A DNA stretch of 36,239 nt from Desulfuromonas sp. (GTDB lineage: Bacteria; Desulfobacterota; Desulfuromonadia; Desulfuromonadales; BM515), in NCBI GenBank assembly GCA_002869635.1, contig PKUF01000051.1, positions 1 through 36,239 on the forward strand. The letters are read 5' to 3'. The position numbers were made by a program, and so were the translations under genes. Position 1 is the stretch's first letter. Each line of letters starts with the position of its first letter. Below the pieces are notes generated by a model. That model was not told the DNA's origin and made no database searches. It was given only the letters and a program-made list of their open reading frames with translations. Shown here one piece after another: positions 1-36,239 of the stretch.

Positions 1-695
1 TACGCGAGAGAGTTCATGTTGGGGGCGAGGTACTTGGCACCAACATGGTCGAGGATCAGGTTAACTCCCTTCTTGCCGGTGAATTCCTTAAGGGCACCTG
101 TGAAATCGGGGGTGGTGGTGTAGTCGACAACGAGCTTGGCTCCGAGTTCCTTGACCCGCTCAATCTTGCTCGGGTGGGCGGTGACAACGACACTGCAATC
201 GGGGGTCAACGCCTTGCTCAGCTGCAACGCCGCAGTGTTGACCCCACCGCCGCCACCGTGGAAGATAGCGCTCTGACCGTTTGTCAATTCGCCGATCATG
301 AAGACGTTGAGAAAGGCGGTGATGTACGATTCGCAGACGCAGGCTGCCTCTTCAAAGCTCATACTCTCGGGGATCGGCATGACATGCCCGGCAACGGCAA
401 CGGCGTACTCAGCGTAACCGCCACCACCGACCAGCGCCATGACCCGGTCTCCCTCTTTCCAGCCACTGACACCATCACCGAGGGCAGCGACGGTCCCTGA
501 GACCTCAAGACCGAGGATCTCGGAATCTCCCGGCGGGGGAGGATATTTCCCTTCGCGCTGCACCAAATCAGGGCGATTGATCGAGGTCGCGACGACCTTG
601 ATCAGGATCTGGCCTTCGGCCGGGGTCGGGGTTTCCACCTCGCCGACTTTAAGAACATCAACGCCGCCGAAACCTTCCATCAAGACTGCTTTCAT
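1..695 (-). CDS. NADPH:quinone oxidoreductase / zinc-type alcohol dehydrogenase-like protein (3' truncated by window edge)
   Basis: Minus-strand reading from ATG at 695 (MKAVLMEGFGGVDVLKVGEVETPTPAEGQILIKVVATSINRPDLVQREGKYPPPPGDSEILGLEVSGTV...), RBS AAGGAGAG upstream; runs off the left edge so it is absent from the ORF track. Confidence 0.9.
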   Translation of the reverse strand, partial: MKAVLMEGFGGVDVLKVGEVETPTPAEGQILIKVVATSINRPDLVQREGKYPPPPGDSEILGLEVSGTVAALGDGVSGWKEGDRVMALVGGGGYAEYAVAVAGHVMPIPESMSFEEAACVCESYITAFLNVFMIGELTNGQSAIFHGGGGGVNTAALQLSKALTPDCSVVVTAHPSKIERVKELGAKLVVDYTTTPDFTGALKEFTGKKGVNLILDHVGAKYLAPNMNSLA

Positions 696-848
696 GAATC
701 TCTCTCCTTATGAGCCCCCATAGAGCGGGGGGTAGGTGTCAAAATAGAACAATGTTGCCGAGTATACGAAAAAGCGTCTACGCTTTCCACGAAAAACGAA
801 AAAATGGGGTCAATTGACTCCCCTTGGGGGGTGTGGTTTAATCATCGG

Positions 849-1370
849 GTGGATACCGAAACAACGCAGTCACAGCCCCTCTGGATCGCTCTTGGAAGCA
901 ACCTCGGGGATCGTCTCGCCATCCTGCGCGGAGCAAAAAAGGCTTTGGCAAAAATCGCCGGACTGCGGCTTGTCGGCAGCTCTTCTCTCTACCGTACGGC
1001 TCCGGTAGGGGGACCGACTGGGCAAGGAGAATACCTCAACGCGGTGCTCCAGTTCGAGGCGACCCTTGCACCGTTCACCCTGCTTGAGCGCTGTCAACAA
1101 ATCGAGCTTGATTTCGGACGTGAACGGCAAGAGCGCTGGGGGGCCCGCACCCTTGACCTTGATCTGATCGCTTATGGCACGCTTTGCCTGACGACGACCG
1201 ATCTGCAGCTACCGCATCCGCGGGCGCATGAGAGGCGCTTTGTGCTGGCTCCCCTTGCTGAGCTTGTGCCGACCCTCTCTCTTCCCGGTCAGCCGTATCG
1301 CGTCGCCGAACTCCTCGCGACCCTTCCCGGCGAAGACGAGGTGACGCGGGCGACGGACCTTCTCTGGTGA
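849..1370 (+). CDS. folK: 2-amino-4-hydroxy-6-hydroxymethyldihydropteridine pyrophosphokinase
   Basis: ALGSNLGDR...FGRERQERWGARTLDLDLIAYG HPPK signature; the listed ATG at 804 adds 15 non-homologous residues, GTG 849 is more plausible but start is uncertain. Confidence 0.9.
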   Translation: MDTETTQSQPLWIALGSNLGDRLAILRGAKKALAKIAGLRLVGSSSLYRTAPVGGPTGQGEYLNAVLQFEATLAPFTLLERCQQIELDFGRERQERWGARTLDLDLIAYGTLCLTTTDLQLPHPRAHERRFVLAPLAELVPTLSLPGQPYRVAELLATLPGEDEVTRATDLLW

Positions 1371-1374
1371 TTCA

Positions 1375-1611
1375 ATGATTCGACTTTTTCTCGTTGGACT
1401 TTTCTTTTATCTAATCTGGTCGCTGTTACGTCCGCGCCGGCGTGTCACACCGCCCCCCCCCAAGACACCATCACGGGGGGAGGAAATGGTGCGTGATCCC
1501 GAGTGCGGCACCTTTATCCCTGAGAGTGCGGCGACCAGTGCGACCATCAAAGGTGTCACCCATCATTTCTGTTCGAAAGCCTGCCGTAACCGTTATCGGG
1601 CCCGGCACTGA
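1375..1611 (+). CDS. small membrane-anchored YHS/TRASH-like (PP0621-type) protein
   Basis: N-terminal hydrophobic helix [18 protein letters not shown] then [37 protein letters not shown] with C...C-x3-C pattern. Confidence 0.75.
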
Positions 1612-1640
1612 TTTCCCTTTCTGCGGCCAAGGAGGCCCCC

Positions 1641-2288
1641 ATGAAATTCTTTATCGATACCGCTGAAGTTGACGAGATCCAAAAGGCCTGCGCCCTTGGT
1701 CTGGTTGACGGCGTCACCACCAACCCCTCTCTCATTGCCAAGAGCGGTCGTGATTTTCGTACCGTACTCAAGGAGATCGTGGCATTGGTTGATGGTCCGA
1801 TTTCGGCCGAAGTGATCAGTCTCGAAGCCGAAGGGATGCTCAAAGAAGGTCGGGAGCTGGCAGCGATCGCCCCGGAGAAGATCGTCATCAAAGTACCGAT
1901 GACTCCAGAAGGTCTCAAGGCAACCCGCGTCTTCAGCAGCGAGGGAATCCGCACCAACGTCACTCTCGTCTTCTCGCCGTTACAGGCGCTGCTCGCCGCC
2001 AAAGCCGGTGCTTCTTATGTTTCTCCCTTTGTCGGACGTCTCGATGATGTCGGCCATGACGGCATGGAAGGGATCGAGCAGATCCGCACCATCTTCGATA
2101 ACTACGGCTACGACACCGAGATTATCGTCGCCTCGGTGCGCAGCCCGATGCATGTTCTGAACGCAGCGCTGATCGGCGCCGATATCAGCACCATCCCTTA
2201 TTCGGTGATGATGCAGCTTGCCAAACACCCACTCACGGATGTCGGCATTGAGAAGTTTCTCGCCGACTGGGAGAAAACGAAAAACTAG
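1641..2288 (+). CDS. fsa: transaldolase / fructose-6-phosphate aldolase family
   Basis: [36 protein letters not shown]...[21 protein letters not shown]. Confidence 0.93.
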
Positions 2289-2310
2289 ATTTTCTCCTGC
2301 CCGTACCGGC

Positions 2311-2352
2311 CCGGCCGGCATCGCCTCTTGCGACGCCGGCCGGTGTCGTTTT
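2311..2352 (+). terminator. probable intrinsic terminator after transaldolase gene
   Basis: CCGGCCGGC-a-TCGC / CTCTT loop / GCGA-c-GCCGGCCGG (2311-2343) followed by TGTCGTTTT. Confidence 0.6.
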
Positions 2353-2446
2353 AGGCCTAGGGTAGCCATTAGAAGGCTGTCGATTATACTTGGACTTCGC
2401 GCCTCAAAGGGGGGCTGGTGGTTTTTGAACAAGAGGGACGAGACGA

Positions 2447-3634
2447 ATGAACGTTCACGAGTATCAGGCAAAAGAGATTCTGCGCAACTATGGGGTACCG
2501 GTTCCGGACGGGCACGTCTGCTACAACAGCGCCAGCGCCCGCGACTGGGCCAGACGCCTCGGCGAGGGTCCCTGGGTGGTCAAGGCGCAGATTCATGCCG
2601 GCGGGCGCGGCAAAGCGGGGGGGATCAAACTGGCAAGCAGCCGTGACGAGGTGCGGAATCACGCCCGCAGCCTTCTCGGCACAACGCTGGTGACACCGCA
2701 GACCGGCCCTGAAGGAAAAGCGGTCAAAAGGGTTCTGGTGGAGAAGGGGATCCACATCGCCCGCGAACTCTACGTATCGCTATTGGTTGATCGTAGCACG
2801 GGGCAGGTGACGCTGATGGCCTCCACCGAAGGAGGGGTGAACATTGAGGAGGTGGCGGCGACACAGCCGGAGAAGATCCTGCACGAGTCGATTGCCCCAC
2901 TCACCGGGATGACACCATTCCAGTGTCGCAAAATCGCCTTCAAGCTTGGCTTTGTCGGCAAGGAGGTGGCAAAAGCGCAAAACTTTTTCACCCGCCTCTA
3001 TGAAGCCTTCGTCAGTTCGGACTGTTCCCTGCTTGAAGTCAATCCGTTGGTACTGACCGAAGAGGGGGAGCTGCTCGCTCTTGACGCCAAGCTTAACTTT
3101 GACGACAACGCCCTCTACCGTCACCCCCGCATCCGTGACATGCGCGATTATGACGAAGAAGATCCCAACGAGATCGAGGCCTCCCAATACGACCTCTCCT
3201 ACATCGCCCTTGACGGGAACATCGGTTGTCTCGTCAACGGCGCCGGTTTGGCGATGGCGACCATGGATATCATCAAGCATTGTGGCGGCGAACCGGCCAA
3301 CTTCCTTGATGTCGGTGGTGGCGCCAGTATTGAGCGGGTGACAGAAGCGTTCAAGATCATCCTCTCTGATCCTAAGATCGAGGGGATCCTCGTTAATATC
3401 TTCGGCGGGATTATGAAGTGTGATGTTATCGCCACCGGGGTGATCACCGCGGCGCGCCAGGTCGGGATCACCGTGCCGCTGGTGGTGCGGCTTGAGGGGA
3501 CCAACGTCGCCCTCGGCAAACAACTCCTCGCCGAGAGCGGTCTCGATATCGTCGCTGCTGACGGTATGGCCGACGCCGCTGAAAAGATTGTTGGCGCTGT
3601 CCGGACACGGGTAGCGGGAAAGGCGCGGGGATGA
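2447..3634 (+). CDS. sucC: succinyl-CoA synthetase (ADP-forming) beta subunit
   Basis: [20 protein letters not shown]...[17 protein letters not shown]...[30 protein letters not shown]. Confidence 0.97.
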
Positions 3635-4503
3635 GCATCCTGGTCGACAAATCAACGCGGGTGATGACCCAGGGAATTACCGGGGCGACCGGACTCTTTC
3701 ACGCCCACGGAGCACGCGACTACGGGACCTGCATGGTCGGTGGAGTGACCCCGGGCAAGGGAGGTGACGAGGTCGACGGATTTCCTATCTTCGACACGGT
3801 GGAAGAGGCGGTGGCCGCCACCGACGCCAACGCCTCGGTGATCTATGTCCCCCCCCCTTTTGCTGCCGATGCCATCATGGAGGCAGTCGATGCCGGCGTG
3901 GAGTTGATCTGCTGCATCACCGAAGGGATTCCGGTTCTCGATATGGTGCGGGTAAAAGCCTACATGCAGGGGAGCGGTAGTCGACTGATCGGTCCGAACT
4001 GCCCCGGTATCATCACCCCGGATCAATGCAAGATCGGGATCATGCCCGGCTACATCCACACCCCCGGCCCCGTCGGGGTGATTTCCCGCTCCGGCACCCT
4101 GACCTACGAGGCTGTTTGGCAGCTCACCTCCCTCGGGGTCGGCCAGTCGACCTGTGTCGGCATCGGCGGTTACCCGGTGCACGGCACCGATTTCATCGAC
4201 TGCCTCGCTCTTTTTGAGGAGGACCCGCAGACCGAAGCGGTGATCCTTATCGGCGAGATCGGCGGCAGTGCTGAAGAGGAAGCGGCCCGTTTCGTCAAAG
4301 ATCAGATGAGCAAGCCGGTCGCAGCTTTTATTGCCGGGCGCACAGCGCCCCCAGGAAAACGGATGGGGCACGCCGGTGCCATCATCTCCGGGGGACGTGG
4401 TACCGCCGCCGAAAAGGTTGCCTGTCTCGAAGAGTGCGGTATCAAGGTCGCAGCCAGCCCAGCGGAGATGGCGTCAACCCTCCTGTCGATCTATCGCCCC
4501 TGA
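3631..4503 (+). CDS. sucD: succinyl-CoA synthetase alpha subunit
   Basis: [45 protein letters not shown]...[10 protein letters not shown]...[14 protein letters not shown]; overlaps sucC by 4 bp. Confidence 0.97.
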
Positions 4504-4630
4504 ATGCGCGATTTATCGCGTCAACGTTTTCGCCGCCGCCCGGCAATTCCCCTTGCGCCGTATGGGGGGGTATGCTACAAAATTTCCTTTACCTTATCTC
4601 CGTTTCGTCTGCAGTGGAGGCCCACATCCC

Positions 4631-5701
4631 ATGGAATTGACCGTACTCCCCTTGACCGATCCCAAACCCCGCGTGACCGATGAGAGTCAGCTCGCTTTCG
4701 GCCGTCTCTTCTCCGATCGTATGCTGATCCTCGAATTCGACCGCGCCAAAGGCGGCTGGCATGAAGCCCGCATCCAGCCCTATCAGCCGTTCGTCCTCGA
4801 CCCGGCGGCAATGGTCCTGCACTACGCTCAGGAGATCTTCGAAGGGCTCAAGGCGTTTCGTCGTCCCGACGGCTCCATTGCCCTCTTCCGGCCCAAGGAT
4901 AATGTCGTGCGTTTCAACCGCAGTGCCCATCGGATGTGTATGCCCGAGGTTGACGTCGACTTCTTCCTCGATGCAATCAAGGAGCTGATCCGCCTTGAGG
5001 CAGACTGGGTTCCTAACAGTCGTGGCACCAGCCTCTATATCCGTCCAACCATGATCGCTACCGAGCCGATGCTCGGTGTACGTCCTTCGGATCAGTACCT
5101 CTGCTACGTCATCCTCTCCCCGGTCGCGGCCTACTACAAAGGGGGGCTCGCGCCGGTGAAGATCTGGATCTCGGACCATTACGTTCGCGCTGCCAACGGC
5201 GGCACCGGCGAGGTCAAGACCGGTGGCAATTACGCCGCCAGCCTCTACGCCGCTCGGGAAGCGGCAGAGAAGGGATATGATCAGGTCCTCTGGCTCGATG
5301 CGAAGAACAAACAGCAGGTCGAAGAGGTCGGGAGCATGAATATCTGCTTTATCTACGATGGTAAGCTTGTCACCTCGCCGTTGCACGGAACGATCCTCGA
5401 CGGAATCACCCGGCGCTCAATCCTCACCCTCGCCAAAGAAGCGGGGCTTGAGATCGAAGAGCGTGCGCTTTCGGTTGATGAAATCTTCGAGGGGGTCGAG
5501 AGCGGCCGCCTCACCGAGGCCTTTGGAACCGGTACCGCCGTTGTTGTCTCACCGGTGGGTGAATTCACCTATCGTGATCGAACCGTGGTTCTTGGAGACG
5601 GCAAGACCACCGGAGAGATTACGCGCAAACTTTACGACACCTTGACCGGCATCCAGTACGGTGAAGTTCCGGACAATCACGACTGGATTGTAACCATTTA
5701 G
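4631..5701 (+). CDS. ilvE: branched-chain amino acid aminotransferase
   Basis: MELTVLPLTDPKPRVTDESQLAFGRLFSDRM...HYAQEIFEGLKAFRRPDGSIALFRPKDN...EVGSMNICFIYDGKLVTSPLHGTILDGITRRS; internal ATG 4631 preferred over the listed ORF start 4331. Confidence 0.95.
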   Translation: MELTVLPLTDPKPRVTDESQLAFGRLFSDRMLILEFDRAKGGWHEARIQPYQPFVLDPAAMVLHYAQEIFEGLKAFRRPDGSIALFRPKDNVVRFNRSAHRMCMPEVDVDFFLDAIKELIRLEADWVPNSRGTSLYIRPTMIATEPMLGVRPSDQYLCYVILSPVAAYYKGGLAPVKIWISDHYVRAANGGTGEVKTGGNYAASLYAAREAAEKGYDQVLWLDAKNKQQVEEVGSMNICFIYDGKLVTSPLHGTILDGITRRSILTLAKEAGLEIEERALSVDEIFEGVESGRLTEAFGTGTAVVVSPVGEFTYRDRTVVLGDGKTTGEITRKLYDTLTGIQYGEVPDNHDWIVTI

Positions 5702-5768
5702 CCAGATTTCGCTGGGGGATTCCGCTTCGGGAGCCCGACCGCCGGAAGAGAAGAGAGGATCCGACCTC

Positions 5769-6260
5769 ATGTCGATACCCAAGGTGCTTGCCAGCTGCAT
5801 GAAGATTGAGCAATCAATTGGTCAGATCTATCAGTACCTGGCCGATCTTTTTGCCAAAGAGGCAGCCTTCCATCAGCTCTTCTCCCGGCTTGCGGCAGAT
5901 GAACAAGACCATGCGCTGCAGATTAAGCTCGCCGGGAACCTTCAACGCGAGACGGTGGTCACCGGTCTCCATCTCGACGAAACGAAAGTCGAGGAGCTTC
6001 TGTCTCAGGTCCGGGAAATGGTCGCCTCTTTGCGCGGCACCCCGCCAACGGCGGCAGAGGCTTTGCAGATGGCACTTCGTCTTGAAGAGGAGTTCTGCCA
6101 GACCCACCTGTTAGCGGCAGCCGATATCCGCGATGAGAAGCTGGCATCGATGTTCCGCGCTCTGGCTCGGGCCGATAAAGACCACCTCGGACAGTTGCAA
6201 AAATTCTGCGTCGCCTATGAAAAAGCTCGTGGTGTCAAAATACTTCCGACAACCCCCTGA
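5769..6260 (+). CDS. ferritin-like / rubrerythrin-type domain protein
   Basis: four-helix pattern IEQSIGQIYQYLADLFAKEAAFHQLFSRLAADEQDHALQ ... LEEEFCQTHLL ... LARADKDHLGQL. Confidence 0.7.
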   Translation: MSIPKVLASCMKIEQSIGQIYQYLADLFAKEAAFHQLFSRLAADEQDHALQIKLAGNLQRETVVTGLHLDETKVEELLSQVREMVASLRGTPPTAAEALQMALRLEEEFCQTHLLAAADIRDEKLASMFRALARADKDHLGQLQKFCVAYEKARGVKILPTTP

Positions 6261-6296
6261 TCCTTTTTGCCCGGCCCCTTTTTCCCCATCAGGTTC

Positions 6297-7181
6297 ATGA
6301 CCTTCAAATCGTTTCAATACCGCATCGAATATTTTTTCTTCCTTCTCCTCTGCACAGGAGTGCGTCTGCTCCCTCGCCGATGGTCACTGATTTTAGGAAG
6401 GCGTCTCGGAGACCTGATCCGCCTGGTGCAGGGAAAACGACGGCACCAGGCGCTTGAAAACCTTGAACACGCCTTTCCTGAGAAGTCGACACCCGAGATC
6501 CAGCAACTTCTGATCGAGCACTTCCGCCATCTCGGAATGAGCGGGGTTGAGATGCTTGACCTTCCGCGCCTGCGGAAACTCGATACGGCTGATCGACTTA
6601 TTGTTGCTGAGGGGCTAGAGAACATGCTTCGTACGCATGAACTCGGGAAAGGCTCCCTGATCCTTTCGGCCCATCTCGGATTTTGGGAAGTCGGTACTTT
6701 TTTTCTGCCACGTCAAGGGTTTCATACAGTCGGTGTCGCCAAGCCGGTAAAGAACCCCCATGTTGATGCCTATATTCAACATCAGCGCGAAGCTGGTGGC
6801 GGAGATGTTATCTCCAGCCGGCATGCGGCACGGCGCATTGTTCGCGCTCTCGCCTCCGGACATCATGTGTTAGCCTTAATCGACCAACACACCGGGCGTG
6901 ATCAAGCGGTCAGCGTCGACTTTTTTGGCCGACCCGCTTACACCACCCCGGTCATCACACAGATTGCTAAAAAACAGCAGGTCCCGATCATTCCGATCTT
7001 CATCTACCGTCGTGAAGATGGTCGCTATGATTTCAAAATTGAGCCACATATCTTACTGGACGACGACCTCTCCCAAGAGGCAGTGGTTCGGGACACCGCC
7101 ATGCTGACCGCCCGGATCGAAACGGCCATCCGCCGTGCTCCGGAGCAGTGGTTCTGGGTCCACCGCCGCTGGCGCGACTAA
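6297..7181 (+). CDS. lysophospholipid / lipid A acyltransferase (HtrB/LpxL family)
   Basis: RHQALENLEHAFPEKS...SAHLGFWEVGTFFLPRQGFHTVGVAKPVKNPHVDAYIQHQREAGGGDVI...DQHTGRDQAVSVDFFGRPAYTTP...PEQWFWVHRRW. Confidence 0.9.
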   Translation: MTFKSFQYRIEYFFFLLLCTGVRLLPRRWSLILGRRLGDLIRLVQGKRRHQALENLEHAFPEKSTPEIQQLLIEHFRHLGMSGVEMLDLPRLRKLDTADRLIVAEGLENMLRTHELGKGSLILSAHLGFWEVGTFFLPRQGFHTVGVAKPVKNPHVDAYIQHQREAGGGDVISSRHAARRIVRALASGHHVLALIDQHTGRDQAVSVDFFGRPAYTTPVITQIAKKQQVPIIPIFIYRREDGRYDFKIEPHILLDDDLSQEAVVRDTAMLTARIETAIRRAPEQWFWVHRRWRD

Positions 7182-7211
7182 CCCCCCATCCCGACAGTTA
7201 TTGGAGACATT

Positions 7212-8408
7212 ATGGAAGAGCATGATCTTTCGGAACAGGAAGAGTCTTTTGCCGATATGTTCGCGCAGAGTGAAGTTGAGCGGCGGCACCTTTCACGGGG
7301 GGAGAAGGTCGAAGGGGTTGTTGTAAAGATCACCGCTGACTGTATTTTCCTCGACATCGGTCAGAAAGGGGAAGGGGTGATCGAGCGGCGTGAACTCGAG
7401 GATGAGACAGGTGAGCTGCCGCTGGTAGAAGGGGAGCGGCTGAGTGCTTATTTCATCTCTTCCCGAAACGGCGAGTTCCGTCTCTCCACCCGCCTTGCAG
7501 GTGGCGGGAGCAGCCTGCTTGAAGAGGCTCATGCTGCCGGGATTCCGGTGGAGGGGCGGGTCGAGAAAGAGGTCAAAGGGGGGTACGAGGTCCGCTTAAG
7601 CGGCCAGGTGCGTGCCTTCTGCCCCTTCTCCCAGATTGATCTACGCCGAGGCGCCGCGCCCGAGAGCTGGATCGGCGAAACTCTCCCCTTCCGCATCAGC
7701 CAGTATGGTGAGGGGGGGCGCAACATCGTCGTCTCTCGCCGGGCTTTGCTTGAAGAGGAGCAGGCGCAGAAGCGAGAAGCGCTGCGAGAGTCCCTTAGCG
7801 TTGGCGAAACGATAACAGGGGTGGTCACCTCGCTGCAGAAGTTCGGTGTCTTTGTCGATATCGGCGGAGTTGAGGGATTGGTCCCGATGAGCGAGCTTGC
7901 TTGGGGGAGAATCGAAGACGCCTCTGAGGTCGTGACTCTCGGGGCTGAGGTCGAAGTCGTGGTCAAGAGTCTCGACTGGGAGGCGAACCGTTTCTCCTTC
8001 AGCATCCGTGAGACCTTAAGCGACCCCTGGCAGACAGCCGCAAGCCGTTTCCCCTCCGGGACGGTCTGCCGCAGCAAAGTGGTGCGTCTTGCCCCTTTCG
8101 GGGCGTTCGTCAATCTCGACGAAGGGATCGATGGGCTGCTGCATATCTCGGTGCTGGGTCAAGGGAAGAGGATCAATCATCCGCGCGAGGTGGTACAAGA
8201 GGGAGATACGGTGGAGGTGATGGTCGATCAGGTCGACAGCACCCAGCACCGAATCTCGCTGAAGCTTGCTGCAGGTGAGTTGGCTGCAGCCGAAGAGGCC
8301 AAAAGTATCGCTGACTTCTCCCGCCAGCAGGGTGGGTCTCAGGAAGGCTTTGGCACCATGGCCGCCCTTTTTGCCAAAGCCCAGAAGAAACCGGGAAAGA
8401 ACCGTTAA
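7212..8408 (+). CDS. S1 RNA-binding domain protein (rpsA-like, about four S1 repeats)
   Basis: repeated S1 motifs: GEKVEGVVVKITADCIFLDIGQKGEG; GETITGVVTSLQKFGVFVDIGGVEGLVPMSEL; FGAFVNLDEGIDGLLHISVL. Confidence 0.88.
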   Translation: MEEHDLSEQEESFADMFAQSEVERRHLSRGEKVEGVVVKITADCIFLDIGQKGEGVIERRELEDETGELPLVEGERLSAYFISSRNGEFRLSTRLAGGGSSLLEEAHAAGIPVEGRVEKEVKGGYEVRLSGQVRAFCPFSQIDLRRGAAPESWIGETLPFRISQYGEGGRNIVVSRRALLEEEQAQKREALRESLSVGETITGVVTSLQKFGVFVDIGGVEGLVPMSELAWGRIEDASEVVTLGAEVEVVVKSLDWEANRFSFSIRETLSDPWQTAASRFPSGTVCRSKVVRLAPFGAFVNLDEGIDGLLHISVLGQGKRINHPREVVQEGDTVEVMVDQVDSTQHRISLKLAAGELAAAEEAKSIADFSRQQGGSQEGFGTMAALFAKAQKKPGKNR

Positions 8409-8412
8409 CAGG

Positions 8413-9081
8413 ATGGACCTCCTCTTTACGGTGGCGCTGCAGGAGAGTTTGCAACGCTACCAAGAGTTGCTCGAAGAGGTCGACGTCTGGTTCAGTCGTT
8501 GCCAGCAGAAACATCCGACAGCAATCCGTTGTGCGCATGGCTGCAGTGGCTGCTGTCGGGGGCTCTTCGACATCTCCCTGCTTGATGCGGCTCTGCTGCA
8601 ACAGGGGGTGCGGCAGCTGCCGGCGCAGGAGCAAGCGACAATTCTGGCTCGTTGCCGCCAGCGGGCCGCGGCCCTGGAGCAGCTTTGGCCCGACTTTGCC
8701 CCCCCCTACCAGCTCAATTTACTCGATGAAGCCCTCTGGCAGGAGATGCCCGAGGACGATTTGACCCCCTGTCCCTTGCTACGTAAAGATGGCTGCTGTA
8801 CTGTCTATCCCTTTCGTCCCATGACCTGCCGTCTACACGGCCTGCCAAATATCGACAGCGACGGCACTCTCTTCTCCGACAATATCTGCAGCCTCAATCG
8901 CGATGGCTCGCTTCCCCTTGACGACCCTTCCCTGCGTCATCCCTTTAACGATCTCTTTTCCCGCGAGTTTGCTCTGCTTCGCCCTTTTAATAAAACGGTA
9001 CGCGGGGCAAATGACTGTGAGTTCGACACCTTCATCCCGACCGCTCTCCTGATTGACTTCAGGGATCTTTTCCAGAGCTGA
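8413..9081 (+). CDS. YkgJ-family cysteine cluster protein
   Basis: CAHGCSGCCRG ... CPLLRKDGCCTVYPFRPMTCRLHG; ATG 8413 directly after the S1 gene. Confidence 0.82.
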   Translation: MDLLFTVALQESLQRYQELLEEVDVWFSRCQQKHPTAIRCAHGCSGCCRGLFDISLLDAALLQQGVRQLPAQEQATILARCRQRAAALEQLWPDFAPPYQLNLLDEALWQEMPEDDLTPCPLLRKDGCCTVYPFRPMTCRLHGLPNIDSDGTLFSDNICSLNRDGSLPLDDPSLRHPFNDLFSREFALLRPFNKTVRGANDCEFDTFIPTALLIDFRDLFQS

Positions 9082-9574
9082 GACGCGCCACAATCGTCAT
9101 GACAATCTCGCTGGGGGTGAATCCCTCCACGGCGATACGTAAATCGGCGACGGCAGAATAAAGGGGAAGCCGGGCGATGGCGAGATCAGCAATCTCTTCA
9201 TCCGCCCCTCTGACAACGCCGCGCTGGTCAAGATTCCCTAGGCGCGGCAGAAGTTGCGGCCAAGGAAGATCAAGCCAGACCAGAGGCCCTCGGGACTTAA
9301 GGGCTGTAATGCCCTTATCACTGTAGATGGCTGAGCCTCCAGTGGCGATGACAGTCGGAGTCGGGTCGAGAGAGAGGAGTACCTCTTCCTCGGCGGCGAG
9401 AAAGGCGTCGCGACCCGAAATCGTAAGAAGCTTCTGCAGCGGCTGACCGTAACGGACCTGAAAGAGCAGGTCGGTATCGACAAAAGGCAAAGCAAGTTTT
9501 TTCGCAAGAAGAACGCCAACCGTACTTTTGCCAACCCCAGGCATCCCAATAAGTGTGACACTGGTTGCAATCAT
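9059..9574 (-). CDS. shikimate-kinase-like P-loop kinase
   Basis: MIATSVTLIGMPGVGKSTVGVLLAKKLALPFVDTDLLFQ...ATGGSAIYSD...RLPLYSAVADL; convergent 23-bp overlap with the YkgJ gene. Confidence 0.82.
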   Translation of the reverse strand: MIATSVTLIGMPGVGKSTVGVLLAKKLALPFVDTDLLFQVRYGQPLQKLLTISGRDAFLAAEEEVLLSLDPTPTVIATGGSAIYSDKGITALKSRGPLVWLDLPWPQLLPRLGNLDQRGVVRGADEEIADLAIARLPLYSAVADLRIAVEGFTPSEIVMTIVARLSSGKDP

Positions 9575-9582
9575 AGCACCTC

Positions 9583-9625
9583 ACAAAAAACAAACGCCCG
9601 CGTCGATAAAGCGACGCGGGCGTTT
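9583..9625 (-). terminator. intrinsic terminator downstream of rubrerythrin-like gene
   Basis: 14-bp perfect stem AAACGCCCGCGTCG (9592-9605) / CGACGCGGGCGTTT (9612-9625); minus-strand T-tract TTTGTTTTTTG follows. Confidence 0.85.
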
Positions 9626-9649
9626 TCTCGTTTGCTGCGAAGACAATTT

Positions 9650-10117
9650 CTAGGACGACATCCCCAGCATCGCCTTGTACTCGTCCTCAATCACCTCAGC
9701 GTGGTGATGGGTCGAGTTCGCGTTTGCTTCATAGATCGCGCAAATCTCAGCGTCATCAATCTTGGCCGCCATCTCACGCAGCTCCTTCTCCAACGCCTCT
9801 TCCTGATCAAGGGCCAGCTCCAGTGCTTTGCGCTCGTCAAAATCGCCGAGCAAAGCTTCCTGCAGAGCCGTCCACCAACTCGAGTCAGTTTTAGGGGGAA
9901 GCTGCATGTATTCGTCGAAAGGAGGAAGATCGCCTCCCTTATAGACCTTGTAGAACATCTTGGCATGCTGACGCTCTTCCCGAGCGAGCAGAGCAAAGGC
10001 GTCACGGGCCTTGTCATCGTTCATTTTCTCAGAGGCGTAGAGATAGTAATCCATCGCATCTTTTTCTGTCTGGATGGCATCCCGAAGAGCCGCCTGCACA
10101 TCAACTTTCTCGGACAT
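9650..10117 (-). CDS. ferritin-like/rubrerythrin family protein without rubredoxin domain
   Basis: MSEKVDVQAALRDAIQTEKDAMDYYLYASEKM...LLAREERQHAKMFYKVYKGGDLPPF...STHHHAEVIEDEY; RBS AAGGAGGAG. Confidence 0.88.
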   Translation of the reverse strand: MSEKVDVQAALRDAIQTEKDAMDYYLYASEKMNDDKARDAFALLAREERQHAKMFYKVYKGGDLPPFDEYMQLPPKTDSSWWTALQEALLGDFDERKALELALDQEEALEKELREMAAKIDDAEICAIYEANANSTHHHAEVIEDEYKAMLGMSS

Positions 10118-10232
10118 CGAACTCCTCCTTGTGATTTTTATGACCGATCAATTGTATACACTATCATATTTTCTTTAGAAAAGTCCGCTTTTTTCACACC
10201 TGAAATTTTATGGACAGCGATTGCATTCAAGG

Positions 10233-10403
10233 TCACGCCGAGGGATCGTCGACTTTTTTACGGTTAATCCGTTCATAAAGAGCGATCTGCTCCGCCATTG
10301 AGAGTTTCTTCTTACAGCAGGCGCTGCGCAGGCAGAGGCGACAGCGGTCATCTGAGCACCATTGACAGGCATGACAATCTGGGCAGGGGTGTTTCTTGTT
10401 CAT
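10233..10403 (-). CDS. small Cys-rich protein (56 aa)
   Basis: MNKKHPCPDCHACQWCSDDRCRLCLRSACCKKKLSMAEQIALYERINRKKVDDPSA; RBS GGAGG before ATG 10403. Confidence 0.7.
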   Translation of the reverse strand: MNKKHPCPDCHACQWCSDDRCRLCLRSACCKKKLSMAEQIALYERINRKKVDDPSA

Positions 10404-10454
10404 AACATCCTCCACCCCTCCATTCTAGAAAGATGGCAGTTCTGCCGCAAGGGG

Positions 10455-11743
10455 TCAGGAGGTGGTAAGCTGACGACGTTGAAGAAAGAGATATCCCGCC
10501 TCACAGAGTTCGGCGGCGAGCAGCAGGAAGATGGCGAGTGCGACCCCAGGCAGAGAAAGAGGAAAGATTGTCAAACCACCCCAGGCGACGAGGAGCAAAA
10601 GGGCCTTATAGAGGGTGGAACGACCGAGCTGACCGGTGCGGTGCTCGCCGGTAAACCAGCCTCGTAGCAGATTCGCGGCCCCATAGAGCAAAGGATAAAG
10701 GGCGCACGCCGCAAGTGGTAAGGCGATGTAGTGACGCATCTCCTCTTTCAGCCCCATCACCTGTCCGAGAATCAGCTCGTTGAGAGGATAGGCGGTGAGG
10801 AACATCAAAAGGGCGAGGGTCAAGCCGAGGCGCAAAGCGAAGCGATGCAGAACCCGACCATCCTGAGGTGAGGTGAGGTGACGAGTGTAAGATAGGCTTG
10901 CTGCAGATTGCGCATCGGTCCAGCCAACAAAAAAAGAAAACCACGGATCACCCCGAACGACGCGAGAGCCAGCGGCGCATCGGGGAGGCGACTGATGATG
11001 GCGTTGATCAACAGGGGAATCGTTTGCTGCAGGCAGGATGAGTAGGCAAGGGGAAAGGCGAAGCGGAGAATCTCCTTCGTCCCCTTCTCGGGTTCTTCGG
11101 TTACCGGTTGTGGACAGTGCCGGGCAAAAAGCCCCATAAGGGCGGTTTCGACAACGATGCAGGCGAGCAAGGCAAAAGCGCCGAGGCCGGCGCCGCTGTA
11201 CCAGGAACGACCGAAATAGATAAAAAAGAGCAGAGCGGCGATACGCACACCTGTAGCAAAGGAGACAAGGGATGTGCGACGGGCTCGGATCACCAACCCC
11301 TGAAAAAAGCCGCGAAAACCGGTAAAGAAGGGGAGCAGAACGAGGATACCGAGAACCCGCCGTGCTTCGTTCGCAATCGCCGGGGTAACGCCGAGAACGG
11401 TTTCGAGGAGAAAGCTTCCCAGTGGCGTAAAAGCGACGAGCGAGAGCATAAAGGAAACATAGATGGCGACCAACAGGACGAAAATCACCGTCCCGCGCCG
11501 GGAGCGTTCTCCCCGCACCATCGCAATAGTAACGGTGTGATTCTGGTATGAAGGGGAGGCGAAAAAGAGGTGTAGAACCATGGCGACAGAAAAACCAGCC
11601 AAGGCGATGATATAGTCGTCAAGGCGGGCCAGCGCCGCATTGATAATTGAGTGTGAGACACTCATTAGCTGCACGTTGAGGAGCAGCGGAAAGAAGAAGA
11701 GGGAGATCTCTTTCATCCCCAATGTCGGTTTGCCCGTCGTCAT
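10455..11743 (-). pseudogene. MATE/MOP-like polytopic membrane protein, interrupted by frameshift at 10864-10881
   Basis: ORF 10820..11743 and ORF 10455..10835 are two halves of one hydrophobic protein; deleting one TGAGG unit joins ...YLTLVTSP to QDGRVLHRFALRLGLTLALLMFLTAYPLNELIL... (about 427 aa). Family assignment is tentative. Confidence 0.75.
10864..10881. repeat. pentanucleotide tandem repeat (TGAGG)x3 plus TGA
   Basis: read directly: TGAGGTGAGGTGAGGTGA. Confidence 0.97.
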
Positions 11744-12387
11744 GACGCCTTGCCGGGGAAGAGACGAAAGAGATCCTCTGTCGTATCACAGCTCCAGCGG
11801 CTCGGTAACCCGTCATCGTGGCCGAACCCCCAGCGACAGAAACACGTGGCGACCCCAGCAGCGGCTCCGGCACGAAGGTCAGTGTGGTGGTCACCGAAGA
11901 GAATTGCATCCTCAGCCAGAACCTCCAGCGCCTGAAGAGCGGTCTGCACCGGCAAGGGCGAGGGCTTCTTTTCAGGTGCGCTGTCGCCACCGATGATGAC
12001 CGGGAAGAAGGCGGTAAGGCCGAGCCCAGCGACAATTTGGCGACAGAGCGCCTCGGGCTTGTTGCTAACGATTGCCATCGGCTGCAACGCATCTCGACTG
12101 AGGAATCGCTCAAGACCGGGATAAAGGCGGGTCTGATCGAGAAGATGTTCCTCGTAAAGAGCAAGAAAACGCTGCAGGCGCTGATCGTTGCAACGATCAA
12201 GCTCAAGTGTTCGGCGGATGAGTTCGCGGGCACCGTCACCGATGGCAAGGCGCACGGTAGAGAGCGAGAGAGGGTCAAGCCCCTCCTCTTGTCGCAACAG
12301 GTTGACCGCCGTAGCAAGATCGGCGAGTGAGTCGACGAGGGTGCCGTCGAGATCGAAGAGAAAAGCGTGGGGCATGGAAGAAATCAA
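11740..12387 (-). CDS. gph: phosphoglycolate phosphatase-like HAD hydrolase
   Basis: HAFLFDLDGTLVDSLADLATAVN...AIVSNKPEALCRQIVAGLGL...LFGDHHTDLRAGAAAGV. Confidence 0.9.
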   Translation of the reverse strand: MISSMPHAFLFDLDGTLVDSLADLATAVNLLRQEEGLDPLSLSTVRLAIGDGARELIRRTLELDRCNDQRLQRFLALYEEHLLDQTRLYPGLERFLSRDALQPMAIVSNKPEALCRQIVAGLGLTAFFPVIIGGDSAPEKKPSPLPVQTALQALEVLAEDAILFGDHHTDLRAGAAAGVATCFCRWGFGHDDGLPSRWSCDTTEDLFRLFPGKAS

Positions 12388-13067
12388 CGGCGGCCGAAGA
12401 GGGCGGTGCCGACACGAATCAGGGTTGCCCCTTCCTCGATGGCGACCTCAAAATCGTCACTCATCCCCATGGAAAGCTCCTCCATGGTCACGTTGGCGAG
12501 GCCAAGGGCTGACACTTCGTCGGCGAGCTGGCGCAGTTTACGGAAGTATGGGCGGACCTCTTCGGGGTCTTCGCTCCAGGGAGGGAGCGTCATCAACCCG
12601 CGAACGTGCAGCTTTGGCAAGAGTGCGATCTTTTGCACCAGCGAGATAAGCTCGTCAGGAGCACAGCCCGACTTGCTCACCTCGCCACCGACATTGACCT
12701 GAAGCAAGATATTAGCGGATGTCGCCTGATCTCGCCACTGGCGGGCGATCTCTTGGGCGAGCGAGAGACGATCGACGGAGTGGATAAGATCAACCTTCCC
12801 TTTAAGATACTTCACCTTGTTGCTCTGCAGAGCACCGATGAAGTGCCAGTGCGGCGATGGAGAGATCTCCTCGTATTTACCAAGAAACTCCTGCACGTAG
12901 CTCTCACCGAAGAGTTCCTGACCGACGGCGCGGGCTTCGACGATGGCGCTGGCCGGCTTAAGCTTGGAGACGGCAACCAGACGGACGGAGTTTGGGTCTC
13001 GCTTTGCGCGTTGGCAGGCGATATCGATGCGTTGGCGCAGCGGGATGAGACGGTCAGAAAAGGTCAT
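12384..13067 (-). CDS. YggS-family pyridoxal phosphate homeostasis protein
   Basis: VRLVAVSKLKPASAIVEARAVGQELFGESYVQEFLGKYEEI...WHFIGALQSNKVKYL...GLMTLPPWSEDPEEVRPYF...LSMGMSDDFEVAIEEGATLIRVGTALFG. Confidence 0.95.
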   Translation of the reverse strand: MTFSDRLIPLRQRIDIACQRAKRDPNSVRLVAVSKLKPASAIVEARAVGQELFGESYVQEFLGKYEEISPSPHWHFIGALQSNKVKYLKGKVDLIHSVDRLSLAQEIARQWRDQATSANILLQVNVGGEVSKSGCAPDELISLVQKIALLPKLHVRGLMTLPPWSEDPEEVRPYFRKLRQLADEVSALGLANVTMEELSMGMSDDFEVAIEEGATLIRVGTALFGRR

Positions 13068-13080
13068 AGCATCAGATTTT

Positions 13081-13689
13081 TCAGTCGCCGGCGATAGGAA
13101 AGAGTCGGATTGCGCCGAGGTCTTCGAGGGTGGCGATCACCTCACAGAGCGGCAGGCCGACGACGTTGCTGTAGCTGCCGCTGATTCGACGAACCATAAA
13201 GGCGCCGAGCCCCTGAATGGCGTAGGCTCCGGCCTTGTCGAACGGTTCACCGCTGGCAATGTACCCCGCGATTTCCTCCTCTGTCAACGGCTTGAAGGTC
13301 ACCTCGGTGCGGGACAGATCGCTGCGCAGGGTGTCGCTCTGGCGGTCGTAGACGGCAAACCCAGAGAGGACCTCGTGGCTTCGACCGGAGAGGGAGCGCA
13401 ACATGGCTGCGGCGGCCTCGGCATCCTGCGGCTTCCCGAGGATTGTTGTGTCGCGCAGAACAATCGTGTCGCTGCCGAGAAACCACCGCCCCGGGACATC
13501 GGATCGGGCAGCAACCTCCCGCGCCTTATCGCCGCTTAGGCGGACCACATGCTGTGCCGGAGTCTCACCGGGGAGTTCCGTCTCATCGGCGCAACTCGGC
13601 ACCACACTAAAGTTCAGCCCGAGCTGACGCAGCAGTTCACTGCGCCGGGGAGAGGCGGAGGCGAGGACGAGATCAAATGTGGTGCTCAT
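13081..13689 (-). CDS. maf: Maf-family nucleotide pyrophosphatase
   Basis: [36 protein letters not shown]...GSDTIV...[31 protein letters not shown] 13689 overlaps trmFO stop (ATGA). Confidence 0.95.
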
Positions 13690-15011
13690 GGGGCGACTCT
13701 TTTCGTCTGCAGCGTTTGGCGCCACGGTTCGAGATCGTTGAGGGCCCGCTCCGCCATGGCGAGTCGGCGGTCGGCCCTCTTCATCTTACGCCCTTCCAAA
13801 GGGGGAAAGAGGCCGTAGTTGACGTTCATCGGCTGGAAATGGTCCGGATCGCCATCCCGCAAATGGGTGAGCAGAGCCGCTAAGGCGGTATGCGTCGGTG
13901 GCAAGATCGGCTCTTCATCGCGCAAAGTAGCAGCGGCAAAGAGACCGGCGAGAAACCCGCAGCCGGCGGACTCGACATACCCTTCGACCCCGGTGATCTG
14001 GCCGGCAAAGAAGATTCGCTCCTCGCCCCGTAACTGCAGTGTTGGAGAGAGACAGCGTGGGGCGTTGATGAAAGTGTTGCGGTGCATGCTGCCAAGACGA
14101 GCGAAGCGGGCGTTTTCCAACCCCGGCAGAGTACGAAAAATCCTCTGCTGCTCACCGTATGTGAGTTTTGTCTGAAATCCAACCAGATTATAGAGGCTCC
14201 CCTGACGATTCTCCTGCCGCAGCTGGACTACGGCGTAAGGTTCCTTGCCGGTGCGCGGATCGGGGAGACCCACCGGTTTCATCGGCCCGAAGGCGAGGGT
14301 CATCTCGCCGCGTTCGGCCATCTCTTCAATCGGCATACACCCCTCAAAGTGGATCGCTTTTTCGAAGTCGCGTGGCGCCACCTTCTGCGCTTCTTTAAGG
14401 GCGGCAACGAAGGTGATGTACTCCTCCTTTGACAGGGGCGAGTTGAGATAATCGGCCCCTCCCTTGTCATAACGCGACGCCCGCCAACAGATGGAAGTGT
14501 CGATGGAGTCAGCCTCAACAATGGGGGCGATGGCGTCGTAGAAGTAAAGGTCATCACTCCCTGTGCAACGAACGATCTCAGCAGCGAGTCCATCCGAAGC
14601 AAGGGGCCCGGCGGCGATGATCACCACCCCTTCATCGGGGATCGCACTGAGCTCCTCGCGCCGCAAAGTGATACGAGGATGGGATTCGATCCGCTCGGTC
14701 ACCCGTGCCGAAAAGGCGTCTCGATCAACGGCGAGAGCACCGCCGGCAGGGACCGATGTGGCGTCGGCGGCGCTCATAAAGAGGGTGTCGCAACGGCGAA
14801 GCTCCTCCTTGAGACAACCGACGGCGTTGTTCATCCCGGCACCTCTTAGCGAGTTAGAACAGACCAGTTCGGCGAGTCCGCTGAGGCTGTGGGCGGGAGA
14901 GAAACGGGTGGGCTTCATCTCGTAAACGACAACGTCGATCCCCTGTTGAGCCGCCTGCCAGGCCGCTTCGCAGCCGGCAAGGCCGCCGCCGATAATGGTC
15001 AGTTGAGACAC
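13686..15011 (-). CDS. trmFO: methylenetetrahydrofolate--tRNA-(uracil-5-)-methyltransferase
   Basis: [34 protein letters not shown]...[11 protein letters not shown]...[18 protein letters not shown]. Confidence 0.96.
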
Positions 15012-15034
15012 GTGAAACTCCGTATGAAATAGTG

Positions 15035-15059
15035 CGGCCGGACCAATATGGTCCGGCCG
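15035..15059. repeat. 11-bp perfect inverted repeat in topA-trmFO gap (terminator-like, no strong T-tract)
   Basis: CGGCCGGACCA-ATA-TGGTCCGGCCG. Confidence 0.8.
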
Positions 15060-15086
15060 GGGAGGCGTGCTATTAGAAGGTAAAAT

Positions 15087-17471
15087 CTAGTCTTTACTCT
15101 TGGCCGGCGCTTTGCGCGTTGTTTTCTTTGCGCCACTCTTACTCTCTGTACTCTTTTTTGCCGGAGCCTTTTTGGCTGGCGTTTTCTTCACCGGGGGAAC
15201 AAGGACGAGGCGATAGTCACACCCCTCTTTGTCCTTCACGCACTTACGGTAGGTGCCGTCACGCTTGGTCACTTTTTCGACAGTGATTGGGAACCCGCAC
15301 TTAGGACAAGGCTCGTTGATCGGGGGATCCCAAGCAGCAAACTTGCACTTGGGGTAGCGATTACAGGAGTAGAAGATCTTGCCGTAACGGCTCTTCTTCT
15401 CCATCAACTCCCCCTCTTTGCACTCGGGACAGGCGACGCCTGTTCCTTTGGGCTTGACCAAAGGCTGGATATTCTTACATTTTGGATAGGCGCTACAGGC
15501 GTAGAACTTGCCGTAGCGACCCTCCTTGATCAACATCGGCGCGCCGCATTTATCACACTTCTCGTCGCTCATTTCCGGCTCGGCTCGCTCTTCACCGGAA
15601 AGGGGCTCAGTATGGCGGCAATCGGGGAAACCGGAGCAGGCAAGGAACTTGCCTGCCCGACCGAGCTTGACCACCAGAGGTTTGCTGCACTCAGGACAGG
15701 TACGGTCGGTCTCTTCGGTCGTGACATCAGCTTTGCTGACCTCTTTATCCTTGACCTTAAGCAGGGTGATGAACGGTTCCCAGAACTGTTTGAGCAGAGG
15801 TTGCCAGCGTTCTTCGCCGCGGGAGATCGCGTCAAGATCCTCTTCGAGCTTGGCGGTAAAGTCGTAGTCGACATATTGGCTGAAGTGCTTGACGAGGAGG
15901 TCGCTCACCACCATTCCCACATCTTCGGGGAAGAAGGTGCGTTTCTCGAGACGCACGTACTTACGGACCACCAGAGTGTTCATGATCGAGGCGTACGTCG
16001 AAGGACGACCGATACCGTATTCTTCAAGGGTCTTGACCAGACTCGCCTCAGTGAAGCGGGGCGGCGGCTGGGTGAAGTGCTGTTCGGGGAAGACATCACC
16101 ACGTTCCAACGATTCATCACTTTCGAGCCGAGGGAGCGTCCCTTCTTTCTCCTCTTCGGCATCATCGCGCCCCTCGATATAGAGTTTCATGAAGCCAGGA
16201 AAGCGGATCACCTGACCGCTGGCGCGAAAAGTGAACGGAATCGGGCTGGCACTCCCCCCCTCAATAGTCACCGAGGTCGCATCAAGAATCGCCGAGGCCA
16301 TCTGTGAGGCGACGGTACGAATCCAGATCAGGTTGTAGAGGCGATACTGATCCGAGCTCAGAAAAGGTTTGAGCTTGTCGGGGGTGTTGGCAATAAGGGT
16401 GGGGCGGACCGCCTCATGCGCTTCCTGAGCGTTCTTCGCTTTGTTTTTGAAGACTCGAGGTTTCGCCAGAGCGTAGTCATTGCCAAAGAGGCGGGTGATC
16501 ACCTCACGGGCCTCGTCGGTGGCGGTGGTGGAGAGTGCAACCGAGTCGGTACGCATGTAGGTGATCAGACCGACCGCCCCTTCACCGATGTCAATCCCTT
16601 CGTAAAGTTTCTGCGCCACCGACATCGTCTTGCGAGCACCGAAGCCGAGCTTGCGGCTCGCTTCCTGCTGCAGGGTACTGGTGGTAAAGGGGGGCGCTGG
16701 GTTGCGCTTCTTCTCACTGCGCTTGATCTCACCGACATGGTAGGGGAGCTTGGAGAGCGCCGTGACGAGCTCATCGGCACGGGCTTGGTCAGGAATCGCA
16801 AACTTGTCGAGTTTTTTGCCATCAACAGAATGAAGCTTCGCCTTGAACTTTTCCTTGCGCGGCGAAGTGAAGAGAGCGTCGATACTCCAGTACTCCTTCG
16901 CGTCAAAGGCATTGATCTCTTTTTCCCGATCGCAGATCATCCGCAAGGCGACGGACTGGACCCGACCGGCGGAGAGGCCGTAGTGGATCTTTTTCCAGAG
17001 GAAAGGAGAGAGGTTGAAGCCGACCAGATAGTCGAGAATCGAGCGTGCCTGTTGGGCATCGACGAGGTCATGTGAGATGGTCGAGGCTTCCGCCATCGCC
17101 TTTTCGATGGCACTGCGGGTGATTTCGTGAAAGGTGACGCGCTGAACCTGCGGCGAGCTCCCTTTCTCATCGATCTCCAGCGCCTCCAAAAGGTGCCAAG
17201 CGATCGCCTCTCCTTCGCGGTCGGGGTCAGTGGCGAGGATCAGGCGCTCACTACGTTCAACCTCCTTTTTGAGAGTCTCGATATGTTTGCGACTCTCAGG
17301 GAGGACGTGGTAGAGCGGCGCGAAATTTTTCTCGACATCGACCGACCCCTGCTTACTCGGCAGAGCGCGGACGTGACCGTATGAAGCAAGAACCTTGAAC
17401 CCTTTGCCAAGAAATTTCTCGATTGTTTTGGCCTTAGCGGGCGACTCGACGATAACCAGTGATTGGGCCAT
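15087..17471 (-). CDS. topA: DNA topoisomerase I
   Basis: MAQSLVIVESPAKAKTIEKFLGKGFKVLASYGHVRALPS...DPDREGEAIAWHL...four C-terminal CxxC zinc ribbons and KKTPAKKAPAKK tail; ATG 17471 preferred over 17501. Confidence 0.97.
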   Translation of the reverse strand: MAQSLVIVESPAKAKTIEKFLGKGFKVLASYGHVRALPSKQGSVDVEKNFAPLYHVLPESRKHIETLKKEVERSERLILATDPDREGEAIAWHLLEALEIDEKGSSPQVQRVTFHEITRSAIEKAMAEASTISHDLVDAQQARSILDYLVGFNLSPFLWKKIHYGLSAGRVQSVALRMICDREKEINAFDAKEYWSIDALFTSPRKEKFKAKLHSVDGKKLDKFAIPDQARADELVTALSKLPYHVGEIKRSEKKRNPAPPFTTSTLQQEASRKLGFGARKTMSVAQKLYEGIDIGEGAVGLITYMRTDSVALSTTATDEAREVITRLFGNDYALAKPRVFKNKAKNAQEAHEAVRPTLIANTPDKLKPFLSSDQYRLYNLIWIRTVASQMASAILDATSVTIEGGSASPIPFTFRASGQVIRFPGFMKLYIEGRDDAEEEKEGTLPRLESDESLERGDVFPEQHFTQPPPRFTEASLVKTLEEYGIGRPSTYASIMNTLVVRKYVRLEKRTFFPEDVGMVVSDLLVKHFSQYVDYDFTAKLEEDLDAISRGEERWQPLLKQFWEPFITLLKVKDKEVSKADVTTEETDRTCPECSKPLVVKLGRAGKFLACSGFPDCRHTEPLSGEERAEPEMSDEKCDKCGAPMLIKEGRYGKFYACSAYPKCKNIQPLVKPKGTGVACPECKEGELMEKKSRYGKIFYSCNRYPKCKFAAWDPPINEPCPKCGFPITVEKVTKRDGTYRKCVKDKEGCDYRLVLVPPVKKTPAKKAPAKKSTESKSGAKKTTRKAPAKSKD

Positions 17472-17521
17472 GACTCCTCTATCCGATGGCGTCGTGCACA
17501 CGGGGATGAAAAAGGGGGATA

Positions 17522-17555
17522 AAAAGCAGAAAGGCTGCAGGAGATCCCGCAGCCC
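17522..17555 (-). terminator. probable terminator downstream of smg
   Basis: minus strand GGCTGC-GGGATCTCCT-GCAGCC hairpin followed by TTTCTGCTTTTTA. Confidence 0.6.
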
Positions 17556-17564
17556 GTGACCTGA

Positions 17565-18044
17565 TCAGTTGTAAAGCCGTGACCAGTCGTCTTCCATGAT
17601 GCAATCGACCTCTCGCCGCCAGAGATCATGCGAACGGGCGAAAATGGTCAGCGCGGTGATCATTTTCATCTCCTGCAGGGTCAATGGCTCATCGGCCTGC
17701 ATCGCCTTGTCAATGATCTCTTCCTGAATGAGATCGTCGATGATTCCCATTTCACGCATACGGCCGAGAAACCCACGGCACTCGCAGGAAAGTTGCCGCA
17801 TCTCAAGACGGCTGTAGACCCGTCGGGGGGAGCCATCATCACTCAATGACGGTTGCGCCGACGGTTGCAAGGTGAGCGTTTCGACCCAGCCAAAGGCAGC
17901 GTCAATCTCCTCCTCGGCGAAACCAACGGCGAGAAGTTCCTCGACGATCTCAGAATCGGAGAGCAGATCGCGGTCTTCCATGGCGTACTGGGCGATAAGG
18001 CTGACGATGGTCAAGATCCGCTCTCTGAAGAGATTGTCGCGCAT
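17565..18044 (-). CDS. smg: Smg family (DUF494) protein
   Basis: MRDNLFRERILTIVSLIAQYAMEDRDLLSDSEIVEELLAVGFAEEEIDAAFGW; located between dprA and topA. Confidence 0.85.
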   Translation of the reverse strand: MRDNLFRERILTIVSLIAQYAMEDRDLLSDSEIVEELLAVGFAEEEIDAAFGWVETLTLQPSAQPSLSDDGSPRRVYSRLEMRQLSCECRGFLGRMREMGIIDDLIQEEIIDKAMQADEPLTLQEMKMITALTIFARSHDLWRREVDCIMEDDWSRLYN

Positions 18045-18059
18045 GAAACTCCGGAATAG

Positions 18060-19154
18060 CTAGGCAAAGCGGCCACGAACATAGTGCATGCCGGGACGTT
18101 GTTCAGCCCCGCCTTGCAGTTCTAGGTGCAGTAAAATAGCCGATACATCCATAGGTGTCAAGCCACTTTTCCGGGCAATAGTGTCGATATGGCAAGGGGT
18201 TTCGCTGAGCAGGACAAAGACCTTGGCATCGTCCTCATCAAGATTCGCGGCGAAGTTCTGACAGGCACAAACGGAGTGCCGACTCGGCATGGCAGGCCAG
18301 AGTTGCGAAAGGATGTCGCTCGCCTCAGTCACTAAAGAAGCGCCCTCTTTGAGCAATCTGTTCACCCCCTGACTGGTTGGACTGTAGATCGCACCGGGAA
18401 CTGCAAAGACCTCTCGCCCCTGTTCAAGGGCAAAGTCGGCGGTGATCAACGAACCGCTCTCTTGGGCCGCCTCAACAATCAGAACTCCCCGGCAAAGGCC
18501 ACTGATAATCCGATTACGGGCGGGGAAGTGGCCGGCCAAAGGAGCCGTCCCGGGCGGATACTCAGAGATAATCGCCCCGCTTTCGCAGACCCTTTTCGCC
18601 AAAGCGGCATTCTCCTGGGGATAGATCCGATCGATACCACAACCAAGGACCGCGATGGTCTGCCCTTCAACATCAAGAGCCCCAAGATGAGCTGCCGTGT
18701 CAACCCCCCGGGCGAGCCCGCTAACGATCTCGATATCGTGGCGGGCGAGATCGCTGGCAAGTTCTCGGGTCAGACGCAGACCGGGATCTGAAGCATGGCG
18801 TGCTCCGACGATGGCCAGACTATCTTGACAGGGGAGAGTGCCGCGCAGGTAGAGCAGCGCAGGGGGGTCAGGAATTGCCGCAAGGGGCGGAGGATAGTCG
18901 TCGTCATCGAAAGCAAGGAGGCGAACTGAAAGGGGGTCAAGGCGACGACGCGCCTCCGTAAGTCGGCGGTCATCGGGGGCAAGACGAGCAGCGGTCACCT
19001 TCTCACGTATGCTCGCCTTTTCACGCCAAGCCCGATTTGAGGCTGCAAGAACATCATCAATCGTTCCGAAGGCGCTGTAGAGTCGCCGAATACCGACCCG
19101 TCCAAGACCGGGCGTCAGATGCAGGCGCAGCCATGCTAGTTCCGTCCTCGTCAT
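18060..19154 (-). CDS. dprA: DNA processing protein DprA (Smf)
   Basis: LALTPGLGRVGIRRL-like N-terminus; AIVGARHASDPGLRLTRELASDLARHDIEIVSGLARGVDTAAHLGAL...AVLGCGIDRIYPQEN...ISEYPPGTAPLAGHFPARNRIISGLCRGVLIVEA. Confidence 0.95.
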   Translation of the reverse strand: MTRTELAWLRLHLTPGLGRVGIRRLYSAFGTIDDVLAASNRAWREKASIREKVTAARLAPDDRRLTEARRRLDPLSVRLLAFDDDDYPPPLAAIPDPPALLYLRGTLPCQDSLAIVGARHASDPGLRLTRELASDLARHDIEIVSGLARGVDTAAHLGALDVEGQTIAVLGCGIDRIYPQENAALAKRVCESGAIISEYPPGTAPLAGHFPARNRIISGLCRGVLIVEAAQESGSLITADFALEQGREVFAVPGAIYSPTSQGVNRLLKEGASLVTEASDILSQLWPAMPSRHSVCACQNFAANLDEDDAKVFVLLSETPCHIDTIARKSGLTPMDVSAILLHLELQGGAEQRPGMHYVRGRFA

Positions 19155-19170
19155 GAATCCCCCCCCAGGG

Positions 19171-19205
19171 AAAAAGACGGCCGCCAGAAACGTTTCTGGC
19201 GGCCG
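19171..19205 (-). terminator. intrinsic terminator between LysM gene and dprA
   Basis: perfect 28-bp palindrome CGGCCGCCAGAAACGTTTCTGGCGGCCG (19178-19205) followed on minus strand by TCTTTTT. Confidence 0.8.
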
Positions 19206-19211
19206 CTGAGA

Positions 19212-20258
19212 TCAGAAGGTGATGGTGGCGAACTGGTCGCCGGGATAGATGGGATCGTGGACTGTAAGAATCAGGATTGAGGCGCTGTGTGGAAGGGTCT
19301 CGATGACAATGGCATCCCCCATCTCGACGTCAGGGAGGACAGGTCCCTTCCCCTGACCGAGAAGTGCCCGATCTGTCGCCTGACGAGGGCGAAAAACACG
19401 CAGTCGATTGCCGCGAACCAGACCGTCATCACTCCCTTTGTCGATGTAGACCACGTCCTTTTCGCTGTAGATGGCGCGGTTATCTTGGGCGGTCACGATG
19501 TTGCCGGAGATTTCCTTGTCAGTATGAGCTTCCTTGACACTGTTGATCGCATCCTGGAACGGCCTCAGGTAGTGACCACGCTGGATCTCACGGCTGGCAT
19601 CGGTGACAACTGCAGTTGCCACCTCAGCATTGATACTACGAATCTCGAGTGTCCCGACATTTTCGTAGCGAAAACCAAACGGCTGCTGTGTCACCGGATG
19701 AGAAACCGCTTCACCGAGGTTAAAGATCGAGAACTCTTCCCCTAGGGACAACATCGACAGATCGGGAACGCTAACAAAAGCGGTATCCCCCTCGGTGAGC
19801 AAGATGCGGTTGTCGGTCGAATCGACAATCCTTCCGACCACATCAAGTTCCTCAGCCGTGATAAAGCCGATCCCCGGGGTGGTGAGCTTATACGTATGGA
19901 CAGGCATCGGCTCAGCGGGCGGTTCTACCGGCGCAGGGGGAGGCGGAACCTCAACGACCTCAGGCTCGGGTTCAGGGGCCGGAGGCGGCGTGACAGGCTC
20001 AGGAGCAACCGGAACAATCTCAATCCGGCCATCATAGATGTGAAGAGTCTGTCCGGGGTAGATAAAGTGGGGATTGCTGATCGCCGGGTTGTTTGCCCAA
20101 AGGCTCGGCCAATAGTAGGGGTCTTTCATAAACTTTTGGCTGATGCCCCAAAGGGTATCCCCTTCTTTGACAACATAGACTTGAGGCTCTTCGGCAGGAG
20201 CGACCAGAGGTGTCATGAGAATAAGGAGCAGGGCGAGAAGAAGGTTTCGCGTTTTCAT
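19212..20258 (-). CDS. secreted LysM-domain protein
   Basis: signal peptide MKTRNLLLALLLILMTPLVAPAEE; LysM YVVKEGDTLWGISQKFMKDPYYWPSLWANNPAISNPHFIYPGQTLHIYD; Pro-rich linker. Confidence 0.9.
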   Translation of the reverse strand: MKTRNLLLALLLILMTPLVAPAEEPQVYVVKEGDTLWGISQKFMKDPYYWPSLWANNPAISNPHFIYPGQTLHIYDGRIEIVPVAPEPVTPPPAPEPEPEVVEVPPPPAPVEPPAEPMPVHTYKLTTPGIGFITAEELDVVGRIVDSTDNRILLTEGDTAFVSVPDLSMLSLGEEFSIFNLGEAVSHPVTQQPFGFRYENVGTLEIRSINAEVATAVVTDASREIQRGHYLRPFQDAINSVKEAHTDKEISGNIVTAQDNRAIYSEKDVVYIDKGSDDGLVRGNRLRVFRPRQATDRALLGQGKGPVLPDVEMGDAIVIETLPHSASILILTVHDPIYPGDQFATITF

Positions 20259-20947
20259 CGGACTCCCTCGGCGGAAGGTGGCGACGGCAGGAAAAGTTCC
20301 TTCGCTTTGGCAGCGGCAGAGCTTTGCGGAAAGCGATCGCGCAGGGTGGAGAGGGTCACCCCAGCCTCTGCCATCTGGTCAAGCTGACGCAGGGAGAGGG
20401 CGAGGTGGAGCAAGGCATCAGGAAGCTTCGGTGACTGAGGATAGCGGGACTCAAGTTCCTCATAGCTGTCAATCGCTTTGGAATAGAGAGCCTGAGCGAA
20501 ATACGCCTCGCTACGCCAGAAGAGGGCGTTGGCGGCGTAGGGATTGCCGGGAAAGAGGGTCAAGAAGGAGTCGAAGGCTGACGCAGCCTCGGGGTAACGC
20601 CCTGCGGTGTAGGCGGCAAACGCGCCGCGGTAGACATCGGTCGGGGTCAGGTCGGCATTGTTGCCATCCACCGTGACAGGCGCTTTCACCGCAACTTGCG
20701 CCGGAGGTGCTGAAACAGATGGGGTGCCGCGCAGAGCGTCAAGTGCTTGCTGCTGATCGTGCAACCTCGCTTCAAGAAGAAGAAGGTTGTCTTGGAGTTG
20801 GTTGACACGATTGATTAACGCTTCTTGCTCACCTCGCAATCGATCCAGCCCGGCAACCGAGATATTATGACCAGGTGCAACAGGAGCACAGGCGCCAAGA
20901 AGGGATAATGAGACAACAAGAAGCGTGGCCTTAAAGCGCTTGATCAC
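20255..20947 (-). CDS. YbgF/CpoB-like tetratricopeptide lipoprotein
   Basis: lipobox LSLLGACAP; coiled coil; YRGAFAAYTAGRYPEAASAFDSFLTLFPGNPYAANALFWRSEAYFAQ...; GTG start at 20947. Confidence 0.85.
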   Translation of the reverse strand: MIKRFKATLLVVSLSLLGACAPVAPGHNISVAGLDRLRGEQEALINRVNQLQDNLLLLEARLHDQQQALDALRGTPSVSAPPAQVAVKAPVTVDGNNADLTPTDVYRGAFAAYTAGRYPEAASAFDSFLTLFPGNPYAANALFWRSEAYFAQALYSKAIDSYEELESRYPQSPKLPDALLHLALSLRQLDQMAEAGVTLSTLRDRFPQSSAAAKAKELFLPSPPSAEGVR

Positions 20948-21001
20948 GAGCCTCTCCAAAAGACGAATTAAAGGTTTCGAAAAAACGTAAATTGCCCTAA
21001 A

Positions 21002-21028
21002 ATTATAGGGAATTCCTACCCCTGTCAA
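21002..21028 (-). promoter_or_regulatory. sigma70-like promoter for ybgF/LysM transcription unit
   Basis: minus strand TTGACA (21028-21023), 15-nt spacer, TATAAT (21007-21002). Confidence 0.6.
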
Positions 21029-21095
21029 GGTCAAACCAGTCCCTGTTTCTACAGTGCTCCCCCTCTCAAGAGCGCAAAAAAGGAGTATCAGAACA

Positions 21096-22319
21096 ATGTC
21101 GCGAACCGTGGAGCTGCTCGCCCCCGCCGGTGATTCGGAAAAGCTGACAACCGCCTTGGCCTATGGTGCCGATGCGGTCTATCTCGGTGCTCCCCGCTTT
21201 GGCCTCCGCGCCCAGGCTGGCAATTTTGATCGTGAGGCCCTAAAAGAAGCAATCGAGAAGGTACATGAACAGGGGAAGAGACTCTACCTCACCCTGAACG
21301 CCTTCCTTCGCCCCGGTGAGATAACCGAGCTCGAAACGACCCTTGAGGAACTGCGCCCCTTGGGGGTCGACGCCTACATCGTCGCCGATACCGGAGTCCT
21401 TGAGACGGTGCGCCGGATCGACCCTCAGCGCCCCCTGCACCTCTCGACACAGGCCAACACCACCAATGCGGCCGCCGTCCGCTTCTGGCAACAAGTGGGG
21501 GTAAGTCGGATCAATCTCGCCCGTGAACTCTCGCTGGAGGAGATCCGCCAGGTTCGGGCCGGCTGTACAGCAGACCTAGAAGTCTTTGTCCACGGCGCCA
21601 TGTGCGTCGCCTACTCCGGGCGTTGTTTGCTTTCGGCGGCACTAACCGGAAGAAACGCCAACGCCGGGGCCTGTGCTCACCCGTGCCGTTGGGAGTATAC
21701 CCTGCAGGAAAAGAGCCGCCCCGGCGAAATTTTCACCCTTGCCGAGGACGAGCGGGGGAGTTACCTGTTCAACAGTCGCGATCTCTGCCTGATTGAGCAT
21801 CTGCCGGCGCTGTTGGACGCAGGGGTCGATAGCTTCAAAATCGAAGGGCGCATGAAGAGTCGCTACTACCTGGCGGCGGTGCTACGAGTCTACCGCGCCG
21901 CTCTTGATGCGACCCTCGCCAATCCGGACGAATTTGCTCTTGATCCCCTCTGGCGTGAGGAGCTCGACAAGGTGAGTCATCGCCCTTACGACAGCGGCTT
22001 TCTCTTCCCCGGTGCGGCGCAAGAAGGGCGGGTTCACGCCGCCGATTCACACTACAGGCGCAGCCACGACTTCATCGGGATCGTGCATACCGTCGATGAC
22101 AAGGGATGGGGGGACGTGGAGGGACGTAACCGCTTCTTTGTCGGAGAAACGATTGAACTGATCGGACCGGCAATGCGGCAACAATCGTTTGTGGTTGAAC
22201 AGGCCCTCACGCAGGAGGGAGCCCCCCTGCCAGTGGTCCAGCCGAACGCTCGGGTGCGCATCAAGCTGCCGCCCAAGGCCGAGCCGGGTGACCTACTACG
22301 TCGCCGATCGAAAGCGTAA
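21096..22319 (+). CDS. peptidase U32 family protein (TrhP/YegQ-like tRNA hydroxylation type)
   Basis: VELLAPAGDSEKLTTALAYGADAVYLGAPRFGLRAQAGNFD...FVHGAMCVAYSGRCLLSAALTGRNANAGACAHPCRW...SFKIEGRMKS. Confidence 0.92.
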   Translation: MSRTVELLAPAGDSEKLTTALAYGADAVYLGAPRFGLRAQAGNFDREALKEAIEKVHEQGKRLYLTLNAFLRPGEITELETTLEELRPLGVDAYIVADTGVLETVRRIDPQRPLHLSTQANTTNAAAVRFWQQVGVSRINLARELSLEEIRQVRAGCTADLEVFVHGAMCVAYSGRCLLSAALTGRNANAGACAHPCRWEYTLQEKSRPGEIFTLAEDERGSYLFNSRDLCLIEHLPALLDAGVDSFKIEGRMKSRYYLAAVLRVYRAALDATLANPDEFALDPLWREELDKVSHRPYDSGFLFPGAAQEGRVHAADSHYRRSHDFIGIVHTVDDKGWGDVEGRNRFFVGETIELIGPAMRQQSFVVEQALTQEGAPLPVVQPNARVRIKLPPKAEPGDLLRRRSKA

Positions 22320-22356
22320 TGGCGAAAAACACGGGCGGTCTCCGCTTAGAGCAGCG

Positions 22357-24555
22357 CTAGAGCATATCGAGGGGATCGACGTCGATGGCGAGAGCCACCC
22401 CGGCAGGTAGGCCCCGGCGCAGCTCCGGCAGATGATCGAGTAGCCGTTGCAGCACGGACCGTTGCGATGCCTTGAGGAGGATCTGCATCCGGCTTTTTCC
22501 GCGCAGACGCGCAAAGGGACAAGGGGCAGGGCCGAGGATCTCGACAGCGTCACGACTACGCTCCATCAGGACGGTGGCGAGGCGGGTCGCACCCTCTTCA
22601 ACCCGACGCGGATCGTTGCCAGCGAGGATCAGGTTGACGAGAAAACCGAACGGGGGGTAGCCGAGAACCTGCCGAGCAGCGAGCTCCTGCTCGGCAAAGC
22701 GGGGGTAATCGTGTGCCGCAGCGCAGAGAATCGCCTCATGCTCCGGGTGGTAGGTCTGGATCATCACCGTCCCGGGACGCTCTCCCCGCCCCGCTCTCCC
22801 GGCGACCTGAGTCAACAGCGAGAACGTGCGTTCACTGCTGCGAAAGTCGGGAAAATTGAGGGTGGTGTCGGCCTGAACGACCCCAACCAGGGTCACCCCA
22901 GGGAAATCGTGTCCCTTGGCGATCATTTGGGTGCCGATGAGGATATCGACCTCGCCGGCGAGAATGGCATCGAGCATCTGCTGGTGCCGCCCCCGACCGG
23001 CGGTGGTGTCGCGGTCCATGCGCATCAGCCTCGCCTCGGGGTAGAGACGAGCGAGCTCCTCCTCCACCCGCTCGGTCCCGGCGCCGTACGGCATCAGCTG
23101 GCTGCCGCCGCAGCCGGGGCAGGGGTCGGGGGGGCGCTGGTCATAATCACAGTAGTGACAGCGCAAGCGCCGGCTCTTGAGGTGGTAGGTGAGGGTGATT
23201 TCGCAGTTGGGGCAGTGGCAGGTGGTGCCACAATCGCTGCAGAGCAGATACGGAGCGTAACCGCGGCGATTGAGCAGCAACAGCGCCTGCTCCCCCCGTT
23301 CGAGGGTCGCCGTCAGCGCCTCCTGCAGCGGTGCGGCGAGCAGAGCGTTGGCGTGACCGCGCAGATCGAGAATCTCAACGCTCGGTAGCGGGCGACCGGC
23401 GACTCGGCCGTGCAGTGGCAGGTAACCGGTCTGGCCGCTCTGTGCCCGCTGGTAGGTGGTGAGCGCCGGGGTGGCGCTGCCGAGCAGGACTGTTGCCTTC
23501 TGCAACTGGCCGCGCCAGAGGGCGAGGTCGCGGGCGTGATAGCGAAATCCCTCCCCCTGCTTGTAGCTCGCTTCGTGTTCCTCATCGACAACGATAATCC
23601 CCGGCTGGGTCAACGGCGCGAAGACCGCCGAGCGGGCACCGATAACGATCTCGGCCTCGCCTCGGGCGATGCGGCGCCAGGCGTCGTAACGCTCGCCGTC
23701 GGAGAGCCCCGAGTGTAGCACCGCGATGCGGATGGCACTGTCGCTGAATCGAGCCCGAAAGCGTCCGACCAGTTGCGGCGTCAGGGCGATCTCTGGCACC
23801 AGCACCAGCGCCTGTTTGCCGGCGGCGAGGGCGCAGGCGATGCTGCGCAGGTAGACTTCGGTCTTGCCGCTGCCGGTGACGCCGTGTAGGAGGAAAGGGG
23901 AGAATCCTCCCGTTTCTAACGCCGCGGTGATGGCGCTGAGCGCCTGCTCTTGCTCATCGCTCGGGGTGACCGGATGATCGGCGGGGATGGCGAGGTCGCG
24001 AAAGGGGTCGCGTTCGCGCTCCTCTTCGTGCACGCGGATCAGGCCGAGCTCCTCAAGGCGCTTCAGCACCGTCTGGGGATGGGGGAAATGGGCGCGCAGG
24101 TCGCTGGCGCGGCAAGGGCCGTGCTGGCGCAGATAGGTCAAAATATCCCGCTGCCGTTCGCCCCGAGGGGCTTCTTCGCCGGGGCTGGCGTTGTAGACCT
24201 TCTCGCGCAGGATCTTCACCCCTCCTTTTTTCTCGCCGAGACCGGCGGGGAGGGCGCAGCGGATCACCTCTCCCGGCGGGTGGCGATAGTAGTGGGCAAC
24301 CTGACGAAAGAAAGGGACGAGTTCGGGGGCAAAGAGCGGTTCGCTGTCGAGCAGACGAGAAATCGGTTTGAGCTTCTCTGCTTCACCGGGGGCGATGGCG
24401 AGAAGATAGCCGACAACCCGGCGAGGGCCCAAGGGAACCTCGACCCGCATGCCGATCTGCGCCTGCGTCTGCAGCTCTTCGGGGAGGAGATAGGAGAGCG
24501 GCTGCGGCAGTGGTGCGGCGACAGCGACAGTGGCGACGAGGGTCTCTGGAGTCAT
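22357..24555 (-). CDS. priA: primosomal protein N' (helicase PriA)
   Basis: LLHGVTGSGKTEVYLRSIACALAAGKQALVLVPEIALTPQLVGRF...VVDEEHEASYKQ...CHYCDYDQRPPDPCPGCGG...LIGTQMIAKGHDFPGVTLVGV...QVAGRAGRGERPG. Confidence 0.96.
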   Translation of the reverse strand: MTPETLVATVAVAAPLPQPLSYLLPEELQTQAQIGMRVEVPLGPRRVVGYLLAIAPGEAEKLKPISRLLDSEPLFAPELVPFFRQVAHYYRHPPGEVIRCALPAGLGEKKGGVKILREKVYNASPGEEAPRGERQRDILTYLRQHGPCRASDLRAHFPHPQTVLKRLEELGLIRVHEEERERDPFRDLAIPADHPVTPSDEQEQALSAITAALETGGFSPFLLHGVTGSGKTEVYLRSIACALAAGKQALVLVPEIALTPQLVGRFRARFSDSAIRIAVLHSGLSDGERYDAWRRIARGEAEIVIGARSAVFAPLTQPGIIVVDEEHEASYKQGEGFRYHARDLALWRGQLQKATVLLGSATPALTTYQRAQSGQTGYLPLHGRVAGRPLPSVEILDLRGHANALLAAPLQEALTATLERGEQALLLLNRRGYAPYLLCSDCGTTCHCPNCEITLTYHLKSRRLRCHYCDYDQRPPDPCPGCGGSQLMPYGAGTERVEEELARLYPEARLMRMDRDTTAGRGRHQQMLDAILAGEVDILIGTQMIAKGHDFPGVTLVGVVQADTTLNFPDFRSSERTFSLLTQVAGRAGRGERPGTVMIQTYHPEHEAILCAAAHDYPRFAEQELAARQVLGYPPFGFLVNLILAGNDPRRVEEGATRLATVLMERSRDAVEILGPAPCPFARLRGKSRMQILLKASQRSVLQRLLDHLPELRRGLPAGVALAIDVDPLDML

Positions 24556-24570
24556 GAGTGTGAGCACGAG

Positions 24571-24596
24571 AGCGGGACGGCGATGGCCGTCCCGCT
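24571..24596. repeat. 11-bp inverted repeat between fprA-like gene and priA
   Basis: AGCGGGACGGC-GATG-GCCGTCCCGCT; no strong T-tract. Confidence 0.75.
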
Positions 24597-24609
24597 TTGC
24601 GTTGAGGGG

Positions 24610-25806
24610 TTACTGGGGGGAGAGGAGTTCGTTGGCGACAGCGGCGCCGAACTCGTGGCAGTGAGCAAGATCTTCGTCGGTCGGGGTGAAGCGCAAAGTC
24701 AGCCCTTCGGTGGCGAGGCTGAACTTGAGCCCTTTGAGGCGCTCTTCCACCAGCTTGACCGCCTCACCGCTCCAGCCGTAGGTACCAAAGACCGCTGCCA
24801 CATTCCGCTTGGGGGTGACGCTGGAGAGAAGGGCCAGAGCGTTCCAGACCGGCCCCGGCGCGTCGCGGTTGATGGTCGGGGTGCCGATTAAAAGCATGTC
24901 GGCTCGCTCCATCTCATCGCGCAGGTCGCTCTCGCGCGGATCGACCAGCGACATCTCCACCACCTCCATCCCCTGTTTCTCAAGGGTCTCGCGGATAGTT
25001 GCTCCCATCTTACGGGTGTTGCCGTGGGGCGAGAGGGTTAACAGCAGAACTCGCGGATGGGCACTCTCGGGCGGCGGGGCGGCCCAGCGCCAGTAGCTAT
25101 CAAGAACGGCCTGGGGGTTGCGGCGCAGAATCGGCCCGTGCGAGGGGCAGAGCAGGCGCAAGGGGAGGTTGTCGAGTTTGGCCAGCGCTTCGCGGATCTT
25201 CTCCTTGAAGGGGCGCATAATGTTGTCGAAATAGAAGTGAAAATCGAAGGAGAAGTCGGGGATCTCGTCGTCGAAGAGGCTGCGCGAGCAGTAGTGAGCT
25301 CCGAAGGCGTCACAGGAAAAGAGGATCTCATCCTCGACGAGATAGGTGAACATGGTGTCAGGCCAGTGCAGATACGGCGCGAGGATGAAACGAAGGGTTC
25401 GTCCACCGAGGTCGATCTCATCGCCGTCGGTGACAACATGGGCGTTGAAGGGGTGATTAAGCTGCTGGCGCAAGAAGTTTTCAGCGGCACGGCTGCAGTA
25501 GACCGGAATCTCCGGGTTTATCTCGAGCAGGCGGCGCAGCGCCCCCGAGTGGTCGGGCTCGGTATGATTGATCACCACCAGATCGATGGCGGCGGGGTCA
25601 ACCTGCGGCGCAAGGTCGGTGAAAAATTCGTCACTGAACATCCCCTTGACAGTGTCAATGAGGGCAAGCTTCTTCTCGCCACGGACGAGGTACGAGTTGT
25701 AGGTGGTGCCGTTGTGGGTCGGAAAGAGCTCGTCGAAGACCCGCAGCTGCGGGTGTTTGACGCCGACCCAATGCACCCCGGGAACGATCTCAACGGGTGT
25801 GGACAT
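24610..25806 (-). CDS. fprA: FprA-family A-type flavoprotein (flavo-diiron protein)
   Basis: diiron ligands NHTEPDHSG, LHWPDTM, SCDAFGAH, SHGPILR; C-terminal flavodoxin-like LLTLSPHGNTRKMG...LIGTPTINRDAPGPVWNAL. Confidence 0.93.
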   Translation of the reverse strand: MSTPVEIVPGVHWVGVKHPQLRVFDELFPTHNGTTYNSYLVRGEKKLALIDTVKGMFSDEFFTDLAPQVDPAAIDLVVINHTEPDHSGALRRLLEINPEIPVYCSRAAENFLRQQLNHPFNAHVVTDGDEIDLGGRTLRFILAPYLHWPDTMFTYLVEDEILFSCDAFGAHYCSRSLFDDEIPDFSFDFHFYFDNIMRPFKEKIREALAKLDNLPLRLLCPSHGPILRRNPQAVLDSYWRWAAPPPESAHPRVLLLTLSPHGNTRKMGATIRETLEKQGMEVVEMSLVDPRESDLRDEMERADMLLIGTPTINRDAPGPVWNALALLSSVTPKRNVAAVFGTYGWSGEAVKLVEERLKGLKFSLATEGLTLRFTPTDEDLAHCHEFGAAVANELLSPQ

Positions 25807-25836
25807 GGGACAACTCCTTGGAACGGATCAACAGAT

Positions 25837-26859
25837 TCATTGAGTGTCGCAGCTACCGAGACAGGCGAGGAGGCGATCTACCTCCTGCATCAGAGTGGCG
25901 AAGCCCTCGCCGGTCAGGCTCTGGGCGCCATCGCAGAGCGCCTTGTCGGGATCGGGATGGACCTCGACCATGATTCCGTGCGCGCCGGCGACCAGCGCTG
26001 CTTTGGTCATCACCGGGACGAGGGTTCGTTTGCCGGTGGCGTGGCTCGGATCGACAATGATCGGCAGATGGCTCAGTTCGCGGATCAGTGGGACCACCGA
26101 GAGATCGAGGGTGTTGCGGGTCGCCCGCTCAAAGGTGCGGATCCCCCGTTCGCAGAGAACGACCTGGCCGTTCCCTTCGGCGACGATGTACTCGGCCGCC
26201 GCGAGGAATTCCTCAATGGTAGCGCTCATCCCCCGCTTGAGCAGGACCGGAACGTCGAGCTTGCCGACCTCTTTGAGCAGGTCGAAGTTTTGCATGTTGC
26301 GGGCGCCGATCTGCAGAATGTCGGCGTAGCGGCAGACGTCATCGAGCTGCTCGATCCGCATCACCTCGGTGATGACCGGCAGTCCTGACTCGTCTCCGGC
26401 CAGCCGCAGGTACTTGAGCCCTTCGACCCCAAGCCCCTGGAAGGAGTGGGGGCCGGTGCGGGGTTTGAAGGCGCCGCCGCGCAGGATCTTTCCCCCGGCC
26501 GCCTTGACCTGCTGGGCGGCGGTGAGCATCTGCTCCTCACTCTCAATGGAGCAGGGACCGGCGATCATCACCGGAGCGTTCTCCCCCCCGATGAGGACAC
26601 CGCCGGCGTCGACCACCGTTGGGGCGGGGTGGAAGTCGCGGGAGACCATCTTGTAGGGTTTGCTGACGTGAATGACGTCGCGCACACCGGCAAGTTCACG
26701 AATTGAACTGTCATCGACATATCCCTGATTGCCGAGGACGCCGATAGCGGTCCGTTCACTGCCGGGGATCGGCTCGGCGCGCAACCCGAGAGCCTTGACG
26801 GCGGCTTCAACCGCTTCAATTTCGCTGGCGCTGGCTTGATGGTGCATAACGATGAGCAT
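25837..26859 (-). CDS. aroF: 3-deoxy-7-phosphoheptulonate synthase
   Basis: [25 protein letters not shown]...[52 protein letters not shown]...[15 protein letters not shown]. Confidence 0.95.
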
Positions 26860-27056
26860 GGGAATCGACTCCTTGATGCGTCATAAAAAGCGAAGTGTTT
26901 TAGGTAAAGACTAACTTTAGACCTCTACCAAAGAGAAAACAATCCCTTTCCCTAAAAGGAGCGCGAGAAAAGAGGCAATCTGCTGCCGGGTGCGATTGCG
27001 AAAAGCAGGATGCTGTGCTAGGTTGGCGACAATCACCTGAAGGAGGAATTCTCTCT

Positions 27057-27752
27057 ATGACTCAACGGGTTCTGGAGATCCGGTCCCCCCGTTATATACC
27101 CCCGGGGGCCCTCGACACCGGGCGTAACATTGATGATTTTTTCCCGAAAGAGCAGCCCCTGGCCCTGGAGATAGGCTGTGGCATCGGTGACTTTATTTTG
27201 CAACGGGCCCAGCAGCAGCCACGGGTCAATTTTCTTGCCATCGACATCTATAACAAAGGGTGTCTCAAAACCTGCCGTCGCATTGATGAGGCCGAACTCG
27301 ACAATGTGCGGGTCATGCGCATCGAGGCGCGGCAGCTCTTTAGTGATCACCTAGCACCACAAAGCCTGACGGCGATCTACATCAATTGCCCTGATCCTTG
27401 GCCTAAGAAGCGACATCGAAGCCGGCGCCTGGTCAGTCCGACATTTCTCGACCTTGTCGCCCCCTATCTACAGCCGCAGGGGGAACTTTTCTTCGCCACT
27501 GACTTTACCGACTATGCCGAGCAGGTGGCCGAGTTCGTCCCCGACCTGAAGAGTTTTACCAATTGCTGTGCGACGCCAATCGTCACCGATCTGACGAACT
27601 ATCCGGTTTCAAAATATATGCGACGGTTTCTCGATCTCGGACAGCCGATCTACTACGCACATTTGCGCCGCCGTGATAACCTGCCGTTGACCGAGTCGGC
27701 CGAAGTGCCGCAAGGGTTCCGGGCACGTTGGGGAGCGGCAATCAATGACTGA
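27057..27752 (+). CDS. trmB: tRNA (guanine-N7-)-methyltransferase
   Basis: ALEIGCGIGDFILQRAQQQPRVNFLAIDIYNKG...IYINCPDPWPKKRHRSRRLV...FATDFTDYA; RBS AAGGAGGAATT. Confidence 0.92.
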   Translation: MTQRVLEIRSPRYIPPGALDTGRNIDDFFPKEQPLALEIGCGIGDFILQRAQQQPRVNFLAIDIYNKGCLKTCRRIDEAELDNVRVMRIEARQLFSDHLAPQSLTAIYINCPDPWPKKRHRSRRLVSPTFLDLVAPYLQPQGELFFATDFTDYAEQVAEFVPDLKSFTNCCATPIVTDLTNYPVSKYMRRFLDLGQPIYYAHLRRRDNLPLTESAEVPQGFRARWGAAIND

Positions 27753-28935
27753 GTACCTTACTGCGGATCTCCCCGGAATCGGTGGTATCATGAAGGAGTC
27801 GGTGGAAGACTTCTTTGTCGAGGAGCTTCCGCTCTACCTCCCGAGCGGTGAGGGGGAGCACCTCTACCTGCGACTTGAGAAGCGGGGGATGAGCACCTTC
27901 GAGCTAGTGCGTCAGGTTGGTGCAGCTCTGGGGGTTAAGGAGCGTGAGATTGGCTACGCCGGTCTCAAGGACGCCCGAGCGACCACTCGCCAGACCTTAT
28001 CGCTGCCGGGTGTTTCACCCGAGACGGCGCAAAAGCTAGAGATCCCTGGGGTGACCCTACTCGAGGCGAGCCGGCATCGCAACAAGCTGCGCCTAGGGCA
28101 CCTTGCCGGCAACCGCTTTCGCATCCGCTTGAAGCAGGTGGCACCGCAGGCCAAGGAGAAGACGAAGACAATCCTCGAGGTGCTGAGCCGGCGCGGGGTG
28201 CCCAACCGTTTCGGGATTCAGCGCTACGGGGTTCTGGGAAACTCGCACCGCATCGGCGGTGCACTTCTGCGGCGCGACTTTGAGACGGCACTACGCGAGG
28301 TGATCGGTGACCCGGAGAAAATCGACAATCCACGTTGGCAAGAGGCGGCCCGCTGTTTCGCCGCCAGCGATCTCGATGGAGCGCTGGCGGCATTTCCCCC
28401 CCGCTTTCGCGACGAACGACGATTGCTCCATGCCCTAAAGCGAGGAGAGACTCCGCAACAGGCGCTTCTCGCCCTCCCGCGCAAGCTGCTTAACCTCTAC
28501 CTGAGTGCTTGGCAGTCGGCCCTCTTCGATCAGCAGGTGGCGGCTCGGATCAATGAGCTTGATCGTTTGCGGGGAGGAGATCTCGCCATGAAACATGAGA
28601 ACGGTGCCTGCTTCCATGTCGACGACCCCGCGGCTGAACAGCCCCGGGCCGACCGCCTTGAGATCAGCCCGACCGCGCCCCTTTTCGTACGTAAAGTGAC
28701 ACCGGCGCAAGGGGAGGTTGGGGAAACCGAGCGGGCACTGCTGGCGACCGAAGGGCTTGACGTCGAGACTTTCGTCGTCGCTTCGGGAATCTCTCTTGAT
28801 GGCGAGCGGCGGGCCATGCGGGTTCCAATCGCCGATGCAACAGTGACAGATGACGCTGATGATGGCCTGCTCGTACAGTTTTCTCTCCCCAAGGGGAGTT
28901 ATGCGACAAGTGTTCTGGCCGAAATCATGAAATAA
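27745..28935 (+). CDS. truD: tRNA pseudouridine(13) synthase
   Basis: VEDFFVEELPLYLPSGEGEHLYLRLEKRGMSTFELVRQVGAALGVKEREIGYAGLKDARATTRQTLSLPG...GVPNRFGIQRYG; overlaps trmB by 8 bp. Confidence 0.95.
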   Translation: MTEYLTADLPGIGGIMKESVEDFFVEELPLYLPSGEGEHLYLRLEKRGMSTFELVRQVGAALGVKEREIGYAGLKDARATTRQTLSLPGVSPETAQKLEIPGVTLLEASRHRNKLRLGHLAGNRFRIRLKQVAPQAKEKTKTILEVLSRRGVPNRFGIQRYGVLGNSHRIGGALLRRDFETALREVIGDPEKIDNPRWQEAARCFAASDLDGALAAFPPRFRDERRLLHALKRGETPQQALLALPRKLLNLYLSAWQSALFDQQVAARINELDRLRGGDLAMKHENGACFHVDDPAAEQPRADRLEISPTAPLFVRKVTPAQGEVGETERALLATEGLDVETFVVASGISLDGERRAMRVPIADATVTDDADDGLLVQFSLPKGSYATSVLAEIMK

Positions 28936-28978
28936 CGGACGAACGGTTCCCCTACGTTCCGAACGCGGGAGACCCCCT

Positions 28979-29335
28979 ATGACCGACACGAAGGCTTCTT
29001 CGCCGCCACCCTCTTCCGAAGGGGCACCCCGGATCAACCTTTTTCGCCCCCGAAGCGGCTTTGCCCGTAAAGAGGTTCTGCTGATCTGGGCGATGCTCGC
29101 CGGGTGGGGCGGAGGGATCTACGGTTTCCAGGCTCTGCTGGTGTTGTTGCAACGCCAGAGCGATGGCGCCGGTCCCCTCACCGAGACGGGACTCTTCGGT
29201 TTCCCCCTGCACTACTGGTACACTGGGCAGTTCCTCATCGTCTGGTTCATTGTTCTTTGTATTCTCTTCAATCTGCTCGCCGACCGGATCATGGTCGCAG
29301 CGCGGCGACAGAAACAGCGAGGAGAGGAGCAATGA
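28979..29335 (+). CDS. DUF4212 sodium:substrate symporter small subunit
   Basis: GFARKEVLLIWAMLAGWGGGIYGFQALLVLLQ...FGFPLHYWYTGQFLIVWFIVLCILFNLLADRI; immediately upstream of the SSS transporter. Confidence 0.85.
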   Translation: MTDTKASSPPPSSEGAPRINLFRPRSGFARKEVLLIWAMLAGWGGGIYGFQALLVLLQRQSDGAGPLTETGLFGFPLHYWYTGQFLIVWFIVLCILFNLLADRIMVAARRQKQRGEEQ

Positions 29336-30855
29336 GCGAGAGTTTCAAGCTGGCCCCGGTGCTGATGCTGCTAACGGTCCTTGGCCTCTTCCTTCTGGTT
29401 GGGTTGGCAAGCCGGACCCGCAAAGGGGAGTACTATCTGGTCTCTGGACGCTCCATCGGAAGAATGGGGATCGGTGCCGCTATCGCCTCCAACTGGATGA
29501 GCGCCGCCTCCTTCCTCGGCATCGCCGGAATCTTCTATCTACAGGGGTATCTCGCCCTCGCCTACGTTATCGGCTGGACCGGTGGCTACGTGTTGCTGCT
29601 GATCCTTCTCGCCCGGCAGATCCGTCGTTTCGGCAAGTACACCGCGCCGGAGTTTGTCGAGGCCCGCTACGAATCACACCTCGCCCGTTTCCTTTCGGCC
29701 CTGATTACCATCTTCATTACCCTCATCTACTGCGTCGCTCAGTACAAAGGGATCGGACTGGTCTTCGCCTGGATCTTCGGTCTTGACTACATCCCAGCAC
29801 TTTTTTTTGGCTGCGCGGTGGTCGTCTCCTACCTTGTTCTCTCCGGCTCTCTCGGGGCCTCGCGCAATCCGCAGTTGCAGTATGGTCTCATCATCGTCTG
29901 TTTTCTTCTGCCGCTGATGGCGATTGCCGGCAAACTCGGCTTCTTCTGGCCGCTCCCTCAATTCGGCTACGGTCGGGCACTACAAGAGATCGCCGCAGCG
30001 GATGGCGGCAGCCTCTTCGCCTCGCCCTGGGCAAACGCCACGCCCTATCAGTGGGCAGCGCTTTGTTTTACCCTGATGGTTGGCACCGCCGGCCTCCCCC
30101 ATGTTCTTTCCCGCTTCTACACTGTCCCGAATGTGCGTGACGCCCGCTGGAGCGTCGTCTGGGGGATCTTTTTTATCGGCCTTCTCTACTGGAGTGCCCC
30201 CGCCTACGGAACCTTCGCCCGCTGGTGTGAAATGAATGGTGGTGGTTTTGCGGCTACTGCAGAGGCAGCACCGATTGCCGATCTGGTCGCGATCAAGGCG
30301 GCGGAGTGGGCGGGGATTCCCGACTGGCTCGTAGGAGTGGTTGCCGTCGGAGCGATCATGGCGGCCTTCTCAACCGTCACCGGGCTTCTCATCACCGGAG
30401 CCGGTGCAGTCTCTTACGACATCTACTACCGCCTGCTTAACCCGAAGGCGACAGAGCGACAGCGGATGAAGGTCGCCAAAGGGGCGACGTTGGTGCTGGC
30501 CTTGATCGTGTTGGCGGCGGCGATGAAGCCACCGGGGATGATCGCCGAGATTACCGCCATCGCATTCGCTTTGGCCGGCAACACCCTCTTCCCGGTCTTT
30601 CTCCTAGGGATCTGGTGGGATCGGACCAACCGCCAAGGAGCGGTCGCCGGGATGCTTACCGGCATCGCCATAACCCTCGCTGGGGTCGGGGCGTCCCTCT
30701 GGTGGCCTGAACTGGCCTTCTGGCTGCCGGCAACCGCCTCGGCCTTTATCGGGGCACCACTGGTGCTGCTGGTGATGGTGATCGTCTCTCTGGCGACGGC
30801 GCCACCGCCGGAACATCTGCGGCGTTTTCTCGCCGACGACGTGCATCAGCCTTAA
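29332..30855 (+). CDS. sodium:solute symporter (SSS) family transporter
   Basis: YYLVSGRSIGRMGIGAAIASNWMSAASFLGIAGIFYLQGYLALAYVIGWTGGYVLLLILLARQIRRFGKYTAPEFVEARY; ATG 29332 overlaps the small subunit stop. Confidence 0.93.
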   Translation: MSESFKLAPVLMLLTVLGLFLLVGLASRTRKGEYYLVSGRSIGRMGIGAAIASNWMSAASFLGIAGIFYLQGYLALAYVIGWTGGYVLLLILLARQIRRFGKYTAPEFVEARYESHLARFLSALITIFITLIYCVAQYKGIGLVFAWIFGLDYIPALFFGCAVVVSYLVLSGSLGASRNPQLQYGLIIVCFLLPLMAIAGKLGFFWPLPQFGYGRALQEIAAADGGSLFASPWANATPYQWAALCFTLMVGTAGLPHVLSRFYTVPNVRDARWSVVWGIFFIGLLYWSAPAYGTFARWCEMNGGGFAATAEAAPIADLVAIKAAEWAGIPDWLVGVVAVGAIMAAFSTVTGLLITGAGAVSYDIYYRLLNPKATERQRMKVAKGATLVLALIVLAAAMKPPGMIAEITAIAFALAGNTLFPVFLLGIWWDRTNRQGAVAGMLTGIAITLAGVGASLWWPELAFWLPATASAFIGAPLVLLVMVIVSLATAPPPEHLRRFLADDVHQP

Positions 30856-30911
30856 GGCTTACGACAATGTGTATCTCACGGATGCTCTCTCACGCAGGAG
30901 CCTGACCCGCC

Positions 30912-31730
30912 ATGAAGCTGGTCCTTTCATCCGGCAGCCTCTATACACTGCCCATGGAAAAAGCTTTCGAGATTGCCCGGGATATCGGGTTCGACGGGAT
31001 GGAGGTCATTATTAACTATGACTTCCAGTACGGGGACAATATCGCCCTGATCCGCGATCTGCAAAGCATCCTACCTATCTGCTCGCTGCATGCTCCGTTT
31101 CTTGAGCTTGACGGTTGGGGCGACAAAATTGCTCAGGTGATCAAAACAACCGAACTGGCCCAGGAGACGGGAATCCCCCTGATCAATTTTCACCCCCCCG
31201 CCTGGATGGCCTTTGAGCTCTCATTCTGGCGTTGGTTCCGCAAGGTGGCTGATTATCAGGAGGCGATTGGCAAAGGGGAGGTGGTGATTACCGTTGAGAA
31301 CATGCCGTGCACCGGCAGCTTCAAGGTCAATCCCTATGTACTCGGTCAGACCAGTGCCATGATCGCTTTTATGGAGGAACATAACCTCTTTCTCACCTTC
31401 GACACCGCGCACATGGGATCGTCAAAGGCGAGCTTCCTGCACGACTTCCACCTCTTCTACAACACGGGACGGATGCGCAACATTCACTTCTCCGACTACG
31501 GCTACGGCCGCGAACATCTCCTGCCCGGGCATGGCGTTCTTCCGCTAACCCGCTTTCTCAATCATCTACGAGAGACCGATTATAACGAGACGGTGACTCT
31601 TGAGCTGTCGCCCCACGAATTTCCGAAAGAAGAAGAGTTGATTCGGGAAGGGATGCAGGAGGTCTTTCACTTTCTCTGCGTCGAGACCGGGCGAAAAGAA
31701 AAGGGGGAGATCGTTCGCGAAAAGGGCTAG
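30912..31730 (+). CDS. sugar phosphate isomerase/epimerase-like TIM barrel (xylose isomerase-like)
   Basis: MKLVLSSGSLYTLPMEKAFEIARDIGFDGMEVIINYDFQYG...SLHAPFLEL...VITVENMPC...LTFDTAHMG. Confidence 0.85.
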   Translation: MKLVLSSGSLYTLPMEKAFEIARDIGFDGMEVIINYDFQYGDNIALIRDLQSILPICSLHAPFLELDGWGDKIAQVIKTTELAQETGIPLINFHPPAWMAFELSFWRWFRKVADYQEAIGKGEVVITVENMPCTGSFKVNPYVLGQTSAMIAFMEEHNLFLTFDTAHMGSSKASFLHDFHLFYNTGRMRNIHFSDYGYGREHLLPGHGVLPLTRFLNHLRETDYNETVTLELSPHEFPKEEELIREGMQEVFHFLCVETGRKEKGEIVREKG

Positions 31731-32179
31731 CGGACGATGTAGACAGAATGCCGGCAGTGGAGGGCGACCTTGGTCGAGACGCTACCGGTCAGGGCCCGCT
31801 TGACCCGGCCAGCACCGGATGAACCGATGACAATGACGTCGATCTCTTCGCGGTCGGCAAAAGCCATGATCTCCTCGGCGGCATCACCGTAAACGACGAC
31901 ACTCTCCAGCGGGATCTGGGCCTCTTCAGCCGCTTTTTCGACGACATAGAAGATTCGCTTGCGCTTCTCTTCCCAGTCGGGACGTTCTGTCGCCGGAGGG
32001 GAGGGGAAAAAGTCGGTAAAGGAGGAAGGGCGCATACTGGGAAGCACCAGGATGGCATATATTTTGCTCTTAAGGCGGGAGCCGGAGATACGAGCGAGGC
32101 GAACCGCTTCTTCGGCAGCCTTGTCTGACTGGGGAGAACCGTCGATAGCGACGAGAATCTGCTTGCTGAGTGTGAGCAT
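31727..32179 (-). CDS. universal stress protein (UspA family)
   Basis: KQILVAIDGSPQSDKAAEEAVRLARIS...IDVIVIGSSGAGRVKRALTGSVSTKVALHCRHSVYIVR. Confidence 0.93.
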   Translation of the reverse strand: MLTLSKQILVAIDGSPQSDKAAEEAVRLARISGSRLKSKIYAILVLPSMRPSSFTDFFPSPPATERPDWEEKRKRIFYVVEKAAEEAQIPLESVVVYGDAAEEIMAFADREEIDVIVIGSSGAGRVKRALTGSVSTKVALHCRHSVYIVR

Positions 32180-32214
32180 ATGGATTCCCTCGGCAGTGGA
32201 TGAAAGGACATTTC

Positions 32215-32243
32215 ACTGTAGCCAACTGGCGTAAATGTGTCAA
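32215..32243 (-). promoter_or_regulatory. sigma70-like promoter for the universal stress protein gene
   Basis: minus strand TTGACA (32243-32238), 17-nt spacer, TACAGT (32220-32215). Confidence 0.55.
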
Positions 32244-32280
32244 CTGATCTCGCCGGCGATCAGGAATCCGTCGGGGATTG

Positions 32281-32309
32281 TTGACTTTTATAGAACAACA
32301 TTCTATCCT
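32281..32309 (+). promoter_or_regulatory. sigma70-like promoter with internal ATAGAA-CAACA-TTCTAT palindrome
   Basis: TTGACT (32281-32286), 17-nt spacer, TATCCT (32304-32309); inverted repeat 32290-32306. Confidence 0.45.
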
Positions 32310-32359
32310 TTCTGACAACTTGATCGAGGGAAGTCCCAGCAGGAGGGGATCCGCGGACA

Positions 32360-32400
32360 GTGTCAACGGGCTTGACACGTCGGCAATAATCTTTAAGATT
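32360..32400 (+). promoter_or_regulatory. second candidate iclR promoter with operator-like IR over -35
   Basis: GTGTCAA-CGGGC-TTGACAC (32360-32378); TTGACA (32372-32377), 16-nt spacer, TAAGAT (32394-32399). Confidence 0.45.
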
Positions 32401-32449
32401 GGGCGCGTTTTGCTCTGCATTTAAAGTAGAAACGAGGGTCATTGTGGTC

Positions 32450-33232
32450 ATGGCAAAAAAAGACAAGTCGGAGTACATCATTCAGGCGGTCTCTCACGCA
32501 CTGGATCTCCTTGAGCAGTTTCACGGCGACGTCGATGAACTGGGGGTCACAGAACTCAGCAAGCGCCTGAAACTCCACAAGAATAACGTATTCCGACTGC
32601 TTGCGACCCTTGAGTCGCGTGGCTATATCGAACAGAACCGAGCGACGGAAAACTACCGCCTTGGTTTAAAATCTCTGGAACTCGGCCAGACCTTCATCAA
32701 GCAGATGGGGCTGTTACGGCAAGCCAAACCGATCCTTGAGCGGATGGTTAAGGAGTGTAATGAGACCTCCTACGTGGCGATCTTCAAAGAAGGATACATC
32801 GTCTATCTTGATGTGGTCGAAACCGACCTGACGGTACGGGTCGTCTCCCGGGTCGGCTCCCGTCTCCCCGCCTACTGTACAGCCGCCGGCAAAGTTCACC
32901 TTGCGTACATGACCGACGAAGAGGTCGATGCTGCGCTGGTGGGGCGTGAGTTGAAGCAGCACACCCCGACAACCCTGGCAAGTGTCGCCTCTCTCAAGGC
33001 GGAGCTCAAGCAGGTGGTTGAAAAGGGCTACGCTATCGACAACGAGGAACTGGACCCCGGTGTGCGCTGTGTCGCAGCGCCAATCCGAGATTACACCCGC
33101 CGGATCGTCGGGGCCGTGAGCATCTCGGGCCCCGCGATGCGCTTCTCCGATGAGCGGATTGAGCAAGAGCTGGTACCGCTGATCACGCAGGCGTCGGAAG
33201 ATCTTTCAACGCGGCTCGGCTTTCACAAGTAG
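32450..33232 (+). CDS. IclR family transcriptional regulator
   Basis: IIQAVSHALDLLEQFHG...LGVTELSKRLKLHKNNVFRLLATLESRGYIEQN...LPAYCTAAGKVHLAYM...CVAAPIRDYTRRIVGAVSISGPAMRF. Confidence 0.95.
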   Translation: MAKKDKSEYIIQAVSHALDLLEQFHGDVDELGVTELSKRLKLHKNNVFRLLATLESRGYIEQNRATENYRLGLKSLELGQTFIKQMGLLRQAKPILERMVKECNETSYVAIFKEGYIVYLDVVETDLTVRVVSRVGSRLPAYCTAAGKVHLAYMTDEEVDAALVGRELKQHTPTTLASVASLKAELKQVVEKGYAIDNEELDPGVRCVAAPIRDYTRRIVGAVSISGPAMRFSDERIEQELVPLITQASEDLSTRLGFHK

Positions 33233-33248
33233 CGGCGACAGCAAAACG

Positions 33249-33277
33249 AAAAACCCCCGTTATGGGGGTTTTTTTTT
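33249..33277 (+). terminator. intrinsic terminator after iclR-family gene
   Basis: AAAAACCCCC-GTTAT-GGGGGTTTTTTTTT. Confidence 0.9.
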
Positions 33278-33303
33278 GCCCGACTCAATAAAAATGGTGG
33301 CAG

Positions 33304-33912
33304 CTACTCTGCAGCCTTGCCGGTATCGACAATCTGAGCATAAAGGCGCTCAACCTGCCGTTGTGTTTCCTCTTGAGCGCCTGAATTGTCGATGAGATAG
33401 TCAGCGCGGGCGACTTTTTCCCTCTGTGACATCTGGCTATGGATCCGCCTCTCGGCTTCTCGACTGTCGATCTCGTCGCGAGCCATAAGGCGCTGGCGTT
33501 GCGCCTCGGGTTCTATAGTGATGACAAGGATTTTATCAACCCGCTTATCGGCACCGGCTTCAAAGAGCAGCGGAGCTTCATAGAGGATCAGGGGGGGGTG
33601 CCTCTGGCGTAAAGCCTTGAGCTTCTCATCGGCGTGCTGAGCAATGGCGGGATGGGTGATGCCGTTAAGATCACGACGGGCCTGCGGATCGGCAAAAATC
33701 ACCGCCGCCAGGCGCGGACGATTAAGCTCCCCTTGCATGGTCAAGATCGTATCACCAAAGCGTGCGACGATCTGAGCCAATGTGGCACTGCCGGGACGCA
33801 CCACCTCGCGCGCCAGTTGGTCAGCGCTGACCACCTCGGCCCCAAGCTCGGCGAAATAATCGCAGACCATGCTCTTTCCCGAGGCGATACCTCCTGTCAC
33901 TCCAAGAATCAT
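33304..33912 (-). CDS. coaE: dephospho-CoA kinase
   Basis: MILGVTGGIASGKSMVCDYFAELGAEVVSADQLAREVV...LILYEAPLLFEAGADKRVDKILVIT. Confidence 0.95.
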   Translation of the reverse strand: MILGVTGGIASGKSMVCDYFAELGAEVVSADQLAREVVRPGSATLAQIVARFGDTILTMQGELNRPRLAAVIFADPQARRDLNGITHPAIAQHADEKLKALRQRHPPLILYEAPLLFEAGADKRVDKILVITIEPEAQRQRLMARDEIDSREAERRIHSQMSQREKVARADYLIDNSGAQEETQRQVERLYAQIVDTGKAAE

Positions 33913-34012
33913 GGAAAGAGAGTGCCACGGTCGAAATCTTTGTCAACCCTTTTCCCAGCTGTTAAAATGGAGACGTAAGCATTATCCCCTCCCCTCTTTT
34001 GCGGAGTTGTCT

Positions 34013-35854
34013 GTGAGCGAGACCCTACCCCGGCGCCTCCTGCAGCGCCTAGACGACAGGAAACACCGACCCACCCTTCGCCATAAAATCGATGGTGTCT
34101 ATACGACTCTCGACGGAACCACGACAGCCACACGGATCCGTCTTTTCGCCAGAGGGCTGATTGCTCTTGGGGTCAAACCCGGTGAACGGGTAGCGATCAT
34201 GGCTCCCAATGGACCCGACTGTGTTTGCGCCGATATCGGAGCGATGAGTTGTGGGGCTGTTTCGGTTCCGATCTATCACACCGAAGGACTAACAACCCTG
34301 AGGACGATCTTAGACGACAGTGGTGCCCGCGTCCTCTTTATTGCCTCGCCTTTACTGGCACACGATCTGATGCGGATCCGGGAGGATCTGCCCGAGCTTG
34401 CAACTGTGATCCAGCTCGGAAAAGAGTCACCAGAAGAGGGTATCCTCTCGCTGAGCAGTTTCTTGCGCGAGGGGGGGGCGATCCCCCTTTCGCAGGTGGC
34501 TGAACGCCTCAGTCCTGGGCAAGAGAGTAATCTGGCGACCATCGTCTATACTTCGGGGACAACCGGACAACCAAAGGGGGCGATGCTTTCCCATCGCAAT
34601 CTTTTGAGCAATGTTGAAACCTGTAGCCACCATTTCCATGTCAGTGAAGGAGACACCTGCCTCTCCTTTCTCCCCCTTTCTCACGTTTTCGAACGAATGG
34701 CTGGCTACTACTTGATGCTGATACGGGGGGCAGAGATCGCTTATGCCGAGAATTTCGAAACGGTCCCGACCAATCTGCAGGAAGTCTCACCGACCATCGT
34801 CATCAGCGTTCCCCGACTCTACGAAAAGATGCATTCGCGGGTGATGGAGAGGGTTCTCTCCGGCCCATGGCTACGCAAACAACTCTTCTTTGCCGCCCGC
34901 CATCTCGGACTGCTGATGGTGACTCGCCGCGAGAAGGGGATTCATCCGTCACCGCTTCTGCGCTTGGGAGTCACTCTTGCCCGCAAGCTGGTCTTTGCCA
35001 AACTGCATCGTCTGCTCGGTGGCAAAGTACGATTCTTTGTTTCAGGCGGTGCTCCTTTGGGGAAGGAGATCGCGGAGTTTTTCATGGCCGCCGGCATACC
35101 GATCTATGAGGGGTACGGCCTGACGGAGACATCACCGGTTATTGCAGCGAATGCTCCGGGGGCACAGCGCCTCGGAAGTGTCGGCCGACCGCTTGAGACG
35201 ACATCGGTACGACTCGCTGCCGATGGAGAGATTCAGGTTCAGGGGCCAGGAGTCTTCTCCGGCTACTGGAACGATGACAAGGCGAGTGACGAAGCGTTTG
35301 CCCAGGGGTGGTTCAAAACTGGTGATATCGGGCGGTTTGATGATGACGGCTATCTCTATATCACCGATCGAAAAAAAGACCTGATCGTCACAGCCGGCGG
35401 AGAGAATGTGGCCCCCCAGTATCTCGAAGGGGCACTTAAACGCGATAAATATATTGCCAACGCTCTGATCTATGGTGACCGTAAGCCGTTCCTCTGCGCC
35501 CTGCTCGTTCCGAACCTTGAGGCGCTGGAGCGCTACGCCAACGAACGAGAGATTCCCCACCTCAACCATTGCGATTTGGTCAGCCAACGGGCGCTGATCG
35601 ACCTGATTCGCGACCGGGTCGACGCTTTGCAGAGCGGGCTGCCGCCGATTCAGCAGATCAAACGCTTCACCCTCCTCTCGCGCGATTTCACTGGAGACGA
35701 GATCACACCAACTCTGAAGCTACGGCGCAAAATCATTCATTCGACCTACCGCACGGTCCTTGAGGGGATGTATCTTGCAGGAGACCACGGGGTGCATGAC
35801 AGTGGCTTCTGCGCTCTCGACACCCCAGAACAACATGAAAAGGTCCCATCCTAA
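34013..35854 (+). CDS. AMP-dependent long-chain acyl-CoA synthetase/ligase
   Basis: TIVYTSGTTGQPKGAMLSHRNLLSN...EGYGLTETSPVIAAN...GWFKTGDIGRFDDDGYLYITDRKKDLIVTAGGENVAP; likely GTG start 34013 rather than 33869. Confidence 0.93.
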   Translation: MSETLPRRLLQRLDDRKHRPTLRHKIDGVYTTLDGTTTATRIRLFARGLIALGVKPGERVAIMAPNGPDCVCADIGAMSCGAVSVPIYHTEGLTTLRTILDDSGARVLFIASPLLAHDLMRIREDLPELATVIQLGKESPEEGILSLSSFLREGGAIPLSQVAERLSPGQESNLATIVYTSGTTGQPKGAMLSHRNLLSNVETCSHHFHVSEGDTCLSFLPLSHVFERMAGYYLMLIRGAEIAYAENFETVPTNLQEVSPTIVISVPRLYEKMHSRVMERVLSGPWLRKQLFFAARHLGLLMVTRREKGIHPSPLLRLGVTLARKLVFAKLHRLLGGKVRFFVSGGAPLGKEIAEFFMAAGIPIYEGYGLTETSPVIAANAPGAQRLGSVGRPLETTSVRLAADGEIQVQGPGVFSGYWNDDKASDEAFAQGWFKTGDIGRFDDDGYLYITDRKKDLIVTAGGENVAPQYLEGALKRDKYIANALIYGDRKPFLCALLVPNLEALERYANEREIPHLNHCDLVSQRALIDLIRDRVDALQSGLPPIQQIKRFTLLSRDFTGDEITPTLKLRRKIIHSTYRTVLEGMYLAGDHGVHDSGFCALDTPEQHEKVPS

Positions 35855-35870
35855 AAAGGAGATTTTTACC

Positions 35871-36239
35871 ATGTCACAAGACCTATCCCGTTTCATCCTT
35901 GAGCGCGAACACGCCGCTCTGGTTGTCGTCGACATTCAAGAGCGACTGGTGGCTGCCATGCCGCCCGAGGTTCTTGAGTCAACAGTCTCCACCGTTGAGC
36001 TCCTGCTCAAGGCCTGGAAAGAACTCGACCTGCCGGTCATCACTACAGAACAATATACGCGTGGTCTTGGCATGACTCTTGATCGTTTACAAGAGGTCGG
36101 AAGTGGTGACGCAATCGAAAAGATGAGCTTCAGCTGCTGCGGGGAGGATCCGTTCAACGAGAGACTCGAGAAACTGGGGGTGCGCCAAGTCGTTCTGGTC
36201 GGCATGGAAACGCACGTCTGTGTTTATCAGACAGCCCTA
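35871..36239 (+). CDS. isochorismatase-family hydrolase (3' truncated by window edge)
   Basis: MSQDLSRFILEREHAALVVVDIQERLVAAMP...VITTEQYTRGLG...GVRQVVLVGMETHVCVYQTA; AAGGAG RBS; absent from ORF track because it runs off the edge. Confidence 0.9.
   Translation, partial: MSQDLSRFILEREHAALVVVDIQERLVAAMPPEVLESTVSTVELLLKAWKELDLPVITTEQYTRGLGMTLDRLQEVGSGDAIEKMSFSCCGEDPFNERLEKLGVRQVVLVGMETHVCVYQTAL

Follow-up and report, generated by a model that had tools for sequence, protein, structure and literature searches.

A pentanucleotide tract at the frame break of a conserved ANKH/MATE-like transporter gene in an uncultured Desulfuromonadales lineage

Results

Tract and broken reading frame

The window, the whole 36,239-nt stretch of DNA analysed here, corresponds to contig C108 in a metagenome-assembled genome of 138 contigs that is 74% complete. 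Its minus strand carries a transporter gene that is split into two parts at a pentanucleotide tract (Table 1). The tract TGAGGTGAGGTGAGGTGA, which reads as CCTCA units on the coding strand, was found only once in the whole genome by sequence search. Its position and the frame change there, both pointed out by a sequence-only reading of this DNA, were confirmed, and the two minus-strand ORFs listed in that reading, 10820–11743 and 10455–10835, were present with matching translations. At the tract the upstream ORF falls out of the frame used by the family, reaching a stop codon ~16 codons further on, and the minus-strand frame ending at 10455 continues past the tract as LTSPQDGRVLHRF..., with its annotatable ORF beginning within TM9.

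Table 1. Features of the transporter locus in the window.
Feature	Coordinates	Strand	Basis or remark
Pentanucleotide tract, TGAGG x3.6	10864..10881		1 occurrence in genome
Transporter gene, upstream fragment: TM1-8 plus ~16 out-of-frame residues	10820..11743	-	ORF, homologues, model
Transporter gene, downstream fragment: TM9-12, shifted frame, open, conserved residues kept	10455..10880	-	ORF, alignment, model
HAD-family phosphatase, 4-bp overlap with transporter start	11740..12387	-	same neighbour in relatives
YggS-family PLP protein	12384..13067	-	conserved neighbour
Maf nucleotide pyrophosphatase	13081..13725	-	conserved neighbour
60-aa Cys-rich protein directly downstream of transporter	10233..10415	-	61 related loci

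When the tract was read with two units, both parts joined into a protein of 427 aa, an exact match to the family length that aligned with the relatives from end to end; the continuous ~427-aa protein predicted in the sequence-only reading after loss of one 5-bp unit was thus borne out. The alignment confined the frame change to the tract, as the window retained QQAYLTLV before it and D with the next residues after it. The locus therefore holds a non-triplet tandem tract inside a reading frame, one length of which yields the full protein.

The encoded transporter and its neighbourhood

The gene product matched the Pfam family ANKH (PF07260) above its cut-off and MatE (PF01554) weakly, with MatE scores of 13.9 and 15.4 bits for the two halves in the window compared to a gathering cut-off of 24.9. 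Among 42 homologues, 41 matched ANKH and 16 matched MatE at E<=0.01. The AlphaFold model of an intact homologue (L003; pLDDT 93.7) contained 12 long helices arranged in the two-lobe, 12-TM fold of the MOP superfamily, and its top matches among PDB structures were MATE and MurJ proteins at a TM-score of ~0.5–0.7. A sequence profile search of the PDB matched no chain. The protein shares its 12-helix fold with MATE (6fhz, 4mlb) and MurJ, yet its identity to the solved structures is merely 11–16%. The model and its structural matches point to a putative MOP-fold exporter or flippase-like protein, in agreement with the MATE/MOP-like family call made from the sequence alone.

The gene order trmFO-maf-yggS-HAD-transporter-small Cys-rich protein is common to the relatives, in which the HAD gene was found at 81 loci, yggS at 73, maf at 60 and the gene for the small protein at 61. 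The small protein itself had no Pfam match. Judged by these neighbours, the transporter sits in a conserved housekeeping-type cluster, not in a surface-antigen locus.

Homologues in the order and the break site

The relatives compared were Desulfuromonadales, including Desulfuromonas, Malonomonas, Desulfuromusa and Geopsychrobacter; a closer genome was sought, and the window's own genome proved to be the sole member of its family among those compared. The transporter gene was matched in 49 of 58 same-order genomes, none of them with an internal stop, and the remaining nine, some of which are incomplete, had no detectable copy. In a second collection, which overlaps the 58-genome set, 69 loci were found. 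The ~76 distinct same-order homologues are all single intact frames of ~430 aa. The length across the break site was identical in 76 of 77 aligned proteins (the window counted, in its two-unit reading), the sole exception being L090 with five additional residues. The site in the relatives reads QQAYLTLV-xxxx-D-xxxL, and a tandem repeat of any kind was absent there from every distinct same-order homologue aligned; the tract was thus neither retained nor variable among these homologues, none of which belongs to the same family. Compared in this way, as the sequence-only reading had proposed, the homologous locus was intact in the relatives and showed no shared three-copy allele.

In the high-confidence L003 model the break falls in the short TM8-TM9 loop, between the TM8 helix (255–286) and the TM9 helix (290–315). 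This loop is poorly conserved and for that reason tolerates a chance repeat.

State of the downstream half

Of the alignment columns with at least 95% conservation among the relatives, the downstream part retained all 18 and the upstream part 87 of 88. Identity in the downstream part divided by that in the upstream part gave a ratio of 0.767, which ranked 58th of 77, well within the range of the intact relatives, so that neither the conserved columns nor this typical ratio gave the picture of a decayed pseudogene under relaxed constraint after the lesion. Since the 3′ part is undecayed, the frameshift is very recent, reversible or artefactual. The suggestion of a recent or reversible shift, drawn earlier from the open downstream half, gained support from the 18 conserved columns.

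Repeat statistics of the genome

Primitive 5-mer tracts were counted in 1.79 Mb of this genome and compared with first-order Markov sequence. Two tracts reached 15 bp or more versus 2.0 expected, and 34 reached 13 bp or more, the length of the two-unit state, versus 31 expected. The two-unit precursor tract is therefore ordinary and occurs at chance frequency, which leaves only the third unit, lying exactly at the frame change, to be explained. An 18-bp pentanucleotide tract appeared in none of six simulated genomes.

Three other repeats were encountered in this genome. The only other primitive 5-mer tract of at least 15 bp is (ACGAA)x3 at 10663–10677 of L168 (G000:C67), inside a HAD-like phosphatase ORF that appears intact. 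The heptanucleotide ACCTGCT is repeated 8.1 times at 17745–17801 of L139 (G000:C38) and reaches the contig end; no long ORF spans it, the assembly seems to have halted within it, and it is the best candidate for repeat variation in the sequence of this genome. At 13336–13352 of L124 (G000:C23), (GT)8.5 is followed by a G run with an ambiguous base (N) and is possibly variable or badly assembled.

Discussion

The relatives carry intact genes, the break in the window lies exactly at the repeat, and the 3′ part has not decayed. We regard one recent expansion by slipped-strand mispairing in the sampled lineage, breaking a conserved transporter gene with no selected switch, as the most likely explanation and somewhat more probable than all others together; an assembly or consensus error comes next, and a contingency switch after that. 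Of the two interpretations offered in the sequence-only reading, the fresh frameshift accordingly stands on these observations, and the candidate phase-variable switch gained no positive support, given the missing repeat in homologues, the low copy number, the precursor at chance frequency and the housekeeping-type cluster.

The expansion would have begun with 13 bp of chance repeat, 2.6 units of TGAGG, where the ANKH/MATE-like gene encodes the loop, and slipped-strand mispairing may then have added one unit. The resulting +5 shift would end translation ~16 codons later and leave a TM1-8 protein, presumably non-functional, and loss of one unit could undo the lesion at an ordinary, presumably low, slip rate. 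The absence of an 18-bp tract from the six simulations counts against this account; a single slip from 13 bp accounts for the tract. There is no indication of selection for switching. Stop-start reinitiation, at a TTG overlapping the TGA at 10820–10823 or at a TTG at 10835, was considered and rejected: the second product would begin within TM9, and a working split protein is, judged by the model, unlikely.

A lesser chance, though one to be taken seriously, is that the cells carry two units and an intact gene, the third unit stemming from a read in the minority or from a wrongly resolved assembly path. The assembly is fragmented and derives from a mixed population, so the third unit may exist in no cell, and the undecayed 3′ part fits this possibility too. 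The other window genes checked appear full-length, which makes a lone break in a conserved gene suspicious; the same lack of other breaks speaks against a generally error-rich assembly, as a Pfam scan of the 30 other window ORFs, three of them with no family above cut-off, revealed no second broken gene. However, 5-bp tandem insertions are not typical of short-read or long-read errors, and reads are much longer than this repeat. A literature search on indel errors in metagenome-assembled genomes yielded nothing bearing on this locus. It is very unlikely that the three-unit allele is already fixed in the species with decay just starting: the assembled consensus is the three-unit allele, and the nine relatives lacking a detectable copy suggest that some lineages may do without the gene, but there is no second lesion and every conserved 3′ column is kept. 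Least probable by far is translational recoding, in which a -1 frameshift would rejoin the halves. Such a shift would restore the frame, and an in-frame TTTTTTG heptamer lies upstream at 10928–10934; slippage there would nevertheless garble the end of TM8, where ~20 residues (GPMRNLQQAY...) are among the most conserved, the tract itself has no slippery heptamer, and the relatives need no such shift. We therefore rejected this heptamer, and the A7 run at 10928–10935 that gives rise to it on the coding strand was judged irrelevant.

Reversible slippage under selection, with two units ON and three units OFF, would make the gene a phase-variable contingency locus, a reading we consider unlikely. 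The unit is non-triplet, two units give the exact ON length, the OFF half is undecayed, and pentanucleotide switching has precedents in H. influenzae (PMC2651432). In the putative LPS flippase gene of the hmg locus of that species, two TCAGC units are in frame, consistent with expression, and three are out of frame (PMC2651432); both there and here a flippase-type gene carries a pentanucleotide, and two units but not three are compatible with expression. This parallel shows that slippage is possible at such a low copy number, which keeps a low-rate reversible slip, and the switch with it, as a minority reading. The hmg-locus tract varies in copy number among sequenced strains, belongs to an LPS locus and resides in a species rich in repeat-based switching, whereas the window locus is seen in one assembled genome and its repeat in no relative. 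A short pentanucleotide tract likewise shifts the reading frame of H. influenzae hsdM, in which (GACGA)4 switches to three units (Zaleski et al. 2005, as cited in PMC2651432); by that account the switching rate was measured for hsdM, and the window locus is known from its sequence. The three full units of the tract equal the minimum of at least three pentanucleotide units in a permissive H. influenzae survey (PMC2651432) but fall below the cut-off of at least five applied in PhasomeIt studies of Campylobacter and Neisseria (PMC6321876, PMC5953494). Pentanucleotide tracts at chance number in this genome and a conserved cluster in place of a surface-antigen locus also argue against a switch. A literature search on phase variation in Geobacter likewise found nothing bearing on this locus.

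To our knowledge, repeat-based switching is little described in Desulfuromonadales. A low-copy pentanucleotide switch of an ANKH/MATE-like exporter in this uncultured lineage is improbable; if true, it would carry repeat-based phase variation into an environmental group that respires metals or sulfur, and into a conserved exporter. The locus cautions against reading a switch into one metagenome assembly. Under the single-slip explanation that we prefer, the event is ordinary in mechanism and would neatly illustrate how one slip in a short repeat, present by chance in a loop that tolerates it, can break a conserved gene.
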